Made by a program: the position numbers and the translations under genes. Below, in pieces: positions 1 to 64,000 of a DNA stretch of 64,000 bases. The stretch is from Bacillus sp. EAC (GTDB lineage: Bacteria > Bacillota > Bacilli > Bacillales > Bacillaceae_G): positions 1 through 64,000 of the forward strand of contig NZ_NCSY01000011.1 in NCBI RefSeq assembly GCF_002156875.1. Direction: 5' to 3'. The notes under the pieces are model-generated. The model saw only the letters and a program-made list of their open reading frames with translations. It was not told the DNA's origin and searched no databases. How positions within the stretch are numbered: the stretch's first letter is position 1; each line of letters starts with the position of its first letter.

Positions 1-184
1 CTATCGAATAGTTTGTATATGTAGAAGTTAAACTATCTACGCCATATTCATTATAGAAAGCTACCCAAGTTTGTACGATTCTTTTTCGTACACCAATAGA
101 TTTACCGATAGAATCATATGAACCATGACCATCAAGATATTTATGAATAGCTATTAATTTTTGATCTAGTGAAATTTTGGTCAC
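1..184 (-). CDS. IS3-family transposase OrfA (helix-turn-helix), N-terminal part
   Basis: A GTG at 184 follows a strong Shine-Dalgarno GGAGGTGCA (191-199). The frame stays open to base 1, giving about 61 residues. The peptide starts VTKISLDQKLIAIHKYLDG and contains SYDSIGKSIGV, then RIVQTWVAFYNEYG. This is the typical helix-turn-helix layout of IS3/IS150 OrfA proteins, which bind the element ends and are joined to the OrfB integrase by frameshifting. OrfB is not in the window. Whether the element is intact cannot be judged. Confidence 0.6.
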   Translation of the reverse strand, partial: MTKISLDQKLIAIHKYLDGHGSYDSIGKSIGVRKRIVQTWVAFYNEYGVDSLTSTYTNYSI

Positions 185-190
185 AAAAAA

Positions 191-231
191 TGCACCTCCA
201 ATTGTTAGTTGTGTCTAACAATTGGGGTGCA
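191..231 (-). promoter_or_regulatory. Hairpin covering the transposase ribosome-binding site
   Basis: TGCACC (191-196) plus an 11-bp arm (198-208) pair exactly with an 11-bp arm (215-225) plus GGTGCA (226-231), leaving one bulged base and a 6-nt loop. In RNA read leftwards, the 3' arm contains the GGAGGTGCA ribosome-binding site of the transposase. Transcripts entering from outside would therefore fold so that the site is buried. Such protection is established for IS10 and IS50; here it is inferred from sequence. Confidence 0.55.
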
Positions 232-251
232 GTTCAATTTGGGTCCTTTTT

Positions 252-1535
252 CTATACTACTTTCATTTCATTTTGTTTATTTTCAGATTTGAATTTCATT
301 TCTTTAAACATTATTTCAAATAAATAAGCTCCACTTAGTGCTAATAATGAAATGATAATAAATGTCCATTCATACCCAATTAATCCAGCAATAGGGATTG
401 TTAACGGAGCCAAAGTCCTTCCTATTGACCATCTTAGTCCAGCTGCAGCAAAATATTGTCCTCTTTGATTTTCAGGAGCGATTTTTGCAATAAATGCATT
501 TTGAACGCCTACAACTAATATTTCACCAAGTGTAAATATTGCCATCGCGATGAATATTACATATGCCGACAAAGTAAATCCAAACAATAACATTGAAAAT
601 GCATAGCAAATAGATGAAACGAAAAATAATAAACGTTCGTTAAATTTATTTACAAATTTCGTAATAAACACTGTAAGAATAGCTACTATTAGTCCATTTT
701 CAGCAATCGTCCAGCTAAATAATGTCTCGCTATTTGTTTTCAAGGAAAAATCCCCAATTGAAAATAACGTTTGAGCAGGTATACTTTCTTTTATATAAAC
801 TGCAAGTAATAAATCTAATTGTGTAAAAGTCTGCGAAATTAATATCCCTGCAGCAACAAATAAGAAGAATATTTTATCAGTGAAGATGACCCGATAATTT
901 TTAATTTGGCTTATTAAAACCTTTGCTACAGACGTTTCTTTTTCATTCTTACTACCTTCTGGTAATGTTTCCTTTATTAAAAATAAAATCATGAAAGAAA
1001 CCAATACAAAAATAAAAGATGATACTAAGAATAATTCAAATCTAGCTTTAAAAAATAATACTCCTCCAATGATCGGACCTATAACGACATTTACATTTAT
1101 CATTGTGTAAAAAACAGCGAAAACCAAATTTCTCTCGTTCTCATCTTTAACAGTATCAGCTACCATAGCTGAACTTGCTGGAGAATATAGCATTCCTGTA
1201 ACACTAATAATTGCAAAACCGATAAAAGTTAGCCATGGTGAGGTTAAAAATGGAGAATTAGCAATTGTAAGTAAAATCATACCACCTGCTTGAATAAACG
1301 CAGCAATTACCATCATTCGTTTTCTTCCGTAAGTATCTGCTAAATACCCCCCTAGTAAACTAGCAAATACACCTACTGATTGCGAACACATAAGTAATAC
1401 TCCTGCTGTCACTTTTCCCAATTCCTCTGCAAAATATATTGCCAAAAACGGCAAATACATCCAAAAAAATAAGCCAAAGAAAAATTCAGCTACGAGCCTT
1501 ACTTTCATATTAAAATTCCATTTGAGTATATTCAT
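252..1535 (-). CDS. MFS transporter
   Basis: This 427-residue membrane protein has about twelve hydrophobic segments and a central hydrophilic loop near residues 190-210, as expected for the major facilitator superfamily. Motif A is visible at residues 62-74 (GGYLADTYGRKRM) between the second and third helices. The substrate cannot be told. The start at 1535 is preceded by AAGGGGGATC at good spacing. The gene stands alone on the minus strand, and its 3' end abuts the insertion-sequence end. Drug or metabolite export is only a family-level possibility. Confidence 0.8.
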   Translation of the reverse strand: MNILKWNFNMKVRLVAEFFFGLFFWMYLPFLAIYFAEELGKVTAGVLLMCSQSVGVFASLLGGYLADTYGRKRMMVIAAFIQAGGMILLTIANSPFLTSPWLTFIGFAIISVTGMLYSPASSAMVADTVKDENERNLVFAVFYTMINVNVVIGPIIGGVLFFKARFELFLVSSFIFVLVSFMILFLIKETLPEGSKNEKETSVAKVLISQIKNYRVIFTDKIFFLFVAAGILISQTFTQLDLLLAVYIKESIPAQTLFSIGDFSLKTNSETLFSWTIAENGLIVAILTVFITKFVNKFNERLLFFVSSICYAFSMLLFGFTLSAYVIFIAMAIFTLGEILVVGVQNAFIAKIAPENQRGQYFAAAGLRWSIGRTLAPLTIPIAGLIGYEWTFIIISLLALSGAYLFEIMFKEMKFKSENKQNEMKVV

Positions 1536-1724
1536 GCTGTTAGATCCCCCTTCCCCTCTCTCACTTTAACATAATTAAAAATGGCGGTAAATCACCTATT
1601 AATTAAGCGATACGATTATTCATACTTAGCAAATATTTTTCGTTTTAGAAAGTTAATTTTGACTGCATGTCTAATTTGTTAAAATCTATCATACAATTTA
1701 GTACTACTTTCAGGAGGACTTCCT

Positions 1725-2774
1725 ATGAAAATTAACTTTAATAAAGATGTTCGAAACATAGCATTTACATATGTAGGAACTGTCATTGGGGCAGGTTTTG
1801 CAACAGGGAAAGAGATCGTCGAGTTCTTTTCAATTAATGGAGTTTATGGGGCTATTGGCATCGTATTCGCCACAATATTATTTTGCTGGTTTGGGACAAA
1901 AATCATGATGATTGCACATACATATAACCTTAAGTCCGCACAACAATTCAATACTTTGTTATTTGGAGAACTTGGGGGAAATATCATTAATGGATTATTA
2001 TTTTTTGTTTTATTAGGGGTTACGTCTGTCATGCTTTCAGGTGCTGGTGCAGTATTTAAAAATTATTTACAATTCAATTCAATTATTGGATCTTTACTGT
2101 TTATTTTATTAACTTTTTTGGTTTTACGCAAAGGGACAAGTGGTTTATTCAGTTTAAACAATACGGTTGTCCCAATAATGTGTGCCTTTATCGTTGCAGT
2201 CTTTATCAATTCACATCTTCCATTTACATTTCATGACATAGCTGTAAATAACATTCTACCATCCTTCAAAGGAATAAATTACACGATTTTCACTAAACCA
2301 ATTACATATGTATGTTTAAATATGGCATTGGCACAAGCTGTATTAGTTCCGATTGGTTCTGAATGTAAAGAAAAATCTTCTATTATATACGGTGGACTTT
2401 TAGGTGGACTTATTTTAGGGATTATATTATTTTTAATTCACTTAAATGTATCAACTGTGATTAATTTCCAACATTATGAAATTCCAATGGTTGAGGTCAT
2501 AAAACAGGTTCATCCACTCTTCTATTACTTTTTCCTAATGGTTATTTTAGCAGAAATTTTCACAACTCTAGTTGGAAACATATATGGAATGTCACGACAA
2601 ATACAATCAGTAATCAAATTAAATAACAATCTGCTAGTTATTGTCTTACTTGTTTGTTGTCTTATTATAAGCGTGATTGGATACGCTCCTTTATTGACTT
2701 TCTTATATCCGCTAATCGGATGGATCAGTTTCTTTATCATCCTTACTCTACTCAAACCTAAAAAATCAACTTAA
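1725..2774 (+). CDS. YkvI-family membrane protein (putative transporter)
   Basis: This 349-residue protein has about ten transmembrane segments. Its N-terminal segment VGTVIGAGFATGKEIVEFF has the glycine-rich unwound-helix look of the APC/LeuT-like fold, and the whole length matches YkvI-like proteins of Bacillus. No substrate is established. The start has a strong AGGAGG site. The gene is monocistronic, and its stop overlaps by four bases the stop of the convergent unknown gene on the other strand. Confidence 0.75.
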   Translation: MKINFNKDVRNIAFTYVGTVIGAGFATGKEIVEFFSINGVYGAIGIVFATILFCWFGTKIMMIAHTYNLKSAQQFNTLLFGELGGNIINGLLFFVLLGVTSVMLSGAGAVFKNYLQFNSIIGSLLFILLTFLVLRKGTSGLFSLNNTVVPIMCAFIVAVFINSHLPFTFHDIAVNNILPSFKGINYTIFTKPITYVCLNMALAQAVLVPIGSECKEKSSIIYGGLLGGLILGIILFLIHLNVSTVINFQHYEIPMVEVIKQVHPLFYYFFLMVILAEIFTTLVGNIYGMSRQIQSVIKLNNNLLVIVLLVCCLIISVIGYAPLLTFLYPLIGWISFFIILTLLKPKKST

Positions 2775-3139
2775 TCACAGTCTTCACAAAGTTCATAATA
2801 TAATCCGAATTCAAGATGCAAATTTGGTTTCCATTCAATTTTAAACATTCTACTTTGCCAGCGCTCTAGTACAAATTGAATCGAACATTCGTCTTCATCA
2901 TTAATTAATACCATTTGATGAACTTGTACACTTTTCACACTAAATCGATTTATTCCATCAATATACCAATCAATTTTCAATTCATCATACTCATTTAGTA
3001 CAAATTGTACATATGTACCTGGTTTATTATCCATTTTCAACTCACTAAAAATTCCATCTTCTGTAACGATGATAGGGTAGCTACCTTCTTCATTTTTAAA
3101 AAGCTTTATTTGAAAGGTATTTTCTAAAAAACAAATCAT
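2771..3139 (-). CDS. Hypothetical protein, 122 aa
   Basis: I do not recognise this family. The 122-residue product is acidic and looks beta-rich, with alternating hydrophobic and charged residues, several tryptophans and a C-terminal acidic pair of cysteines (CEDCD). No signal peptide or membrane helix is seen. The ribosome-binding site before ATG 3139 is weak (GGTGATAA). It converges with the YkvI-type gene and shares four bases at the stops. Codon use resembles its neighbours, so I consider it a real gene of unknown role. Confidence 0.55.
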   Translation of the reverse strand: MICFLENTFQIKLFKNEEGSYPIIVTEDGIFSELKMDNKPGTYVQFVLNEYDELKIDWYIDGINRFSVKSVQVHQMVLINDEDECSIQFVLERWQSRMFKIEWKPNLHLEFGLYYELCEDCD

Positions 3140-3306
3140 TTTATCACCAACTAGTTGTAGATTTTGATGTTAGTTTAACATGAATAAAGGTTTAATATAA
3201 AGGGATAAGCGTTAAGGGATTAGAAATACCTAATCAATTGAGATATATGAAAAAAATACAATAGAAATAGGGTTAACTTTTTTTCTAAAAGTAACCCTAT
3301 ATCTTT

Positions 3307-3690
3307 TTAATCAGTCTTTTTATATAAAGCTTTGTATTTTGGCCAAACTTTTCTACGTTCTTTCATAATATTTACGAATTCTTGTTTACATTGGTCCAAA
3401 TGAGTGAGTGGCACTAATACATTATTATTCCATTTTGTAATTACGCCTTCTGTTGAATAAATAATAAATTCATAATCCGAATAAATACCAACAAATGGAT
3501 AATTCAACTGTTCAAAGATTTGTTCAGCAAAATCCTCTGAAAATGAAACAAATACTGGCCGAGTACCAATTCGATCTAAATCAAGAATATGCACAATTCT
3601 TTTTTCACAATCAATACTTATTGAATAAACGGAAGGAACAATTCCACCTGTTAAATAAACTTGCTCATTACCATAGAACTCCTTCACCAT
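3307..3690 (-). CDS. Hypothetical protein, 127 aa
   Basis: The start is placed at ATG 3690 because it follows AGGGGGAT at good spacing; an upstream in-frame ATG at 3726 has no such site. The product (MVKEFYGNEQVYLTGG...) is soluble, about 127 residues, with an N-terminal beta-rich half and a basic C-terminal helix ending in RRKVWPKYKALYKK. I do not recognise a family. It lies between another unknown gene and topB, all on the minus strand, with gaps large enough for separate transcription. Confidence 0.55.
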   Translation of the reverse strand: MVKEFYGNEQVYLTGGIVPSVYSISIDCEKRIVHILDLDRIGTRPVFVSFSEDFAEQIFEQLNYPFVGIYSDYEFIIYSTEGVITKWNNNVLVPLTHLDQCKQEFVNIMKERRKVWPKYKALYKKTD

Positions 3691-3794
3691 AATCCCCCTA
3701 TTAAGCTTGTAGATTAGTATATGCAATACCCAATAGTTGGCACTAATGAAATATACATTCTTTGAAATTCTTAATTCTTTTTTATGTCTTCACA

Positions 3795-5969
3795 TCAATT
3801 CTTAATCGAATGAACAAATATGATTTTACCTTCTTCTGTAAACTTTAACGAAGCGTCAAACTCTTTACCATCTTTACTAAAACCATTAATAACTTCACTA
3901 ACTTCTCCACTTAATAGTTGTTTAATTATAGCTTTTGAAAGAGTTTTCCCTAGGATCTTTTTAGAAATTGTTAAACTACATTTCGTCTTTTGAAAATTTT
4001 CACAACCATAAAATGAACCCTTGTCTATGATTTTCCCCTGACATTTGATACATTTCCCTACACTACTTGTAGTCTTTTTACTTCCAAATTTAGAGCTTTT
4101 CATTTCCTCAATACGGTAGTCCGAAAAATTCCATTGTGCTTCATTTTGAAATGCATCTGAAATTATTTTTTCAGTTAATTTTTTTGCTTGATCCATAAAA
4201 TCTAAACTACTTGCTTTCCCATCGCCTATTTCACTTAATCTTTGTTCCCACTTAGCTGTCATTTCAGGAGATGTTAAAATATTCTCCCCGAGTGCATAAA
4301 TAATTAGTTTTCCTTTATCCGTTGCAAAAACTTGATTTTTCTTCACATCAATATATTTTCTATTTTTTAATGTCCCTATAATTCCTGCTCTTGTGGCCTC
4401 TGTTCCCAGTCCCTCTGTTTTATTTAATATTTTAGTCAGTTCTGGATCTTCTATATGTTTACCCGCTGATTTCATTAAAGTGATTAATTGGCCTTCTGTA
4501 TATCTCTTCGGTGGTTGAGTTTTCTTTTCTTTAACTTCCACTTTTTTGACTGCCCCTTCATCACCAGTGTTAACGACAGGTAATATTTGTTCATCATTAT
4601 TCTTTTCTTTCTTTTCTTTTGTCTTTTCAAAGATAACTTTTCTCCAACCTTCTTGAACCAATGTTTTTCCTTTTGAAATGAATGTAGCCCGATTTTCGAC
4701 AATTGTATGAATAGTTGTATAATCAAAGATTGCACTTTCATAATGTGCACTAATTAATCGATTAACAATTAATTCATAAATTTTTTGTTCTTCATCATTC
4801 ATCCTATTCATTGAAGGTACTTGTTCAGTCGGAATGATGGCATAATGATCTGTAACTTTTTTCTCATTTACATATCGACTATTATTTAAAATAGACTGAT
4901 TTGGTAAAGGAAAGAAATTCGCAAATTGCTCTATTTTCTCAATTTTCTTTAGTATATCAGGTAACATCTTAGCCTCTTCTTTAGTAATAAAGCTAGAATC
5001 TGATCTCGGATAAGAAATATTTCCTTTTACATAGAGTTTTTGCGCAATCTCCAACGTTTTTTGAGGAGAGAATTTATATTTTGCATTCGCATCTGCTTGA
5101 AGAGCTGATAAATTATATAAAAACGGAGGCTGAAATTCTTTTCGCTCTTGCTCAATTTCAGATATTTTAGCATTCTTATCTACGCAAAACTCAGCAATTT
5201 TTTCTGCTAATTCTTTTGACGAGATTTTTGAATCAGACTCCTTATGCCATTTTCCAAAAAATTTCTGCTTCCCAAATTGAAATGTAGCAAATACTTCCCA
5301 ATAGGGATCAGACTTAAATTTTTCGATTTCTAATTCCCTTTTTACGATTAAGGCCAATGTTGGTGTTTGGACTCGTCCAAGTGAAAATACATCTTGAATT
5401 CCCTTTTTTTGAAGATGTAAAGAATACACTCGTGAAGCATTCATTCCTACTAACCAATCAGCACACGCTCGACTGTATGCTTCAAAAAACAAGTTTTTAG
5501 TTTCATTTTCGTCCAGAAGTTGATCAAAACCCTTTCTTACTGCGTTTTCTGTTAAAGAAGAAATCCAAAGTCTCTTCATCGGTTTTCGATTTCCTGCAAG
5601 ATTTAAAATTAACCTTACGATATGTTCACCCTCACGTTCACAATCTCCTGCAATAATAATTTCGTTTACATCATCGTGATGGACTAAATTTTTAATAATT
5701 GAAAACTGATCCATTTTTCCTTTTGTAACTTTGTGTTGGAATCGATTTGGAATGATAGGCAATGTGGTTAGTGACCACCTTTTCCATTTTTCATCATATT
5801 CTTCTGGAGATAAAAGTTCACATAAATGCCCAATTGCCCATGTTAAAAAAGCACCTTTTGGAAAATATTCATTAGGTTGAATGATTAAATAACCCTTCTT
5901 CTTTTGAAATTGGAATGGTGCTGCAAGTTTTAATCCCTGATCGGGCTTCTCCGCTATTATTAATTTCAT
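3795..5969 (-). CDS. topB: DNA topoisomerase III
   Basis: This type IA topoisomerase relaxes negatively supercoiled DNA and decatenates by passing single strands. From ATG 5969 (GGGGAATA site; an upstream ATG at 6002 has none) it is 724 residues, close to B. subtilis TopB. The Toprim glutamate is in IIAEKPDQG (residues 4-12). The acidic metal motif is GDCEREGE (108-115), with E where D is more usual. The catalytic tyrosine is Y320 in ISYPRSDS. A four-cysteine zinc-ribbon-like stretch sits near residues 635-670. It is transcribed alone. Confidence 0.93.
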   Translation of the reverse strand: MKLIIAEKPDQGLKLAAPFQFQKKKGYLIIQPNEYFPKGAFLTWAIGHLCELLSPEEYDEKWKRWSLTTLPIIPNRFQHKVTKGKMDQFSIIKNLVHHDDVNEIIIAGDCEREGEHIVRLILNLAGNRKPMKRLWISSLTENAVRKGFDQLLDENETKNLFFEAYSRACADWLVGMNASRVYSLHLQKKGIQDVFSLGRVQTPTLALIVKRELEIEKFKSDPYWEVFATFQFGKQKFFGKWHKESDSKISSKELAEKIAEFCVDKNAKISEIEQERKEFQPPFLYNLSALQADANAKYKFSPQKTLEIAQKLYVKGNISYPRSDSSFITKEEAKMLPDILKKIEKIEQFANFFPLPNQSILNNSRYVNEKKVTDHYAIIPTEQVPSMNRMNDEEQKIYELIVNRLISAHYESAIFDYTTIHTIVENRATFISKGKTLVQEGWRKVIFEKTKEKKEKNNDEQILPVVNTGDEGAVKKVEVKEKKTQPPKRYTEGQLITLMKSAGKHIEDPELTKILNKTEGLGTEATRAGIIGTLKNRKYIDVKKNQVFATDKGKLIIYALGENILTSPEMTAKWEQRLSEIGDGKASSLDFMDQAKKLTEKIISDAFQNEAQWNFSDYRIEEMKSSKFGSKKTTSSVGKCIKCQGKIIDKGSFYGCENFQKTKCSLTISKKILGKTLSKAIIKQLLSGEVSEVINGFSKDGKEFDASLKFTEEGKIIFVHSIKN

Positions 5970-6073
5970 TCTATTCCCCACATTACTTTCATTTTTTAAC
6001 AATTATTTTCTTTTAAACTCATTTAAATATTATATAACGTATTTATTAAAATCATATACAAAAAAACAAAAAA

Positions 6074-6100
6074 CCTTGAACTAGATTATTAAGTTCAAGG
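6074..6100 (-). terminator. Rho-independent terminator
   Basis: A perfect 9-bp stem (CCTTGAACT with AGTTCAAGG) is followed on the minus strand by a long T-rich run. It ends the transcript of the small unknown gene at 6167-6391 and insulates topB. Confidence 0.85.
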
Positions 6101-6166
6101 CAATAATAATTTAAATTTTATCTTTTTAACTTCCTAAAAGTCACCTAATTAGTGCATTTCGAGGAA

Positions 6167-6391
6167 CTATTGACAAGCAGGATTTCTTGGGATTTGTTTA
6201 AATTCAATCTCTTCTAAGACTTTAAAACGCTTAGTAACAATTATAACAAAATTTGCAGTCCAAATATATTGCGGGAAGTTATTTTCATCTAGCATCATTG
6301 CTTGATACGTATCATTCATCATTTCTTCGAAGCGGTCTTGTGTGATAAGCTCATTCTCAATTTGAAATTCAACCCATTCACAATTTAACAT
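6167..6391 (-). CDS. Hypothetical protein, 74 aa
   Basis: This is an unrecognised small soluble protein. Two ATGs lie six bases apart (6397 and 6391); the second is better spaced from the GGAG motif, so I use it. The product is acidic at the N-terminus (CEWVEFQIENELITQDRFEEMM), followed by a short beta-like region and a basic end. It has its own terminator at 6074-6100. No function is proposed. Confidence 0.5.
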   Translation of the reverse strand: MLNCEWVEFQIENELITQDRFEEMMNDTYQAMMLDENNFPQYIWTANFVIIVTKRFKVLEEIEFKQIPRNPACQ

Positions 6392-6428
6392 CTTCATCTC
6401 TCCGTCTCTCTATTTTTCTTTTTAATCT

Positions 6429-6727
6429 AGGCTCTGTTAAAAATAATGTTGCTTTCCGTTAGAGAATACTCTCTTTTTAGTGGGGAGTGAGTTGAGCCTC
6501 CTTAGCCCACACGATGTGGGTCATGAAAGCTTTAAACAGGACGGCGTAGTATTAGGCATGCCTACCTTTTTGACCACTGAGGAGTCTCACCCTTATAGCT
6601 ACTCTCATTAGAATCTCGCACCTTCCACTCCAATCAAATCTCATAAATCACTCTTTGCTTCAATTCCTGTTAAATTTTTCATTACAATGCATTTTGTTTC
6701 ATATCAACAATAAATATTACCAGAGCG
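6429..6727. mobile_element. Degenerate MITE-like element
   Basis: The left end GGCTCTGTTAAAAATAATG and the right end ...AATATTACCAGAGCG form an imperfect inverted repeat about 300 bp apart. Inside are a second inverted pair (GTGAGTTGAGCCTCCT against CTGAGGAGTCTCAC) and a small CCCAC/GTGGG hairpin. There is no open frame. Short, non-coding, nested inverted repeats suggest a miniature inverted-repeat element that has decayed, especially on the right. The boundaries are approximate. Confidence 0.4.
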
Positions 6728-6896
6728 TTTTTCTAAAATAGTAGTGCTCCCTAAATTTAGATCAGCAACTACTATATCTCGATTATATCATTAAAACTAT
6801 ATTAATTGTGAATTACTTCACAATAATGTTTAATTGTATTTATAAGTTTGACAAAATCATGTTAACTGTATGGAAATTCTGCTTTAAAGCGCTTAC

Positions 6897-6925
6897 TTGA
6901 CTTCTATTATTAATAGTTGTATATT
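6897..6925 (+). promoter_or_regulatory. SigA-type promoter for the cold-shock gene
   Basis: TTGACT (6897-6902), a 17-bp spacer and TATATT (6920-6925) form a near-consensus promoter. Transcription would start near 6932 and give a 5' leader of about 75 nt, which suits cold-shock genes, whose leaders often help control stability and translation. Confidence 0.7.
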
Positions 6926-7007
6926 AATTTCAACATTTATTAGTATAAACTAAATAAATGAAAATTCTTTCGCGCAATATGTGCATTGTTTTAGGAGGAT
7001 AAGAAAT

Positions 7008-7205
7008 ATGCAAGGTAAAGTTAAATGGTTTAATAACGAAAAAGGCTTCGGTTTTATTGAAATCGAAGGTGGAGACGATGTATTCGTACATTTCTCAGCT
7101 ATTCAAAATGATGGCTTTAAATCATTAGAAGAAGGCCAAGAAGTTTCATTCGATGTTGTTGAAGGCAACCGTGGACCTCAAGCTGCTAACGTAGTAAAGA
7201 TATAA
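7008..7205 (+). CDS. cspD: Cold-shock protein (CspA/CspB family)
   Basis: This 65-residue single cold-shock domain binds single-stranded nucleic acid and melts RNA structure. RNP1 is KGFGFIE and RNP2 is VFVHFSA; both are intact. The start is ATG 7008 (MQGKVKWFN), behind AGGAGG at ideal spacing; a longer upstream reading has no such support. The name cspD is chosen from the position next to ypeQ/ypeP-like genes, as remembered for B. subtilis, and could be another csp paralogue. A terminator follows directly. Confidence 0.9.
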
Positions 7206-7221
7206 TAACACTGACTACATA

Positions 7222-7242
7222 AAGGACTGTTATACAGTCCTT
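7222..7242 (+). terminator. Rho-independent terminator of cspD
   Basis: A 9-bp stem (AAGGACTGT with ACAGTCCTT) is closed by a short loop and followed by TTTTTT. It lies 16 bp behind the cold-shock stop codon. Confidence 0.9.
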
Positions 7243-7330
7243 TTTTATGTTTAATTTTAAAAAAGTTAGAATCTCTTTCATTTTTCGTTCGTAATTGGGA
7301 ATACTACGAAGTGAAATAAGGAGGGTTTAT

Positions 7331-7576
7331 ATGTCGAATTTTAATAATTTTGAACAAGTTGAAATGAAAGTAAAAGCTGCACAAAAAATGGTAGGAACAG
7401 CGACAATGAGTATGGATCAGCATCAACTCTCTGATGCGACAGATGCTATTACACAAGCTAGAGCTCAACTTGAGAAAATGAAAGCTCTTGCAACAGATTT
7501 AGATGAGGAATTTCTAGTTAAACAAGAGGAATATTTAGCTCAAGTTGAACAACAGCTTAATGAAGCTCTTCATTAA
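7331..7576 (+). CDS. DUF2564-like small helical protein
   Basis: ATG 7331 follows AAGGAGGG at good spacing; an earlier in-frame start has none. The 81-residue product is almost entirely helical: VKAAQKMVGTATMSMD near residues 11-28, then an acidic coiled-coil-like tail. It resembles the Bacillus DUF2564 family from memory, whose function is unknown. It is a single gene between two terminators, downstream of cspD. Confidence 0.6.
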   Translation: MSNFNNFEQVEMKVKAAQKMVGTATMSMDQHQLSDATDAITQARAQLEKMKALATDLDEEFLVKQEEYLAQVEQQLNEALH

Positions 7577-7603
7577 ACACTCAAACTGAATAATTAGTTA
7601 CAT

Positions 7604-7637
7604 AAAAAGAAGGTACTGCCATTAGTACCTTCTTTTT
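7604..7637. terminator. Bidirectional terminator
   Basis: AAAAAGAAGGTACT pairs exactly with AGTACCTTCTTTTT around a 6-nt loop. The A and T runs let it stop the rightward DUF2564-like gene and the leftward ypeQ gene, whose stop codon lies in its right edge. Confidence 0.9.
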
Positions 7638-7812
7638 ATATTAATTGCTTACCCATATCTTTAATTTTTTCACCGACAGTACATTTATTTATGCAAAATG
7701 ATTGTGCGAATTTTTGACTATGATCCTTTCTAAAATGTTTATAGACAAAACAACCATCACAGTAGTTTTTAATTAAATTATCTATTTCTTCCAATATTAA
7801 TTTACGTTCCAT
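7636..7812 (-). CDS. ypeQ: Zinc-finger domain protein YpeQ
   Basis: This 58-residue gene starts at ATG 7812 behind GAGGTGG and ends at 7636 in the shared terminator. The product starts MERKLILEEIDNLIKNYC and has two cysteine pairs, CDGC (residues 18-21) and CINKC (40-44), a spacing typical of a small zinc-binding fold. It matches my memory of YpeQ proteins, which sit beside ypeP in Bacillus. The molecular role is unknown. Confidence 0.75.
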   Translation of the reverse strand: MERKLILEEIDNLIKNYCDGCFVYKHFRKDHSQKFAQSFCINKCTVGEKIKDMGKQLI

Positions 7813-7828
7813 TTAACAATCCACCTCT

Positions 7829-8485
7829 TCAAGTGACTTCAATTATACTTTCTATTTTATTTCCTTTGAGAGCCTGAGTTGCAAGATTATGGGCCTCTTT
7901 ATTTTCGGTTCTTTTAATTAGCTCTAAATTCAAACTAATATGAGATTCCTTTATCTTTTTTTCAATTCGATTAATATATTTCTGATGTTGTTCCTCAAAA
8001 CAAGGCCAATCTCCTTGTAATTGATTTATAACAACTTGAGAATCTCCTCTAACTGTAATTCTTTGTCCTTTAACATTCATCTCTTCTAGCAATAAAATTG
8101 CAAACTCTAATGCTGCGAATTCAGCTTCATTATTAGAAGATAATCCATCTAGTTTCTCATTAGATCGTTTTCTATATGATTTTCCATTTTGATTAAAATA
8201 TAAGCAAACACCAATACCTGAAGTGAAAGAAGCTACATCAAATCCACCGTCAAATAATAGTATGATATTATGGGGTTCTTCTTCAAGTTCTTTTAAATAT
8301 TTTAAGACTTGTTTTTTTGTCCATTCAGTCTCATATTCATCTATAAATACAATTTCTCTTGTTCGGCCTGTACTTTCAAAATCTTCAGCTAGCATCAATG
8401 CTTCTTTTACTTCTAATAAATCTGTTTCTAATGTTATTTTATACTTTTTCTTCGTTTGATACTTCCAGATTATCTTTAATTTCAT
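7829..8485 (-). CDS. ypeP: RNase H-like (reverse-transcriptase-like) protein YpeP
   Basis: From ATG 8485 (AAAGGTGA site) the protein is 218 residues: an N-terminal extension of about 70 residues and then an RNase H fold. The acidic positions are D79 (FDGG), E120 (NNEAE) and D148 (RGDSQ). The fourth position, normally aspartate, is histidine (KEAHNLA, H199), so its catalysis may differ from RNase HI. It lies 16 bp upstream of ypeQ, probably in one operon, and divergent from the second RNase H-like gene. Its substrate is not established. Confidence 0.75.
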   Translation of the reverse strand: MKLKIIWKYQTKKKYKITLETDLLEVKEALMLAEDFESTGRTREIVFIDEYETEWTKKQVLKYLKELEEEPHNIILLFDGGFDVASFTSGIGVCLYFNQNGKSYRKRSNEKLDGLSSNNEAEFAALEFAILLLEEMNVKGQRITVRGDSQVVINQLQGDWPCFEEQHQKYINRIEKKIKESHISLNLELIKRTENKEAHNLATQALKGNKIESIIEVT

Positions 8486-8667
8486 TCTAGTCACCTTTCT
8501 TTCTATAGAATGTTTACTAATTATTGTTTGCATAATAACAGCTTAATTCAGAAGAGAATACTGTGTATTTAGATAATTTGAACCATCTTTTTTACATTCT
8601 TTGTTTTAAGTTTTCATTTTTTTGAATATATACTAAAATGGTGTATATAACACTATGGAGGTTAACT

Positions 8668-9048
8668 ATGATTGAAGTCTACATTGATGGTGCTTCCAAA
8701 GGAAATCCAGGTCCATCAGGTGCTGGTGTTTTCATTAAAGGCATTAAAGACCCAGTTTTCTTAAGTATTCCATTAGATTCAATGTCTAATCACGAGGCTG
8801 AATTTCACGCCTTAATCGTAGCATTAGACTATTGTATAGAAAATAATTTTACAACTGTATCATTCCGAACAGATTCTAAAATTGTTGAACAAAGTATTGA
8901 TAAGAAATATTCAAAAAATGAATTGTTTATACCTTTATTAGAGAAATCACTTAAACTAATAAATCAACTAGACTTATTCTTTATTAAATGGATTCCATCA
9001 AACTTAAACAAGGTTGCTGATGAACTTGCTCGTAAGGCCATTAAATAA
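8668..9048 (+). CDS. ypdQ: RNase HI-family protein YpdQ
   Basis: ATG 8668 follows GGAGG with good spacing and gives 126 residues, a compact RNase H domain with no extension. All four acidic residues of the DEDD centre are present: D7 (YIDGASKGNPG), E43/E45 (NHEAE), D69 (RTDS) and D118 (VADELA). Cleavage of the RNA strand of RNA-DNA hybrids is therefore plausible, though B. subtilis YpdQ is not firmly characterised to my knowledge. An EamA transporter gene starts 16 bp downstream, suggesting co-transcription. Confidence 0.8.
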   Translation: MIEVYIDGASKGNPGPSGAGVFIKGIKDPVFLSIPLDSMSNHEAEFHALIVALDYCIENNFTTVSFRTDSKIVEQSIDKKYSKNELFIPLLEKSLKLINQLDLFFIKWIPSNLNKVADELARKAIK

Positions 9049-9063
9049 AAAGGACTGTACGAT

Positions 9064-9999
9064 ATGAAAAATAAACTAATCGCTTTTTCTTCTCTTTTAA
9101 TTATTTCCTTTGTTTGGGGTACTTCATTATTCATTGTTAAAGAATCACTAAATATTGTACAACCATTTACATTTAATGCATTACGTTTTATTGTAGCTGC
9201 TATCGTACTATTCTGTGTACAAACATTATTAGATCGGAAAAAAGATCGTCGATTCCATGAAAAGTCAGGATATATATCCCCAGGTATCATCATTGGATTG
9301 TTTTTATTTCTTGGTAACTTATTTCAGACGTTCGGACTACATTTCACAACAGTTTCTAAATCAGGTTTTATAGCTGCTTTAAGTGTCGTAATCGTCCCAT
9401 TACTCTTATTTTTCAAATACAATAAAAAGCCCACTATTCATAACAGTATAAGTGCTATTATTGCTCTATTAGGTTTATTATTATTAACAGTTTCCACTAG
9501 TTCAACTTTAGATTTTGGAGATTTTTTAACTTTCTTTAGTGCAATTGCATTTGCATTACACATTATTTATTCAACCATTCATTCGCCTCGATATAATTCT
9601 CTAAAATTAGCAACAATCCAAATTGCCTTTGTTGGACTAGCATCATGGACATTTGCTTTAATATTTGAAGATTGGCAAGTTATTTTTCATAAAGAACTTT
9701 GGACTAATAAATCCTTTATTTTTTCAATTCTTTTCACAGCAATCTTCTGTACTGCTGTAGCATTCTTTATTCAAATGTTTGCACAAAGAACAATCAGTGC
9801 AATAGAAGTAGGTATAATTTTAGCAACCGAACCTGTTTTTGCTGCAATAATAGGATATTATTATGGTGGTGAAAGGCTGTCAGAAATCGGTATTATTGGG
9901 TGTATCTTAATCTTAGGATCAATTATTATGACTCAATTAAAAAGAAAGAAAACTAAAAAGCTAAATCAAATCGAAGAAAAAACCATTCACAAAATGTGA
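9064..9999 (+). CDS. EamA/DMT-family transporter
   Basis: This 311-residue protein has ten predicted membrane helices arranged as two EamA repeats; the conserved FVWGTSLFIVKESL near the start and FFIQMFAQRTISAIEVGIIL near residue 240 are typical. The drug/metabolite transporter superfamily usually exports small metabolites; the substrate here is unknown. The C-terminus is lysine-rich and cytoplasmic. It follows ypdQ by 16 bp with an AAAGGA site, and its stop codon lies inside the terminator at 9977-10010. Confidence 0.8.
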   Translation: MKNKLIAFSSLLIISFVWGTSLFIVKESLNIVQPFTFNALRFIVAAIVLFCVQTLLDRKKDRRFHEKSGYISPGIIIGLFLFLGNLFQTFGLHFTTVSKSGFIAALSVVIVPLLLFFKYNKKPTIHNSISAIIALLGLLLLTVSTSSTLDFGDFLTFFSAIAFALHIIYSTIHSPRYNSLKLATIQIAFVGLASWTFALIFEDWQVIFHKELWTNKSFIFSILFTAIFCTAVAFFIQMFAQRTISAIEVGIILATEPVFAAIIGYYYGGERLSEIGIIGCILILGSIIMTQLKRKKTKKLNQIEEKTIHKM

Positions 10000-10010
10000 A
10001 TGGTTTTTTT
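9977..10010. terminator. Bidirectional terminator between EamA gene and 6S RNA
   Basis: AAAAAACCATTCAC pairs with GTGAATGGTTTTTT around a short loop. It has U-runs in both directions and can end both the rightward transporter transcript and the leftward 6S RNA. Confidence 0.9.
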
Positions 10011-10207
10011 TCCCGCAAATGCCGTTATTCCTTTTATGTCTAAGTAAACCGAAACTCTAAGGTGGATGTCCTCACAAGTAACTTTCATCCTCCTATAATA
10101 GGCACGATGTTGTTACTTAAATATCGGGCTTCCTGTCTACTCTCATTGGTTTAAGACATAAACTGACAACGCACACAGCAGGGTTTTTCTTTTGTTTCTT
10201 AATTTGT
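10010..10207 (-). ncRNA. ssrS: 6S RNA
   Basis: Read leftwards, this gap folds into one long imperfect rod: CCCTGC...TGCGTTGT pairs with AACGGCA...GCGGG, and TTTATGTCT + AAACC pairs with GGTTT + AGACATAAA around a central open region. Several patches match the E. coli 6S RNA as I recall it: AAGCCCGATATTT (GAGCCGATATTT), ACATCCACCTT (ACATTCACCTT) and GGCATTT. 6S RNA mimics an open promoter and binds the housekeeping RNA polymerase holoenzyme. It is about 195 nt, with its own promoter upstream and a terminator hairpin downstream. The exact ends are estimated. Confidence 0.8.
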
Positions 10208-10213
10208 ATCCTT

Positions 10214-10242
10214 ATTCTATACTATCCTTTTTTATTTTGCAA
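10214..10242 (-). promoter_or_regulatory. SigA-type promoter of the 6S RNA
   Basis: On the minus strand TTGCAA (10237-10242), a 17-bp spacer and TAGAAT (10214-10219) place a start near 10207. The -35 box is five bases beyond the stop of the sulfurtransferase gene. The same -35 hexamer and spacer occur at rnpB. Confidence 0.65.
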
Positions 10243-10246
10243 CAGA

Positions 10247-11080
10247 TTAATTTATCTTATTCACATCATTTTCATCATATGAAATCCAATCACTAAAACT
10301 ACCTGCATATAACTTTACATTCCGATATCCAGCCTCGATTAAGCCTAAATAATTAACACAACCTGTTACACCAGAACCACAATATACAATCGTTTCCTTC
10401 TCTTTACTTAAGTGTGCAAATAGGATTTCTAATTCTTCCTTAGATTTAAAATCACCATTTTCATTTAATACATCTTTCCAAAATGAATGTTTCGCACCTG
10501 GAATATGACCAGCCACTTTATCAATTGGTTCATGTTCACCTTTAAATCGAATAAGTTCTCTCGAATCGACGATATTTACCTTTTCACTTTGACTATTCGA
10601 TTTCACTTCTAACATCGAACTAACAATTTGATTGTTACTATTCACTACAAATTTTTTCGGTACAATATCCACAATTTCAGAAGTTATTTCAAAACCGCTT
10701 TCTACCCATTTTGTATAGCCACCATTTAGTACAAATGTAAATTTTTGGCCTACTAGTTTACATAAAAACCAACATCTAGCGGCATTTTCATTCGTGCCAT
10801 CATCATAACAAATTACAATGGTATTTTGATCGATACCTAGTTTACCTAATAATTGACCAAATTCCTCCAAATCGGGTAATGGATGCCTTCCTCCATGCTG
10901 TTTTACTTCACTTGATAAATCCTTATTCAAATCAACATATCTAGAAAGTGGAATGTGATTTTGAAGATAAGCCTCAAAACCATAGCTTGGATTAGCTAAT
11001 TGAAAACGGCAATCTAAAAAAATGACATTTTTATTCCATTGTAAAGTATTTGCAAGAGTAGAATCGATTATATATTTCAC
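10247..11080 (-). CDS. Two-domain sulfurtransferase (3-mercaptopyruvate/thiosulfate type)
   Basis: The protein has 277 residues and two rhodanese domains. The C-terminal domain holds the active loop CGSGVTG (cysteine near residue 234), a loop form seen in 3-mercaptopyruvate sulfurtransferases such as SseA. It moves sulfur from a donor to a thiol or cyanide acceptor in the cytoplasm. The first domain has the family features CRFQLANPSYG and HIPLSRYVDL. Translation starts at GTG 11080 behind AAAGGTGG. It follows dynA by about 15 bp, so it is probably co-transcribed. Confidence 0.85.
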   Translation of the reverse strand: MKYIIDSTLANTLQWNKNVIFLDCRFQLANPSYGFEAYLQNHIPLSRYVDLNKDLSSEVKQHGGRHPLPDLEEFGQLLGKLGIDQNTIVICYDDGTNENAARCWFLCKLVGQKFTFVLNGGYTKWVESGFEITSEIVDIVPKKFVVNSNNQIVSSMLEVKSNSQSEKVNIVDSRELIRFKGEHEPIDKVAGHIPGAKHSFWKDVLNENGDFKSKEELEILFAHLSKEKETIVYCGSGVTGCVNYLGLIEAGYRNVKLYAGSFSDWISYDENDVNKIN

Positions 11081-11095
11081 TGATAATGTCCACCT

Positions 11096-14000
11096 TTAGC
11101 TTAATTTTTTAAACTGTATTAGCGTTATATCATCAACAATCTGTTCATCTAAGTTTGAAGTTGCCTCAATTGTTTGATGTACATCATTTTCAATTTGCTT
11201 ATTGAAATGATTTAAAATTGTAGACATTGTATTCGTAAATTGAATTTGATAGTGTTCTGCAAATAATTTTTCGATACTTGATAAATATGATTTTAAAGGT
11301 GTTCTTAATTGTTCAATACATTCATCTAACATCAACTCTTTTTTGTTTTCTACAAAAAAGCTTTTTGGATTTTTATAATGCGATTTTAAATTTTCAAATG
11401 TATTCACATCAATGTATTGATCAGGATTAAGTAGTTCTACAGAAATGATTTCACTTACATTCGTTTTTTGAATCGTAAATTCCGTTTGAATAGTCTGTAA
11501 TTCATCTATTATTCTATTTTCAGCATTTAGAATTTCACTCATTAAAAACTTTTCTAAACGAAAACCAGTTACTCTTAATTCCTTTAAAATTTCTTCTAGT
11601 ATTTCATACATGAATTCTCGTATTTTTGTATTGAAAATTTGTTTACTATTCTTAGTTGAATTATTAAAAATACTTGGGTTAAAAAAGTACGGGAACAAGT
11701 CTCTCATTCGCAATTCAATTCTTTTTTCAATAAAGAAAATTAATTGCTCACTTTCTTTCATGAACGACCTAGGTAACGAACTTGGCATAGCAGCTTGCAA
11801 GGTATTATTTACATCGACTTTTATCTTTTCAAGTTCAGATAAAAATTGGTCTTTTTCTAGTTTTAAGCGATCAAATCGTTTAATCGTATCAAGTAATATT
11901 TTTTCTAACATTAATAAATCATTAACAAACGTTTTAAAGACTTCATTTGCAATTTCAAATTGAAAGAAATTCTTAATCTTTTCATTTAGTCTTTGGTAAT
12001 TCAGTTTAAGTTCTTCGCTAATAGATGTTTGTTGATATCCTTTCATTTGAAGCATACTTGATATTGCAAATACCGATGGAAATCTTACACCTAATTTAGT
12101 TAATTGATTAATAAAGAAGTTTTGTACAATTGAAATTTCAGCACTATCCTTCGCCAAATCAGAAGCATTCAATACAAAATAAACTTTATCGCTGTCAAAA
12201 CTCTCTCTCATACGGCCAATTTGAATTAAGAATGATTCATCTTGACGCGTAAATGCATGTTGGTAATGAGCAACATACAAGATTAAATCAGCCTTCTTTA
12301 AATAATCAAATGCCAGTTCAGTATGTCTCGAGTGGATACTATTTCCCCCCGGAGTATCAACTAAAACAATCCCACTTTGTGTAATCTCACAATCATAATA
12401 AACCGTACTTTCTTTAACAAAACAAGCTCGATTCTCTTCACTGATTACGCGTACATATTCTTCTAAATCATATTGTTGGGTCGTACCCAATATTTCTTTC
12501 ATTTGTAAATAGTTCATACATACACTATCTGCATAGATCCAAGCATCAGCAGGAATTTTATCCTTCTGTTTTTTTGTGACAGTTTGAAGTGTACTAAACC
12601 AATGATCGTTAGTTTCTACGCCCCATTTTTTGAAAAAATCAAGAAACTCTTCTTGTAAAACTAATTCAGACTTATAAGTTACATCTGCCTTTTTATTACC
12701 AGAATCGATTGTAGACTTTTTAATTTTGCAAATCGCAGCAGTGGTTGGGTGAGGTGAAACAGGTAAAACACGTTCCCCAAGTAATGTATTAATATACGAT
12801 GTTTTTCCTGAACTAAACGCTCCGAATAAAGCAATGGTATACTCATTTGATTTAATTTGCTCTCGTTTTTCTAACAGACTATGAATTTTATTTTTCACAA
12901 ATTTATTATTTGATAAATTCTTTAACAAATTATCTGCGATCTCATATTTTGAATTAATTTCCTCATTCGAATATTTTTTTACATCTAGTTTTTGACTTTC
13001 GACGTCTTCAAATGATTTTTCTTCTGTTTGAATTTCGTTTGAAAGAATATTCCTTTCCATTAATTCATTAACTGAAATAGAAATTGGTACAATTGGAGAG
13101 TAAACAAGCACTTCATCCTGTTTATTTTCAATAATATTTTTCATTTCAGATATCATTTGATCAAGTTGATGATTTTTGAAATCAATTCGATCAAATTCAT
13201 TTATCTTTTCAGAAAGTTCTTTCTTTCTAATTTCTAACACACTATTTTGTTTCTCGTTTTGAAGTTTCATTTCTTTTGAAACCGATTGAATAAATTCAAT
13301 GATTGATTTGCGATAAATTGACTTTATTCCATCACTTACTTCTTTTGTATACTGTAATAAGTAGTTTCCACTAGTATTCACTAATTGAGCAGGCTTTGGA
13401 CAAAGATCACTTTCACTAAGTTTAGGCTCTAGGATATTTTCAAATTGGCTTAAATCAATTTTATTGTTTTCGACTTCTTTAAACGATTTCGTTGCAGCTT
13501 CTTTAATGAAATATTCGATTTGTTTTATAGTTAACTCATGTACATTTTTAATAAATTGTTGTTTAGCCTCATCTGATGCTATCTCTAGTTTTTTTCGAGA
13601 TTGGAAAAAGCCTTTATTTTGTAATGCCTTCTCTGTTTCTAAATAAACTGAAGCTAAATTTCTCATTTCAAATGGTGTAATGTTTGAATTATTTAATATA
13701 AGTTGCGTCGATTGAGAACAATTATTTTCAAACGTAGTTATCCCATCCTGAAGTTTTTCCATTTCATCAGTTACTTCACTGAATTCATTTTTAAACTGTG
13801 AAAAATCGGAATCTAGTTCTGTTTTTTCATTCTCAAAGTTTACAATTTGTTCACCCATAATATTTAAGAAGCTAGTATAATCATTTTCGATTTGTTGCTC
13901 TTCACGAGTTTTATATAAACCATCTAAGTATTGCATAAATTGGTTCAGTTCATTATGATTAGCATTTTTAACTTTCGTCGATAAGTAAAAAACAGGTAAT

Positions 14001-14692
14001 TTTTCTAAGCCCTGTTTCTTTAAATTGCTAACTACACCTTCTTTAAACTCTTCAAATGTTAATTCAGTTTCATCATGTTTATCAATACAAGTAATCATTA
14101 AACAGACTTTATTGTTTTTCTCCATTAACCCATTTATAAAATCGATATTGGTTTTTGAATGGACATGCTGATAATCCATTAAATAGAAAATACAATCCGC
14201 TAAATGAATTACTGAATTAGTCGCTTCTAAATGATCCATATCAGTCGAATCAATTCCAGGTGTATCAATTAAAACTACACCTTTTGGAATTTTAAACATA
14301 TCTTGCCACCATTCAATTTCAATGATAGATGCGCTATCTTGAGCAAGTTTTTTTAATTCTCCGCCTTCAATATCATCTTCCAACTGATACATTTCACCAT
14401 TCTTTAAAGTAAGTAATAAATTATTTGCTCCATTTTTTAATTTCACGACATTTGCACTTGTTGGAATCGGACTAGTTGGTAGCTTTTCAACATGTAATAA
14501 ATCATTCAAAAGAGAAGATTTTCCTGCAGAAAAATGCCCACAAAATACAAAATAACTTTCATGATTTTGAATTTTATAAGCTAATTTTTTTAATTGAAAT
14601 AATTCTTTTGAATTTTCCTGTGCAGAAAGTAAAGTGATTCCTGAAGAAACCTTATTTAATAAATCTCCTCTGTTAATCTTAGTGTTTTGCAA
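11096..14692 (-). CDS. dynA: Double dynamin-like GTPase DynA
   Basis: At 1198 residues this is a tandem bacterial dynamin, matching B. subtilis DynA (YpbR, about 1193). Each half has a GTPase domain: P-loops GHFSAGKSS (near 51) and GAFSSGKTS (near 622), switch motifs DTPGIDST (near 143) and DTPGGNS (near 781). Long coiled-coil stalks follow both. Members bind and tether membranes and help repair them under antibiotic or phage stress. Translation starts at TTG 14692 behind GGGGA. It overlaps no gene; the sulfurtransferase gene follows closely. Confidence 0.9.
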   Translation of the reverse strand: MQNTKINRGDLLNKVSSGITLLSAQENSKELFQLKKLAYKIQNHESYFVFCGHFSAGKSSLLNDLLHVEKLPTSPIPTSANVVKLKNGANNLLLTLKNGEMYQLEDDIEGGELKKLAQDSASIIEIEWWQDMFKIPKGVVLIDTPGIDSTDMDHLEATNSVIHLADCIFYLMDYQHVHSKTNIDFINGLMEKNNKVCLMITCIDKHDETELTFEEFKEGVVSNLKKQGLEKLPVFYLSTKVKNANHNELNQFMQYLDGLYKTREEQQIENDYTSFLNIMGEQIVNFENEKTELDSDFSQFKNEFSEVTDEMEKLQDGITTFENNCSQSTQLILNNSNITPFEMRNLASVYLETEKALQNKGFFQSRKKLEIASDEAKQQFIKNVHELTIKQIEYFIKEAATKSFKEVENNKIDLSQFENILEPKLSESDLCPKPAQLVNTSGNYLLQYTKEVSDGIKSIYRKSIIEFIQSVSKEMKLQNEKQNSVLEIRKKELSEKINEFDRIDFKNHQLDQMISEMKNIIENKQDEVLVYSPIVPISISVNELMERNILSNEIQTEEKSFEDVESQKLDVKKYSNEEINSKYEIADNLLKNLSNNKFVKNKIHSLLEKREQIKSNEYTIALFGAFSSGKTSYINTLLGERVLPVSPHPTTAAICKIKKSTIDSGNKKADVTYKSELVLQEEFLDFFKKWGVETNDHWFSTLQTVTKKQKDKIPADAWIYADSVCMNYLQMKEILGTTQQYDLEEYVRVISEENRACFVKESTVYYDCEITQSGIVLVDTPGGNSIHSRHTELAFDYLKKADLILYVAHYQHAFTRQDESFLIQIGRMRESFDSDKVYFVLNASDLAKDSAEISIVQNFFINQLTKLGVRFPSVFAISSMLQMKGYQQTSISEELKLNYQRLNEKIKNFFQFEIANEVFKTFVNDLLMLEKILLDTIKRFDRLKLEKDQFLSELEKIKVDVNNTLQAAMPSSLPRSFMKESEQLIFFIEKRIELRMRDLFPYFFNPSIFNNSTKNSKQIFNTKIREFMYEILEEILKELRVTGFRLEKFLMSEILNAENRIIDELQTIQTEFTIQKTNVSEIISVELLNPDQYIDVNTFENLKSHYKNPKSFFVENKKELMLDECIEQLRTPLKSYLSSIEKLFAEHYQIQFTNTMSTILNHFNKQIENDVHQTIEATSNLDEQIVDDITLIQFKKLS

Positions 14693-14800
14693 CGTGATTT
14701 CCCCATTTCATTTCAAACTCAAATAAATCCCTAAAATTATTTTATCCCCATATATATTAATTTGGAAGAAGAATGTATAGGCAAATCAATTATAAATAAA

Positions 14801-14826
14801 AAAACTAGGTAACATCACCTAGTTTT
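14801..14826 (-). terminator. Terminator of the small Fur-box transcription unit
   Basis: AAAACTAGGT pairs exactly with ACCTAGTTTT around a 6-nt loop, followed leftwards by TTTATTTATA. The stop codon of the 26-residue frame lies in the first arm, so the unit ends right after its coding part. Confidence 0.85.
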
Positions 14827-14899
14827 GAACTTGTTTAAGTACATATTTAGTTAATACAAAATATAAAAGTATTGTAGCAGACACAAATCCAAGAACCAT
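14819..14899 (-). CDS. 26-residue single-pass membrane peptide under a Fur-box-like site
   Basis: The frame runs ATG 14899 to TAG 14819. The product has one hydrophobic helix (LGFVSATILLYFVL, residues 3-16) followed by a basic tail (TKYVLKQVQN). GAAAGG lies about ten bases upstream of the ATG, a weak but possible ribosome-binding site. It has its own promoter, a Fur-box-like operator and a terminator, so it is a complete unit of about 130 nt between ypbQ and dynA. I recognise no family. It could be a small membrane regulator, or the transcript could act as an sRNA. Confidence 0.5.
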   Translation of the reverse strand: MVLGFVSATILLYFVLTKYVLKQVQN

Positions 14900-14920
14900 T
14901 GACGCACAACCTTTCGAAGT

Positions 14921-14975
14921 TGATAATGATTTTCATTCTAGATTAATAATATCAGTTTTGCTGAATCATTGTCAA
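14921..14975 (-). promoter_or_regulatory. Promoter with Fur-box-like operator
   Basis: On the minus strand TTGACA (14970-14975), an 18-bp spacer and TATTAT (14946-14951) form a strong promoter. Directly at and after the start site lies GAATGAAAATCATTATCA (14921-14938), very close to the Fur consensus GATAATGATWATCATTATC. A repressor there would block initiation, so expression is expected when iron is scarce. Per/Zur-like regulators with related sites are alternatives. Confidence 0.6.
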
Positions 14976-14978
14976 CAA

Positions 14979-15482
14979 TTATTCGATTGACTGTAAAAGC
15001 GCTTTATTTTCTTCTCGGATCCTTACTTTTAAAAGGATTAGATTACTAATTGAAAAGATTACTGTAGTAATATACGCGTGAAACATAATTGGTATGATAA
15101 TTAATTCTAACGTTACGATTAAATAATTTGGATGCTTTATGTATTTATATAGTCCTTTGTTAATTAATTTTTCATTTGGTAAAACAATTATCTTCGTATT
15201 CCATCTCTCACCTAATGTTGAAATGACCCAAACTCGCGCAAGTTGTAAAATTAAAAACAGACTAAATAAAAAGGTGAAAAAACTTAATTTAACATATTCA
15301 ATAAAATAATTTTCAACTACTATTGAAATAAAAAAAGTACTGTGCAAGATAATAAAATATTTATAGTGGGCTTGTCCTAGTTCAATTGCACCTCGCATCT
15401 TTAACTTTTTTTCATTGTTTTTTGCAATTTTTAATTCAAATAATCTCTGTACGATAATAAATAAAAATATCAATTTTAACAT
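14979..15482 (-). CDS. ypbQ: Isoprenylcysteine methyltransferase-like protein YpbQ (alkylpyrone O-methyltransferase)
   Basis: This membrane protein of the ICMT family has about 167 residues with four to five helices. The conserved C-terminal motif GLYKYIKHPNYLIV (near 110-124) and the ending ...IREENKALL bind S-adenosylmethionine and the lipid substrate. In B. subtilis the homologue BpsB methylates alkylpyrones made by the neighbouring type III synthase. ATG 15482 overlaps the bcsA stop as TAATG, indicating translational coupling; a GTG at 15488 is the alternative. Confidence 0.8.
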   Translation of the reverse strand: MLKLIFLFIIVQRLFELKIAKNNEKKLKMRGAIELGQAHYKYFIILHSTFFISIVVENYFIEYVKLSFFTFLFSLFLILQLARVWVISTLGERWNTKIIVLPNEKLINKGLYKYIKHPNYLIVTLELIIIPIMFHAYITTVIFSISNLILLKVRIREENKALLQSIE

Positions 15483-16573
15483 TAACACTCAACCCACTTT
15501 AATAGTGACATTTCTGAACTAAATCCTGGTCCTAAAGCGCAAAGTAATCCAGTTTCATTTTTCTTTCCTATTTTCATAAACTCTTCCAGTACAAATAAGA
15601 CAGTACAAGAAGACATATTTCCATAATTCTTTAGAATGTCTAAAGATACAGAAGTTTTTTCTGGATCAATATTAAGCGAATCTATATAAGCATCTAGTAC
15701 CTTTTTCCCGCCAGGATGTGCAATAAAGTGATTTAAACCATCAATCGCTAAGTTATTCGATTGTAAGAAAGAAGAAACGACTGGCTGTAACCAGTTTTTT
15801 ACGATGGATGGGATATCCCTTGAAAAAATAACGAAAAGACCCTCATTTTTTACATCCCATCCCATTACATCCAATGAGTTTGGCATGAGTGTTGAATTTG
15901 TTTGTAAGATATTGGGTAAAGCGACATGAATGGTTCTGGCTTTTAATTCACTTTCGTCGCCAATTACTAAAACAGCAGCAGCACCATCAGCGAATAATGA
16001 AGTCCCAATGATATTACTTTTTGATAAATCTTCTTTTTGAAATGTTAAGCTACAAAGTTCCACTGCTACAAGTAAGATATTAGATTCTGGATGAGCTTTA
16101 CAATAATCAAATGCTCTAGAAATTCCACTTGCTCCACCTGCACAACCAAGTCCCCAAATTGGAATTCTTTTAATAGATGTTTTTAAAGGTAAAATATTAG
16201 CAATATGTGCATCAATTGTCGGCGTTGAAATACCTGTTGAGGAAACGAATATAATACCATCTATTTCATCATAATTAATCTCTGAGGATAAAAATTCCAG
16301 ATTAGAAACACAGTTCTTTATCGCTTCAACTGATAATTGAATTGCGGTCTCTATATATGTTTGATTTTTTTCTTCTAAACTATGTTCCTCACTATACCAA
16401 GTTAGTTCCTTTGAAAGATATCTGCACTTTATTTCTCCATTTTGAAATACAGATAAGAGTCGATCAATCGATGGATACTTCTTTAAAAACAATTCCCTTA
16501 CAAATGGTACGATATTTTCTTGATTTATTTTACATGTAGGAACTGCTTTTCCTACCGATAGTATTAAAGGCAT
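15482..16573 (-). CDS. bcsA: Type III polyketide synthase BcsA/BpsA
   Basis: ATG 16573 is chosen because it follows AAGGAG at ideal spacing and gives 363 residues (B. subtilis 365). The chalcone-synthase-type catalytic triad is visible: C144 (GLGCAGG), H286 (FIAHPGG) and N319 (YGNMSS). The enzyme extends long-chain acyl-CoA with malonyl- or methylmalonyl-CoA and cyclises the product to alkylpyrones. It overlaps ypbQ, whose product O-methylates them. The pair forms a two-gene operon reading leftwards. Confidence 0.9.
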   Translation of the reverse strand: MPLILSVGKAVPTCKINQENIVPFVRELFLKKYPSIDRLLSVFQNGEIKCRYLSKELTWYSEEHSLEEKNQTYIETAIQLSVEAIKNCVSNLEFLSSEINYDEIDGIIFVSSTGISTPTIDAHIANILPLKTSIKRIPIWGLGCAGGASGISRAFDYCKAHPESNILLVAVELCSLTFQKEDLSKSNIIGTSLFADGAAAVLVIGDESELKARTIHVALPNILQTNSTLMPNSLDVMGWDVKNEGLFVIFSRDIPSIVKNWLQPVVSSFLQSNNLAIDGLNHFIAHPGGKKVLDAYIDSLNIDPEKTSVSLDILKNYGNMSSCTVLFVLEEFMKIGKKNETGLLCALGPGFSSEMSLLKWVEC

Positions 16574-16890
16574 AATTTTCCACTCCTTCATTATCTTACC
16601 TTTCGTAAAATGAATCAAAATTATTCAAATTACAATTTGGTCAAACAAAAAAGGACAATCCCAGTTCCCATTCATCAATTGAATGAAACACTTGAATTGT
16701 CTAAACGTTTTAAAGGAGTTTTTTCTTTTTGTTGTGCAAATTTAGTATATCCTAAATCTAGCTATGAAACATTCGCAATTATTTCCAAGTTAATTCAAAT
16801 GAAGGTCGACTACTCGTCTTAAGACGACCTTCGAATAGATCGTCAATATGCTCTAATTTCGCCTTTTAAATCACCTTAGAGTGGAGACTA

Positions 16891-18417
16891 TTATTTATTT
16901 ACTTCTTTCAAGTCATACATTTGTGTATATTTAGTCTCCAAATAATCAATATAGTATTGAACATTTAATTCTTCACCCGTCACATCAACTAATATTTCTT
17001 GTGGTCCCTTTGTCGCCCCGTATTGATGAATATTAATCTTTAACCATTCTAGAATTGTAACGAAATCATTTGTTTCAATTAACTCATTAACATTAGGCAA
17101 ATCTTTTTCGATCGTTGCTTTAATTTGAGCTGCATACATTGCACCTAATGCGTATGTTGGAAAGTATCCAAAAAGCCCCATCGACCAATGTACATCCTGT
17201 AATACTCCTTCACGATCTGATGGTGGTGTTATCCCAAGATATTCTTCCATTTTTTGATTCCAAATTGAAGGTAATTCTTTTACTTGAATTTTTCCATCCA
17301 GTAAGTCTTTTTCAATTTCATAACGTAACATAACATGTAAAGGATAAGTTAATTCATCTGCCTCAATTCTTATATAAGAAGGTTTACTATGGTTAACTGC
17401 ATGATAAAATTCCTCTAAACTTACACTGTCCAAAATTCCATCAACTTGTCTTTGTAAATCAGGATAATTATTTTTCCAGAACTCAAAACTTTGACCAATC
17501 ATTTTTTCATATAAAAGTGATTGTGATTCATGAATTCCAAGCGAAGTTCCTCTGGCGATCGGTAGACCTTCTAATTCTTTTGAAATGTTCTGTTCATATA
17601 GTGCATGACCACATTCATGAATTGTACTAAATATGGCTTTCTCAAAATTATTTTCGTGATACTTTGTTGTTACTCGTACATCACCTAAGTTAATATTTGT
17701 CGCAAATGGATGTGGCGTTTCGTCTAATCTTCCCGAGTCAAAATTATAACCAAGTTTTACTAATAACCGCTCACAGATCTCTTTTTGCTTCTGTTTTGAA
17801 ACAAAGGCTTTCATTTCTTCTTTTTCAAAGTTTTTTCCACTGTTTGAAATAGCTTTAACAATAGGAACTAATTTCTCACGAACATTCGCAAAAACTTCAT
17901 CAAGTTTATTTACAGTCATTCCTGGTTCATATTGATCTAAATATGTATCATATTTTGACTCACTATATCCTAAGTACTCAACAAACTTACGCTTAAACTC
18001 AATAATCTTCGATAAATAAGGCTCGAATTTAGCAAAATTATTTTCGTTCTTCGCTTCTGCCCAAACTCTTTCCGACTCTGCTTGGCATTTAACAAATTCC
18101 TCATATTCCTCAACAGGAATTTTTGTATTCCGGTCAAACTCTTTTCTTAACATTTTTACGGTCTTCTCTATTTCTAAACTACAAAGACTCCCTTGAATCG
18201 CTTCCTCTAAAGTAATTAAATAATGCTCCATTTCTTTAGATGTGCTCATCTTAAAAACCTCTGACGATAACTGACTAATAACATTTGAACGTTGTCTAAC
18301 CGAGTTTTTAGGTGCACCTGTTCGAAGATCCCAGTACATTAAACTTATTGCCTCTTCAATGTTAAGCATTTTCCCAACATAATCCAAAAACGAAGCTTCA
18401 TACTCTTTCAAACTCAT
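16891..18417 (-). CDS. ypwA: M32-family metallocarboxypeptidase (YpwA-like)
   Basis: This carboxypeptidase Taq-type enzyme has 508 residues from ATG 18417; a GTG at 18426 overlaps the GGCGGG ribosome site and is less likely. The zinc-binding HECGH lies near residue 263 and the downstream zinc glutamate in IHESQSLLYE near 292. Members remove C-terminal residues from peptides, except before proline. The N-terminal MYWDLRTGAPKN is diagnostic. A paralogue of almost the same length lies at 22440-23954. Confidence 0.9.
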   Translation of the reverse strand: MSLKEYEASFLDYVGKMLNIEEAISLMYWDLRTGAPKNSVRQRSNVISQLSSEVFKMSTSKEMEHYLITLEEAIQGSLCSLEIEKTVKMLRKEFDRNTKIPVEEYEEFVKCQAESERVWAEAKNENNFAKFEPYLSKIIEFKRKFVEYLGYSESKYDTYLDQYEPGMTVNKLDEVFANVREKLVPIVKAISNSGKNFEKEEMKAFVSKQKQKEICERLLVKLGYNFDSGRLDETPHPFATNINLGDVRVTTKYHENNFEKAIFSTIHECGHALYEQNISKELEGLPIARGTSLGIHESQSLLYEKMIGQSFEFWKNNYPDLQRQVDGILDSVSLEEFYHAVNHSKPSYIRIEADELTYPLHVMLRYEIEKDLLDGKIQVKELPSIWNQKMEEYLGITPPSDREGVLQDVHWSMGLFGYFPTYALGAMYAAQIKATIEKDLPNVNELIETNDFVTILEWLKINIHQYGATKGPQEILVDVTGEELNVQYYIDYLETKYTQMYDLKEVNK

Positions 18418-18511
18418 CAAAAACACCCGCCTTCATTATTTTCAAACTATTCAGTCAAGTAAATAGTAACACAAATCAAATAACCCAACAGAACTATTTC
18501 TCGACAAAAAT

Positions 18512-19168
18512 GAAAAGTGGAAGCACCTCGGTCAGACCCGACAAGCATAAGAGCAAGGATTAGAAAGGTTGCTTTTTACCTTACTAATCCTTGAGCTTAA
18601 GACCTCGAGGGGCTAGGTGCTGGAACTAGACAAATCGAAAAGTGGAAGCTCCTTGCTCAGCCCCGACAAGCATAAGAGCAAGGATTAGAAAGGTTGCTTT
18701 TCACCTTACTAATCCTTGAGCTTATGACCTCGAGGGGCTAGGTGCTGGAACTAGACAATCCGAAAAGTGGAAGGCGTTTGTTCAGCAGCGACAAGCATAA
18801 GACGAAAAGCAGTAAAGGTTGCTTTTTAACCTTTACTGCTTTTTGGCTTATGACCTCGAGCTGCTAACGCCTGGAACTAGACAACTCGAAAAGTGGAAGG
18901 CGTTTGTTCAGCAGCGACAAGCATAAGACGAAAAGCAGTAAAGGTTGCTTTTTAACCTTTGCTGCTTTTTGGCTTATGACCTCGAGCTGCTAACGCCTGG
19001 AACTAGACAATCCGAAAAGTGGAAGGCGTTTGTTCAGTAGCGACAAGCATAAGACGAAAAGCAGTAAAGGTTGCTTTTTAACCTTTGCTGCTTTTTGGCT
19101 TATGACCTCGAGCTGCTAACGCCTGGAACTAGACAATCCGAAAAGTGGAAGCACCTTGGTCAGACCCC
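18512..19168. repeat. Tandem array of structured repeats, five full copies and one partial
   Basis: Copies start at 18512, 18637, 18762, 18888 and 19014, with a truncated sixth at 19140-19168; the unit is 125-126 bp. Each begins GAAAAGTGGAAG, contains CAAGCATAAG and CTTATGACCTCGAG, and ends GGAACTAGACAA. All fold into a long hairpin. Copies 3-5 are nearly identical; copies 1 and 2 differ in stem bases, often on both sides so that pairing is kept. Similar units are scattered in Bacillus intergenic regions from memory. No coding frame is seen. Confidence 0.85.
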
Positions 19169-19301
19169 AACATTGGAGGTTAGGATATTTTCGATTTGAA
19201 GAGTACATACTAATTCGAGTAATTTCCCTCATAAATCCCCCTCTAGATCAAATCAATCTCACCTTTTTGATTAAGCAAACTCACCTTTTTTATTATTCTC
19301 T

Positions 19302-19339
19302 AATATTCCTTGACAGGAATATTCCTTTTCAGGTATATT
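19302..19339 (+). promoter_or_regulatory. arsR promoter with overlapping operator
   Basis: TTGACA (19310-19315), an 18-bp spacer and TATATT (19334-19339) form the promoter. An exact inverted repeat AATATTCC-ttgaca-GGAATATT (19302-19323) embraces the -35 box and is a likely operator for the regulator encoded next. The predicted start is at or next to the ATG at 19346, so the message may be leaderless. Confidence 0.6.
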
Positions 19340-19345
19340 CAATTT

Positions 19346-19657
19346 ATGAATTCGACTTTGATTGCACTAGCAGAACCCAACCGATTACAGATTGTCGAAC
19401 TCTTACGTGATGGTCCTTTGTCAGTTGGAGAAATAGCTGAAAGTCTTGGACTTAAACAACCACAAGTTTCGAAACATCTCCGCGTTCTAAGTGAAGCTGG
19501 GCTTGTCGAGGTTCAACCAATTGCAAATCGCAGAATCTATAAACTTAGACCCGAACCGCTTAAAGAGATGGATTCATGGATTGAATCATTTCGTCACGTT
19601 TGGGAAGAGAGATTTGATCAATTGGAAGATTATCTTAAGAAATTGCAAGGAAAATGA
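19346..19657 (+). CDS. ArsR-family transcriptional regulator
   Basis: This is a 103-residue winged-helix repressor. The recognition helix is in LKQPQVSKHLRVLSEAGLV (near 36-54) and the wing in VQPIANRRIYKL. No metal-binding cysteine pair is present, so it is not a typical arsenic sensor; its C-terminal WIESFRHVWEERFDQLEDYL is the form found beside SRPBCC genes. ATG 19346 is preferred over TTG 19310, which lies in the promoter. It probably controls itself and the two SRPBCC genes behind it. Confidence 0.8.
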   Translation: MNSTLIALAEPNRLQIVELLRDGPLSVGEIAESLGLKQPQVSKHLRVLSEAGLVEVQPIANRRIYKLRPEPLKEMDSWIESFRHVWEERFDQLEDYLKKLQGK

Positions 19658-19743
19658 TTTATACGTAGCAAAATTACTCGCATGTGAATTTTCATCTTAC
19701 AGAAAGGAGTTTTGTAAGTTTCATAAAAATATTTCGGAGGTAA

Positions 19744-20241
19744 ATGGTGAGTAATAACTTAAAAACAAACCTAAGTTCAACACTTGAAGATCGACAAATT
19801 GTCATAACACGTGTATTTGATGCTCCACCAGAATTAGTATTTAATGCATGGACGGATTCAGAACATATTGGAAATTGGTGGGGTCCAAATGGATTTACAA
19901 TTACAACTCATCTAAGGGATGTTAGACCTGGTGGTACCTGGACTTTTATAATGCACGGACCTGATGGCACCGATTATCCAAATAAAATAGATTATCTTGA
20001 AGTTGTTAAGCCGGAACGTCTTGTTTATAAACATGGTTCAGGTGAACAAAACGATTCTGGTCAATTTCATGTAACAGTTACATTTAGTGAACAAAACGGA
20101 AAAACACTTCTTACAATGTGTTCACTATTCCCTACTGTTGAAGAGCGAAATAAAGTAGTTGAAGAATACGGGGCAATCGAAGGTGGCAAACAAACATTAA
20201 GTCGACTGGCTGAATTCTTAGACGATAATGTAAAGAATTAA
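19744..20241 (+). CDS. SRPBCC (AHSA1-like) protein
   Basis: The 165-residue product is a START-like hydrophobic-pocket fold of the Aha1/AHSA1 group: ITRVFDAPPELVFNAWT at the N-terminus, WWGPNGF near 42 and a long C-terminal helix (GGKQTLSRLAEFLDD). Such proteins bind hydrophobic ligands; no enzyme activity can be assigned. GGAGG lies before ATG 19744; GTG 19747 is an alternative. It follows arsR by 86 bp and precedes a paralogue by about 40 bp, forming an operon. Confidence 0.8.
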   Translation: MVSNNLKTNLSSTLEDRQIVITRVFDAPPELVFNAWTDSEHIGNWWGPNGFTITTHLRDVRPGGTWTFIMHGPDGTDYPNKIDYLEVVKPERLVYKHGSGEQNDSGQFHVTVTFSEQNGKTLLTMCSLFPTVEERNKVVEEYGAIEGGKQTLSRLAEFLDDNVKN

Positions 20242-20284
20242 TTAAGTATTTATAAAATAGATAAACATTTTGGAGGAACCTACA

Positions 20285-20812
20285 ATGACTGAAAAAAATA
20301 CGTTTAAAATTGAAGAAAATGCATTAGTAATAACAAGAGTGTTAGATGCACCCCTTGAGTTAGTATATAAAGTGTGGTCTCAAGCTGAACATCTTACTAA
20401 TTGGTGGGGACCAAAAGGATTTACAATGAATGTGACTAAATTAGATTTCCAACCAGGAGGAAAATTTCACTATAGTATGAAATCTTCTGAAGGTTTTGAA
20501 ATGTGGGGATTATTTATTTACGGAGAAATCAAGGATTTTGAAAAAATTGAATTCGTAAACTCTTTCTCAAATGAAGCTGGCGAAATCGTTCGAGCTCCAT
20601 TTAGTGAGACTTGGCCATTAGAAGTCAGCAATACATTAACTTTTGAAAAAGAATCTGATGGTAAAACCAAAATTACGTTAAAAGGTTATCCAGTAAATGC
20701 TACTGAGGAAGAAATTAAAACATTCGAAGCAGGTTACGATTCAATGAAACAAGGATTTGCTGGAACATTCGAACAGCTTGAAGAATATTTAGCAAAAAAT
20801 TCTTCTCTTTAA
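20285..20812 (+). CDS. SRPBCC (AHSA1-like) protein, second copy
   Basis: ATG 20285 follows GGAGG at good spacing, giving 175 residues; an upstream in-frame start lacks support. It is a paralogue of the preceding gene, with the same ITRVLDAPLELVYKVW opening and WWGPKGF motif, but the two are clearly diverged. The C-terminal helix ends in GFAGTFEQLEEYLAKN. Paired SRPBCC proteins behind an ArsR regulator are common in Bacilli; ligand and purpose are unknown. Confidence 0.8.
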   Translation: MTEKNTFKIEENALVITRVLDAPLELVYKVWSQAEHLTNWWGPKGFTMNVTKLDFQPGGKFHYSMKSSEGFEMWGLFIYGEIKDFEKIEFVNSFSNEAGEIVRAPFSETWPLEVSNTLTFEKESDGKTKITLKGYPVNATEEEIKTFEAGYDSMKQGFAGTFEQLEEYLAKNSSL

Positions 20813-20865
20813 TATCGTTTTTAAAAAGTAATACCTTTATCTTCAATCTTTTTATTAAATAATTT

Positions 20866-20918
20866 AAAAAATACACCATTGGAAAGTGTCTATAGTTTCC
20901 TCAATGGTGTATTTTTTT
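20866..20918. terminator. Bidirectional terminator
   Basis: AAAAATACACCATTG pairs with CAATGGTGTATTTTT around a 20-nt loop. It ends the arsR-SRPBCC operon. In the leftward direction it could stop transcripts from the hydrolase gene. Confidence 0.85.
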
Positions 20919-20990
20919 GTATATGGATGGAGAATTTAAGATTAAGTTTAACTTTAAAACGATCCATACTATATAGATGAACTCTTCAAA

Positions 20991-21086
20991 TTAATCGAGA
21001 TCGTTTGTTCGACGTGGTAATGCTCGTGTCGTTTCACTATATTCTAAACCAATATTTTGTCCATTATCGATTTCACTATTTACCAC
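20991..21086 (-). pseudogene. Possible C-terminal gene relic, about 31 aa
   Basis: Downstream of the hydrolase stop, a minus-strand frame reads VVNSEIDNGQNIGLEYSETT and then RALPRRTNDLD before TAA at 20991. The composition is protein-like and unlike the AT-rich noise of the gaps, but there is no ribosome-binding site and the only start is a GTG. I read it as a leftover C-terminus or a very small gene. No family is recognised. Confidence 0.25.
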
Positions 21087-21101
21087 TTTAAAATTGTACG
21101 T

Positions 21102-21911
21102 TTAAAGTACTTCATCTAACCAGTTATGTAGCGTTTGAGCAAGCTCTTTCCTATGATTAAGATAGTTATGATCAGTTTCAAAAACTTTCGTTTGAAGATG
21201 ATTTGCTCCTGCCTTTTCCAGAATATCGACAAGTGGGTCGTGAAAATACACTTTTGGTATTTCTTCATCAAAATCTGCCGCTGTTAGAAGGATGTTACGT
21301 TTGAGAAGTAGAGGTGCGTATAAGAAAGTATTCCACTCTATTTGATTGAAAAGTACTTCTTCCATAATTGATTCGGCCGAAGCACCTTTTAGGAAAAATG
21401 CACCTTCTTTTAACACCTCTCTTATTTGCGCTTCAAAGGAAGGATCTTGTTCCACCATTTGGGCAAATAAACCAAAATTAGCTCCAGAAAGAGATGCAAC
21501 AGAATGAATAGATGGTTCCATTGAGGCAACTTTCAAGGCTAAGAAGCCACCAAAGCTATGTCCAATTAATCCAATACGCTTCGTATCAATCCGATTTTCC
21601 TTCGCCACTTCACTTTCTTTGAGATACTTAAGTGCTGAGAGAACATCTTCGATTGAATTGCTAAATGAAAAAGTTCCTTGACTCCCCCATGCTCCGCGGT
21701 AATTCATGACTAGTACATTCCAACCTTCTTGTTGAAGTTCAGAAGCTAGATCGAGATTCAACATCCCCCCTGGAAATCCGTGTAATAGAAGGACTGTTCC
21801 ATGTGGCCCTTCCCCTTCTGCAAGATACATTCGTCCTACAATGACATCATTCCCACTCGGAATTTTTAATAACCTTAGAATACTTGGATTTATTCGTTTA
21901 CGATTTTCCAA
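21102..21911 (-). CDS. Alpha/beta-fold hydrolase
   Basis: This is a serine hydrolase of about 269 residues. The nucleophile elbow is GHSFGG, the oxyanion strand LLLHGFPGG, and the catalytic histidine probably lies in FETDHNYLNHRKELA near the C-terminus; an aspartate is in HDPLVDIL. Dipeptidyl-peptidase-type or esterase activity is possible. I prefer TTG 21911, with GGGGGC upstream, over ATG 21935, which has no ribosome-binding site. It is a single gene on the minus strand. Confidence 0.75.
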   Translation of the reverse strand: MENRKRINPSILRLLKIPSGNDVIVGRMYLAEGEGPHGTVLLLHGFPGGMLNLDLASELQQEGWNVLVMNYRGAWGSQGTFSFSNSIEDVLSALKYLKESEVAKENRIDTKRIGLIGHSFGGFLALKVASMEPSIHSVASLSGANFGLFAQMVEQDPSFEAQIREVLKEGAFFLKGASAESIMEEVLFNQIEWNTFLYAPLLLKRNILLTAADFDEEIPKVYFHDPLVDILEKAGANHLQTKVFETDHNYLNHRKELAQTLHNWLDEVL

Positions 21912-22078
21912 TTTAGTGCCCCCGTTTATATTCATTTGACTGTGGTTTTACTTGCTACTAGTTTGAAAAAAAGTTGTATTATTTATTTCTATAAAAACTC
22001 ATATTTTTTCAGCAAACTCCTCCAATGATCTTAATAGATTTCAATTTATTTTACTATAAAAATCTGAATTTTCAAAAC

Positions 22079-22258
22079 TTATATAGACTCAGTTAGAGTA
22101 AATCCCCAGCCTGTGTTTCTTAAATCAATTCACCAGTTTTTACATTTCCAGTGCCACAATAGACAATCATCAAATATCATTGCAGGACAATCATATACTT
22201 TCAATCTGTGGCCATCAAAAGATTTTATTAAGTCAGTCCCATCATCTGAAAATTTCAT
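22079..22258 (-). pseudogene. Small gene interrupted by an in-frame TGA
   Basis: From ATG 22258 the frame reads MKFSDDGTDLIKSFDGHRLK, then VYDCPAMIFDDCLLWHWKCK-NW, meets TGA at codon 43, and continues in the same frame as IDLRNTGWGFTLTESI to TAA at 22079. Both halves are rich in W, G and C and look coding, so a nonsense change (perhaps of a TGG) in a 59-residue gene is likely. I do not recognise the family. The rest of the gap 21912-22439 shows nothing else firm. Confidence 0.4.
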
Positions 22259-22352
22259 TATTTTTCTTCATCCTATTTATCAAATTTCCCAATTGTAACC
22301 TCTTCATTAAATGCTTCTAGGATCAAATACACGAATTCTGTATACAAAAAAA

Positions 22353-22374
22353 AGCGATGCTGAATAGCACCGCT
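22353..22374 (-). terminator. Terminator downstream of the second M32 peptidase
   Basis: AGCGGTGCT pairs with AGCATCGCT (one wobble) around a short loop, followed on the minus strand by TTTTTTT. It lies about 65 bp behind the stop of the gene at 22440. Confidence 0.75.
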
Positions 22375-22439
22375 AATACTGTAAAAATAGCTATTTGTTC
22401 AAAACTTATTGTTTTCAACAAAGCCTGAATCATAGGATA

Positions 22440-23954
22440 TCAACCTAATTTATAAAGTTTAGAATACTTCTCTTCTAAATAATCAATAAAGTATTTTACA
22501 TTTAATTCTTCACCAGTGATATCAACTAATAATTCATTTGGTTTTCTCAATTTACCATATTGATGGATATTTTTCGTTAACCAATTTACAATTTGATGAA
22601 GTTCTCCGCTCTTCAATAATTCATTATATTTTGGAAGTTCTTTTTTCATTGCATGCTTGAATTGTGCAGCGTACATTGCACCTAAAGCATATGAAGGGAA
22701 ATAGCCAAAATCGCCACCAGACCAATGAACGTCTTGAAGTACCCCTTCACTATTATTTGATGGAATAACACCTAAATATTTCTCCATTTTCTCATTCCAA
22801 ACTGTCGGTAAGTCTTTCACTTGTAAATCCCCATCAAACAGTTCTTTTTCTATTTCATAACGTACCATGATATGTAACGGATATGTGCATTCATCTGCTT
22901 CGATTCGAATTAATGATGGTTCACTATGATTTATTGCGCGATAAAATTCTTCTACAGTTAAATCAGTAAAGAAGTCCCCTGTTTTCGATTTTAATTCCTC
23001 ATATTGCGTTGACCAAAATTCTAGGCTTCTTCCAATCATATTTTCAAAAAATAAAGATTGTGATTCATGTATTCCCATTGAAGCACCTTGACATAAAGGA
23101 GTACCAATTAAACTTGCAGATATATTTTGCTCATATGATGCATGACCACACTCATGAATTGTGCCAAACAAAGCACTCATAAAATTATTTTCAATATACT
23201 TCGTAGTTACACGTACATCACCTGGATTTAATGTAATTTGGAAAGGATGTACAGTTTCATCTAGTCTACCAGAATCAAAATTATAGCCTAATTTACGAAG
23301 CACATCTTCACTTACATTTTTTTGAATTTCTTTAGAAATTGGTTTAAATAATTCTTCCCTTTGAAGATTAATAGCTGAGTTTGAGATTTTTGCAACAAGT
23401 GGAACAAGTCTCTCCCTTACATTACCAAAAACTTCATCTAGTTTCTTAGTCGTCATTCCAGGTTCATAAAAGTTTAATAATGTATCGTATTTTTTATCTG
23501 TATATCCCCAATATTCAATAAATCGTTTCTTTGTTTCAACAATTTTTTCTAAAAACGGTTGAAATTTACTAAAGTCACCAGCATCTTTTGCTTCTTCCCA
23601 AGCATTTTCGCTTAGTGAACATAACTTAACATATTCTGCATATTCTTTCTTAGGAATTTTGCAGTTTAAATCATATACTTCTCTGCACTCTTTTACAGAT
23701 TTCTCAACTATTTCAGTTAATGTTCCATTACCTATTTCCTTTTCTAGAAGAACAAGATAGTTTTCCATTTTAGTAGAAGTAGTCATTTCAAATACATCTG
23801 ATGATAATTGACTAATGACATTAGAACGCTGCTCTGCTCCATTTTTTGGTGCCCCAGTTCTTAAATCCCAATACATTACATTAATTGCTTCATTATAATT
23901 TTCTATCTTCTTTAAATAATCAATAAATTCTTCTTGTACTAAATGAATCCCCAT
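22440..23954 (-). CDS. M32-family metallocarboxypeptidase, second copy
   Basis: This 504-residue paralogue of the gene at 16891-18417 has the same MYWDLRTGAPKN opening, HECGH zinc motif (near 263) and IHESQSLFFE. It should release C-terminal amino acids from peptides. Both copies look intact, so they may differ in expression or substrate. ATG 23954 follows AGAGGT. About 4 kb of accessory DNA, including the repeat array, separates the paralogues. Confidence 0.9.
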   Translation of the reverse strand: MGIHLVQEEFIDYLKKIENYNEAINVMYWDLRTGAPKNGAEQRSNVISQLSSDVFEMTTSTKMENYLVLLEKEIGNGTLTEIVEKSVKECREVYDLNCKIPKKEYAEYVKLCSLSENAWEEAKDAGDFSKFQPFLEKIVETKKRFIEYWGYTDKKYDTLLNFYEPGMTTKKLDEVFGNVRERLVPLVAKISNSAINLQREELFKPISKEIQKNVSEDVLRKLGYNFDSGRLDETVHPFQITLNPGDVRVTTKYIENNFMSALFGTIHECGHASYEQNISASLIGTPLCQGASMGIHESQSLFFENMIGRSLEFWSTQYEELKSKTGDFFTDLTVEEFYRAINHSEPSLIRIEADECTYPLHIMVRYEIEKELFDGDLQVKDLPTVWNEKMEKYLGVIPSNNSEGVLQDVHWSGGDFGYFPSYALGAMYAAQFKHAMKKELPKYNELLKSGELHQIVNWLTKNIHQYGKLRKPNELLVDITGEELNVKYFIDYLEEKYSKLYKLG

Positions 23955-24305
23955 TTTTCTACCTCTTTTCTATAAATTGGATAGCATCTATATTTTACCA
24001 TATTTTGTTTAATTACTTTTTTATTTTATTTCATAGCTCTTTTCTAAAAGATTGTTTTTTAAAATTCAAACTTGTAAATAAAGAAGATGATTGTATCGGA
24101 TAGCAAGACACATGCTAGAGTAGCGGTACAGAAGAGACCTTAAAGGGCAAGCTGAAGATACTCATCACATTTCACTCGGAAAGCCAGCTTCATGTAGTGT
24201 AAACCGACGAATTACTTTTTTAATAGCAACAAAGTTTACTGAAGCATCAGCCTTTTTCAAAGACATTTGACTTAATCATATTGTACAATACGTTAAGGTG
24301 ATGTT
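23955..24305. other. Gap of about 350 bp without a supported gene
   Basis: The part near 24090-24240 is richer in G and C than the usual gaps. On the minus strand a 33-codon frame (MSLKKADASVNFVAIKKVIR, then RFTLHEAGFPSEM) ends in double stops and has no ribosome-binding site. It could be a relic. No convincing promoter, terminator or RNA fold was found. Confidence 0.3.
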
Positions 24306-24926
24306 ATGAAAATATTATTATTAGGTGCTACTGGAAGAGTTGGATCTCATTTACTAGAGTTATTATTAAAAAACGAACACAGAGTTACTGTTTTAGTAAG
24401 AGATGAACTTAAATTAACTGTCAAGCATCCAAATCTATGCGTTATAAAAGGTAATACATTAAGCATTTCTGATTTAGAAGAATCATTAAGGGATGTTGAC
24501 GGCGTAATCTCAGCACTAAATACAGATGGTAAAAATACTTTATCACAAACAATGAAATTATTAATTCCTCTACTTGAAGCGAACAAAATTAAGCGAATTG
24601 TTACAGTTGGTACAGCTGGAATATTACAATCACGAGTGGAACCTACTATTTTAAGATATGTAAGTACAGAATCAAAACGAAAATCAACAGCAGCTGCAGC
24701 TGATCACGAAAAAGCATTTACCCTCTTAGAATCTAGCCTGTTAAACTGGACAATTGTATGTCCAACCTATTTACCAGATGGCCCGATCACAAAACAATAT
24801 CGGACTGAAATAGACTTTTTACCAATTGATGGAAAAAGTATCTCGACAGGTGATACAGCCTACTTCACATACCAAGCTTTTTTTGACAATAAGTTTTATC
24901 AAACAAGAGTCGGTTTAAGTTACTAA
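24306..24926 (+). CDS. NAD(P)-binding Rossmann-fold (NmrA/SDR-like) protein
   Basis: The 206-residue product begins with KILLLGATGRVGSHLLELLL, the glycine-rich dinucleotide-binding loop of atypical short-chain dehydrogenases. The family includes YwnB-like and NmrA-like proteins that sense or use NAD(P)H; the usual YxxxK catalytic pair is not evident, so a sensor or an uncommon reductase is possible. ATG 24306 follows AAGGTGAT. It is a single gene ended by a strong shared terminator. Confidence 0.75.
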   Translation: MKILLLGATGRVGSHLLELLLKNEHRVTVLVRDELKLTVKHPNLCVIKGNTLSISDLEESLRDVDGVISALNTDGKNTLSQTMKLLIPLLEANKIKRIVTVGTAGILQSRVEPTILRYVSTESKRKSTAAAADHEKAFTLLESSLLNWTIVCPTYLPDGPITKQYRTEIDFLPIDGKSISTGDTAYFTYQAFFDNKFYQTRVGLSY

Positions 24927-24953
24927 TTTCTAGATTTAATCAAATGAGAATAC

Positions 24954-24985
24954 AAAAAAGCTAGCAATTATATGCTAGCTTTTTT
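24954..24985. terminator. Bidirectional terminator
   Basis: AAAAAAGCTAGCA pairs exactly with TGCTAGCTTTTTT around a 6-nt loop. It serves the rightward Rossmann gene and the leftward ypvA, whose stop codon at 24968 lies inside it. Confidence 0.9.
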
Positions 24986-26914
24986 AAATGGTTCTACCGG
25001 TAAACTATTTACAACTTTTTCAAATGTTTCTTTTCTTAATTCATTTTCAATAAATAAGATGATTTTTCCTTTGTCTTCATGAGTTCTGATCAGACGCCCA
25101 ATCCCTTGTCGCAGTCTTAATAACATATATGGTTCATCAATATCATTATAAGGGTTCATTGCATGTTGTCTCTTTGATTGGAATACTGGATCATTCGGAG
25201 GAAATGGTAAAGAGTGTATAATAACTTGGCTTAAAGATTCCCTTTGAATATCTAGTCCTTCCCAAAGATGTACAGCACATAAAGAAGCATTTATATCATC
25301 TTGGAATTTTTGAACAAGTGAACTAATTTCTTCTTCACCTTCGAAATATAAATTAAATTGTAATTCTTCTACTTCAACTTGCTGTTTAAAACGATTCATC
25401 TCTTGTGTTGAATTAAATAAAATTAAAGAACTACCTTTATTTTCTTTTAATTCTAAAATGATCTTCTGATTCTTTTTATCAATTTCATTTTTATCATATT
25501 TAATCATATCTATTTTCATTTGTTCTTCATAATCAAATGGTGAATTTACTGAAAATGATAAATAATCATTAATACCTAAACTATTCGCAATATAATCAAA
25601 AGAACTGTTTTGTGAAAGAGTAGCAGATGAAAAAATAATCGGCATTTTTTGATTAAATACTTTTTCTTGTAAAAGTTCATTTACTGCTTTTGGCATAAGT
25701 ACTAATGTTAGTGCATTTTGGTTATATTCAATCCACTGAATTGCAGAAGACTCATTAATAAATAAATGTAGACAGCGCTCAATATCATCTAAATGTTCAT
25801 CAACAATATTCAGTTGGTATTCATCGATTGTATACATTTCACTCTCAAAGACTAATTCGTCTCCAATATTACTAATTTGAGCTCTTAAGCGTTTTGCTAA
25901 GTTTAATAATCTTTCATTCATGTTTAATTTAAAACGCTTAGAACCTGCAACCTCTTCACTGTTATTATCCATTTCATGAAAGAACTGATCGTATGTTTCT
26001 AATGTATCTTCAAGTAATTGTTGAAAACTTTCGCGTGTACCAGACTGCATTAAGAACGATAAAAATGTATTTAACGTTTCATGCTTTAATCGATAAGTTA
26101 AAGACTTTTGAGAAGCAAATTCCAATAAATGTCCTTCATCAAATACCACACAACTAGGATTAGGTAATAATGGTAATTGACCTTCTCGTTTTCGTGAATC
26201 TACTGTCCAAATATGTTCCATATAAAATTCTTGGGAACATACAATTAAATCGGTTGCTTTACGGTAATGTTCCCTAGATAGTGTTTGACCACATCGATGT
26301 CTTTGATCACAAGTTGAACAATCTTGGAAATAGTCATAAGAAATGGTATCCCATTCTTCATCAGTCAATTCTTTATATTCTCTACGATCACCATATGGTG
26401 TAAATTTTTGCAGTGTGCCATAATCATGAACGAAACTCGGTAAGTTTTCATAAACAGCTAACACTTGATCTGATGTAGTATCTTCTGTACGTTGTTGATC
26501 TAATTTTTTTAAACACAAATAATTTGTAGTAGATTTAGCTAAACGAACATCAATCGATAAATTCAATGCGTTCGATAATTTTTCAATGTCTCCGTTTTTC
26601 TTAACAAGTTGTTCAATTAATGATTCGTCTGCACAAGCGATTATTGCAGGCTTACCTGTATATCGTGCATAACATAAGCAATACAATAAATAGACAAATG
26701 TTTTCCCTGTGCCTACACCTGCTTCAGCAAAGATAACCTTCTTTTCTTTAAAAGCACGTTCAACTTGATATGCCATAAAAATTTGTTCGTCTCTTAACTC
26801 AAAGCCTGCTTCTGGTAATAGATCATAAAATACGTCACCAATCCACTCCCCAAGCTTGTCTATGAATTGATCTTGTTTTCCTACCTCAAAAGGCAATTTT
26901 GATGATTGATTCAT
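24968..26914 (-). CDS. ypvA: DinG/XPD-like ATP-dependent DNA helicase YpvA
   Basis: This superfamily 2 helicase has 648 residues from ATG 26914 (GGGGGT site); an upstream start at 26992 would add a spurious hydrophobic leader. The Walker A is EAGVGTGKT, the DEAH-type box is DEGH, and cysteines in YLCLKK and CSTCDQRHRC could hold the iron-sulfur cluster typical of XPD/DinG proteins. The C-terminal motif VI region reads RLRQGIGRLIRT. It unwinds DNA, probably in repair, and lacks the exonuclease domain found in DinG at 44598-47381. Confidence 0.88.
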   Translation of the reverse strand: MNQSSKLPFEVGKQDQFIDKLGEWIGDVFYDLLPEAGFELRDEQIFMAYQVERAFKEKKVIFAEAGVGTGKTFVYLLYCLCYARYTGKPAIIACADESLIEQLVKKNGDIEKLSNALNLSIDVRLAKSTTNYLCLKKLDQQRTEDTTSDQVLAVYENLPSFVHDYGTLQKFTPYGDRREYKELTDEEWDTISYDYFQDCSTCDQRHRCGQTLSREHYRKATDLIVCSQEFYMEHIWTVDSRKREGQLPLLPNPSCVVFDEGHLLEFASQKSLTYRLKHETLNTFLSFLMQSGTRESFQQLLEDTLETYDQFFHEMDNNSEEVAGSKRFKLNMNERLLNLAKRLRAQISNIGDELVFESEMYTIDEYQLNIVDEHLDDIERCLHLFINESSAIQWIEYNQNALTLVLMPKAVNELLQEKVFNQKMPIIFSSATLSQNSSFDYIANSLGINDYLSFSVNSPFDYEEQMKIDMIKYDKNEIDKKNQKIILELKENKGSSLILFNSTQEMNRFKQQVEVEELQFNLYFEGEEEISSLVQKFQDDINASLCAVHLWEGLDIQRESLSQVIIHSLPFPPNDPVFQSKRQHAMNPYNDIDEPYMLLRLRQGIGRLIRTHEDKGKIILFIENELRKETFEKVVNSLPVEPFKKASI

Positions 26915-27111
26915 TGCTACCCCCAAAAATAAAAAATTAAAAAGAAAAAGTCCTCTCTTGAGAACTTTAAAATTACGAAATATATCGTTCACATATGAAG
27001 TTTAATTATAGTCTCTAAACGCTATCATACAAAAAAATCTAAGAAAGTACAATAGATAGGAAAGTGACTACTTCATTTTTTCAATTCCATCTCACTAAAT
27101 CGCACTTCATA

Positions 27112-28050
27112 CTATTCTTTTATTTCCTGAATTAGACCTTCCTTTAATTGCTTTTCAACAATCAATTGTGATTTCAAAGCCTCCTCACCGTCAACGGTCG
27201 GTTTTTCATCACTATGAATGCAATTTATAAAATGATGTACACAATCTTCGAAACCTCTTTGCTTTAATGTAGACTCCCATGATCCTGGAAATGATTTAAT
27301 AACATTGTCATTAGCTTCAATTTCCATTGAATTCATATTCTTTACTCTAATTATTGATCCATCTGTAATCAATTCTAATTTTTCCAGATTCGTTCCCGCT
27401 TTTCGATGCATCTCTGTATTCAATGTGAAACCGTTAGACGATTCATATACATGGCTTGCATACATAAGTGAATTATCATTATTAATTTTTAATTTGCCAT
27501 AAACAGTACTTAATTCTCCATTTGCTAACCATCTAACCGTATCAACTAGATGTAAATAATCATCTAACATCGTAAATTCAAATGATTGTGGACCTATGCT
27601 ATTCGTTCGATGCTTTTCAAATCTTATAGACGCAATATTTTTTGCATTTTCCTTAGCTTGAATATACATTGGACTAAATCGACGGTTAAACCCAACCATT
27701 AATTTTCGACTTTTTCGAATACTTAACTCAACTAATTTCTCTGCTTCTGTAACACTTGATGCTAGTGGTTTATCAACATATACATCTTTCCCTAATGATA
27801 ACAGTAAAGATACAACTTCATAATGTGTACTAGTAGCACTATGAACAAATACTGCATCACAATGATCCGCAAGTTTTTCGATACTATCAAAATCCGGAAT
27901 TCGATATTGTGAGCATATCGCTTTACGTTTATCTTTACTTGGAGAAAAAGCTCCTTCAAAGCTCCAGTTTGTTTCTTTCGAAAGTATAGGTAAATAAGCT
28001 TTTTGAGCTATATTACCTAATCCGACCATACCAATACGAGGTTTCTTCAT
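27112..28050 (-). CDS. Gfo/Idh/MocA-family oxidoreductase
   Basis: The protein has 312 residues. The N-terminal NAD(P)-binding motif is GMVGLGNIAQKAYLP, and the catalytic lysine is in YVDKPLAS (near 93-100), the EKP-type motif of the family. A C-terminal beta-sheet domain starts after MVGFNRRFSPMY. Members oxidise or reduce sugars and related alcohols; the substrate is unknown. ATG 28050 follows AAGGGAGAT. It is a single gene with no sugar-uptake genes nearby. Confidence 0.82.
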   Translation of the reverse strand: MKKPRIGMVGLGNIAQKAYLPILSKETNWSFEGAFSPSKDKRKAICSQYRIPDFDSIEKLADHCDAVFVHSATSTHYEVVSLLLSLGKDVYVDKPLASSVTEAEKLVELSIRKSRKLMVGFNRRFSPMYIQAKENAKNIASIRFEKHRTNSIGPQSFEFTMLDDYLHLVDTVRWLANGELSTVYGKLKINNDNSLMYASHVYESSNGFTLNTEMHRKAGTNLEKLELITDGSIIRVKNMNSMEIEANDNVIKSFPGSWESTLKQRGFEDCVHHFINCIHSDEKPTVDGEEALKSQLIVEKQLKEGLIQEIKE

Positions 28051-28223
28051 GAATATCTCCCTTTACATAATTTTTCCTTACTGACATTTTAACAAATAAA
28101 CTAATAGTCCAATATATTAAACCCTCACAAATACAAATGAAAATTAAATATTAACTCAATGAAATTGGGAAAACTAATAAACATGTATTAACCACACTAA
28201 TAATTATTCGGGAGAGGATTAGC

Positions 28224-28442
28224 ATGTATTTGTATTCACTTATTCAATCTAATTTTGACACGAACGATGACTTAAGTGTTGTAAGAGATCTTTATTTATT
28301 ACAACACGAGAAAAATTTTTCAAAAGAAGAGTTTCATGACATGGTTACACAATATAAAAGTAGAGCTGAAACAAATTGGCATGTAGCAAATCTACTCGAA
28401 AAGAATCATGGATTTAGAATTGTTCCTGCTATAAATTTATAA
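28224..28442 (+). CDS. Hypothetical protein, 72 aa
   Basis: ATG 28224 follows GGGAGAGG at good spacing and the gene is closed by its own terminator, so it is probably real. The product is soluble and acidic-to-neutral, with helices around VVRDLYLLQHEKNFSKEEF and WHVANLLEKNHGF. I do not recognise a family. It lies alone on the plus strand, convergent with ypsC. Confidence 0.55.
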   Translation: MYLYSLIQSNFDTNDDLSVVRDLYLLQHEKNFSKEEFHDMVTQYKSRAETNWHVANLLEKNHGFRIVPAINL

Positions 28443-28451
28443 AATTAATTA

Positions 28452-28487
28452 AAAAAGTACTAATTAAATGTCTAATTAGTACCTTTT
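28452..28487. terminator. Bidirectional terminator
   Basis: GTACTAATTA pairs with TAATTAGTAC, flanked by A and T runs. It lies between the convergent 72-residue gene and ypsC. Confidence 0.85.
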
Positions 28488-28492
28488 TCAAA

Positions 28493-29647
28493 TCAATTCT
28501 CTTCAGTATTTCTCGGCGGACGCTTCCCAAAATATTGATAATAGTCCGTTTTAATAAATCCGTTAAATAATTTTCGTTTTTTCGTTGCAGGTTTACCGTA
28601 AAATTGTTCAAACCCTTCATGGCTTGTTAAAACATACGTCGACCAAGTATCTAGTTTCGTAAATACGCTACCCATATCAGTATATAATTTTTCAACATAC
28701 GGTCGATCATTTAATCGTTCTCCATAAGGAGGGTTCGTTACAACATAACCATAATCAAGCCTTGTCGTAAAATCTTTTACCTGCATTTGTTTAAATGATA
28801 TTGAGTCTGATAATCCAATTTCATCTGCATTCGCTTTGGAAACATGAATCATACGGTGATCAATATCAGAACCGATAATTTCTAATTTTTGATCATAATT
28901 AGCTAAATCCTCAGCTTCTTGTCTTGCTTCATCCCAACGTTTTTTACCAATCCAATGCCATTCTTCAGATGCAAAACTTCTAAACGAACCTGGAGCTATA
29001 TTTTGACCAATTAACGCTGCTTCGATAGGTATTGTACCAGATCCACAAAATGGATCAACAAATGGTAAATCGGCATTCCAATTAGTAAGTAGTATTAATG
29101 AAGCTGCTAGTGTTTCTTTTAAAGGTGCTTCACCTTGTTCTACACGGTAGCCCCTTTTATGTAATCCTTCACGACCAGTTGTATCAATCGTTAATGTAAC
29201 AATATCTTTTAAAATTGAAACTTCTACACGGAATAATGGACCATCTTCAACTAACATACCTTGAACATTTTGAATCGTTTTTAATTTATCAACAATCGCT
29301 TTTTTTACAATCGCCTGACAATCTGATACAGAAAATAATTTAGATTTTTGAGATTTACCAGTAACAGGAAATTGACCATTTCTTGGAATAAATTTATGCC
29401 ATGGCAAAGCTTTTGTTTTTTCAAATAATTCATCAAATGAAGTTGCTTTAAATTCACCTACTCGAAGTTTTACTCGATCGGCTGTTCTTAACCATAAATT
29501 AGCTTTTACAATTCCATCTTCATCAGCTTTAAATAATACTCGACTGTTTTCAACTTGAACGTCTTCAAACCCTAAGCTTTTAACTTCTCTAGCAACTAAT
29601 GCTTCGATCCCCATAGCAGCAGTTGCAATCAATGTGTATTTTGACAA
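28493..29647 (-). CDS. ypsC: THUMP-domain 23S rRNA methyltransferase YpsC (RlmL-like)
   Basis: The start TTG 29647 follows AGGTGG and gives MSKYTLIATAAMGIEALVAR, aligning with the B. subtilis start as remembered; GTG 29656 overlaps the ribosome site. At 384 residues it has an N-terminal THUMP domain and a Rossmann methyltransferase. The SAM loop is DPFCGSGTIPIEAAL, and NPPYGERL is the N6/N2 base-methylation motif. By homology to RlmL it makes m2G in 23S rRNA. It lies directly downstream of rnpB. Confidence 0.88.
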   Translation of the reverse strand: MSKYTLIATAAMGIEALVAREVKSLGFEDVQVENSRVLFKADEDGIVKANLWLRTADRVKLRVGEFKATSFDELFEKTKALPWHKFIPRNGQFPVTGKSQKSKLFSVSDCQAIVKKAIVDKLKTIQNVQGMLVEDGPLFRVEVSILKDIVTLTIDTTGREGLHKRGYRVEQGEAPLKETLAASLILLTNWNADLPFVDPFCGSGTIPIEAALIGQNIAPGSFRSFASEEWHWIGKKRWDEARQEAEDLANYDQKLEIIGSDIDHRMIHVSKANADEIGLSDSISFKQMQVKDFTTRLDYGYVVTNPPYGERLNDRPYVEKLYTDMGSVFTKLDTWSTYVLTSHEGFEQFYGKPATKKRKLFNGFIKTDYYQYFGKRPPRNTEEN

Positions 29648-29753
29648 TTTTTCCACCTATCTCATTCTAAAAAAGAATGTACTTTTCCTTATTATTTTCA
29701 TACTTAAATTCATTTCTTAATTTCATTATTAACAAATTTCGTCAAAATTACAA

Positions 29754-29780
29754 AAAACTCTCCAATGAATAGAGAGTTTT
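29754..29780 (-). terminator. Terminator of rnpB
   Basis: AAAACTCTC pairs with GAGAGTTTT around a 9-nt loop, followed on the minus strand by TTTTTTGTAATTTT. It lies just after the RNase P RNA. Confidence 0.9.
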
Positions 29781-29800
29781 TAACAGTTTCATCATTTCAT

Positions 29801-30196
29801 ATGTTCTGTAAGCCATGTTCTGTTCCTACGTACTACAAACGGCTATAAGCCTCGTACAAAAGGTGGTAATCATCTATCTACAGAATAATCTGTCCCTTTC
29901 TTAGTTCAATTCCTTCGAAAGGATTCCCCTACCATAATTTGGGTTTCTCGCTCGTGGGGTTTACCGCGTTCCACTCCTCTCATTTCTTCGAGGACTACGT
30001 CACTGTGGCACTTTAAAGGTAGTAGAGCCATATCCAAAGGACTTAGGCCCGTTCCCTGCCGTTAGCTTTTGACAGCTACCCTATCTTATGACTTCGATAG
30101 GCACGAACACTACAGCCATCTCAGGTCTGTGCGAGCATGGACTTTCCTCAACAACGTCATGCGTTGCAGCGATTACCCGAACATAATGAAACGAAC
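29801..30196 (-). ncRNA. rnpB: RNase P RNA, Bacillus (B) type
   Basis: Read leftwards, the sequence matches the B. subtilis RNase P RNA along its whole length. Conserved blocks include GTTCGGGTAATCGCTGC, GAGGAAAGTCCATGCTCGCA, GTAGTGTTCGTGCCTA, GTGCCACAGTGACG, GTGGAACGCGGTAAACCCC and TGTAGATAGATGATT, ending TGGCTTACAGAACAT. It is the catalytic RNA that trims tRNA 5' leaders, working with RnpA. Length is about 396 nt (B. subtilis about 401). It stands between gpsB and ypsC as in other Bacillus. Confidence 0.97.
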
Positions 30197-30203
30197 ATTA
30201 ATT

Positions 30204-30232
30204 AGTATAGTAAATTCTACTTTAGTTTGCAA
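30204..30232 (-). promoter_or_regulatory. SigA-type promoter of rnpB
   Basis: TTGCAA (30227-30232), 17 bp and TATACT (30204-30209) on the minus strand put the start at 30196-30198, matching the expected RNA 5' end. Confidence 0.75.
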
Positions 30233-30262
30233 TGCTTTCTTAAAATATAATTCTAATTAAAA

Positions 30263-30562
30263 TTATTCGAATAGTTTACTACCAAATACTTGTTTTTCCA
30301 AATTAGATAATCTTTTTAGAATATCAGTATTCGTATTATTAAAAGGTGAAACTGTACTTTTTTGATTTTGATCTTCTAATAATTTTTTAAACTTTGCATT
30401 TTCTTGTTGTAGGGCTACTATTTGATTTTGAAACGATTCATAATCCTTAATAATGGTATCTAAGTATTGATCCACTTCTTCTTGATTATACCCGCGCATA
30501 GATACTTTAAACTCTTTGTTTAGGATATCTTTAATACTTAGTTTAATTTTTATTGATTCCAT
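30263..30562 (-). CDS. gpsB: Cell-cycle protein GpsB
   Basis: This DivIVA-like protein has 99 residues from ATG 30562, with GGGGTG upstream. The N-terminal membrane- and partner-binding part is [21 protein letters not shown]; a coiled coil follows, and the conserved C-terminal end [17 protein letters not shown] forms the trimer. GpsB moves penicillin-binding protein 1 (encoded by ponA in this window) between septum and side wall. It lies between ypsA and rnpB, the usual order. Confidence 0.95.
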
Positions 30563-30638
30563 GTGTGTCACCCCAAAACATTTAGAAATATTTACCTTCT
30601 ATTGTTCCAAAGACTTTATAAATTGTCAATTATCTATT

Positions 30639-31208
30639 CTATAATTCCCTATAATCTTCCTTGTCATTCTCAAATGATTCCTCAGCAATCACTTGTAAAT
30701 CATCAAATGTAATTAATTCGATGGAATAGCTAGTTTGTTCCTGTTTTTTTAACGCAAGCTCATATAAAAATTTTGGAGAGCCCTCTTTTTCTGTATCATA
30801 AAGTAAAATACAACCATTACTTTTACTGATCAAAAATTCATTTCTAGCTTTTAATTGTAACGGAGATTCATACGGTTTTCTAGATATCGAATCGACATGA
30901 TCTGCTCCAATTAAGATTTCTTCATAATATGTTTTATTCGTTTCGTTCCAATTTTTTTCTTGGTCTTCATAAGGTGTAAAAATCCCTAGTTTCAACTCAG
31001 GAAACTCACTTTGAAGTTCAAATACTACTTCAGCAGACCATAATTCAGTCCCCATTTGACCCGAAATAATAATCCACTCTAAACCTTCATAAATATGTGT
31101 TTCTATTTTGTTTTTTATTGCATTCTTTATGTAATTTACAGCATCATGTTTGTTTGAATATATACCTAATTCAAAAGATTTGTATCCCGAGACAAGTAAT
31201 ACTTTCAT
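30639..31208 (-). CDS. ypsA: SLOG-domain protein YpsA (DUF1273)
   Basis: The 189-residue product has the Rossmann-like SLOG fold with the nucleotide-binding GYKSFELGIY start and SGQMGTELWSAEVVFEL near residue 50. YpsA has been linked to cell division and to NAD/ADP-ribose-type ligands; its chemistry is unresolved. It sits upstream of gpsB, and both are cell-division linked. ATG 31208 follows GAGGA. Confidence 0.88.
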   Translation of the reverse strand: MKVLLVSGYKSFELGIYSNKHDAVNYIKNAIKNKIETHIYEGLEWIIISGQMGTELWSAEVVFELQSEFPELKLGIFTPYEDQEKNWNETNKTYYEEILIGADHVDSISRKPYESPLQLKARNEFLISKSNGCILLYDTEKEGSPKFLYELALKKQEQTSYSIELITFDDLQVIAEESFENDKEDYREL

Positions 31209-31224
31209 AGGGTCCTCACATTAA

Positions 31225-31254
31225 ATAGGAAGAACTATCATTAGTTCTCCCTAT
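31225..31254. other. Perfect-stem hairpin in the ypsA leader
   Basis: ATAGGAAGAACTA pairs with TAGTTCTCCCTAT (one mismatch) around a 4-nt loop, immediately upstream of ypsA. Its rightward T-run is weak (CTACTTTTT). It may be a leader structure or a terminator of an unseen rightward RNA. Confidence 0.4.
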
Positions 31255-31928
31255 CTACTTTTTGACAGATTTGTTAGTTTCATTGTAAATAAAAGTTAGT
31301 TTGAGTTGTTATATTGCAAAATATATTACGAAATGAAAAGCTATATTAAATGTAGAATATATTATTGAGGTAAACTTTACATTTTATGATTAACATTTAT
31401 CAGTAGAATTCAACTTCAGTGGGTGTCAAACTAATTATTTCAAGTAATTGAAGCTCTTTGAGGGATTAAGCATTCTTTTAAAGCAGGTGTTTTAATACCT
31501 CTTTTTGTTCATTCAATTATATTTTTAAATATAATTTGTTCTACTGTTCGATTAAAGACAATTGATGCAGTTTACAATGATGTATTTCTATATCTAATCC
31601 TTATCCAAGAATCATATATAATGCTTGCTTAAAACTTGTAAAAATAATAAGTGTCAGTGTTAAAGTGACAAAAAATAAAAAAAGTATCGTGTTTTTCAAT
31701 CCTTCTCTCTCCATTATCTCAATTTTTCTTGAATGTCAACATTTTTAATTTTAAAAGGTTTGTACAAATTTCACAACTATAAAATGATTCAAATATAAAA
31801 GTTTAAATATTTTGACATTTAACGATGTGATACAAACGTTGCCGAATGGCTTATATTCCTTTAAAATGAATATTGAAACCGGTTTATTTACCAAAAATGT
31901 AAATATATAGCTATACAAGGAGTATATA
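31255..31928. other. Gap of about 670 bp with only weak open frames
   Basis: There is no firm gene. A rightward frame without a start codon runs about 31456-31629 (...GVLIPLFVHSIIFLNIICS), and a short hydrophobic minus-strand frame overlaps it. A possible promoter for the GntR gene, TTGCCG-N17-TAAAAT, lies near 31838-31866. Confidence 0.3.
31601..31714 (-). CDS. Possible 37-residue membrane peptide
   Basis: ATG 31714 to TAA 31601 encodes MEREGLKNTILFLFFVTLTL followed by TLIIFTSFKQALYMILG: a charged start, one clear membrane helix and an amphipathic tail. A TTGACA lies about 25 bases upstream but its -10 is poorly spaced, and the ribosome site is weak (GAGATA). It could be chance in AT-rich DNA. 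I give it as a candidate only. Confidence 0.28.
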   Translation of the reverse strand: MEREGLKNTILFLFFVTLTLTLIIFTSFKQALYMILG

Positions 31929-32657
31929 ATGATTAACAAAAATTCACCTATTCCAATCTATCATCAATTATTAGAATATATAAAAACAAAAATTACATCT
32001 GGGGAATATCCAGCGGATGAATTAATCCCATCAGAAAGAGAGTTTTCTGAAAAATTCCAAATATCTCGTATGACAGTACGACAGGCATTAAATAATTTAG
32101 TGCAAGATGGATTTGTCTATCGCCAAAAAGGAAAAGGTACATTTGTTAGTCGACAAAAAGTTGAAAAAAAGATTAGCAGATTAAATAGCTATACGGAAGA
32201 AATGATTGAAAGAGGTTTAAAACCAAGTAGTAAGTTAATTGAATTTGAAATCACATATTCTGATCCAACATTAGCGAGTATTCTTAAAATTAATGAATCT
32301 GATTCGATTTATAGAATTAAACGAGTTCGATTAGCCGATTCCAAGCCGATGTCAATTGAAAGCATTTTCGTTCCATGTGATATCGCACCTAACTTAAGTA
32401 AAAGTATACTTGAAAAATCATTTTATGATTATGTTATTTCAAACATTCCGGATCCAATACAATATGCCGATCAGTCCATCCAAGCTAGATTAGCAACTGA
32501 AAGCGAAGCAAAATTATTAGAAATTCCAATTAACTCACCTGTATTATCAATTGATCGTACAACTTATTTACGAAGTGGTAAAGTTCTTGAACATGAATTA
32601 ACTGTTTATCGAGCTGACCGCTATAAGCTCGTTCACTCTTTATCTAGAAATGAATAA
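31929..32657 (+). CDS. GntR-family regulator, HutC type
   Basis: The product has 242 residues. The N-terminal winged helix contains IPIYHQLLEYIKTKITSGEY, LIPSEREFSEKFQISRMTVR and GKGTFVS. The C-terminal UTRA effector domain (residues about 95-240) resembles NagR/YvoA, which binds GlcN-6-P-like sugars. No sugar-use genes adjoin, so its targets are elsewhere or it is an orphan. AAGGAG precedes ATG 31929, and a strong terminator overlaps the stop codon. Confidence 0.85.
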   Translation: MINKNSPIPIYHQLLEYIKTKITSGEYPADELIPSEREFSEKFQISRMTVRQALNNLVQDGFVYRQKGKGTFVSRQKVEKKISRLNSYTEEMIERGLKPSSKLIEFEITYSDPTLASILKINESDSIYRIKRVRLADSKPMSIESIFVPCDIAPNLSKSILEKSFYDYVISNIPDPIQYADQSIQARLATESEAKLLEIPINSPVLSIDRTTYLRSGKVLEHELTVYRADRYKLVHSLSRNE

Positions 32658-32684
32658 CAAGCCAGGTTTTCCTGGCTTGTTATT
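32653..32684 (+). terminator. Terminator of the GntR gene
   Basis: AATAACAAGCCAGG pairs exactly with CCTGGCTTGTTATT around a TTTT loop, followed by TTATTTT. The stop codon lies within the first arm. Confidence 0.9.
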
Positions 32685-32703
32685 TTATTTTAATAATAAG
32701 TTG

Positions 32704-33540
32704 TTATTTAAAGAAAACTCCGATTTGTTTAAATATGCCTCCAACTTGATTCATTGTGTTCATCATTTGCCCTGCTGTTGACATCATCTTAGGAACGTCA
32801 TATGATCCAGAGCTATTTTTAAACTGATTTAATAATGATGATATTTGAAAACTTTGTGTGTTGCTTGATTGTTGATTTAACTGCTTAGGTTGTGTTGGAT
32901 AAGGTGTACTCGGAGCAAACATGGCTGGAGCAGAGAATGGCCCTGATCCAGTTTGACCACCTTGCATCATTTGTGCCTGTGGGTGTCCAGGATATCCTTG
33001 ATAATTTTGTACAGGGGCTCCTTGATAATTTAAATGCGTTCCAGGATTGGTGGGTCCCATTTGGTAATAAGGATTTTGATTTTGCATCACACCGTTTTGT
33101 CCATAGCCAGAAATCCCTTCAGTTTGAGGATTAAATAGATACGTTGGATAGTTCTGTAACTGACTTGTTTGAGGGGCTTGATAACTCATCTGTTGCCCTG
33201 GATAATACTCATACGGATTTGACATCATTGTGCCCCCTTCGCCTCCATTCGTAAATTGCCCCTCAACTTGCTGACCCATTGTTGTTGTTGGATTTCCATA
33301 AGGAGATGATTCCATCATTTGAACTGATTGTGGTGGCTGAATAGTATGTGCTGGTTGAATTTGAGACTGAGTTGGATTTTGTGGAAATGGTTGGATGACG
33401 TTTCCATAATACCTGGACATTTCATTTTGAAATTGATTATTTTCATGAAAATTAAAGGTATTGTCATGCAACTGATTTTGATTTCTAAACCAGTCAAAAC
33501 TGTTATCTATTTGATTTGGTGGAAACATTTGATGTTTCAT
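32704..33540 (-). CDS. yppG: YppG-family protein (spore-coat-like, Q/N/P-rich)
   Basis: The 278 residues form a low-complexity N-terminal region rich in Q, N, P, Y and M (about 1-215) and the conserved YppG domain at the end, ISSLLNQFKNSSGSYDVPKM then MSTAGQMMNTMNQVGGIFK. B. subtilis YppG is much shorter (about 125), so the repeat-like part is expanded here. YppG-type proteins have been associated with spores; the role is not defined. The site is GGTGTGAG. Confidence 0.82.
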   Translation of the reverse strand: MKHQMFPPNQIDNSFDWFRNQNQLHDNTFNFHENNQFQNEMSRYYGNVIQPFPQNPTQSQIQPAHTIQPPQSVQMMESSPYGNPTTTMGQQVEGQFTNGGEGGTMMSNPYEYYPGQQMSYQAPQTSQLQNYPTYLFNPQTEGISGYGQNGVMQNQNPYYQMGPTNPGTHLNYQGAPVQNYQGYPGHPQAQMMQGGQTGSGPFSAPAMFAPSTPYPTQPKQLNQQSSNTQSFQISSLLNQFKNSSGSYDVPKMMSTAGQMMNTMNQVGGIFKQIGVFFK

Positions 33541-33741
33541 TTTCTCACACCCATTTTTTTCTTTTATATAAGGATATGATGTAAATGCCTAATCTGTTAC
33601 ACAAAAAACTCTTACTCTAGATAGATGTCAATATATGTCGGAAGTTTAAATTTTTAAAAAAATTAAAATCTTAAATATTTATGATACATTTTAAATAGTT
33701 AAACAAGTATTTTATTTAATTTTCATGTTGGAGGGGTAATA

Positions 33742-33921
33742 ATGACACTACTAGAATTGAAAAATAAGTTTATTTCATTAAAGAGCTTTGAACCAACAGA
33801 TCTTAATCAATTAATGGACTTTTTACAACAAAATTACCTAAACGGTGAAGTAACAATTCAACACTATCGAGAATTAATAAAAGAGCTTGAACTATTTGGC
33901 GCAAATAAACCTGTTTGTTGA
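33742..33921 (+). CDS. yppF: YppF family protein
   Basis: This small gene of 59 codons starts at ATG 33742 behind GGAGGGG. The product, MTLLELKNKFISLKSFEPTD then LNQLMDFLQQNYLNGEVTIQ, ends in HYRELIKELELFGANKPVC. This resembles the helical YppF family (EYRxxVRELE-type core). Its function is unknown. It has its own terminator and stands in the ypp cluster between yppG and the yppD-like gene, as expected. Confidence 0.75.
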   Translation: MTLLELKNKFISLKSFEPTDLNQLMDFLQQNYLNGEVTIQHYRELIKELELFGANKPVC

Positions 33922-33938
33922 ACAAAACTAATAAATAA

Positions 33939-33988
33939 AAATAAAGCGATGCACTTTCACTTATTTGTAAAAGTGCATCGCTTTATTT
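33939..33988. terminator. Bidirectional terminator
   Basis: AAATAAAGCGATGCACTTT pairs with AAAGTGCATCGCTTTATTT around a 12-nt loop. It lies between convergent yppF and the yppD-like gene. Confidence 0.92.
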
Positions 33989-34003
33989 ATTGTAAAGTAT
34001 CAT

Positions 34004-34255
34004 TTATAAATTAAACGCTAATTTTCTACCTAATAATGGTGTCGAAGTAAAAATCCCACCTTCATTTGCTTCATTTACTTTCTTTTCAAAATGGTGAAGA
34101 TGAACATTAGTTGACTGTATCTTACTTAATAGTGAGTTTTTTTCTTCTTCACATTTTTGATTCATTCTTAAAGCTAAAGAGTGTTCAATAAATTCAACCT
34201 CATTTAAAAATTCATCAATTGCTCGAAAAAAATCTACTCTTTGGATTAACTCCAT
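34004..34255 (-). CDS. Small helical protein, YppD-like by position
   Basis: ATG 34255 with GAGGGG upstream gives 83 residues; an earlier in-frame TTG at 34264 is less well spaced. The product is helical: DFFRAIDEFLNEVEFIEHSL, a charged coiled-coil middle, and a basic end GRKLAFNL. Position in the ypp cluster and this layout suggest YppD, but I cannot confirm the match. No function is known. Confidence 0.5.
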   Translation of the reverse strand: MELIQRVDFFRAIDEFLNEVEFIEHSLALRMNQKCEEEKNSLLSKIQSTNVHLHHFEKKVNEANEGGIFTSTPLLGRKLAFNL

Positions 34256-34456
34256 ACAGTTCAACCCCTCTTCTTCTTTTAACTATTTTCTTATACAGAC
34301 TAATTCAACATATAATTCTAAGCTCCTTCCCTGCTGACAAAACTAGTACTTTTTCGCTAAACAAAGTGTATTTTTATATTTCTATCTTCATTTTCGACAA
34401 AATTTATTTGTAAGTCATTAAACATTTGGGAAAGTTATTATTGGGAGGTGTTACTT

Positions 34457-34558
34457 ATGGCAAAAAACAAAAATGTAAAAAAGAAAAAACAAGAAAAAAG
34501 TAAAAATCAACAAACAGGCAACCCGAAATTAGATGGACCAAACTTCCCAGCTACATAA
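34457..34558 (+). CDS. sspM: Small acid-soluble spore protein, SspM-like
   Basis: GGAGG precedes ATG 34457; the gene encodes 33 residues: a lysine-rich start (MAKNKNVKKKKQEKSKNQQ) and the end GNPKLDGPNFPAT. The tail resembles the KLGGPNRPST end of B. subtilis SspM, and sspM is remembered near recU. Such minor spore proteins are made in the forespore. A SigG promoter could not be read with confidence. A terminator follows about 90 bp later. Confidence 0.6.
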   Translation: MAKNKNVKKKKQEKSKNQQTGNPKLDGPNFPAT

Positions 34559-34648
34559 AAAGTGTAGGGTCAATTTGAACACATGCTAAGTTCATAACCT
34601 ATTGTTTTGACTTTGCATGACCCACTTCCTGTGGGACCTACAAGTATT
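34559..34648. repeat. Small hairpin related to the element at 6429-6727
   Basis: On the minus strand this reads GTCCCACAGGAAGTGGGTCATGCAAAG, which resembles CCCACACGATGTGGGTCATGAAAG inside the MITE-like element. The CCCAC/GTGGG stem is at 34621-34635. Either both come from one repeat family or the match is coincidental. Confidence 0.3.
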
Positions 34649-34695
34649 AGAAAAGGACCAGTAAAAGGTTTTATAAGCCTTCCTGGTCCTTTTCT
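34649..34695. terminator. Bidirectional terminator between sspM-like gene and yppC
   Basis: AGAAAAGGACCAG pairs with CTGGTCCTTTTCT; the loop itself contains a weaker AAGG/CCTT stem. T-runs in both directions serve the convergent genes. Confidence 0.85.
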
Positions 34696-34722
34696 ATAAT
34701 ATAGTAAATACGATCATGTAGT

Positions 34723-35730
34723 TTATTGAAAGAAAGACTTCATTTTTAGTAGCGAAACCATAACTTCTTGTTTTATTAAAAAGGTTTCTTTGTAATTGTA
34801 CTCACTTAAATATTCTTCTGATTTATACCATTCCAATTCGATTTTTTTCTGATCATACCAATCAAATTCGGAATTTCTTCTATGGGGAATCATAGGATAT
34901 ACGTCCCTTAATTTTGGATTATTCGATTTTGAAATCCCAATTATTTCTTCATAATCACTTCTACTTCCTGTATGAACCTTACTCTTTGCAAAATCTATAA
35001 AATGATTAGTTAGATCCTTTTTAAATAAAATTGAATATAATTGTTTCCCTATTTGAATCCGTTTAGTTAATTCTTGGAATTGTGAGATAGGTAATCCATA
35101 TAATTCACCAGTTAATGTTGGAAAGACTACACTACTTAATTTTAATTGTTCTTGAAGTTTAAAAGATAATGAATCAAATACCTCATTTTTAAAATACGGA
35201 TCTTGTATGACTGGTTTCTCGATCATATTCTGTTCATTAATAATGAGAGAAAAAACTAATCTAACTTTATCTCGATCTGTCCAATACTTCTCCCACTCTA
35301 TTTCCATAAAACTAGATACTGAAAAATACTTTAGCAAATAAAATAATGGGTTATTATTTATCATTGAATATTCAAAAATAAGTAATTGGGGAAATGCGTC
35401 TTGAAAGATTATCCAGTTCGCCCTTTCATACGTTAAAAATAATTGTTTTCGTTGTTTCTCACTTAAACCATTTTTAAAGTTAATTTGTTTTAAATCAGTC
35501 ATGTTATATCCTGCATTTCGTGAAACCATACTTGCTAGAAAAGACCAATGAATATCTTTCATCCTAAAAAAATAATCTTGATATGCAATCGTTCTTGAAA
35601 TATTATCACGATTATTTCGAGTAGTTTCATTTTGTATCAATTCAATTAGCTCATTTTCATTACTTAAAATGGAATGCCCATTTCTTCTATTCCTTATATA
35701 TTCCTTCCAACTATCGTGTCTTACAGTCAT
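34723..35730 (-). CDS. yppC: YppC family protein (DUF2515)
   Basis: The 335-residue soluble protein matches the DUF2515/YppC family in length and in segments such as NISRTIAYQDYFFRMKDIHW and LASMVSRNAGYNMTDL. No enzyme motif is known. GGAGTGAT precedes ATG 35730. It is divergent from recU, which begins about 95 bp away, so the two share a promoter region. Confidence 0.8.
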   Translation of the reverse strand: MTVRHDSWKEYIRNRRNGHSILSNENELIELIQNETTRNNRDNISRTIAYQDYFFRMKDIHWSFLASMVSRNAGYNMTDLKQINFKNGLSEKQRKQLFLTYERANWIIFQDAFPQLLIFEYSMINNNPLFYLLKYFSVSSFMEIEWEKYWTDRDKVRLVFSLIINEQNMIEKPVIQDPYFKNEVFDSLSFKLQEQLKLSSVVFPTLTGELYGLPISQFQELTKRIQIGKQLYSILFKKDLTNHFIDFAKSKVHTGSRSDYEEIIGISKSNNPKLRDVYPMIPHRRNSEFDWYDQKKIELEWYKSEEYLSEYNYKETFLIKQEVMVSLLKMKSFFQ

Positions 35731-35825
35731 TTAATCACTCCAAGCATTCTGGTAGTTTTTAACACGAACGTCTGTTTTAGTGTTATAATATTCGATGGAT
35801 GTAATTTAATGGTGGAGTTGGTTTT

Positions 35826-36428
35826 ATGACAATAATGTACCCTAATCGAAAAAATAATTTAATTCAAAAAAGTAATGAATTGATTTCAAAATCAGGAAAT
35901 ACTTATAGTAATCGAGGAATGTCACTTGAAGATGATTTAAATGCTACTAATACGTATTATTTAGCAAACAGCATAGCTAACATACATAAAAAGCCAACAC
36001 CTGTACAAATAGTTAAAGTTGATTATCCAAAACGAAGTGCTGCGGTTATTAGAGAAGCCTATTTTAAACAACCTTCAACTACTGATTACAATGGCATTTA
36101 CAAAGGGAAATACATTGATTTTGAAGCAAAAGAAACAAATAATAAAACTAGCTTCCCACTACAAAATTTTCATTTACATCAAATTAAGCATATGGAAGAT
36201 GTCATAAATCATGGTGGGATTTCGTTTGTCATATTAAAATTTTCATTATATAATGAAATTTATTTTATGAAAGCTTCCGATATTCTTACCTTTTGGCAAA
36301 GGCAACAAGAAGGCGGACGAAAATCAATCTCTAGAGAAGAATGTCAAGAGTTTGGAACATTGCTAAAAGCAAGTTATCCTATTATCGTTCCTTACTTAAA
36401 ATGTATTGATGAACTTTATGTAATTTAA
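35826..36428 (+). CDS. recU: Holliday junction resolvase RecU
   Basis: The 200-residue nuclease resolves four-way junctions in recombination and helps chromosome segregation. The PD-(D/E)xK-type centre is visible: D in STTDYNG, E and K in YIDFEAKET, then [12 protein letters not shown]. The N-terminal [14 protein letters not shown] is the conserved RecU signature. It lies 43 bp upstream of ponA in the usual recU-ponA operon; ATG 35826 follows GGTGGAG. Confidence 0.95.
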
Positions 36429-36471
36429 AAATTAATTCATTAGGTTCGTATTGAAAGGCAGGAGAAATTAG

Positions 36472-39087
36472 ATGGCAAAAGAATATCGTTCACGAGAAGA
36501 ACGTAAACGTATGGAAAAGCCTTCAAAAGGAACACCCAAAAAACGAGAAGGTTTATGGAAAAAAATCACTTTATCAATATTAACAGTTGCGGTCGTTTGT
36601 ATACTACTTGGAGTCGGTGGTTTTTATTATTTAGTTAGTGGTGCCCCAAAATTAGATGAATCAAAATTAAAAGATCCGTTGTCTTCAACTGTATTAGACA
36701 AAAATGGACATGTGTTTGCAGAATTGGGAAGAGAACAAAGAACAAAAGTATCGTATAATGAAATTCCTAAAGTCGTAGAAGATGCATTTATCGCTACTGA
36801 AGATGTGCGATTCTTTAAACATAAAGGTGTCGATATTCGCCGTGTATTTGGTGCTGTTTTAGCCAATATTACTGGTGGATTCGGTTCTCAAGGTGGTAGT
36901 ACAATTACTCAACAAGTAGTTAAGAATTCATTCTTATCACCTGAAAAAACGATTAAACGTAAAGTTCAGGAATGGTACTTAGCATTCCAATTAGAACAAA
37001 AATATTCTAAACAACAAATCTTAGAAATGTATTTAAATAAAGTTTACTTTTCAAATGGTCTAAATGGTCGTGGTGTTTATGGTGTTGCTAAAGCAAGTGA
37101 AACATATTTTAGTAAAGATATTTCTAAAATAACGCTGCCTGAAGCTGCTACACTAGCAGGTATGGTACAAAGCCCGAATAATTTTAATCCGGCAAAACAC
37201 CCTCAACAATCAGAAAACAGAAGAAATATTGTTTTAAGTCAAATGAAGAAGTATGGTTATATTTCAGAAGAGAAATACAATCAATCAAAAGCAATTCCTA
37301 TGAAAGAAATGGTTAAATTACACGAACCTGAACGTACAAAATATCAAGCGTTTTTAGACGTTGTCATTGATGAAGTTGAAAAAAATGGTGATGCAAATGT
37401 TTATACAGATGGTTTAACAATTGAAACGACAATTGATCCTAAGGCGCAAGAAAAAGCTGATGAAATTATTAATCGTGGATCTGATTTCTACCCTAGTAAA
37501 GAATTCCAAACAGGTTTCGTATTAACTGATACGAAAACAGGTGAAATTCGAGCTGTTGGTGCTGGTAGAAATACGACAACTGGTGGAATTAACTTTGCTA
37601 AAGATATAAAAAGACAACCTGGTTCATCTATTAAGCCAGTTTTAGATTATGGTCCTGCAATTCAATATTTAAAATGGTCTACTTTCCACCAACTAGTGGA
37701 TGAGCCATATACGTATTCTGATGGTACTCCTATTAATAACTGGGATAAAAGATATAAAAAGCAATTAAGTATTCGTTATGCACTCGCAGATTCAAGAAAT
37801 ATACCAGCTCTAAAGACTTTCCAAGCAGTTGGGAAGGAACGCTCACGTGAGTTTGGTCTTGGTTTAGGATTAGATTTACCGTCAAAAGATAATTTTTATG
37901 AATCATATTCAATTGGTGGATTTACTGGTGTATCTGCAATGCAAATGGCTGGAGCCTATGCCGCATTTGGTAACGGTGGAGTTTATATTAAACCGCATGC
38001 AGTAACAAAAATTATTTACCAAGATAAAACTGAAAAAGTACTAACTCCAGAACCAAAACAAGCAATGAGCGATTATACAGCATATATGGTTACTGATATG
38101 CTTCGTGATGTTGTTAAATCTTCAATCGGTACAGGTGGAATCGCAAACGTACCTGGTCTTGATATGGCAGGTAAAACAGGTACTACAAACTATCCAGATG
38201 AAGTAAAACAGAAATATGGTTTTCCTTCTAACGCTACTCGCGATAGCTGGTTTGTTGGATTCACACCAGATGTGACTGTTTCAGTTTGGACTGGTTATGA
38301 GAAAAATAAAAAAGACCACTATTTAGGAGCAAGTTCGACGAAAATAGCAAAATATATCGCTAGAGATATGCTTGCTGCTACCGGTGATCGAAACTCTGAA
38401 TTCCATAAACCAGATTCTGTTGTACAAGAAAGAGATGAATTATATATTAAAGGCGAAAAAATGGACGATGTTCCTCATGATAAAGTTTTAGAGCCTGCTA
38501 AAAATGTAACTGCAAATTATGATCCAGTAACAAGTAATATCTCTTTAAATTGGCAATACCCTGCTGATTTACTACCTTCTACATCGTTCGAAGTTAACTA
38601 TGATGTGAATGGTCAAAAAGGTCAAACTCAAAAAATCCAAGGTACAGCTACAAGCATTAATGGAATTGTACCAGGCGATGTCGTAAAAATTTCGATTGTT
38701 GCTACAAGTGAGGAAGGTAAAAGTAATCCTGTAACTGTTACTGTGGATTTAAGTGCTACTCAAGAACCTACTACTCCTCCTGATGATCAAAATGGCAATG
38801 GAAACGGTAACGGGAATGGCAACGGCAACGGAAACGGAAACGGAAACGGAAACGGAAATGGGAATGGCAACGGAAATGGCAACGGCAACGGAAATGGGAA
38901 TGGCAACGGAAATGGTGGAGTTGATGAAGGTACTGATGATGGAACTGGACTTCCAATAATACCAGATCCAAATAACCCAACAAAACCAAGTGATAATAAT
39001 AAAGGTGTTAACACAAACCCTACTTCATTTAATTTTGATAATTATTACCGTACGAATAAATGGAATTCAAATAAAATAACAGCATAA
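36472..39087 (+). CDS. ponA: Penicillin-binding protein 1 (class A PBP)
   Basis: The bifunctional wall synthase has 871 residues: a basic cytoplasmic start, one membrane helix (about 30-52), a GT51 glycosyltransferase domain with EDVRFFKHKGVD and GGSTITQQ, a transpeptidase domain with SSIKP (near 384), SRN and KTGTT (near 566), and a fibronectin-like segment after 690. The C-terminal linker holds about 21 NG repeats. It builds and crosslinks peptidoglycan and is localised with GpsB. It follows recU in one operon. Confidence 0.95.
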   Translation: MAKEYRSREERKRMEKPSKGTPKKREGLWKKITLSILTVAVVCILLGVGGFYYLVSGAPKLDESKLKDPLSSTVLDKNGHVFAELGREQRTKVSYNEIPKVVEDAFIATEDVRFFKHKGVDIRRVFGAVLANITGGFGSQGGSTITQQVVKNSFLSPEKTIKRKVQEWYLAFQLEQKYSKQQILEMYLNKVYFSNGLNGRGVYGVAKASETYFSKDISKITLPEAATLAGMVQSPNNFNPAKHPQQSENRRNIVLSQMKKYGYISEEKYNQSKAIPMKEMVKLHEPERTKYQAFLDVVIDEVEKNGDANVYTDGLTIETTIDPKAQEKADEIINRGSDFYPSKEFQTGFVLTDTKTGEIRAVGAGRNTTTGGINFAKDIKRQPGSSIKPVLDYGPAIQYLKWSTFHQLVDEPYTYSDGTPINNWDKRYKKQLSIRYALADSRNIPALKTFQAVGKERSREFGLGLGLDLPSKDNFYESYSIGGFTGVSAMQMAGAYAAFGNGGVYIKPHAVTKIIYQDKTEKVLTPEPKQAMSDYTAYMVTDMLRDVVKSSIGTGGIANVPGLDMAGKTGTTNYPDEVKQKYGFPSNATRDSWFVGFTPDVTVSVWTGYEKNKKDHYLGASSTKIAKYIARDMLAATGDRNSEFHKPDSVVQERDELYIKGEKMDDVPHDKVLEPAKNVTANYDPVTSNISLNWQYPADLLPSTSFEVNYDVNGQKGQTQKIQGTATSINGIVPGDVVKISIVATSEEGKSNPVTVTVDLSATQEPTTPPDDQNGNGNGNGNGNGNGNGNGNGNGNGNGNGNGNGNGNGNGNGNGGVDEGTDDGTGLPIIPDPNNPTKPSDNNKGVNTNPTSFNFDNYYRTNKWNSNKITA
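38791..38919 (+). repeat. Hexanucleotide repeat coding the NG tail of PonA
   Basis: About 21 imperfect AAYGGN hexamers in a row encode alternating Asn-Gly. Third bases vary among copies, but the repeat is still prone to slippage and copy-number change without frameshift. Confidence 0.9.
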
Positions 39088-39121
39088 AAAATAACCTCCT
39101 CATTTTGAGGAGGTTATTTTT
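39087..39121. terminator. Bidirectional terminator between ponA and ypoC
   Basis: AAATAACCTCCTC pairs exactly with GAGGAGGTTATTT around a 5-nt loop, with A and T runs outside. It overlaps the last codons of ypoC. Confidence 0.92.
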
Positions 39122-39600
39122 TGTTTTACATATAGTTTCTCTAATTCCGTATAAAGACCAGTTAATTGTATAAAGGAATGATAATGATCAGGTTGCTTTA
39201 AAACAAAGCTGATTCGTTCAATTAAATTTATTGGTTTAATAGCTAACTGATCTAAATCTACTAGTAAATTGTCTAAAGTAGTTAACATTACATCGTTTAT
39301 CCATGTATTGATCGTTATAAGATTGGCTAGTCCCCTTACCATTGGTTCAAGTGCTAATTTGCGATTTCGCTCTCTAAAATAAGACGTGAGAAGTTCATTT
39401 TCTTCTTTCCAGTCTTTAAACATTTCAGTAATTAGCTCATCACTATTCTGAGGAATTTTCAATTCATTAGTAGACAATAAGTGGTTGCTTTCATAGTAAA
39501 ATGGCAAATTATTTATTTTCAAGCGATCATTATTTTCAAAACCATTTGCTGGATAAAAAGGATCAATTAAAAATTTTTCATGTATGCTTTTATTATTCAT
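39100..39600 (-). CDS. ypoC: YpoC family protein
   Basis: The 166-residue soluble helical protein matches the YpoC family by position, directly behind nth, and by segments such as MFKDWKEENELLTSYF and RKLALEPMVRGLANLI. The function is unknown. Its ATG is two bases after the nth stop codon, so it depends on nth translation. The end runs into the ponA terminator. Confidence 0.75.
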   Translation of the reverse strand: MNNKSIHEKFLIDPFYPANGFENNDRLKINNLPFYYESNHLLSTNELKIPQNSDELITEMFKDWKEENELLTSYFRERNRKLALEPMVRGLANLITINTWINDVMLTTLDNLLVDLDQLAIKPINLIERISFVLKQPDHYHSFIQLTGLYTELEKLYVKQKITSSK

Positions 39601-39601
39601 C

Positions 39602-40255
39602 TCACTTCTTCGCTTTCATTCGTTTTTTACCTTCTCTACATATGCTAAGTAATGGACAAGTCTCACATTGTGGTCTTTGAGCTTTACAATGATACCGACC
39701 AAAAAAGATTAGACGATGATGTGTGACTCCCCATTCTACTTTGGGTACCTTATTCATTAACGTTTCTTCTACTTCCAAAACAGAATCCTTCCAACGGCAA
39801 ATAGCTAAACGTTTTGAAACCCGTTCAACATGTGTATCCACCGCAATAGCAGGAATATTAAAGGCTACAGACATGACAACATTTGCAGTCTTTCTACCTA
39901 CTCCTGGTAAACTAACTAACTCTTCCCTAGTTTTAGGTACTTCCCCATCAAAATCATTAAGAATCATTTCACTAAGTTTTTGAATATTTTTTGCTTTATT
40001 TCTAAATAGTCCAATTGAACGGATATCATTCTGTAATTCTTCTAATGAGACATTTAAATAATCTTGCGGTATTTGATATTTTTCAAATAAAGATTTCGTC
40101 ACTTTATTTACTAATACGTCAGTACACTGTGCGGACAATGCCACAGCAATGACTAGCTCAAATGGATTTTTATGATTTAATTCACAATGTGCATCTGGGA
40201 ACATTTCCCCAATAGTACTTAATACTTCCTTAATTTGAAGTTTATTTAACATCAT
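39602..40255 (-). CDS. nth: Endonuclease III
   Basis: This 217-residue DNA glycosylase/AP lyase removes oxidised pyrimidines. The helix-hairpin-helix LPGVGRKTANVV carries the catalytic lysine, the essential aspartate is in VDTHVERVSKRL, and the iron-sulfur cluster cysteines are in CKAQRPQCETCPLLSIC (C-x6-C-x2-C-x5-C). AAGGGG precedes two consecutive ATG codons. It lies between dnaD and ypoC as in B. subtilis. Confidence 0.95.
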   Translation of the reverse strand: MMLNKLQIKEVLSTIGEMFPDAHCELNHKNPFELVIAVALSAQCTDVLVNKVTKSLFEKYQIPQDYLNVSLEELQNDIRSIGLFRNKAKNIQKLSEMILNDFDGEVPKTREELVSLPGVGRKTANVVMSVAFNIPAIAVDTHVERVSKRLAICRWKDSVLEVEETLMNKVPKVEWGVTHHRLIFFGRYHCKAQRPQCETCPLLSICREGKKRMKAKK

Positions 40256-40296
40256 TTTACACCCCTTACTAAAAAAGCGAGGAGCATGTCCTCGCT

Positions 40297-41010
40297 TTAC
40301 TTTTCAAGCCAATTATAAAAAGGAATAGATCCAGTATATTTTGTTTCAGGTTGATTCTTTTGAGTTTCTTTTTTCCTGAAATTCTTACTATAATTCATTG
40401 CTTGGTCAACTTGTTTAATTCCATTCTTTTTCCACTCAAAAAGAATTCGATCGATATAACGAAAGTTTAACTTTCCACTTATTACAGCCTCTTTTAATGC
40501 TACTTTAATCAATTTTTCATTATGATCATCCTGATCCATCCACATTGTTAATGTCTCAATTTCAAATGGTGACAGTAATCTTCCAAATTCTTTCTCGAAA
40601 ACAGAAAAAATAGATTCCTCATTTTGCTCAATAATAGATGGAATCATTTGTTTTTCTTCCACTTCTTGCTGTACATCTTCAGATGAATTTATAAGTTTTA
40701 ACCATAATGGTGATAGTGAATATGATTCAGAGCGCATGTTTTGATCATCAGTTTGTTCAATGATTTCTAATAAGCCCTTTTTTAGAAGTTCACGAATAAC
40801 TTCCATACATTTTTGATCATTTATGGACATTTTCATAGATAACTGAGATGGTGTTGGAAACGATTGACCTTGTTGTTGAAAAGAATAAAGTTGAAGAATC
40901 ATTACAAGTTGTTCTTCATTTATGTTTAGAGAAGAATAGTTGCTAAGGAGTAAATTTGGAATACTGATGTTTCCAAATTCTATCCAGTTTATAATGCTAT
41001 TTTTATTCAC
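40297..41010 (-). CDS. dnaD: DNA replication initiation protein DnaD
   Basis: GTG 41010 follows AGAGGTG at the right distance and gives 237 residues (B. subtilis 232); ATG 41028 has no site. The N-terminal winged-helix part (IPNLLLSNYSSL, FPTPSQLSMKM) mediates oligomerisation, and the C-terminal DnaB/D domain (EFGRLLSPFEIETLTMW) binds DNA. It loads replicative helicase at the origin and at restart sites with DnaB, DnaI and DnaA. Confidence 0.92.
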   Translation of the reverse strand: MNKNSIINWIEFGNISIPNLLLSNYSSLNINEEQLVMILQLYSFQQQGQSFPTPSQLSMKMSINDQKCMEVIRELLKKGLLEIIEQTDDQNMRSESYSLSPLWLKLINSSEDVQQEVEEKQMIPSIIEQNEESIFSVFEKEFGRLLSPFEIETLTMWMDQDDHNEKLIKVALKEAVISGKLNFRYIDRILFEWKKNGIKQVDQAMNYSKNFRKKETQKNQPETKYTGSIPFYNWLEK

Positions 41011-41088
41011 TTCGAACACCTCTAGCATAGTATAGCATGTTTACATAAGAGAAATAAACAGTAACGAAGCGACTTAAAATAAAAAATA

Positions 41089-41118
41089 AATAGAGGCATG
41101 TGTAGCATACCTCTATTT
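41089..41118 (-). terminator. Terminator of asnS
   Basis: AATAGAGGTATG pairs imperfectly with CATGCCTCTATT, followed on the minus strand by a T-rich run. It separates asnS from dnaD. Confidence 0.75.
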
Positions 41119-41165
41119 TAGTTTATCTTTTATATGGCTAAAAACTCGCCTAATATTTGATTTAA

Positions 41166-42458
41166 TTATGGATACAGTCTGTTTAATAAACGTGGGAATG
41201 GAATTGCTTCACGAACGTGTTCAACACCAGATAACCATGCTACAGTACGTTCTAATCCAAGACCGAAGCCTGAATGTGGAACTGAACCGTATTGACGTAA
41301 TTCCATATACCATTTATAAGCATCTGAAGTTAGTCCATGTTCTTCACAACGTTGTGCTAATAATTCATAATCATCGATACGTTGAGAACCACCGATGATT
41401 TCACCATAACCTTCAGGAGCAATTAAGTCTGCACATAATACAACTTCTGGGTTCGTTGGGTCTGGCTTCATATAGAATGATTTAATTTTAGCAGGGTAAT
41501 TTGTTATGAATACTGGTTTATCAAATGTTTCTGCGATTGCAGTTTCATGTGGAGCTCCAAAATCATCGCCCCATTGAATGTCATCAAACCCTTTTTCATT
41601 TAACAGCTTAATTGCATCATCATATGAAATTCTTGGGAATGGCGCTTTAATGTTTTCAAGTTTAGAAACATCACGACCTAAAGTTTTTAATTCTAATTGG
41701 CAATTTTTTAATACAGATTGTGCTAAATGTGAAACATAGTTTTCTTGTACAACTAAGTTATCTTCTTGATCCATAAATGCCATTTCTGGCTCGATCATCC
41801 AGAACTCAATTAAATGACGACGTGTTTTTGATTTTTCAGCACGGAATGTTGGACCAAAAGAAAATACTTTTCCAAGAGCCATCGCTGCTGCTTCCATATA
41901 AAGTTGACCACTTTGAGATAGATACGCATCTTCATCAAAATATTTCGTATGGAATAATTCAGTAGTACCTTCTGGAGCACTTCCTGTTAAGATTGGTGGG
42001 TCAACTTTAACGAAACCATTTTCATTGAAGAACTCATAAGTTGCTCGGATAATTTCATTACGAATTTTCATAACAGCATGCTGTCTACGAGAACGTAACC
42101 AAAGATGACGATTATCCATTAAGAATTCTGTTCCGTGTTCTTTTGGAGTAATTGGAAAATCAACTGACTCATGAATTACTTCAAGCCCAGTAACATTTAA
42201 CTCATATCCAAGTGGAGAACGTTCTTCTTTACGAACAGTACCTGTTACATAAAGTGAAGTCTCTTGTGTTAATCCTTTTGCAACTTGAAAAAGCTCTTCA
42301 CCTACTTCTTCTTTTACTACAACCCCTTGAATGAATCCTGATCCATCACGAAGTTGAAGAAATGCAATTTTACCGCTTGAACGTTTATTAGCTAACCAAG
42401 CACCGATTGTTACTGTTTGGTCAACATATTTATGTACTTGTGAAATTGTTGTTTTCAA
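41166..42458 (-). CDS. asnS: Asparaginyl-tRNA synthetase
   Basis: This class IIb synthetase has 430 residues: an N-terminal OB-fold anticodon-binding domain ([20 protein letters not shown]) and a catalytic core with motif 2 [21 protein letters not shown] and motif 3 [13 protein letters not shown]. It charges tRNA-Asn. Translation starts at TTG 42458 behind GGAGGG. No T-box leader is present; a separate promoter lies at 42515-42543. Confidence 0.96.
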
Positions 42459-42514
42459 AAATAACCCTCCAAAACTTATGTATAAATTATTAAAATTTTC
42501 CTATAAACATATTC

Positions 42515-42543
42515 ATTATACCCTTCAAAGCGCTCTATATCAA
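42515..42543 (-). promoter_or_regulatory. SigA-type promoter of asnS
   Basis: TTGATA, 17 bp and a perfect TATAAT on the minus strand start transcription about 50 bp before the asnS start codon. Confidence 0.75.
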
Positions 42544-42631
42544 CGTAATCCGATAAAAATTGACAGAAACATTAAATTAACTTGTTCCCTTGTAAAAATT
42601 ATCGGAATTTATATCGTTTGTTAAAGAGAAA

Positions 42632-42653
42632 AAGCTAAGCATTTGCTTAGCTT
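42632..42653 (-). terminator. Terminator of aspB
   Basis: AAGCTAAGC pairs exactly with GCTTAGCTT around a 4-nt loop, followed by TTTTCTCTTT on the minus strand. The aspB stop codon lies in its first arm. Confidence 0.9.
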
Positions 42654-43834
42654 GGGATACTTGCTTTCATAAATTGCTCAATGCGCTCTAGAGCTTTATC
42701 TAATTGTTCTTGAGATGTAGCGTATGATAAACGAATATTATCTGGTGAGCCAAAGCCTGAACCAGGAATAACAGCAACATTAGCTTTTTCTAATAGTTCT
42801 GTTGCAAATTCATCAACATTTTTAAATCCTGCAATTTTTGCCGCTTCAGCTACATTCGGGAAAAGATAAAATGCACCATTTGGTTTTACGCAACTAAATC
42901 CAGGTATAGTGATTAAACGATTATAGGTCTTATTTAATCGAGCTTCGAATGCAACCTTCATTTCATCAACAGGTCCATCACCTAACTCATACGCTTTAAT
43001 TGTCGCAATTTGAGCCATAGTTGTAGGATTTGATGTAGAATGACTAGCAAGGTTTGTCATTGCATTTATAATTGTTTTATTACCAACAGCATAACCAATT
43101 CTCCAACCAGTCATTGAATGAGATTTAGACACACCATTAATAATAATTGTTTGATCTTTTATCTCAGGACTTAACTCAGCAATCGAAGTATGTTTTGCTC
43201 CATCATACACTAATTTTTCATAAATTTCGTCTGAAATGATTAATATATCATGTTTTAAACAGACATCACCAATAGCTTTTAATTCTTCCTCAGTATAAAT
43301 CATTCCTGTTGGGTTACTTGGAGAGTTAATAATAATCGCCTTTGTATGATCAGTAATTGCTGCTTCGATTTGTTCAGGAGTTACTTTAAAATGTTGATGC
43401 TCAAATCCTTCTATAAAAACAGGAACACCTTCTGCTAAAATAACTTGTTCTGGATAACTCACCCAATAAGGTGTTGGAATGATAACCTCATCACCCGAAT
43501 CCAAAATAGCTTGAAATAAAGTATAAAGTGCATGTTTTGCACCATTTGTTACAACGACTTCCGCAGGTGAATAAGTTAATCCTTGGTCCTTCAATAATTT
43601 ATCACAAATTGCTTTTCTAAGTGTAGGTAATCCATTCGAAGGTGTATATTTAGTTTGACCATTTTTCATTGCAGAATAAGCCTCTTCAATGATTGGTGCT
43701 GGCGTATTAAAATCAGGTTCACCAGCGCCTAATCCGATTACGTCGATCCCACTATCTTTCATTTCTTTTGCTTTTGCTGTAATAGCTAGTGTTGTAGATG
43801 GTGTCAGTGCGCTTACTCTTTTTGCTAATTTCAT
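42647..43834 (-). CDS. aspB: Aspartate aminotransferase
   Basis: This PLP-dependent class I aminotransferase has 395 residues. The PLP lysine lies in NGVSKSHSMTGWRIGYA (near 237), with the family segments NSPSNPTGMIYT and SDEIYEKLVYD. It interconverts aspartate and oxaloacetate, feeding the asparagine charged by AsnRS downstream. It follows ypmB by 11 bp with a GGGGGAAA site, so ypmA-ypmB-aspB is an operon. Confidence 0.93.
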   Translation of the reverse strand: MKLAKRVSALTPSTTLAITAKAKEMKDSGIDVIGLGAGEPDFNTPAPIIEEAYSAMKNGQTKYTPSNGLPTLRKAICDKLLKDQGLTYSPAEVVVTNGAKHALYTLFQAILDSGDEVIIPTPYWVSYPEQVILAEGVPVFIEGFEHQHFKVTPEQIEAAITDHTKAIIINSPSNPTGMIYTEEELKAIGDVCLKHDILIISDEIYEKLVYDGAKHTSIAELSPEIKDQTIIINGVSKSHSMTGWRIGYAVGNKTIINAMTNLASHSTSNPTTMAQIATIKAYELGDGPVDEMKVAFEARLNKTYNRLITIPGFSCVKPNGAFYLFPNVAEAAKIAGFKNVDEFATELLEKANVAVIPGSGFGSPDNIRLSYATSQEQLDKALERIEQFMKASIPS

Positions 43835-43845
43835 CTTGTTTCCCC

Positions 43846-44310
43846 CTAGATACTATAACGTTTTAAAAGCTCACCATTTTCAAAAGCAGCATAATAAAAA
43901 TTATAACGGCCATTTTGATCTATATATACTACTTCCCATAATGGAATTTTGTTCTCTATTCCTAGCTTTACTTTATGTATTTCTTTAGGACCACGTTCAC
44001 TTACAACTTTTTGAATTATTTCCTCTTTTGATAAACCATCGCTTTTTTTCCTTACGATTACATCCTCACCTTGAACCCAAGCAATGATCTCTTTATTTGA
44101 ATTATCTTTTCCACGTACGATGACTGCTTTTTCTTTACCATGATAATAATCAGAGCTGGATACGTTTTTAAGATAGCCTTCATTTAAAACAATGTCTTCG
44201 GCCTTCGACTTTTCATTGTTAAGTGGAGAAAGTGAAGATTGAATTGTAGAAATCAAAAATAACGCAAGGAAAATGATGCTTAATCCAAGGATGACTAACC
44301 ATTTTTTCAT
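43846..44310 (-). CDS. ypmB: YpmB family membrane-anchored protein (PepSY-like)
   Basis: The 154-residue protein has one N-terminal membrane helix (LVILGLSIIFLALFLIST) and an extracytoplasmic domain of the PepSY-like type (VVSERGPKEIHKVKLGIE, then PLWEVVYIDQNGRYNFYYAA). Its role is unknown, perhaps at the wall. GAGG precedes ATG 44310. It lies between ypmA and aspB, 12 bp from each. Confidence 0.85.
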   Translation of the reverse strand: MKKWLVILGLSIIFLALFLISTIQSSLSPLNNEKSKAEDIVLNEGYLKNVSSSDYYHGKEKAVIVRGKDNSNKEIIAWVQGEDVIVRKKSDGLSKEEIIQKVVSERGPKEIHKVKLGIENKIPLWEVVYIDQNGRYNFYYAAFENGELLKRYSI

Positions 44311-44321
44311 ATATACCTCAT

Positions 44322-44492
44322 TTAAGTTCGATAAATTGTAAAAACTGCATTCTCTTGATTTTCTTTATCAAGTGCAAGTCCAAACATTAAATCTTTTTCT
44401 TTTAAAGTGCGATTTAAACTATCAACAATTTTATATAAATCCTTTGTGTATTCAATCTTAGTTGTCGATAATACTTCAATCTTTGTATTCAT
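44322..44492 (-). CDS. ypmA: YpmA family protein (DUF4264)
   Basis: ATG 44492 follows a perfect AGGAGG at good spacing and gives 56 residues; an upstream ATG at 44528 is not supported. The sequence MNTKIEVLSTTKIEYTKDLY then KIVDSLNRTLKEKDLMFGLA is the YpmA/DUF4264 family. The function is unknown. It is first of three genes reading leftwards to aspB. Confidence 0.85.
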   Translation of the reverse strand: MNTKIEVLSTTKIEYTKDLYKIVDSLNRTLKEKDLMFGLALDKENQENAVFTIYRT

Positions 44493-44597
44493 GTTGCTCC
44501 TCCTAAATTGACTAGATAAATACATCACAATATTGACATTATACCATACGAAATACCTGTAACTGCTACTATTCTCATGCTAATTGTTCAAAAAAAA

Positions 44598-47381
44598 TTA
44601 AAAATCTTTTAATAAATTCTCAAGTGTATTTATGTGGATTTTGTTTTCTGGAATCAACTTTAAAAATTCTTTTCCATATTTAGCATTTATAATCCGATTG
44701 TCTAAAACAAAAAGTGAACCTTGATCTTGTTCGTTTCGTATCAAACGACCGTACCCTTGTCTAAATTTAAAAACAGCTAACGGTAAAGCTAAACTAGAAA
44801 ATGAATTTTCACCAGCATTTTTTAATAATTTTGATTTAGCAATGAACATAGGTTTTTCAGGGTTCGTGAATGGTAAACGAACAATGATTAAACAATCTAA
44901 TTCTTCATTTGGCAAGTCAATTCCTTCCCAAAAAGTGTTAGTCCCTAATAAAATTGTTTGTTTTGATTGAAGGAACTGTTTAATTAACTTTTGTTTTCCA
45001 CCTGGAGAAAAACCTTGTGCCAAAACTGAAGCATTAATTGAGTTTATATCCTGCATTAAGTTGTCATATGTTTGTTTCAACAAATCAAATGCAGTAAATA
45101 AAACTAAAGTTCTACCATTTACTGAATTAATTATTTTACTAATTGCTTGTGATGTTTGAGAAGCATACTCTTCTTGCGAAACTTCTTTAATACCATTTAA
45201 ATCTGTAGGAATATATACTTTCATACCCTGACCGAAGTCAGATGGAACCGGATATATTTTTTCTTTCAATTGATCTTCATGTAATCCTAGAGTAGATTTT
45301 ATATATGAAAATGAATCATTAATTGACATTGTTGCAGATGTCAGTATGATCGAATCGCGTTCTTCAATTAAATATTTTTGAATTAAATCTGCATTATTTA
45401 CTTTTTCACAATAAAGCATTGTCGTATGGAACGAGCCTTTAGCCTCAGTGTCCATCCAGCAGATAAACTCATCATTTCTATCGAATAATATTTCATGAAG
45501 ACCATTTTTCATAATCATTAATTGTTCAACAATCATTTTGAATTCGGAAATCATTGACCTTTTATAAGAAGTGGACTTTTGGTTCTCGGTTAATTTTAAA
45601 TACTGATCACATTCTATAAAAAACATATTATTCGTATCAAATAATCGATTTGCACATTCTAAAATAACTTTCCAATTTTGACTTGAAGTTATATTATCAC
45701 CTAATGTAATTGACTGTCTTATATTTTCTTTATCAAATTCATTTTGTTTTGAAAGTATAAAATCTCTTATTAATCGAAACAGTTCTTCAGACTCATATTT
45801 AATTTCTTTAATTAAATGATCAATCTTTTTCCACCATTTTTCTCTTGTTGGTGAAAGTTCATCATTTTTATATAAACGATGTACTAATTCAGAACTATCT
45901 GATGTACTTAATCTGCTTAAATATTGATAATATTTTAAGCATGAAAATGTAATTCCAAAAGTTTTAGAAGAAGTCTCTTCAAGGGAGTGTGCTTCGTCAA
46001 TTACGATGGTTTTCACTGAATTAAGTAAATGATCTTTGTTTTTTAGGGTTGATAATAAATACGCGTGGTTTGTTACGATTAGGTCGGCAAGTAATAATTG
46101 GTTTTTTGCACGCTGATAAAAGCATTTATGAAACCATGGATTTGATCTTTTATTTTCACTTTCTTCACTACAACAAACTCTTTCCCATAAGTGTATTCCA
46201 CCTGAGGGTAAGGATAACTCATCCAATTCTCCATTATCAGTCTCAGTTAACCAAACTGCAATCATGGCTTTTGATAAAATACTGTCGTAGTTATCATCAA
46301 ACTCGCTAACGACATACTCATATTTTTGTAAACATAAATAATTTTTTTTACTCTGGATTGATGCAGTTTTCAATTGAAAAGGTAATACCTTCTCAACTGT
46401 ATGTAAGTGTTTTTTAATGATTTGCTTTTGTAATGAGATTGTACTAGTACTAATGATAACTTGTTTACCATGTTGCTTTGAGAAAAATGCTGCAGGAATT
46501 AAATACCCAAAAGTCTTCCCTACTCCAGTGTTAGCTTCAGCTAATAAAATCTTTTTTGACTCAAACGCATTAAAAACATCTTTCATATACGTAAATTGTT
46601 CTTCTCTTTTAATAAAGATTGGCATTTCAACAGCCATTCTCTCTTCTAATTCAAACTTAAGTTGTTCTTCAAACTCAACGAAATCCTCTTCTTCATGCGG
46701 CATGCTAAAACGACTCTTTTTAATAGCAATTCTTCTGAATTCTTCTATATCATTGTTCTCATTAACAATTAAATCAGATTTTTTTTGAATAAGATCTGAA
46801 ATATAATATGTAATATCACTTTTAAAATTCTTACTCAATTTTTCTAAAATTTTTAAGGAAGCATAAGGCAATCCTTCGAGTTTTTTTAATAAAATTGTTA
46901 ATAATTCGGCCGTAACTTCTGCATCACTATCAGCTTGATGCGGATTTTCATGCTGTATGTTAAAGACTCTGGCTAAATCAGATAGTTTATAACTTGTTAA
47001 AGTAGGAAATAGTACCCTAGTTAGTTCCACTGTGTCAATCGCTAACGGGGTGATTCTAGGTAGGCCGATTCTCTCAAATTCTTTTTGTAAAAAAGTTAAA
47101 TCAAAATGAACATTATGTGCTACAAAATAAGCATTTTTAAAAATCGGATAGAATTCTTCTGCAATTTGCTCGAATTGTGGAGCAAACTTTACCATATCTT
47201 TTGAAATTCCAGTTAACTCTGTGATAAAAGCTGGAATTTCGATATTTGGATTTACAAAGCTTGAAAATTGTTCGATTACTTCTCCGTCTTCAAGTACAAA
47301 GGCTGCAATTTGAATAATACGATCTTGACCCCTATTATTGTTACCTGTTGTTTCTAGGTCAACGACAACAAATTTATTCAT
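44598..47381 (-). CDS. dinG: DinG: DEDD exonuclease-helicase
   Basis: The 927 residues combine an N-terminal DnaQ-like 3'-5' exonuclease (VVDLETTG near 5-12, later HNVHFDLTFL and HQADSDAEVTAE) with an XPD/DinG-type helicase (Walker A ANTGVGKT, DEAH box IDEAHSLEE). The fusion is typical of Firmicute DinG (B. subtilis about 931). It acts in DNA repair. GGAGGTGG precedes ATG 47381. It stands alone between panD and ypmA. Confidence 0.92.
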   Translation of the reverse strand: MNKFVVVDLETTGNNNRGQDRIIQIAAFVLEDGEVIEQFSSFVNPNIEIPAFITELTGISKDMVKFAPQFEQIAEEFYPIFKNAYFVAHNVHFDLTFLQKEFERIGLPRITPLAIDTVELTRVLFPTLTSYKLSDLARVFNIQHENPHQADSDAEVTAELLTILLKKLEGLPYASLKILEKLSKNFKSDITYYISDLIQKKSDLIVNENNDIEEFRRIAIKKSRFSMPHEEEDFVEFEEQLKFELEERMAVEMPIFIKREEQFTYMKDVFNAFESKKILLAEANTGVGKTFGYLIPAAFFSKQHGKQVIISTSTISLQKQIIKKHLHTVEKVLPFQLKTASIQSKKNYLCLQKYEYVVSEFDDNYDSILSKAMIAVWLTETDNGELDELSLPSGGIHLWERVCCSEESENKRSNPWFHKCFYQRAKNQLLLADLIVTNHAYLLSTLKNKDHLLNSVKTIVIDEAHSLEETSSKTFGITFSCLKYYQYLSRLSTSDSSELVHRLYKNDELSPTREKWWKKIDHLIKEIKYESEELFRLIRDFILSKQNEFDKENIRQSITLGDNITSSQNWKVILECANRLFDTNNMFFIECDQYLKLTENQKSTSYKRSMISEFKMIVEQLMIMKNGLHEILFDRNDEFICWMDTEAKGSFHTTMLYCEKVNNADLIQKYLIEERDSIILTSATMSINDSFSYIKSTLGLHEDQLKEKIYPVPSDFGQGMKVYIPTDLNGIKEVSQEEYASQTSQAISKIINSVNGRTLVLFTAFDLLKQTYDNLMQDINSINASVLAQGFSPGGKQKLIKQFLQSKQTILLGTNTFWEGIDLPNEELDCLIIVRLPFTNPEKPMFIAKSKLLKNAGENSFSSLALPLAVFKFRQGYGRLIRNEQDQGSLFVLDNRIINAKYGKEFLKLIPENKIHINTLENLLKDF

Positions 47382-47446
47382 ATTTTGCCACCTCCAATTT
47401 CTCTATATAGATATTTTGCATAAAACAATTTAAACAATACAAAAAA

Positions 47447-47465
47447 ATCCCCTAAAGAGGGGATT
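47447..47465 (-). terminator. Terminator of panBCD
   Basis: AATCCCCT pairs with AGGGGATT around a short loop, followed on the minus strand by TTTTTTTGTATTG. Confidence 0.88.
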
Positions 47466-47469
47466 TCCA

Positions 47470-47853
47470 TTACTTAATTGTCCCTGCAATTTCTTTTCCA
47501 ATCATTTCAACAATTTCGTTCGCATCATTTAATATAGCAATATTCGGTGTATGTTGATCAAGTTTTTCTTCCTCAACTTGACCGTATGCTATAATAATAA
47601 CTTTGTCTCCTTCTTGAACTAATCTTGCTGCGGCTCCGTTAAGACAAATAACACCACTGCCACGCTTCCCAGGGATAACATATGTCTCAAGTCGAGCACC
47701 ATTATTATTATTTACAATTTGAACTTTTTCATTTTCTAGGACATCAACGGCATCCATTAAATCTTCGTCGATTGTAATACTACCTACATAATTTAAATTT
47801 GCTTCTGTTACAGTTGCTCTATGCAGTTTTGCTCTCATCATTGTACGAATCAT
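47470..47853 (-). CDS. panD: Aspartate 1-decarboxylase
   Basis: This pyruvoyl enzyme has 127 residues and makes beta-alanine for pantothenate. The self-cleavage site is the Gly-Ser of YVGSITID (S25). [18 protein letters not shown] is the conserved core. GGGGGAAA precedes ATG 47853. It lies 21 bp behind panC in the panBCD operon. Confidence 0.96.
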
Positions 47854-47874
47854 GATATTTCCCCCTAGTATACA

Positions 47875-48720
47875 TTAAATTGCAACGATTATATTATCGA
47901 TAAGTCGAGCATTTGAAAATTTAACTGCTAATGCGATGATAATTTTCCCACTAACAGATTCCATTGTTTCAAGTTGAGGGTATGAAAAGATACTAACATA
48001 ATCAATCTCACCCGACGTTTCTTTGGTAATTGCTGAAGTAATTCCTTCTTTTAAAGCTTTAACATTTAGTTCTCCATTTTTAATCTGTTCAACTGCATTT
48101 TTCAAACTTCTATATAAAGCCGGAGCTTCTTGTCGTTCGTTTTCTGTTAAATAGATATTTCTTGAACTTTTTGCTAAGCCATCCTCTTCTCGAACAGTTG
48201 GTATAGCATTTAATTTAACAGGTATATTGTAATCTTCAATTAAGCCTTCTATAACAGCAACTTGTTGTGCATCTTTTAATCCAAAATAAGCCTGGTCAGG
48301 TTGAACAATATTGAACAATTTTGAAACAACTAGTGCTACTCCATCAAAATGACCTGGTCTTTTTTCTCCACATAGAACATCTACTCGTTTAGTTACTTTC
48401 ATAGTCGATTTTAAATCATTTGGGTACATTTCTTCAACTGTTGGATAAAAGAGGCAATCAACACCAGCATTTAAAGCAATTTTTTCATCTCTTTCGAAAT
48501 CTCTTGGATAACGATCAAAATCTTCATTTGGTCCAAATTGAGTTGGATTAACGAAGATACTTAAAACGACAACATCATTTTGATTTCTTGCCTCTTTTAA
48601 TAAAGTAACATGGCCTTCATGTAGATAACCCATTGTTGGCACAAAACCAATCGATTTGTCATTTTTTCGATTTTGCTTTAATTCTTCTCTTAGATCTTTG
48701 ATGGTATGAAAAACTTTCAT
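47875..48720 (-). CDS. panC: Pantothenate synthetase
   Basis: The 281-residue enzyme joins pantoate and beta-alanine with ATP. The nucleotide HxGH-type motif is [15 protein letters not shown] (near 26-40), and the KMSKS-like part is LAKSSRN. The pantoate site includes [15 protein letters not shown]. It overlaps panB by four bases (ATGA type), a sign of coupling. Confidence 0.96.
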
Positions 48721-49559
48721 TGTGAACTTCCCCCGTATAAAGCCTTTAACTGTTCTTCTTTCATTGTGAATGAATGACTAGCATCCGGAAACTGTCTTGC
48801 TTTTACTTCTTGAACATATGAAGCAATAGCATTTTCGATCGTTGTTTGGATATCAGCATATTGTTTTACAAACTTAGCTACCTTACCCACTCCATAGGTC
48901 ACTAAGTCATGATAAACTAACACTTGACCGTCCGTATCGACACCCGCTCCAATTCCAATAGTCGGTATAGTTAAATCTGCTGATATATCTTTTCCAATTT
49001 GCTTCGGAATACATTCCAAAACGATTGCAAATGCTCCCGCCTCTTCACACTTTTTAGCATCGTTAAATAACTTTAAAGCACTTTCTGAATCTCTTGCTTG
49101 AACTTTATATCCTCCTAAAACCCCTACTGATTGCGGAGTCAATCCCAAGTGAGCAACAACTGGCACCCCTGCTGCAGTTAAAGCTTTTATCACTTCTAAA
49201 ACATTTTCATCTGCACCTTCTAGTTTTACTGCATTTGCATTTCCTTCTTGCATAATTCGGCATGCATTTCTTAGAGCATCTTCTTTTGAAATGTGATATG
49301 ACATAAATGGCATATCCGTTACAATAAAAGTATTTTTCGCACCTCTTTTTACCGCTTTTGAATGATGAATCATATCATCAACCGTCACCTTGATTGTTGA
49401 ATCATAACCAAGTACAACATTACCAAGTGAGTCACCGACCAAAATCATATCTACCTCACCTGCTTCTGCTAATAAGGCTGATGGGTAATCATAAGCTGTA
49501 ATCATTGTGATTGGTTCCTTATTACCCTTCATTGTTAAAAAATCTTTTGTTGTTTTCAA
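48717..49559 (-). CDS. panB: 3-methyl-2-oxobutanoate hydroxymethyltransferase
   Basis: The 280-residue enzyme makes ketopantoate from ketoisovalerate and methylene-THF. The metal and substrate residues are in [18 protein letters not shown] and [36 protein letters not shown] is the signature. Translation starts at TTG 49559 behind AGGAGG. It heads the panBCD operon, whose leader holds conserved-looking hairpins and a terminator. Confidence 0.96.
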
Positions 49560-49608
49560 TTTGTTTCCTCCTTTTTTAATGAAGAGGAAATGGGGCTACA
49601 ATAAAAAA

Positions 49609-49629
49609 CCTTTGCTCGTTGAACAAAGG
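49609..49629 (-). terminator. Terminator in the panB leader (candidate attenuator)
   Basis: CCTTTGT pairs with GCAAAGG around a 7-nt loop, followed on the minus strand by TTTTTTATTG, about 50 bp before the panB start codon. Because it sits between the leader and the first gene, it could be a conditional stop. Confidence 0.65.
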
Positions 49630-49635
49630 AAAATT

Positions 49636-49756
49636 GGTAACCATCTCATTCCTCTGTCCCAGTCCATTTGAGGATCAAGGCAGACACATTTTTAAATAAA
49701 ATTTTTAAAGCTTGGTGTAGTTCCTATTAGGATACCACCCATTTCAATCCATATCC
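49636..49756 (-). promoter_or_regulatory. panBCD leader with two bulged stem-loops (candidate pan RNA motif)
   Basis: Two stem-loops precede the terminator on the minus strand: CTTGATCCTC pairing with GAGGAATGAG (49646-49680), and GGTGGTATCC with GGAACTACACC (49714-49738). Each has mismatched or bulged adenines. The published pan motif, found only before pan genes and in B. subtilis, is a stem-loop with conserved bulged A residues. I infer that this is it, from position and general shape; the exact consensus was not checked. Confidence 0.45.
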
Positions 49757-49878
49757 TTAAACGTAAAGTGTTGGTAATTCAAGCATTTACACAATACCTT
49801 ACATAATTAGTGTATAACATGCTCGCAGAAATTGTAAATGATTATGTTTGGATATCTTTGGATAATTTAAACACAAAT

Positions 49879-49914
49879 AAAAATTCCCATGCCATTGTTG
49901 GAATGAGAATTTTT
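49879..49914 (-). terminator. Terminator of the birA operon
   Basis: AAAAATTCTCATTCC pairs with GG(c)ATGGGAATTTTT with one internal mismatch, followed on the minus strand by a T-rich run. It separates birA from the panB leader. Confidence 0.75.
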
Positions 49915-49928
49915 ACTGAATAGGAAAA

Positions 49929-50912
49929 TCACTTGTTTATTGCAATATCCGCTGAATAAATCGTATGTATTTTCCCCTCTGAATCTTCAATTAAAAGCTG
50001 TCCTTCGTCTGTAATACCGATTGCATTCCCGATGATGACTTCATTCAACGTAGTGGCTTTTATTTGCTTACCTAATGAGATTGCATAGCTCTCCCATAAA
50101 ATTTTGATTGGTTTAAATCCTTTATCTAAAAAGAGTTCATAATACTTCTCAAATTCAGCCAAAATTATTTGGATAAGATTCGCTCGCAGAAATGATTTTC
50201 CCTTTTCGATACGTAATGAAGTTGCTATATCGGAAAGTTCTAATGGATAATCTTCTTCAACTTGATTTACGTTGATTCCAATTCCTATTACGACACTTCG
50301 AATACAATCTGCATCACCTTGCATCTCGGTTAAAATTCCACAAACCTTTTTCTTATTAATCAAGATATCATTGGGCCATTTAATACTTGGTTGTAACTCA
50401 GTTACTTTCTCGATTGCAGAAGCAATTGCAACTGCTGTTAATAGTGTTAACTGTGGCGCCACTTTAGGTGAAATAGACGGTCTAAGAATAAGACTCATTG
50501 CGATAGCTTTCCCATCTGAAGTTAACCAGTTCCTTTGTAATCGCCCACGTCCTTTTAATTGACGTTCAGCTAATACAATTGTACCTTCAGGAGCATCATT
50601 CATTACAAGCTCGTTCGCAATTGTCTGGGTTGAGTTTGTTTCTTCTTGATAGACTATTTTCCGCCCAAATATTTTTGTTTCAAGACCAAGTTGAATATCA
50701 GTTGGTGTCATCCGATCTGATTTCCCAATAATTTTATAACCAACTTTTCTAACTGCTTCAATTTCTATTCCTTCTTCTTGCAATTCTTTCATATATTTCC
50801 AAATTGCGGTACGTGAAATTCCTAATTCGTCACTCAAATATTGCCCAGAAAGATATTCATTTTGATGTTCCGTAAATAATTGTATGATTTGCTCTTTTAC
50901 CTTTGAAGCCAA
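49929..50912 (-). CDS. birA: Bifunctional biotin-protein ligase/repressor
   Basis: TTG 50912 is the likely start (AAGGAG about 11 bp before); GTG 50924 overlaps that site. About 327 residues: an N-terminal winged helix (YLSDELGISRTAIWKYMKEL) that represses biotin genes, and a ligase with the adenylate-binding GRGRLQRNWLTS and KWPNDI motifs. It attaches biotin to carboxylase carrier proteins. The start region lies inside the end of cca, so the two are coupled. Confidence 0.93.
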   Translation of the reverse strand: MASKVKEQIIQLFTEHQNEYLSGQYLSDELGISRTAIWKYMKELQEEGIEIEAVRKVGYKIIGKSDRMTPTDIQLGLETKIFGRKIVYQEETNSTQTIANELVMNDAPEGTIVLAERQLKGRGRLQRNWLTSDGKAIAMSLILRPSISPKVAPQLTLLTAVAIASAIEKVTELQPSIKWPNDILINKKKVCGILTEMQGDADCIRSVVIGIGINVNQVEEDYPLELSDIATSLRIEKGKSFLRANLIQIILAEFEKYYELFLDKGFKPIKILWESYAISLGKQIKATTLNEVIIGNAIGITDEGQLLIEDSEGKIHTIYSADIAINK

Positions 50913-52090
50913 TTTGTAAACCACTCCTTAACAGCAAGTTGAGTATTTATTAAACTGTTTTCAACAACTAATACTTCAATCTCACTGATTACTTCCTTTA
51001 ACCAAGGACCACCTTTAAGATTAGACCAACTTAATAAATCATTTCCTGATATACATAATTCCGATTTAGAATGAATTGGTAAGTTGGCGAATTGAACTTT
51101 TAATTGTTCTTCGATTTGGGTGTTAGAAGAAGAATAACCTAATATTGTTTGTAATCTTTCGTATTGAATGGCTTCTTTTAATCCAACTATGTATAAAGTT
51201 GAGTTACTCCAACTGATCGTTTCTTTTAGTAATAGTGCATGCAGCTTTAAAATTTGTTTAATCCGTTCATTCGACATCTTCCAATTTCGAAGGACTGATT
51301 CTGGATGTTCAATTTGCATTTTAAATAATATTAATGTCCAATATTCTTCAATCGTTTTTAATTTTTCAATCGGAAGTTCAATTACCTCATTGAAAAATGG
51401 GTGACAATCTTTAAAATTTGGCAGGTGATTAATTAATTCTGTTTGTATTAATAAATTAAGAGCATCTTTAGGAGACTTACCTAGTAATAGCTTTTCAAAT
51501 TCAACACTTATTCTTTCAATCGCAATCTTTTCGATTAAAGCATTATTTGACAGTATTGCTTCGAAAGTACACTCATCCATTCGAAATCCAAGTTGGCTTA
51601 CAAAACGAATCCCTCTCATCATTCGAAGAGCGTCTTCATGAAATCTTTCTTTTGCATTACCAACCGATCGAATTAATCCATTAGCTATGTCTTTTCTACC
51701 ATTAAACGGATCAATTAAATCATTATTTACTGTCATCGCAATTGCATTCATTGTAAAATCTCTTCTTTTTAAATCCTCTTCGATCGATTTAACATAAGTC
51801 ACCTCTGAAGGTCTCCGAAAATCTTGATATGTCGATTCAGTTCTAAAAGTAGTAATTTCATATGATTGATTGTTTTCGATCACAAGTACAGTACCATGTT
51901 GGAGTCCTGTTGGTACTGTTTTAGGAAAAATTCGTATAACTTCTTCTGGCAGTGCAGAAGTTGCTATATCAATATCACCTATATCCCTCTTTAATAGTTT
52001 GTCTCTGACACAACCACCTACAAAATATGCCTCATGACCGTTTTGTATTAATTTTGTAAGTATTGGTTTTGCTCTTTCAAATATCCCCAT
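50897..52090 (-). CDS. cca: CCA tRNA nucleotidyltransferase
   Basis: The 397-residue class II enzyme adds CCA to tRNA 3' ends. The active site is GGCVRDKLLKRDIGDIDIAT (aspartates of DxD near 36-38), and the nucleotide-selecting EDLKRRDFTMNAIA follows near 110. The ATG overlaps the bshA stop (TAATG). It belongs to the bshB1-bshA-cca-birA operon. Confidence 0.95.
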   Translation of the reverse strand: MGIFERAKPILTKLIQNGHEAYFVGGCVRDKLLKRDIGDIDIATSALPEEVIRIFPKTVPTGLQHGTVLVIENNQSYEITTFRTESTYQDFRRPSEVTYVKSIEEDLKRRDFTMNAIAMTVNNDLIDPFNGRKDIANGLIRSVGNAKERFHEDALRMMRGIRFVSQLGFRMDECTFEAILSNNALIEKIAIERISVEFEKLLLGKSPKDALNLLIQTELINHLPNFKDCHPFFNEVIELPIEKLKTIEEYWTLILFKMQIEHPESVLRNWKMSNERIKQILKLHALLLKETISWSNSTLYIVGLKEAIQYERLQTILGYSSSNTQIEEQLKVQFANLPIHSKSELCISGNDLLSWSNLKGGPWLKEVISEIEVLVVENSLINTQLAVKEWFTNWLQR

Positions 52091-53223
52091 TATTCATTCA
52101 TTCCTAATAACTCTTTATAGATTGCTAAATATTGTGAAACAATTTGAGTTGAATGAAATCTTTCATTAACAATTTCTATTGAGCGCTTTGAAATTTTTTG
52201 ATAAAGTTTATCGTCTTTTAACAAATTAAGTGTGTAATATGAAATTTGTTCAATATCGCCTAATTCACATAAAAATCCGTTTTCTCCATGTTCAATCACT
52301 TCTGGAATACCACCTATTCTTGTTCCGATACAAGGAACGCCACAAGCCATTGCTTCAAGAAGAACTAATCCAAAACTTTCTTTTGATGATAATAATAACT
52401 TTACATCACTAATTGCAAGTAATTCTTCAACATTCTCTTGTTTTCCAAGAAATAAAACATCTTTTTCAATTCCCAATTCTCTTACAAGTTTACATAAAAC
52501 AGAAAGTTCAGGTCCATCACCGACTAGTAGTAATTTCGAAGGTACTTCTTGTCTTACTAAATTAAAGACGTTTACAACATCTTTCGTCCGCTTTACTTGA
52601 CGGAAGTTTGAAATATGTATAATTACTCTCTCATGTTCCTTAATTCCATATTCCGCTTTTAGTGATTGGCAATTACGCTTCTTATATACTCTTTCATCTA
52701 TAAAGTTATAGACCGTTTGAATATCTTTATCAGGGTTTACTAATTCAAGTGTTTGACGAATTAAATCATTTGATACAGCTGTTACGGCATCAGACTTTTC
52801 AATTCCAAATTTAATTAATTCTGTTAAAGACGGATCATAGCCTAGAACAGTTATATCCGTTCCATGTAATGTCGTTACAATTTTAATTTCGTGATTAATC
52901 ATTTGTTTTGCTAAAAAAGCACAAACAGCATGTGGAATAGCATAATGCACATGTAATATATCTAATTTTTCACGATTTGCAATTTCAGCCATTTTACTTG
53001 CTAAAGCCAAGTCATAAGGCGGATGTTGAAATACTGAATATTGATTTACTTCAACCGCGTGATAATAAATATTTGGATTAACTTTATTTAAACGAAATGG
53101 CATACTTGATGAAATAAAATGAATTTCATGTCCAAGCTCTGCTAACAACTTCCCTAGCTCAGTAGCAATCACTCCAGAACCACCAACTGTAGGATAACAT
53201 GTAATCCCAATTTTCAACTTCAT
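52090..53223 (-). CDS. bshA: Bacillithiol glycosyltransferase BshA
   Basis: The 377-residue GT4 enzyme joins GlcNAc to L-malate, the first step of bacillithiol. The N-terminal [20 protein letters not shown] binds the acceptor, and the C-terminal E-x7-E donor motif is [26 protein letters not shown] precedes ATG 53223. It follows bshB1 and overlaps cca. Confidence 0.95.
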
Positions 53224-53261
53224 TTTATCTCTCCTAATTGTCTACTCTTTATAAACTAAAC

Positions 53262-53963
53262 TTAGAAAAGCCAATCTGCATTTAGAAGTAGTGGTTTCTT
53301 ACTCATAAATCCTTCACCGTAAGATATGCCAACTTCCTTACCGATCATCTTTTCTCTCGCAATGACACTTTCTACATAATCATTCGTTAATGGTGTACTA
53401 ACACCCGTTTCTCCTGGTGTAAATTGACTTTCATATGCTTCAAGTGCTTCTTTTTTTAACTGAATTGTTTCCGATATATTTACAATAAAGTTCGGTCGAT
53501 GAAATCCGTTTATCATGTATTGAAATACATGGTTAACTTTATGAGCTTCGTGGCTAGTATTTACATTTAATTTCCGAATGCCTGATGAGAAGACAGCTTC
53601 TTCAATTATTTTTGTACAATTTCCGTGATCAGGATGACGATCGAACTCGTAAGGAGAAAATACAATACTTGGCTTCGTCATTCTAATTAAACTAACAACT
53701 TGCTTAATGGAATCTTCACTTAAGTATAGCCCTCTATCCGAAAATGATAAATTAAAACGTTTTGATACTCCTAGTATCTTATCTGCAGCTTCCGCTTCTT
53801 TTCTTCGAGTTGATGTATCTCCATTTGATGAAAGCTCTGCTTCTGTCAAATCACAAATAGCTACTTTGTATCCTAATTTAGTAAATTTAGCTATTGTCCC
53901 TGCCATACCAATTTCAACATCATCTGGGTGGGCACCAAACGCTAATACATCAAAATATTCCAC
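53262..53963 (-). CDS. bshB1: Bacillithiol deacetylase BshB1
   Basis: This zinc deacetylase removes acetate from GlcNAc-malate, the second step of bacillithiol synthesis. Zinc ligands are in GAHPDDVEIGMAG and PDHGNCTKI. GTG 53963 is best spaced from AAGGTGA; GTG 53972 is nearly on top of it. About 233 residues. It is between mgsA and bshA in the operon, and bshC is not in the window. Confidence 0.92.
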   Translation of the reverse strand: MEYFDVLAFGAHPDDVEIGMAGTIAKFTKLGYKVAICDLTEAELSSNGDTSTRRKEAEAADKILGVSKRFNLSFSDRGLYLSEDSIKQVVSLIRMTKPSIVFSPYEFDRHPDHGNCTKIIEEAVFSSGIRKLNVNTSHEAHKVNHVFQYMINGFHRPNFIVNISETIQLKKEALEAYESQFTPGETGVSTPLTNDYVESVIAREKMIGKEVGISYGEGFMSKKPLLLNADWLF

Positions 53964-53984
53964 ACGATTCACTCACCTTCATAC

Positions 53985-54350
53985 TTACTCATTAAACAAT
54001 TTTACGATAGCCTTTGCAGTTTGACTATTTGTTGCTACAGGTATATGGTAGACATCACATAATCTCAATAAAGCATTCACATCTGGTTCATGTGGCTGTG
54101 AAGTTAATGGATCTCTAAAAAAGAAAATCGCATCCATTTCACCTTTTGCAACAAGTGCACCAATTTGTTGGTCGCCACCAAGTGGTCCTGACTGAAAACA
54201 TTTTACCTTTAAAGCCGTGTTTTCCATAACACGTGTTCCAGTTGTTCCAGTTGAAAATAGTTCATGTTTTTGAAAAAACTTTTCATTTTCTTGCACAAAA
54301 ATTACTAAGGCATCTTTTCTTTCATCATGAGCTATTAAAGCGATCTTCAC
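53985..54350 (-). CDS. mgsA: Methylglyoxal synthase
   Basis: From GTG 54350 (GAGGTG site) the protein is about 121 residues and starts [13 protein letters not shown] as in B. subtilis. Phosphate-binding STGTTG and the catalytic aspartate region [12 protein letters not shown] are intact; [22 protein letters not shown] follows. It turns dihydroxyacetone phosphate into methylglyoxal, a thiol-reactive toxin; bacillithiol genes next door detoxify it. The C-terminus is shorter than in B. subtilis (about 137). Confidence 0.93.
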
Positions 54351-54360
54351 CCTTAGCACC

Positions 54361-55164
54361 TCAATCCATAATATTTTCTAAGCCATATACAAGTTCAGAA
54401 AGTTTCATTACCTCTTCAATTGATACTTTAACACCAGACATAAATGACGCTCTGTTCATTGAGTCATGTCTAATCGTTAGCAATTGGCCATCTCCACCGA
54501 ATAAAACCTGTTGATGAGCTACCAATCCAGGTAATCTAACACTATGAACCCTCATACCGTTCATATCTGCTCCTCTTGCTCCATCTTCAGTCTCAACTTC
54601 ATTTGGATGACCTTGATTTTTATATTCTCGAGCCTCCCCAATCATTTGTACAGTCTTCAATGCTGTACCTGAAGGAGCGTCTAATTTTTGATCATGATGT
54701 AATTCGATAATTTCTATGTCTTTAAAATACTTTGCAGCCATAGCAGAAAACTTCATCATTAAGATTGCACCTATAGCGAAATTTGGTGCAATAATACAGC
54801 CAAGTCCATTTTGAAGAGCTAATTCCTTCAGTTCTGCTAGTTCTTCATTTGTAAATCCTGTAGTGCCTATTACAGGGCGAATACCATTTTTCAATGATAA
54901 AAATGCATGCTTTTTCCCTATTTCAGGAGTAGTTAAATCAACTAACACATCAAAGTTTTCATTTTCGATACACTCTTCTAGCGTTTCGTATACAGGTGCA
55001 TCTCCTTTAAACTGTGGGTAAAATTGATTCACCGAGCCTCCACCAAATTTATAATCTATTGCAGCAACTAATTGAAAATGTTCTGTTCTTTCAATAAGCT
55101 GTAATGCTTCTGTACCCATTTTCCCTCTTGGTCCTGCTAAAACAACACGAATCATTTTCTCCAT
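54361..55164 (-). CDS. dapB: 4-hydroxy-tetrahydrodipicolinate reductase
   Basis: The 267-residue enzyme of the lysine/diaminopimelate path supplies dipicolinate and wall precursors. The NAD(P) loop is [15 protein letters not shown], and the catalytic [15 protein letters not shown] motif with its HH pair is near 155. GGAAGG precedes ATG 55164. It lies between ypjD and mgsA, each within a few bases. Confidence 0.96.
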
Positions 55165-55165
55165 C

Positions 55166-55495
55166 TCAAACTTCCTTCCTTGTCCAGCGATCTTTATCTC
55201 TTGTATTAAATTTCTTCATAACCATATCATGTGCCTGTGCTAAATCGATATTTAAACTATTTGCTAAACAAATCATAACGAATAATACATCACCAAGTTC
55301 TTCTTCAATTAATTTTTCTTCTTCAGTATTTTTCTTTGGTTTCTCACCATATGTATGATTTATTTCTCTAGCTAATTCGCCCATCTCTTCAGTTAACCTA
55401 GCCATCATTGCTAAAGGACTAAAGTACCCTTCTTTAAATTGCCCAATATATTTATCTACTTCATTTTGCATTTCTTTCATCGTTTTTTCGTGCAT
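55166..55495 (-). CDS. ypjD: MazG-like nucleotide pyrophosphohydrolase YpjD
   Basis: The 109-residue all-alpha NTP pyrophosphohydrolase has the metal motif [10 protein letters not shown] (near 31-40) and [14 protein letters not shown] (near 64-77). It hydrolyses (deoxy)nucleoside triphosphates; the preferred one is unknown. GGAGG is about 12 bp before ATG 55495, slightly far. It begins the ypjD-dapB-mgsA-bsh operon. Confidence 0.88.
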
Positions 55496-55632
55496 ACTAA
55501 TATCAACTCCTCAAATAAATCTTATCGAAATGACCACTTTTTGACAAATTATATATTATTTTACTTGAAAAAAATACAAGATAAGATAAAAATAAGAGTT
55601 TAAGGTGATTTTAAATAGTATGGAGGAAGTAT

Positions 55633-56505
55633 ATGATTTTCAACTTGAAGTTACGTAATATCTTTTTTATCATTTTAGGTTCTGCAATTTTTTCTTTTGG
55701 AATTATGACAATTAATATTCCTAACAATTTGGCTGAAGGTGGATTTACAGGTATAAACTTAATTCTCTTAGCTGAATTAAATATCCCTGTATGGATTTCT
55801 AACCTAGCATTAAACATTCCATTATTTTTTGTTGGATGGAGATTACTCGGAACAGTAACTATGCTATATACAATCATTGGAACAGTTGCCGTTTCATTTT
55901 TCTTAAAATTATTTGAAAAATTCACGTTCACTATAGATGTACATGGTGATTTAATGTTAGCTTCACTATTTGCCGGTGTATTTATAGGAGTTGGCTTAGG
56001 AATTATTTTCAGATTTGGTGGAACGACAGGTGGTGTAGATATCATTGCTCGATTAGCCTATAAATACAAAGGTATTAATATGGGTAAAACAATGTTCATC
56101 TTTGACTTTGTTGTCATTACGCTATCTTTATTGACTTATTTAAAAGCTTACGAGGCAATGTATACATTGGTTGCTGTGTTCGTTGGCGCTAGAATTATTG
56201 ACTTTATGCAAGAGGGTGCATACGCTGCCCGCGGAGCAAATATCATTTCCGATAAAAATGAATTAATTGCTGCTCGTATTATGAAGGAAATGGAACGTGG
56301 CGCAACCTATCTTAAAGGAACAGGTACTTTTACTGGCGAGAGCAAAGATGTCTTATTCTGTGTAGTACCAAAAAATGAATTAGTTCATTTAAAGAATATC
56401 ATTCAGGATATCGATCCACATGCTTTTGTTGCAGTAACTGAAGTACATGATGTGTTAGGAGAAGGCTTTACTTTAGACGAAAACAAAGTGCCATTACATC
56501 CTTAA
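55633..56505 (+). CDS. ypjC: YitT-family membrane protein YpjC
   Basis: The 290-residue protein has five to six membrane helices (YitT domain, with FRFGGTTGGVDIIARL) and a C-terminal cytoplasmic DUF2179-like domain (GTGTFTGESKDVLFCVVPKN). The transport role is not established. GGAGGAAG precedes ATG 55633. It reads against the surrounding genes and is closed by a perfect bidirectional terminator. Confidence 0.88.
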   Translation: MIFNLKLRNIFFIILGSAIFSFGIMTINIPNNLAEGGFTGINLILLAELNIPVWISNLALNIPLFFVGWRLLGTVTMLYTIIGTVAVSFFLKLFEKFTFTIDVHGDLMLASLFAGVFIGVGLGIIFRFGGTTGGVDIIARLAYKYKGINMGKTMFIFDFVVITLSLLTYLKAYEAMYTLVAVFVGARIIDFMQEGAYAARGANIISDKNELIAARIMKEMERGATYLKGTGTFTGESKDVLFCVVPKNELVHLKNIIQDIDPHAFVAVTEVHDVLGEGFTLDENKVPLHP

Positions 56506-56559
56506 AGCAAAATAAAAAGCGGTTCTAGGCCAATGCCCAGTATCGCTTTTTATTTTGCT
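56506..56559. terminator. Bidirectional terminator between ypjC and the YugP-like gene
   Basis: AGCAAAATAAAAAGCG pairs exactly over 16 bp with CGCTTTTTATTTTGCT around a 22-nt loop. Confidence 0.92.
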
Positions 56560-56564
56560 ATTTT

Positions 56565-57242
56565 TTAATCATCGTTTTGCATACCAGTATAAATTAATAC
56601 TAATCGTAATAATTCAGCAACTGCAACTGCAGCAGCAGCTACATATGTTAAAGCTGCAGCATTTAATACACGCTTTGCATAAACATGCTCATTTGAATTA
56701 ATGATTCCATTCGTTGTGATTTGTTTAAGCGCACGACTAGAGGCATTAAATTCAACTGGAAGTGTAATAATTTGAAATAATACACCAATCGCTAATAAAA
56801 GTATTCCTAATAACAATGCTCCTGTTAAGCCAGAAAAAATCCCAATTAGGATGAAAATCCATGAAAAATTAGAACTGAAATTTGCAACTGGTACTAACGA
56901 ATGACGAAATCTTAAGAAACTATAATCATTTGCATCTTGGATTGCGTGCCCTACTTCATGAGCAGCAACCGCTGTACCCGCTACTGAATATCCGTGATAG
57001 TTTTCAGATGATAAACGAACAACTTTTGCTCGAGGATCATAATGATCTGATAAGTATCCTCTTGTTTCTTCTACTCCAACATTAAATAAACCATTATCAT
57101 TTAATATCTTTCTCGCAACTTCTGCACCTGTTAAACCAGATGTAGAGCTAACTTTTGAATACTTCTTAAATGTTGACTTCACTTTAAATTGTGCATATAG
57201 AGGTACAATCAACAAAATTAAAAAGTAAATTAGATAACCCAT
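56565..57242 (-). CDS. YugP-like zinc metallopeptidase
   Basis: ATG 57242 follows GGAGGAAT and gives 225 residues. There is one N-terminal helix (LIYFLILLIVPLYAQF), the zinc motif HEVGH in AVAAHEVGHAIQDAN near 105, and three more helices. It belongs to the YugP/PF04298 membrane peptidases; substrates are unknown. It is inserted between ypjB and ypjC compared with my memory of B. subtilis, where yugP is elsewhere. Confidence 0.85.
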   Translation of the reverse strand: MGYLIYFLILLIVPLYAQFKVKSTFKKYSKVSSTSGLTGAEVARKILNDNGLFNVGVEETRGYLSDHYDPRAKVVRLSSENYHGYSVAGTAVAAHEVGHAIQDANDYSFLRFRHSLVPVANFSSNFSWIFILIGIFSGLTGALLLGILLLAIGVLFQIITLPVEFNASSRALKQITTNGIINSNEHVYAKRVLNAAALTYVAAAAVAVAELLRLVLIYTGMQNDD

Positions 57243-57300
57243 TAATATTCCTCCAAAGAGCATTATTTTACAATATTGTATAGATTATTAGAGAATTTTG

Positions 57301-58083
57301 TCAATCATTATGCTCTCGTCTTTTTTTATTCTTACTTCGATCACCTTTATATTTTCTCCAACCAACATAACTTAATGTACCGACTATGATCCCACCAGTT
57401 GTAAATATCGTCCAAAAAGAAGTAGGTGGAAAAATCGAATTTCCTTGTTCAAAAATAAATGATAACTCGGCTTTCGTCTCATCTAATTTTTGTTTAAAAG
57501 CTGGCAATTCTTCTTTATTAATTCGATATTCATCCAAAAATGTTACTAATGAATTTATCTTCTTCACTTCATCATATGGCAGGTCAACGAGTAAACTTGG
57601 GTAAACTATTTCAAACTGATGTAAGAATTGATTTAACTGAATTTCATATGCTTCTGAATTCCCTCTTTTATAGGCTGCGTCCATATTATGTAAAGGCGTC
57701 ATGACAGATTGTTTCATTTCCTTCCACATCGGCTGTAGTGATGTTTCCCTTGCATCAACCATCAATCTAACTCCAAGTACATCTGCAACTTTTTCCTGCG
57801 GATCACTCGCATCATTCTTTAAGGAGAGGAGAGCATTTTGAAAAGTAACAGAGATTGTTTCCAAATCTTTAGGAGTAAAATCCTTATTCTTTTTAACATC
57901 CCCCATATAATTTGTTTCAAATTGTTCTAAAAGATTTGCGCCATGAATATAATCACCTTCTTGTACTAAAGATAATGATTTTTCAATTAAAGAAGTTTCT
58001 TGATCTATTTTTGCGAAACCTTTTAGGTTATTAAATGAAAAGAAAATAAAAAAAACGCTTATCCCAACTATTAATTTTCTCAT
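57301..58083 (-). CDS. ypjB: Sporulation protein YpjB
   Basis: The 260-residue protein has an N-terminal signal-type helix (LIVGISVFFIFFSF), an external helical domain and a C-terminal membrane helix (FWTIFTTGGIIVGTLSYVGW) with a basic cytoplasmic end. It matches YpjB, which is linked to sporulation. It lies 64 bp behind ypjA. Confidence 0.85.
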   Translation of the reverse strand: MRKLIVGISVFFIFFSFNNLKGFAKIDQETSLIEKSLSLVQEGDYIHGANLLEQFETNYMGDVKKNKDFTPKDLETISVTFQNALLSLKNDASDPQEKVADVLGVRLMVDARETSLQPMWKEMKQSVMTPLHNMDAAYKRGNSEAYEIQLNQFLHQFEIVYPSLLVDLPYDEVKKINSLVTFLDEYRINKEELPAFKQKLDETKAELSFIFEQGNSIFPPTSFWTIFTTGGIIVGTLSYVGWRKYKGDRSKNKKRREHND

Positions 58084-58147
58084 CTAATCCCTCCCTCATA
58101 ACTACTAATAATTATGAGAGCGAGGACAAGAATAGAACCCCAATAGT

Positions 58148-58720
58148 TCAGGCTCTTTTCTTAAAAATTAATTGGTAATAAGCAATTAATATAACAAATA
58201 TAGACAACCAAAAAGTTACGAATGCGATCCAGTTTTGATAGTCAACTAACATATAATATTGAGGCATTGTTCCGAATACATAATCGAAAATAAGATCCTG
58301 CAAAATCCAAATACTAGCTACAACTAAGTGCCATTTTTTCACTTTGAAAACTGGTGCATACAAGATTGCTTGTAAAGCCATTCCTGCGTGTGAAAAAATT
58401 AACATATAAGCAATCGTATCAAGACCTCTAGCTAAATATAATACCATAGCATTCATCAAAACTGCCCAGATGCCATATTTTACTAAGCTGACATATGCTA
58501 AAGCCTCAATCAGACCACTGCGCTTATTAAGTAACCATAAAATTAATACAAAACAAAAAAACAAAGAAGCCGTTGGACTATCTGGAACAAAAATCCTTAG
58601 CCAACCTGGGGTATCTTTTAATTGAATTCCATACCAATAATACCCATAAAAAGTCCCTAAAATATTAATAATTAGTAAAGCCATTAAACTTGAACGTAAC
58701 CTGATCAAACTGTATAGCAT
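58148..58720 (-). CDS. ypjA: DUF1405 membrane protein YpjA
   Basis: The 190-residue protein has about five membrane helices and the DUF1405 features GTFYGYYWYGIQL and FVPDSPTASLFFCFVLIL. The function is unknown. The ribosome site (GGAG, 11 bp before the ATG) is weak. It follows qcrC in the usual order. Confidence 0.85.
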   Translation of the reverse strand: MLYSLIRLRSSLMALLIINILGTFYGYYWYGIQLKDTPGWLRIFVPDSPTASLFFCFVLILWLLNKRSGLIEALAYVSLVKYGIWAVLMNAMVLYLARGLDTIAYMLIFSHAGMALQAILYAPVFKVKKWHLVVASIWILQDLIFDYVFGTMPQYYMLVDYQNWIAFVTFWLSIFVILIAYYQLIFKKRA

Positions 58721-58846
58721 AATCGATTATACACTCCATTTTCAATTTCTTTCATCCGAACTTATTTATAACACAAAGTTCACAATTAGTATGTAAACAT
58801 CCATTTTTCCCATGTTAGTATTTCAATATAAGTTGATATTAAAAAA

Positions 58847-58866
58847 AGAGTCGAAAGATCGACTCT
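58847..58866 (-). terminator. Terminator of qcrABC
   Basis: AGAGTCGA pairs with TCGACTCT around a 4-nt loop, followed on the minus strand by TTTTTTT. It lies just behind the qcrC stop. Confidence 0.9.
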
Positions 58867-58873
58867 CTTTTAA

Positions 58874-59650
58874 TTATTCTGTTTTACCTGCTTTTGAAAC
58901 GAATTCAGCTAAGACTTTAAGTTCTGCATCTGTACCTTTAAATACGCCAGCTGGCATAGCTTTACGTCCGTTTCTTGCGATATGTGCAATTTCCTCAGGT
59001 TTTAAACCGTTGTTTTGAAGACTTGGAGCTGCTGCGCCACCTTCAAGGTTATCACCATGACAAGATACACATGTATTTTTTTGTAATAATTTGTATGCTG
59101 GATCCTCTTTATTTAACTCAACAAAGGCACGGATTTTTCCTTGCTCTTTTGTTTTTTTCCAATCATGGTGAGCAGCTGCTTCCCATGTTAAATAAATTAC
59201 ACCAGCAAGTCCTAATAGCATAAAACCAGTAGGTACGATTCGTTTGATTGGTCTTCTTTCAGCACTAGTATCTAGGAATGGCGCTAATAATAAACCACCA
59301 AACGCTAAACCTGGAATGACGAAAGCACCGATTACGTTATAGTCACCTGAAGCATAGCTATACTTTAAGAATTGATATAAGAACAAGAAATACCAGTCTG
59401 GTAGTGGTGTATAACCAGTATCAGTTGGATCTGCAATCCTCTCTAATGGAGAAGGATGTACAATTGTTAAGGTTAAATAGCCAATTAAGAAAACTGCTCC
59501 AACCATCCACTCTTTTAATAAAAAGTTTGGCCAGAATGCTTCTGTTTTCCCTGGATATTCAGAATAATCTTTTGGAATATTTGGTTTACGTCCTGCAACA
59601 GCAGGTACGCGTGAGTCACCGACAAACTTCATTCCTTTACCGCGATGCAT
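58874..59650 (-). CDS. qcrC: Menaquinol:cytochrome c reductase cytochrome b/c subunit
   Basis: The 258-residue subunit fuses the last three helices of a cytochrome b (subunit-IV-like, HPSPLERIADPTDTGYTPLP then DWYFLFLYQ) to a C-terminal cytochrome c domain with the heme motif CVSCH (near 195) and a later methionine ligand in AMPAGVF. It works in the membrane with QcrA and QcrB. GGAGGGAG precedes ATG 59650. Confidence 0.96.
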   Translation of the reverse strand: MHRGKGMKFVGDSRVPAVAGRKPNIPKDYSEYPGKTEAFWPNFLLKEWMVGAVFLIGYLTLTIVHPSPLERIADPTDTGYTPLPDWYFLFLYQFLKYSYASGDYNVIGAFVIPGLAFGGLLLAPFLDTSAERRPIKRIVPTGFMLLGLAGVIYLTWEAAAHHDWKKTKEQGKIRAFVELNKEDPAYKLLQKNTCVSCHGDNLEGGAAAPSLQNNGLKPEEIAHIARNGRKAMPAGVFKGTDAELKVLAEFVSKAGKTE

Positions 59651-59712
59651 GTTCTCCCTCCTTTATTTCAACACACATTAGTCTACTGACTAAAGCCTCA
59701 ATTAACTAAATC

Positions 59713-60387
59713 TTATAGTGGTCCTGAAATACCTTGCTTACGAATGATTAAGAAATGCGCACCCATAAGAGCAAGTAAAGCACCAGGTAAGAAGAATACA
59801 TGAATTGCGAAGAAACGAGTTAACGTTTGTGCACCAATGATTTCTGGATTACCAGCAATTAATGTTTTTACTTGCTTACCAATAAATGGTGTTTGTTCAG
59901 CAATTTGCAGACCTACTTTTGTCGCAAATAATGCTTTCATATCCCAAGGTAATAAATATCCTGTAAAGCCTAATCCAAGCATTACGAAGAAAATTAAAAC
60001 CCCTACAACCCAGTTAAGCTCACGAGGCTTTTTATATGCGCCTTGGAAGAATACACGTAAAGTATGTAAGAACATCATAACAATAACTAAACTTGCACCC
60101 CAGTGATGCATACCACGAACAATCTGTCCGTATGCAACGTTGTTTTGTAAGTAATAAACTGATTCCCAAGCATTTTTAATATCTGGAACATAATACATAG
60201 TTAAAAACATACCAGATAAAATTTGGATTACTGTAACGAAAAATGTTAATCCACCAAAGCAATATACAAATGCTGAAAAATGGTGTGCTGGATTAACGTG
60301 CTCTGGTACTTCATGATCAGCGATATCTCTCCACAGAGGTGTAATTTCTAATCGCTCATCTACCCAGTCGTAAATTTTGTTCAACAC
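59713..60387 (-). CDS. qcrB: Menaquinol:cytochrome c reductase cytochrome b subunit
   Basis: The 224-residue cytochrome b6-type subunit has four membrane helices. Heme histidines lie in IVRGMHHWGASLVIVMMFLH and FFAIHVFFLPGALLALMGAH. The cysteine that may bind a third heme, as in B. subtilis, is C43. Translation starts at GTG 60387 (GGAGG, 9 bp before). It is two bases behind qcrA and 62 bp before qcrC. Confidence 0.96.
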   Translation of the reverse strand: MLNKIYDWVDERLEITPLWRDIADHEVPEHVNPAHHFSAFVYCFGGLTFFVTVIQILSGMFLTMYYVPDIKNAWESVYYLQNNVAYGQIVRGMHHWGASLVIVMMFLHTLRVFFQGAYKKPRELNWVVGVLIFFVMLGLGFTGYLLPWDMKALFATKVGLQIAEQTPFIGKQVKTLIAGNPEIIGAQTLTRFFAIHVFFLPGALLALMGAHFLIIRKQGISGPL

Positions 60388-60389
60388 GA

Positions 60390-60890
60390 TTATTTTCCTC
60401 CTTGTGGTAACGCTTTACCAAGATAGAAAGCATCTTTTTCTACTTTTACTTGATATACATCTAGTGGTGCAAGTGGTGGTGTTCCTTTAATGTTTTTACC
60501 ACTCTTTTCGTAGCGACCACCATGACATGGACAGAAGAATTGATTCGGATGTTCTTTATTGTCGTTCCAACCAACTGTACAGCCTAAATGCTTACAAGTA
60601 GGTGATAACGCAACAATATCTCCTTTTGAATCCTTATACACCCATGCAATGTGAGACGCGTCAGATTTAACCCAACCATCGACTTGCTTAACTTTGAAGT
60701 CAAATCGTTTTGGATCAGTAGTTAAATCTTTTAATAATCCAACTTGCACAAACGAACCAGCTGCTTCTTTTTGTAGAACTGGATCAATAGCAAAACGTGC
60801 TAATGGCATAAGCATTCCTGCAGCCATAAACCCGCCTACACCAGTTAACGTATAGTTTAAAAACTGGCGTCTTGAAACCTTTTCACTCAT
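60390..60890 (-). CDS. qcrA: Menaquinol:cytochrome c reductase Rieske iron-sulfur subunit
   Basis: ATG 60890 follows GAGGGGGGA and gives 166 residues. A twin-arginine signal (SRRQFL) leads the helix. The 2Fe-2S ligands are in CKHLGC and CPCHGG. It takes electrons from menaquinol bound at QcrB and passes them to the cytochrome c domain of QcrC. It is first in the operon behind the promoter at 60962-60990. Confidence 0.96.
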   Translation of the reverse strand: MSEKVSRRQFLNYTLTGVGGFMAAGMLMPLARFAIDPVLQKEAAGSFVQVGLLKDLTTDPKRFDFKVKQVDGWVKSDASHIAWVYKDSKGDIVALSPTCKHLGCTVGWNDNKEHPNQFFCPCHGGRYEKSGKNIKGTPPLAPLDVYQVKVEKDAFYLGKALPQGGK

Positions 60891-60961
60891 GAAAATTCCC
60901 CCCTCTATCACAAGTACTCCTGTACGGACAACAGCTATAATAATAAAACTAGGACACTTTC

Positions 60962-60990
60962 ATAATATAATAACAAATTTAGAAGGTCAA
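60962..60990 (-). promoter_or_regulatory. SigA-type promoter of qcrABC
   Basis: TTGACC, 17 bp and TATTAT on the minus strand start about 65 bp before the qcrA start codon. Confidence 0.65.
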
Positions 60991-61032
60991 TAATATCCTA
61001 ATAATAATCATTTAATAATGTTGTTTTTATTT

Positions 61033-61482
61033 TTATCCCCATATTTTAGAAAATAATGCATTTAAATGTGATAATTGTTTTTCAACAATTACTTTTTGAG
61101 TTGTCTCATCTAAACTATTTATATTTAGTGCTGGTAACCAAATTAAAGATTCTTCCATTTCTGAATTCAATTGTTTCCAATCATAGTCGCATGTTAGAAA
61201 GAAAATGTGTTTCATTCCGCTCTCTTTAAACTCTTGATTCCATTGCATTAAACGGGTAGTTTTAGCCTCTTCACCTAGTAAATAAGTAAATTCCGGTGCA
61301 ATCACTACTCGTCCCTTGTATGTACGTTCGATTTCCGAAGTAAGGATAATCAGATCTTCTCTTTGTTCAGCTAAACTGATATTTTCTTTACTTATTGATA
61401 CAGGACATAATGGAACAATTACAGTATCAATATATTGTTGATGCTCTAAAACTTGTTGTAAGTCACTAGTTGTCCATTTCAT
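61033..61482 (-). CDS. ypiF: DUF2487 family protein YpiF
   Basis: The 149-residue soluble protein matches YpiF by position and by segments such as WTTSDLQQVLEHQQYIDTV and YKGRVVIAPEFTYL. No catalytic motif is known. It is upstream of qcrA but separated by the promoter. About 280 bp lie between it and reoY. Confidence 0.82.
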   Translation of the reverse strand: MKWTTSDLQQVLEHQQYIDTVIVPLCPVSISKENISLAEQREDLIILTSEIERTYKGRVVIAPEFTYLLGEEAKTTRLMQWNQEFKESGMKHIFFLTCDYDWKQLNSEMEESLIWLPALNINSLDETTQKVIVEKQLSHLNALFSKIWG

Positions 61483-61591
61483 GTTAACTACCTACTTTCT
61501 AATTTGAAGATAATAAAATTTAAATGTGAAATTTTTGTGAACAAATATCTATTTTCAATTTAACCATATTTTACTATTTTACGAAAGAAAA

Positions 61592-61615
61592 AAAGCCCTC
61601 AACTTTGAGGACTTT
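61592..61615 (-). terminator. Terminator downstream of reoY
   Basis: AAAGTCCTCA pairs with TGAGGGCTTT (one wobble) around a 4-nt loop, followed on the minus strand by TTTTTCTTTC. Confidence 0.82.
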
Positions 61616-61762
61616 CGCTTTTATTTATTGACTGTTTTCGTAAATATAGTTGGTATTTCTCTAGGAGATTTGTTGCTATCCATTCTTCAACAGAAATTCT
61701 CTTTAACCAAACCTTTTCAAAAACAACAATCTTGTCGCAAACAGCCTATTTATAAGCTTACA

Positions 61763-62299
61763 TTATAATGTCTTTAACTGATTAGTTAGTTCCTTGAAAC
61801 GCTTGGCATCCTGTTGATCCAACGCTTCATCAATTAAACGCATTAAACGATCTCTTTGGAAATTAAGTATTGAATCTGTTAAAAGCTTTTCAGCAATAAC
61901 ACGATCTTTTTCGTTCGTATTTAAGTTTTTCGGTAAATGTGGATTCTCTTCTAAAACTGAAACAAACATTGGATATTGAAAGGAAGATTTAAAATTTAAT
62001 TGGATATAAATATCTTCATCTCGATTTAGTCGAATATCATGAAATGACTTTTCTGCATCGGTCGTCATCACATTTTGTTTATAAAAATGAAATGGGACTT
62101 CTTTTACGCAGTTTGTCGACATCACTAATCCACGAGGGCAATATTTAGACTGTTCGACAAAATGAACCTTCTTCATTAAATAATCATGGCTCATTAAATA
62201 ATTTAGTATCCATACACATTCTCGCTGTTTTAATTGAAAATTACTTAAAAACCACTTTACAAAATCTTTCTTTTCATTCACAGATACAGGGGTTGCCAT
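61763..62299 (-). CDS. reoY: ReoY (YpiB), regulator of MurA breakdown
   Basis: The 178-residue protein belongs to the UPF0302 family: an N-terminal domain ([20 protein letters not shown]) and a C-terminal IDEAL-type segment [20 protein letters not shown]. ReoY works with ClpCP to degrade MurA and so limits peptidoglycan precursor synthesis. It lies 54 bp behind ypiA, whose product acts in the same control. Confidence 0.9.
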
Positions 62300-62353
62300 T
62301 TTTAAATCCCTCCTCTGTCCATTAGATTTGTCCCCATTTCTGAATAAAGAAAA

Positions 62354-63613
62354 TTACAATTCATTTATTCGATCAAGACGTTCCCTTACTTCTTCTTGCA
62401 GGTATTCATCATCTTTAAGCATAATGTATACCTCTTTAGCTTCTTGTACTAAACCTTCTTCGTATAATAAATCTCCGAATTCCTTTAAGTAGGAAATTTC
62501 CTGGTTAAAGTCATTATATGCAAGACGATATTGATTTAATGCCAAATCATATTTTTCTATTCCATAGTATGCTTTTCCTAAATCCCAGTTAAAATGCGGA
62601 TCGGAAGCACCATGTTCAATTGCTAATTCGATTGTCCCAATTATTTCATCAAAATCCTCTTCTTCAAAAAGAATACCGACTAATAACTGTACTGCTTCAA
62701 TTAGGGATGGGTCGTAAATTAAAGCTTCCTGTAAATGCTTTTTACTCGTATTTAAATTTTTTAATTTACGTGCTAGCTTGGCTGCTGATAATAAACATTC
62801 AACATTAGTCTCATCTACTTGTAATGCTTTTTGAAGTATATCATATCCTTCTTGATATTGACCTTCCATATCATAGGCTTTACTCAACCATAAGTGTGCA
62901 ACCAAATACTCTGGATCAAAGAAAATCGCTTCCTCAAAAACAGGAATACAAGCTGAGTAACGCTCTGCTTGGAATAGTGTAATGCCGTATCCCAATAATG
63001 TATGGAAGTCTTTTGAATGTTGGATTCCTTTTTCGTAAAACGGAATTGCTTCTTCCCACTCACCTTCAGCACTTAAACATTCGGCTAGTCGTAAGTCTTT
63101 ATTAACACCATTAACTTCTATTTCTAGCATTACTAATTTTTCATAAAACGAAATTGCTTTTTTATAGTCATACTTACTAAAGTAATATTCGCCTAGTGCA
63201 AAATCAACAACTGGCTCATTTGGTAAAATTCTTTTTGCTTCAAATAGCTTTTGTTCAGCGACTTCATCAAGACCTTGAACTTGATATAAATCAGCCATTA
63301 AAAGTAAAGCCTGTACTCTGTTTTCACTTTCATCCTTAATTGAAAGTAAAATCTCTAATGCTTCATCTTCTAAATCAAGATCTAATAATAATTCAGCGTA
63401 AATTATTTTAAGCTCTTCGTCATCACCGTATAAGTATACTAAGTCTTCAATAATATTTTTCGCTTCATCAATTAAACCTAATGATTGAAAAACGATAGCA
63501 GCTTCATATTTTTCTTCATCGTTTGCACTTTGTAAACTTTTTTTTAGGACATCTAATCCTTTTTCAGTTTCGCCGTTATCAATCAGCTGTACTGCTTCAT
63601 AAATACTACTCAT
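62354..63613 (-). CDS. ypiA: TPR-repeat protein YpiA
   Basis: The 419-residue acidic protein is made of about eleven tetratricopeptide repeats, for example PVVDFALGEYYFSKYDYKKA and EYLVAHLWLSKAYDMEGQYQ. Such solenoids bind partner proteins. In B. subtilis and Listeria, YpiA is tied with ReoY to ClpCP-dependent MurA turnover. It is between aroA and reoY in one operon. Confidence 0.9.
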   Translation of the reverse strand: MSSIYEAVQLIDNGETEKGLDVLKKSLQSANDEEKYEAAIVFQSLGLIDEAKNIIEDLVYLYGDDEELKIIYAELLLDLDLEDEALEILLSIKDESENRVQALLLMADLYQVQGLDEVAEQKLFEAKRILPNEPVVDFALGEYYFSKYDYKKAISFYEKLVMLEIEVNGVNKDLRLAECLSAEGEWEEAIPFYEKGIQHSKDFHTLLGYGITLFQAERYSACIPVFEEAIFFDPEYLVAHLWLSKAYDMEGQYQEGYDILQKALQVDETNVECLLSAAKLARKLKNLNTSKKHLQEALIYDPSLIEAVQLLVGILFEEEDFDEIIGTIELAIEHGASDPHFNWDLGKAYYGIEKYDLALNQYRLAYNDFNQEISYLKEFGDLLYEEGLVQEAKEVYIMLKDDEYLQEEVRERLDRINEL

Positions 63614-63634
63614 TAAAACACCTCTTAATTCAAA

Positions 63635-64000
63635 CTACTTTATCAGTTCATTTAATTGTTCTTTAAAGTTTGGAAATGAAACAGCAATACATTCAATATT
63701 TTCAATCTCTGTTTCGCCTTCTGCTACTAACGCAGCAATTGATAGCATCATTCCCATTCGATGGTCTCCATGTGACTTAACATTTGAAGCTATTAAAGAA
63801 CTTTCTCCTTGTATAATCATACCATCTTTTGTAGCTTCGATGTTTACACCAAGTTTTGTAAGTTCTTCTACTACTGTTTGTATGCGGTCAGTTTCTTTTA
63901 CTCTTAGTTCTTCTGCGTCTTTGATAATTGTTTCGCCACTAGCAAATGCTGCTGCTAAAGCAATGATAGGTAATTCATCAATACAAGTTGGAATCTCTTC
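63635..64000 (-). CDS. aroA: 5-enolpyruvylshikimate-3-phosphate synthase, C-terminal part
   Basis: The frame is open to the window edge and gives about 121 C-terminal residues, including [20 protein letters not shown] then [20 protein letters not shown] and [24 protein letters not shown] and HGDHRM are hallmark motifs of EPSP synthase, which makes the chorismate precursor. The N-terminal part is outside. It precedes ypiA by 21 bp. Confidence 0.95.

Follow-up and report, generated by a model that had tools for sequence, protein, structure and literature searches.

The DNA analysed here (the window) is a stretch of 64,000 nucleotides from Bacillus sp. EAC. Its minus strand carries, from 14975 to 14795, a compact unit composed of a strong promoter, a Fur box, a ribosome-binding site, a frame of 26 codons and a terminator. 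The unit lies between a gene of the ICMT family and a gene for a double dynamin, with a type III polyketide synthase gene further upstream; we take the ICMT and polyketide synthase genes to be bpsB and bpsA, respectively. The features are as follows.

15482..16618, minus strand: bpsA-like gene, type III polyketide synthase (Pfam PF00195/PF02797)
14979..15488, minus strand: bpsB-like gene, ICMT family, upstream neighbour (Pfam PF04140, E 5.3e-27)
14970..14975, minus strand: -35 hexamer TTGACA, also present in the aligned same-genus relatives
14946..14951, minus strand: -10 hexamer TATTAT, separated from the -35 hexamer by an 18-bp spacer
14921..14935, minus strand: Fur box TGAAAATCATTATCA (7-1-7), 13/14 consensus letters
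14905..14914, minus strand: ribosome-binding site AAAGGTTGTG, 8/10 letters of AAAGGAGGTG, judged by eye
14819..14899, minus strand: fbpC-like gene of 26 codons, MVLGFVSATILLYFVLTKYVLKQVQN, with ATG at 14899 and TAG at 14821-14819
14801..14826, minus strand: intrinsic terminator, 11-pair stem and T-run, with the TAG stop within the 5' arm
11096..14692, minus strand: dynA-like gene, double dynamin, downstream neighbour (Pfam PF00350, two stretches)

Transcription signals and reading frame of the unit

The TTGACA/TATTAT pair, which an earlier note on this DNA had proposed as a promoter without giving a strand, was found on the minus strand and matches 11 of the 12 consensus letters. A scan of 3 kb gave 12 promoter-like sites, among which this pair ranks first; it should be noted that the number of such sites shows no excess there (12 observed, 16.4 in shuffles). 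The Fur box begins 10 bases past the -10 hexamer and thus sits just behind the expected start site, where the same note had placed a Fur-box-like operator, and its 15 bases are identical in 13 out of 13 same-genus genomes. The 21-mer around the box occurs once in the window, the chance expectation being 0.03 at up to three mismatches, and the letters of the ribosome-binding site are identical in 11 of the 13 aligned same-genus sequences, with L013 and L014 deviating. Searches with a pattern combining the Fur box and the start of the frame returned one copy in each of the 13 genomes of the genus and none for the reversed control pattern; this strict pattern had no match in the six genomes from other genera of the host's family. 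Two more short DNA matches were seen in other genera (G046 and G015). A second match in the own genome (G000:C11:6565-6618, 79% over 54 bases) showed by eye no corresponding frame or box and was rejected as a chance AT-rich match.

When the box was searched in the loose form TGANAATNATTNTCA, the genome contained 11 sites including that of the window, versus three for the reversed control pattern. Six of the ten other sites (L032, L034, L036, L037, L038 and L039) adjoin iron-type genes, which encode a FecCD permease with a binding protein, a siderophore-type ABC ATPase with a binding lipoprotein, FTR1, an imelysin with a Dyp-type peroxidase and, at two sites, a small gene product followed by a flavodoxin. 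Because of this excess, and of the iron-type genes at six sites out of ten, the loose motif very probably represents the iron box used by the host organism. As a separate observation, the genes at the other four sites (L030 at G000:C1:214109, L033, L035 and L040) have no obvious iron role; these are a DUF1904 gene and genes which by eye resemble those for a branched-chain amino acid transporter, a chromate transporter and a nitroreductase.

The frame at 14899-14819 shows clear signs of coding constraint. For seven non-identical coding stretches from the genus the in-frame pN/pS is 0.14, against 3.2 in the +1 frame and an undefined value in the +2 frame, in which no synonymous change occurs; with the most divergent relative added, the values become 0.30 in frame and 1.15 and 5.98 in the other two. 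Judged by these comparisons the frame is under purifying selection, and the 26-residue gene, though easily overlooked, is real and probably iron-repressed. The comparison with relatives suggested in the earlier note thus came out in favour of both the box and the frame, and the frame is where that note had put it, followed, as it had also described, by a terminator whose 11-pair stem (14826-14801) contains the TAG stop.

The stability of this terminator is -11.9 kcal/mol (z -4.55 against shuffles), and once it is removed, the transcript is no more stably folded than its shuffles (z +0.77). These values bear on the reading which the earlier note had left as a choice between an iron-responsive small membrane protein and a dual-function sRNA. 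A short Fur-box transcript with a strong terminator does resemble FsrA-type RNAs, and the unit could accordingly be read as a dual-function sRNA, or as a purely regulatory RNA in which the frame is incidental. We regard this as extremely improbable, given the purifying selection in the frame, a peptide that can be recognised across the order (see below), the poor folding ahead of the terminator, the lack of any run of three C or three G in the transcript, and the lack of Rfam families near their gathering score at 14600-15200, where three matches at E 5 are far below it. The features of a Fur-controlled sRNA of the FsrA type, i.e., a structured, C-rich base-pairing RNA, were not seen in the window transcript. 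The other half of the choice has fared better, in that the kept Fur box, the purifying selection and a predicted hydrophobic helix all support, at the level of sequence, an iron-responsive small membrane protein.

Relation to FbpC and distribution in the order

The earlier note had recognised neither the gene as a diverged FbpC nor the wide occurrence of the unit in the order. Searches of Pfam and NCBIfam with the window peptide returned nothing, and the NCBIfam model NF033217 (Fur_reg_FbpC) was silent even at E 1; the lead to FbpC came from two relatives which match Fur_reg_FbpC weakly (E 0.0073 and 0.084). B. subtilis, the control genome, passes the cut-off of NF033217, as do 10 of the 397 genomes from the order; among the 19 genomes of the host's family none does. 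This cut-off (60 bits) marks the narrow equivalog of NCBI and not the homologous family, and the window peptide is therefore classed as a homologue within the family but outside NCBI's equivalog. An hhalign comparison of the window-type group (9 rows) with the above-cut-off FbpC group (6 rows) gave an alignment in the same register with a probability of 90 and an E-value of 1.7e-6, which is the value for one single comparison. Above-cut-off FbpC forms (e.g., L096/L097, with a frame of 30 codons) align with the window peptide in one register by way of intermediates, at 35% identity.

The genomic position agrees with this alignment. Both bpsB and dynA flank the above-cut-off FbpC loci L091-L097 and L100, as they flank the window unit. 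We take ypbQ of B. subtilis to be bpsB and fbpC to lie in that genome between ypbQ and ypbR, in agreement with the order found here. Tables in one source place ypbQ upstream and ypbR downstream of the corresponding stretch (PMC4448311), and passages of another give ypbR as DynA (PMC8637298). On the combined basis of the profile comparison, the intermediates and the position bpsA-bpsB-peptide-dynA, of which the position settles orthology, the window unit is a positional orthologue of Bacillus fbpC, much diverged. Since the gene is a diverged FbpC, there is no new gene family here; the kind of gene is already known, and the value of the finding is a revised picture of FbpC and of its spread.

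That spread was addressed by pattern and profile searches. A scan with the peptide pattern identified window-type units in Gottfriedia luciferensis, G. acidiceleris, G. solisilvae and Bacillus strains, and a more divergent form in G. endophytica, which suggests that the host is itself a Gottfriedia or a close relative. A profile of the genus peptides picked out short frames from further families of the order, with a Fur box and often a terminator. The family pattern is M-x3-F-x3-T-x3-Y-x4-[KG]-[YF]-V-[LM], with lengths of 24 to 56 residues (median 31). A 43-row family profile at E 0.01 detected members in 166 of the 397 genomes and in 49 of the 135 genera; an initial 5-row profile, run over the whole order at E-values of up to 1, had matched 287/397 genomes, but its output was mostly noise and was excluded from the counts. 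The 60-bit cut-off of NF033217 passes over most of the family (10 genomes versus the 166 of the broader profile), and members are easily missed because they are so short and diverged.

For the analyses below 127 loci were collected, composed of all 58 pattern matches, 40 profile matches, 28 loci retained after inspection and the window. The 40 profile matches were chosen by hand across families and E-values among the matches listed, 166 genomes having a match. Loci L061, L062, L065, L066, L068, L069, L071, L112, L114, L072 and L115 were left out as unrelated, L058, L059, L060, L063 and L070 as repeats of pattern loci, and L098 and L099 as identical peptides; same-genus loci from the earlier DNA search were also left out of the 28. 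The 127 loci comprise 109 different peptide sequences, of which many come from sister species, and six or more pairs with identical peptides are one record entered twice (L118/L247, L167/L053, L156/L055, L136/L056, L165/L067 and L143/L110), so that the counts do not represent independent events.

Fur-box-like sites were scored as the best site out of 14 letters within 120 bases upstream. A score of at least 12 was found in 56 of the 58 loci collected by the peptide pattern alone and in 38 of the 40 checked profile matches, the two exceptions in each set scoring 11. When the 58 loci, the window and the 28 inspected loci were taken together, 82/87 reached at least 12, compared with 2/1384 control windows and 0.6% of shuffles; this count takes in 28 loci that had been inspected beforehand, whereas the 58- and 40-locus counts are free of that bias. 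At a threshold of at least 13 the numbers were 42/87 members, 0/1384 control windows and 0.02% of shuffles, and at a threshold of at least 11 the controls gave 31/1384 windows and 5.1% of shuffles. By these counts the predicted Fur control is a trait of the family. A second Fur-like site scoring at least 11 is present in 81 of the 127 members, mostly 33-40 bases from the first. This pairing is not kept in the host genus, where scores of 9 to 12 were obtained for the second-best site, which is located elsewhere. Most of the named same-genus loci have it about 20 bases upstream of the main box; in loci such as L129, L151 and L158 this weaker Fur-like site (10 to 12/14) covers the -10 region, whereas most other genera have a box on the -35 side instead.

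The neighbourhood is kept to a similar extent. BpsB ends no more than 450 bases upstream in 105 of the 125 collected loci with enough flank and DynA starts no more than 1300 bases downstream in 109 of 119, and among the 40 checked profile matches the two neighbours are present in 37 and 39 cases, respectively. The 10 loci without a DynA start within 1300 bases are L054, L055, L102, L103, L106, L109, L111, L144, L156 and L231; at L144 DynA is present, but further off, and at L103, L106, L109 and L111 the peptide is kept all the same. The Domibacillus loci (L120, L122, L133, L142, L146, L155, L173 and L174) have lost BpsB in front of the peptide and kept the peptide itself, with dynA following in seven of the eight and too little flank at L174; in the Domibacillus copies L058, L063 and L070 a gene that by eye is CheX-like stands in BpsB's place. 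As dynA or bpsB is absent beside some members, the neighbourhood names no partner for the peptide.

The conserved downstream gene does raise the question of whether the unit acts in cis. With the stop codon inside the terminator stem, the 5' arm would be occupied by any ribosome that completes the peptide, and translation could in this way be linked to read-through of the polymerase into dynA when iron is short. Such an overlap of stop and terminator was detected, by a simple scan without shuffle control, in the window and in 26 of 126 members, from several lineages, and dynA does lie downstream in the great majority of loci. Most members, however, have no overlap, the 10 loci without a nearby DynA start have both box and peptide, and the amino-acid sequence is conserved, which would be needless for a leader peptide. 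We therefore consider a role in cis on dynA very improbable.

The order was also searched for other members of the iron-sparing response. FsrA (RF02273) was found in 14 of the 397 genomes, 10 of them above the gathering score, while the 12 genomes searched from the host genus gave no match, under filters strict enough for a diverged or weak FsrA to escape. The FbpC-type peptide thus appears to be kept where FsrA is undetectable, with the drift of sRNAs and the strict filters qualifying the FsrA count. FbpB was present in 40 of 40 relatives and FbpA in 21 of 40. The own genome has three FbpB-type loci above the Pfam cut-off (G000:C25:82746-82859, C11:397247-397363 and C11:38821-38934), no FbpA and no detectable FsrA.

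The conserved helix face and its possible partner

The window peptide is predicted to form a single hydrophobic helix that is nearly free of charges and runs into a short tail of mostly basic residues; the earlier note had likewise read a membrane helix and a basic tail. This composition is general in the family: 108 of the 109 unique peptides contain a 15-residue stretch with a Kyte-Doolittle mean of at least 1.6, and charges at positions 2-16 occur in two of them. The best-kept positions are Y13 (104/109), T9 and V20 (101/109 each) and F5 (94/109), while the basic positions vary (position 18 is K in 75/109 and G in 15/109, position 22 K in 45/109 and D in 15/109). When placed on a helix, F5, T9, Y13, V/L16 and V20 fall within 80 degrees; the conserved positions 10, 18, 19 and 21, including K18, Y19 and L21, lie outside this face. 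Conservation was periodic at 100 degrees, with permutation p-values of 0.0006 to 0.003 for the 40 profile loci (33 after thinning), 0.004 to 0.01 for the whole set (75 after thinning) and 0.010 to 0.026 for the first 49. As the 58 pattern loci were selected by a pattern that holds F5, T9 and Y13, the test on the 40 profile matches is the one trusted most, the profile behind them being itself partly built from pattern loci. AlphaFold modelled an FbpC-type member of 30 residues, not the window peptide, as a helix from residue 2 to 28 (mean pLDDT 86.5, pTM 0.39). A single hydrophobic helix with a constrained face is what characterises regulatory single-span membrane peptides, and both appear to be present here.

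FbpC has been postulated to be a small basic protein that assists FsrA, an sRNA of the iron-sparing response, as an RNA chaperone (stated as a postulate in passages of PMC8464778, PMC7430163 and PMC12871923). In favour of this, the three FbpB-type loci mean that the own genome has part of an Fbp set. According to a passage in PMC8464778, RNA binding has been confirmed for no Fbp. The residues conserved best are hydrophobic, hydroxyl and aromatic ones on a helix, with the basic ones less well kept, and FsrA, even allowing for sRNA drift and strict filters, is found in far fewer genomes than the FbpC-type profile. The conserved shape points to a membrane peptide and not to an RNA helper, and we judge the chaperone role to be quite improbable. 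The net charge of the window peptide is +2, within a family range of -1 to +7 with a mode of +2, and would be compatible with RNA binding at the membrane. In a search of open-licence papers, as distinct from subscription papers and databases such as SubtiWiki, none was found that describes FbpC as a peptide of the membrane.

The reading we favour, and think likely from the sequence comparisons, is that of a Fur-repressed single-span peptide which, much as MgtS and MntS do, binds to a membrane protein, in this case when iron is scarce. When iron is present, Fur-Fe(II) would cover about +5 to +19 and block the promoter. When iron falls, a single-gene mRNA of roughly 140 nt would be made and translated, and the peptide would insert as a single span with its tail, going by the charge, in the cytoplasm. 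The face formed by F5, T9, Y13, V/L16 and V20 would then bind to a helix in a partner protein of the membrane, altering the activity or stability of that protein, with the result that iron is saved or kept. First guesses for the partner would be an exporter of iron or a membrane protein of respiration that is rich in iron, any particular choice being at best a guess with the odds against it.

A related possibility is that the peptide belongs to, or modulates, specifically a membrane complex of respiration, such as a cytochrome or succinate dehydrogenase, and not a transporter; in the former case it would be a subunit. Oxidases can have tiny single-span subunits. At fbpC of B. subtilis, moreover, Fur seemingly aids the binding of NsrR and/or ResD, according to a part of PMC6212828, which hints at respiration. 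The family profile had no match at E 5 among PDB chains, however, and direct evidence for a respiratory partner was not found, which leaves this version rather unlikely.

The iron-sparing response of Bacillus includes three Fbp proteins, FbpC among them, and the portions of the literature examined do not show the mechanism of FbpC. In the picture obtained here it is one member of a family found across much of the order, in which the membrane-helix face is kept best. The favoured binding of a membrane protein may perhaps extend to FbpC and to the order-wide family as a whole, which would then be no RNA chaperones but the iron counterpart of MntS and MgtS, turning down one conserved membrane protein; we put this wider proposal forward tentatively. 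If true, it would give the Bacillus iron-sparing response a post-translational arm that is older and wider than its FsrA arm. The change of model is testable, in that a membrane partner should be sought and not only RNA binding, and for annotation the family profile can be used together with the genomic address between bpsB and dynA.

Comparison with known systems

The closest known relative is FbpC of B. subtilis (29 residues according to a passage in PMC8464778), which passes the cut-off of NF033217; the window peptide is not detected by that model. Shared features are the Fur box at the promoter, the very short frame, the helix register M1, F5, T9, Y13, V20 and L21, and the place between bpsB (ypbQ) and dynA (ypbR); it should be noted that this likeness was judged on genomes above the NF033217 cut-off, B. 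subtilis itself contributing just the passing of that cut-off. The two differ at residues 17-19, which are T-K-Y in the window peptide and I-G-F in above-cut-off FbpC, and the single clear Fur box of the window sets it apart from the majority of family members with their second site.

FsrA and IsrR, which are Fur-controlled or iron-repressed sRNAs, have a short Fur-box transcript in common with the window unit, which differs from them in being protein-coding, unstructured outside its terminator and without C-runs. MgtS, MntS, MgtR, MgtU and AcrZ are described in passages of PMC10710835 as short membrane peptides that bind transporters. What they would share with the window unit is a very short membrane peptide (here a predicted one) and a link to metal starvation or stress; they differ from it in responding to Mg, Mn or drugs, where the unit described here would respond to iron and Fur, and no sequence relation between them is claimed.
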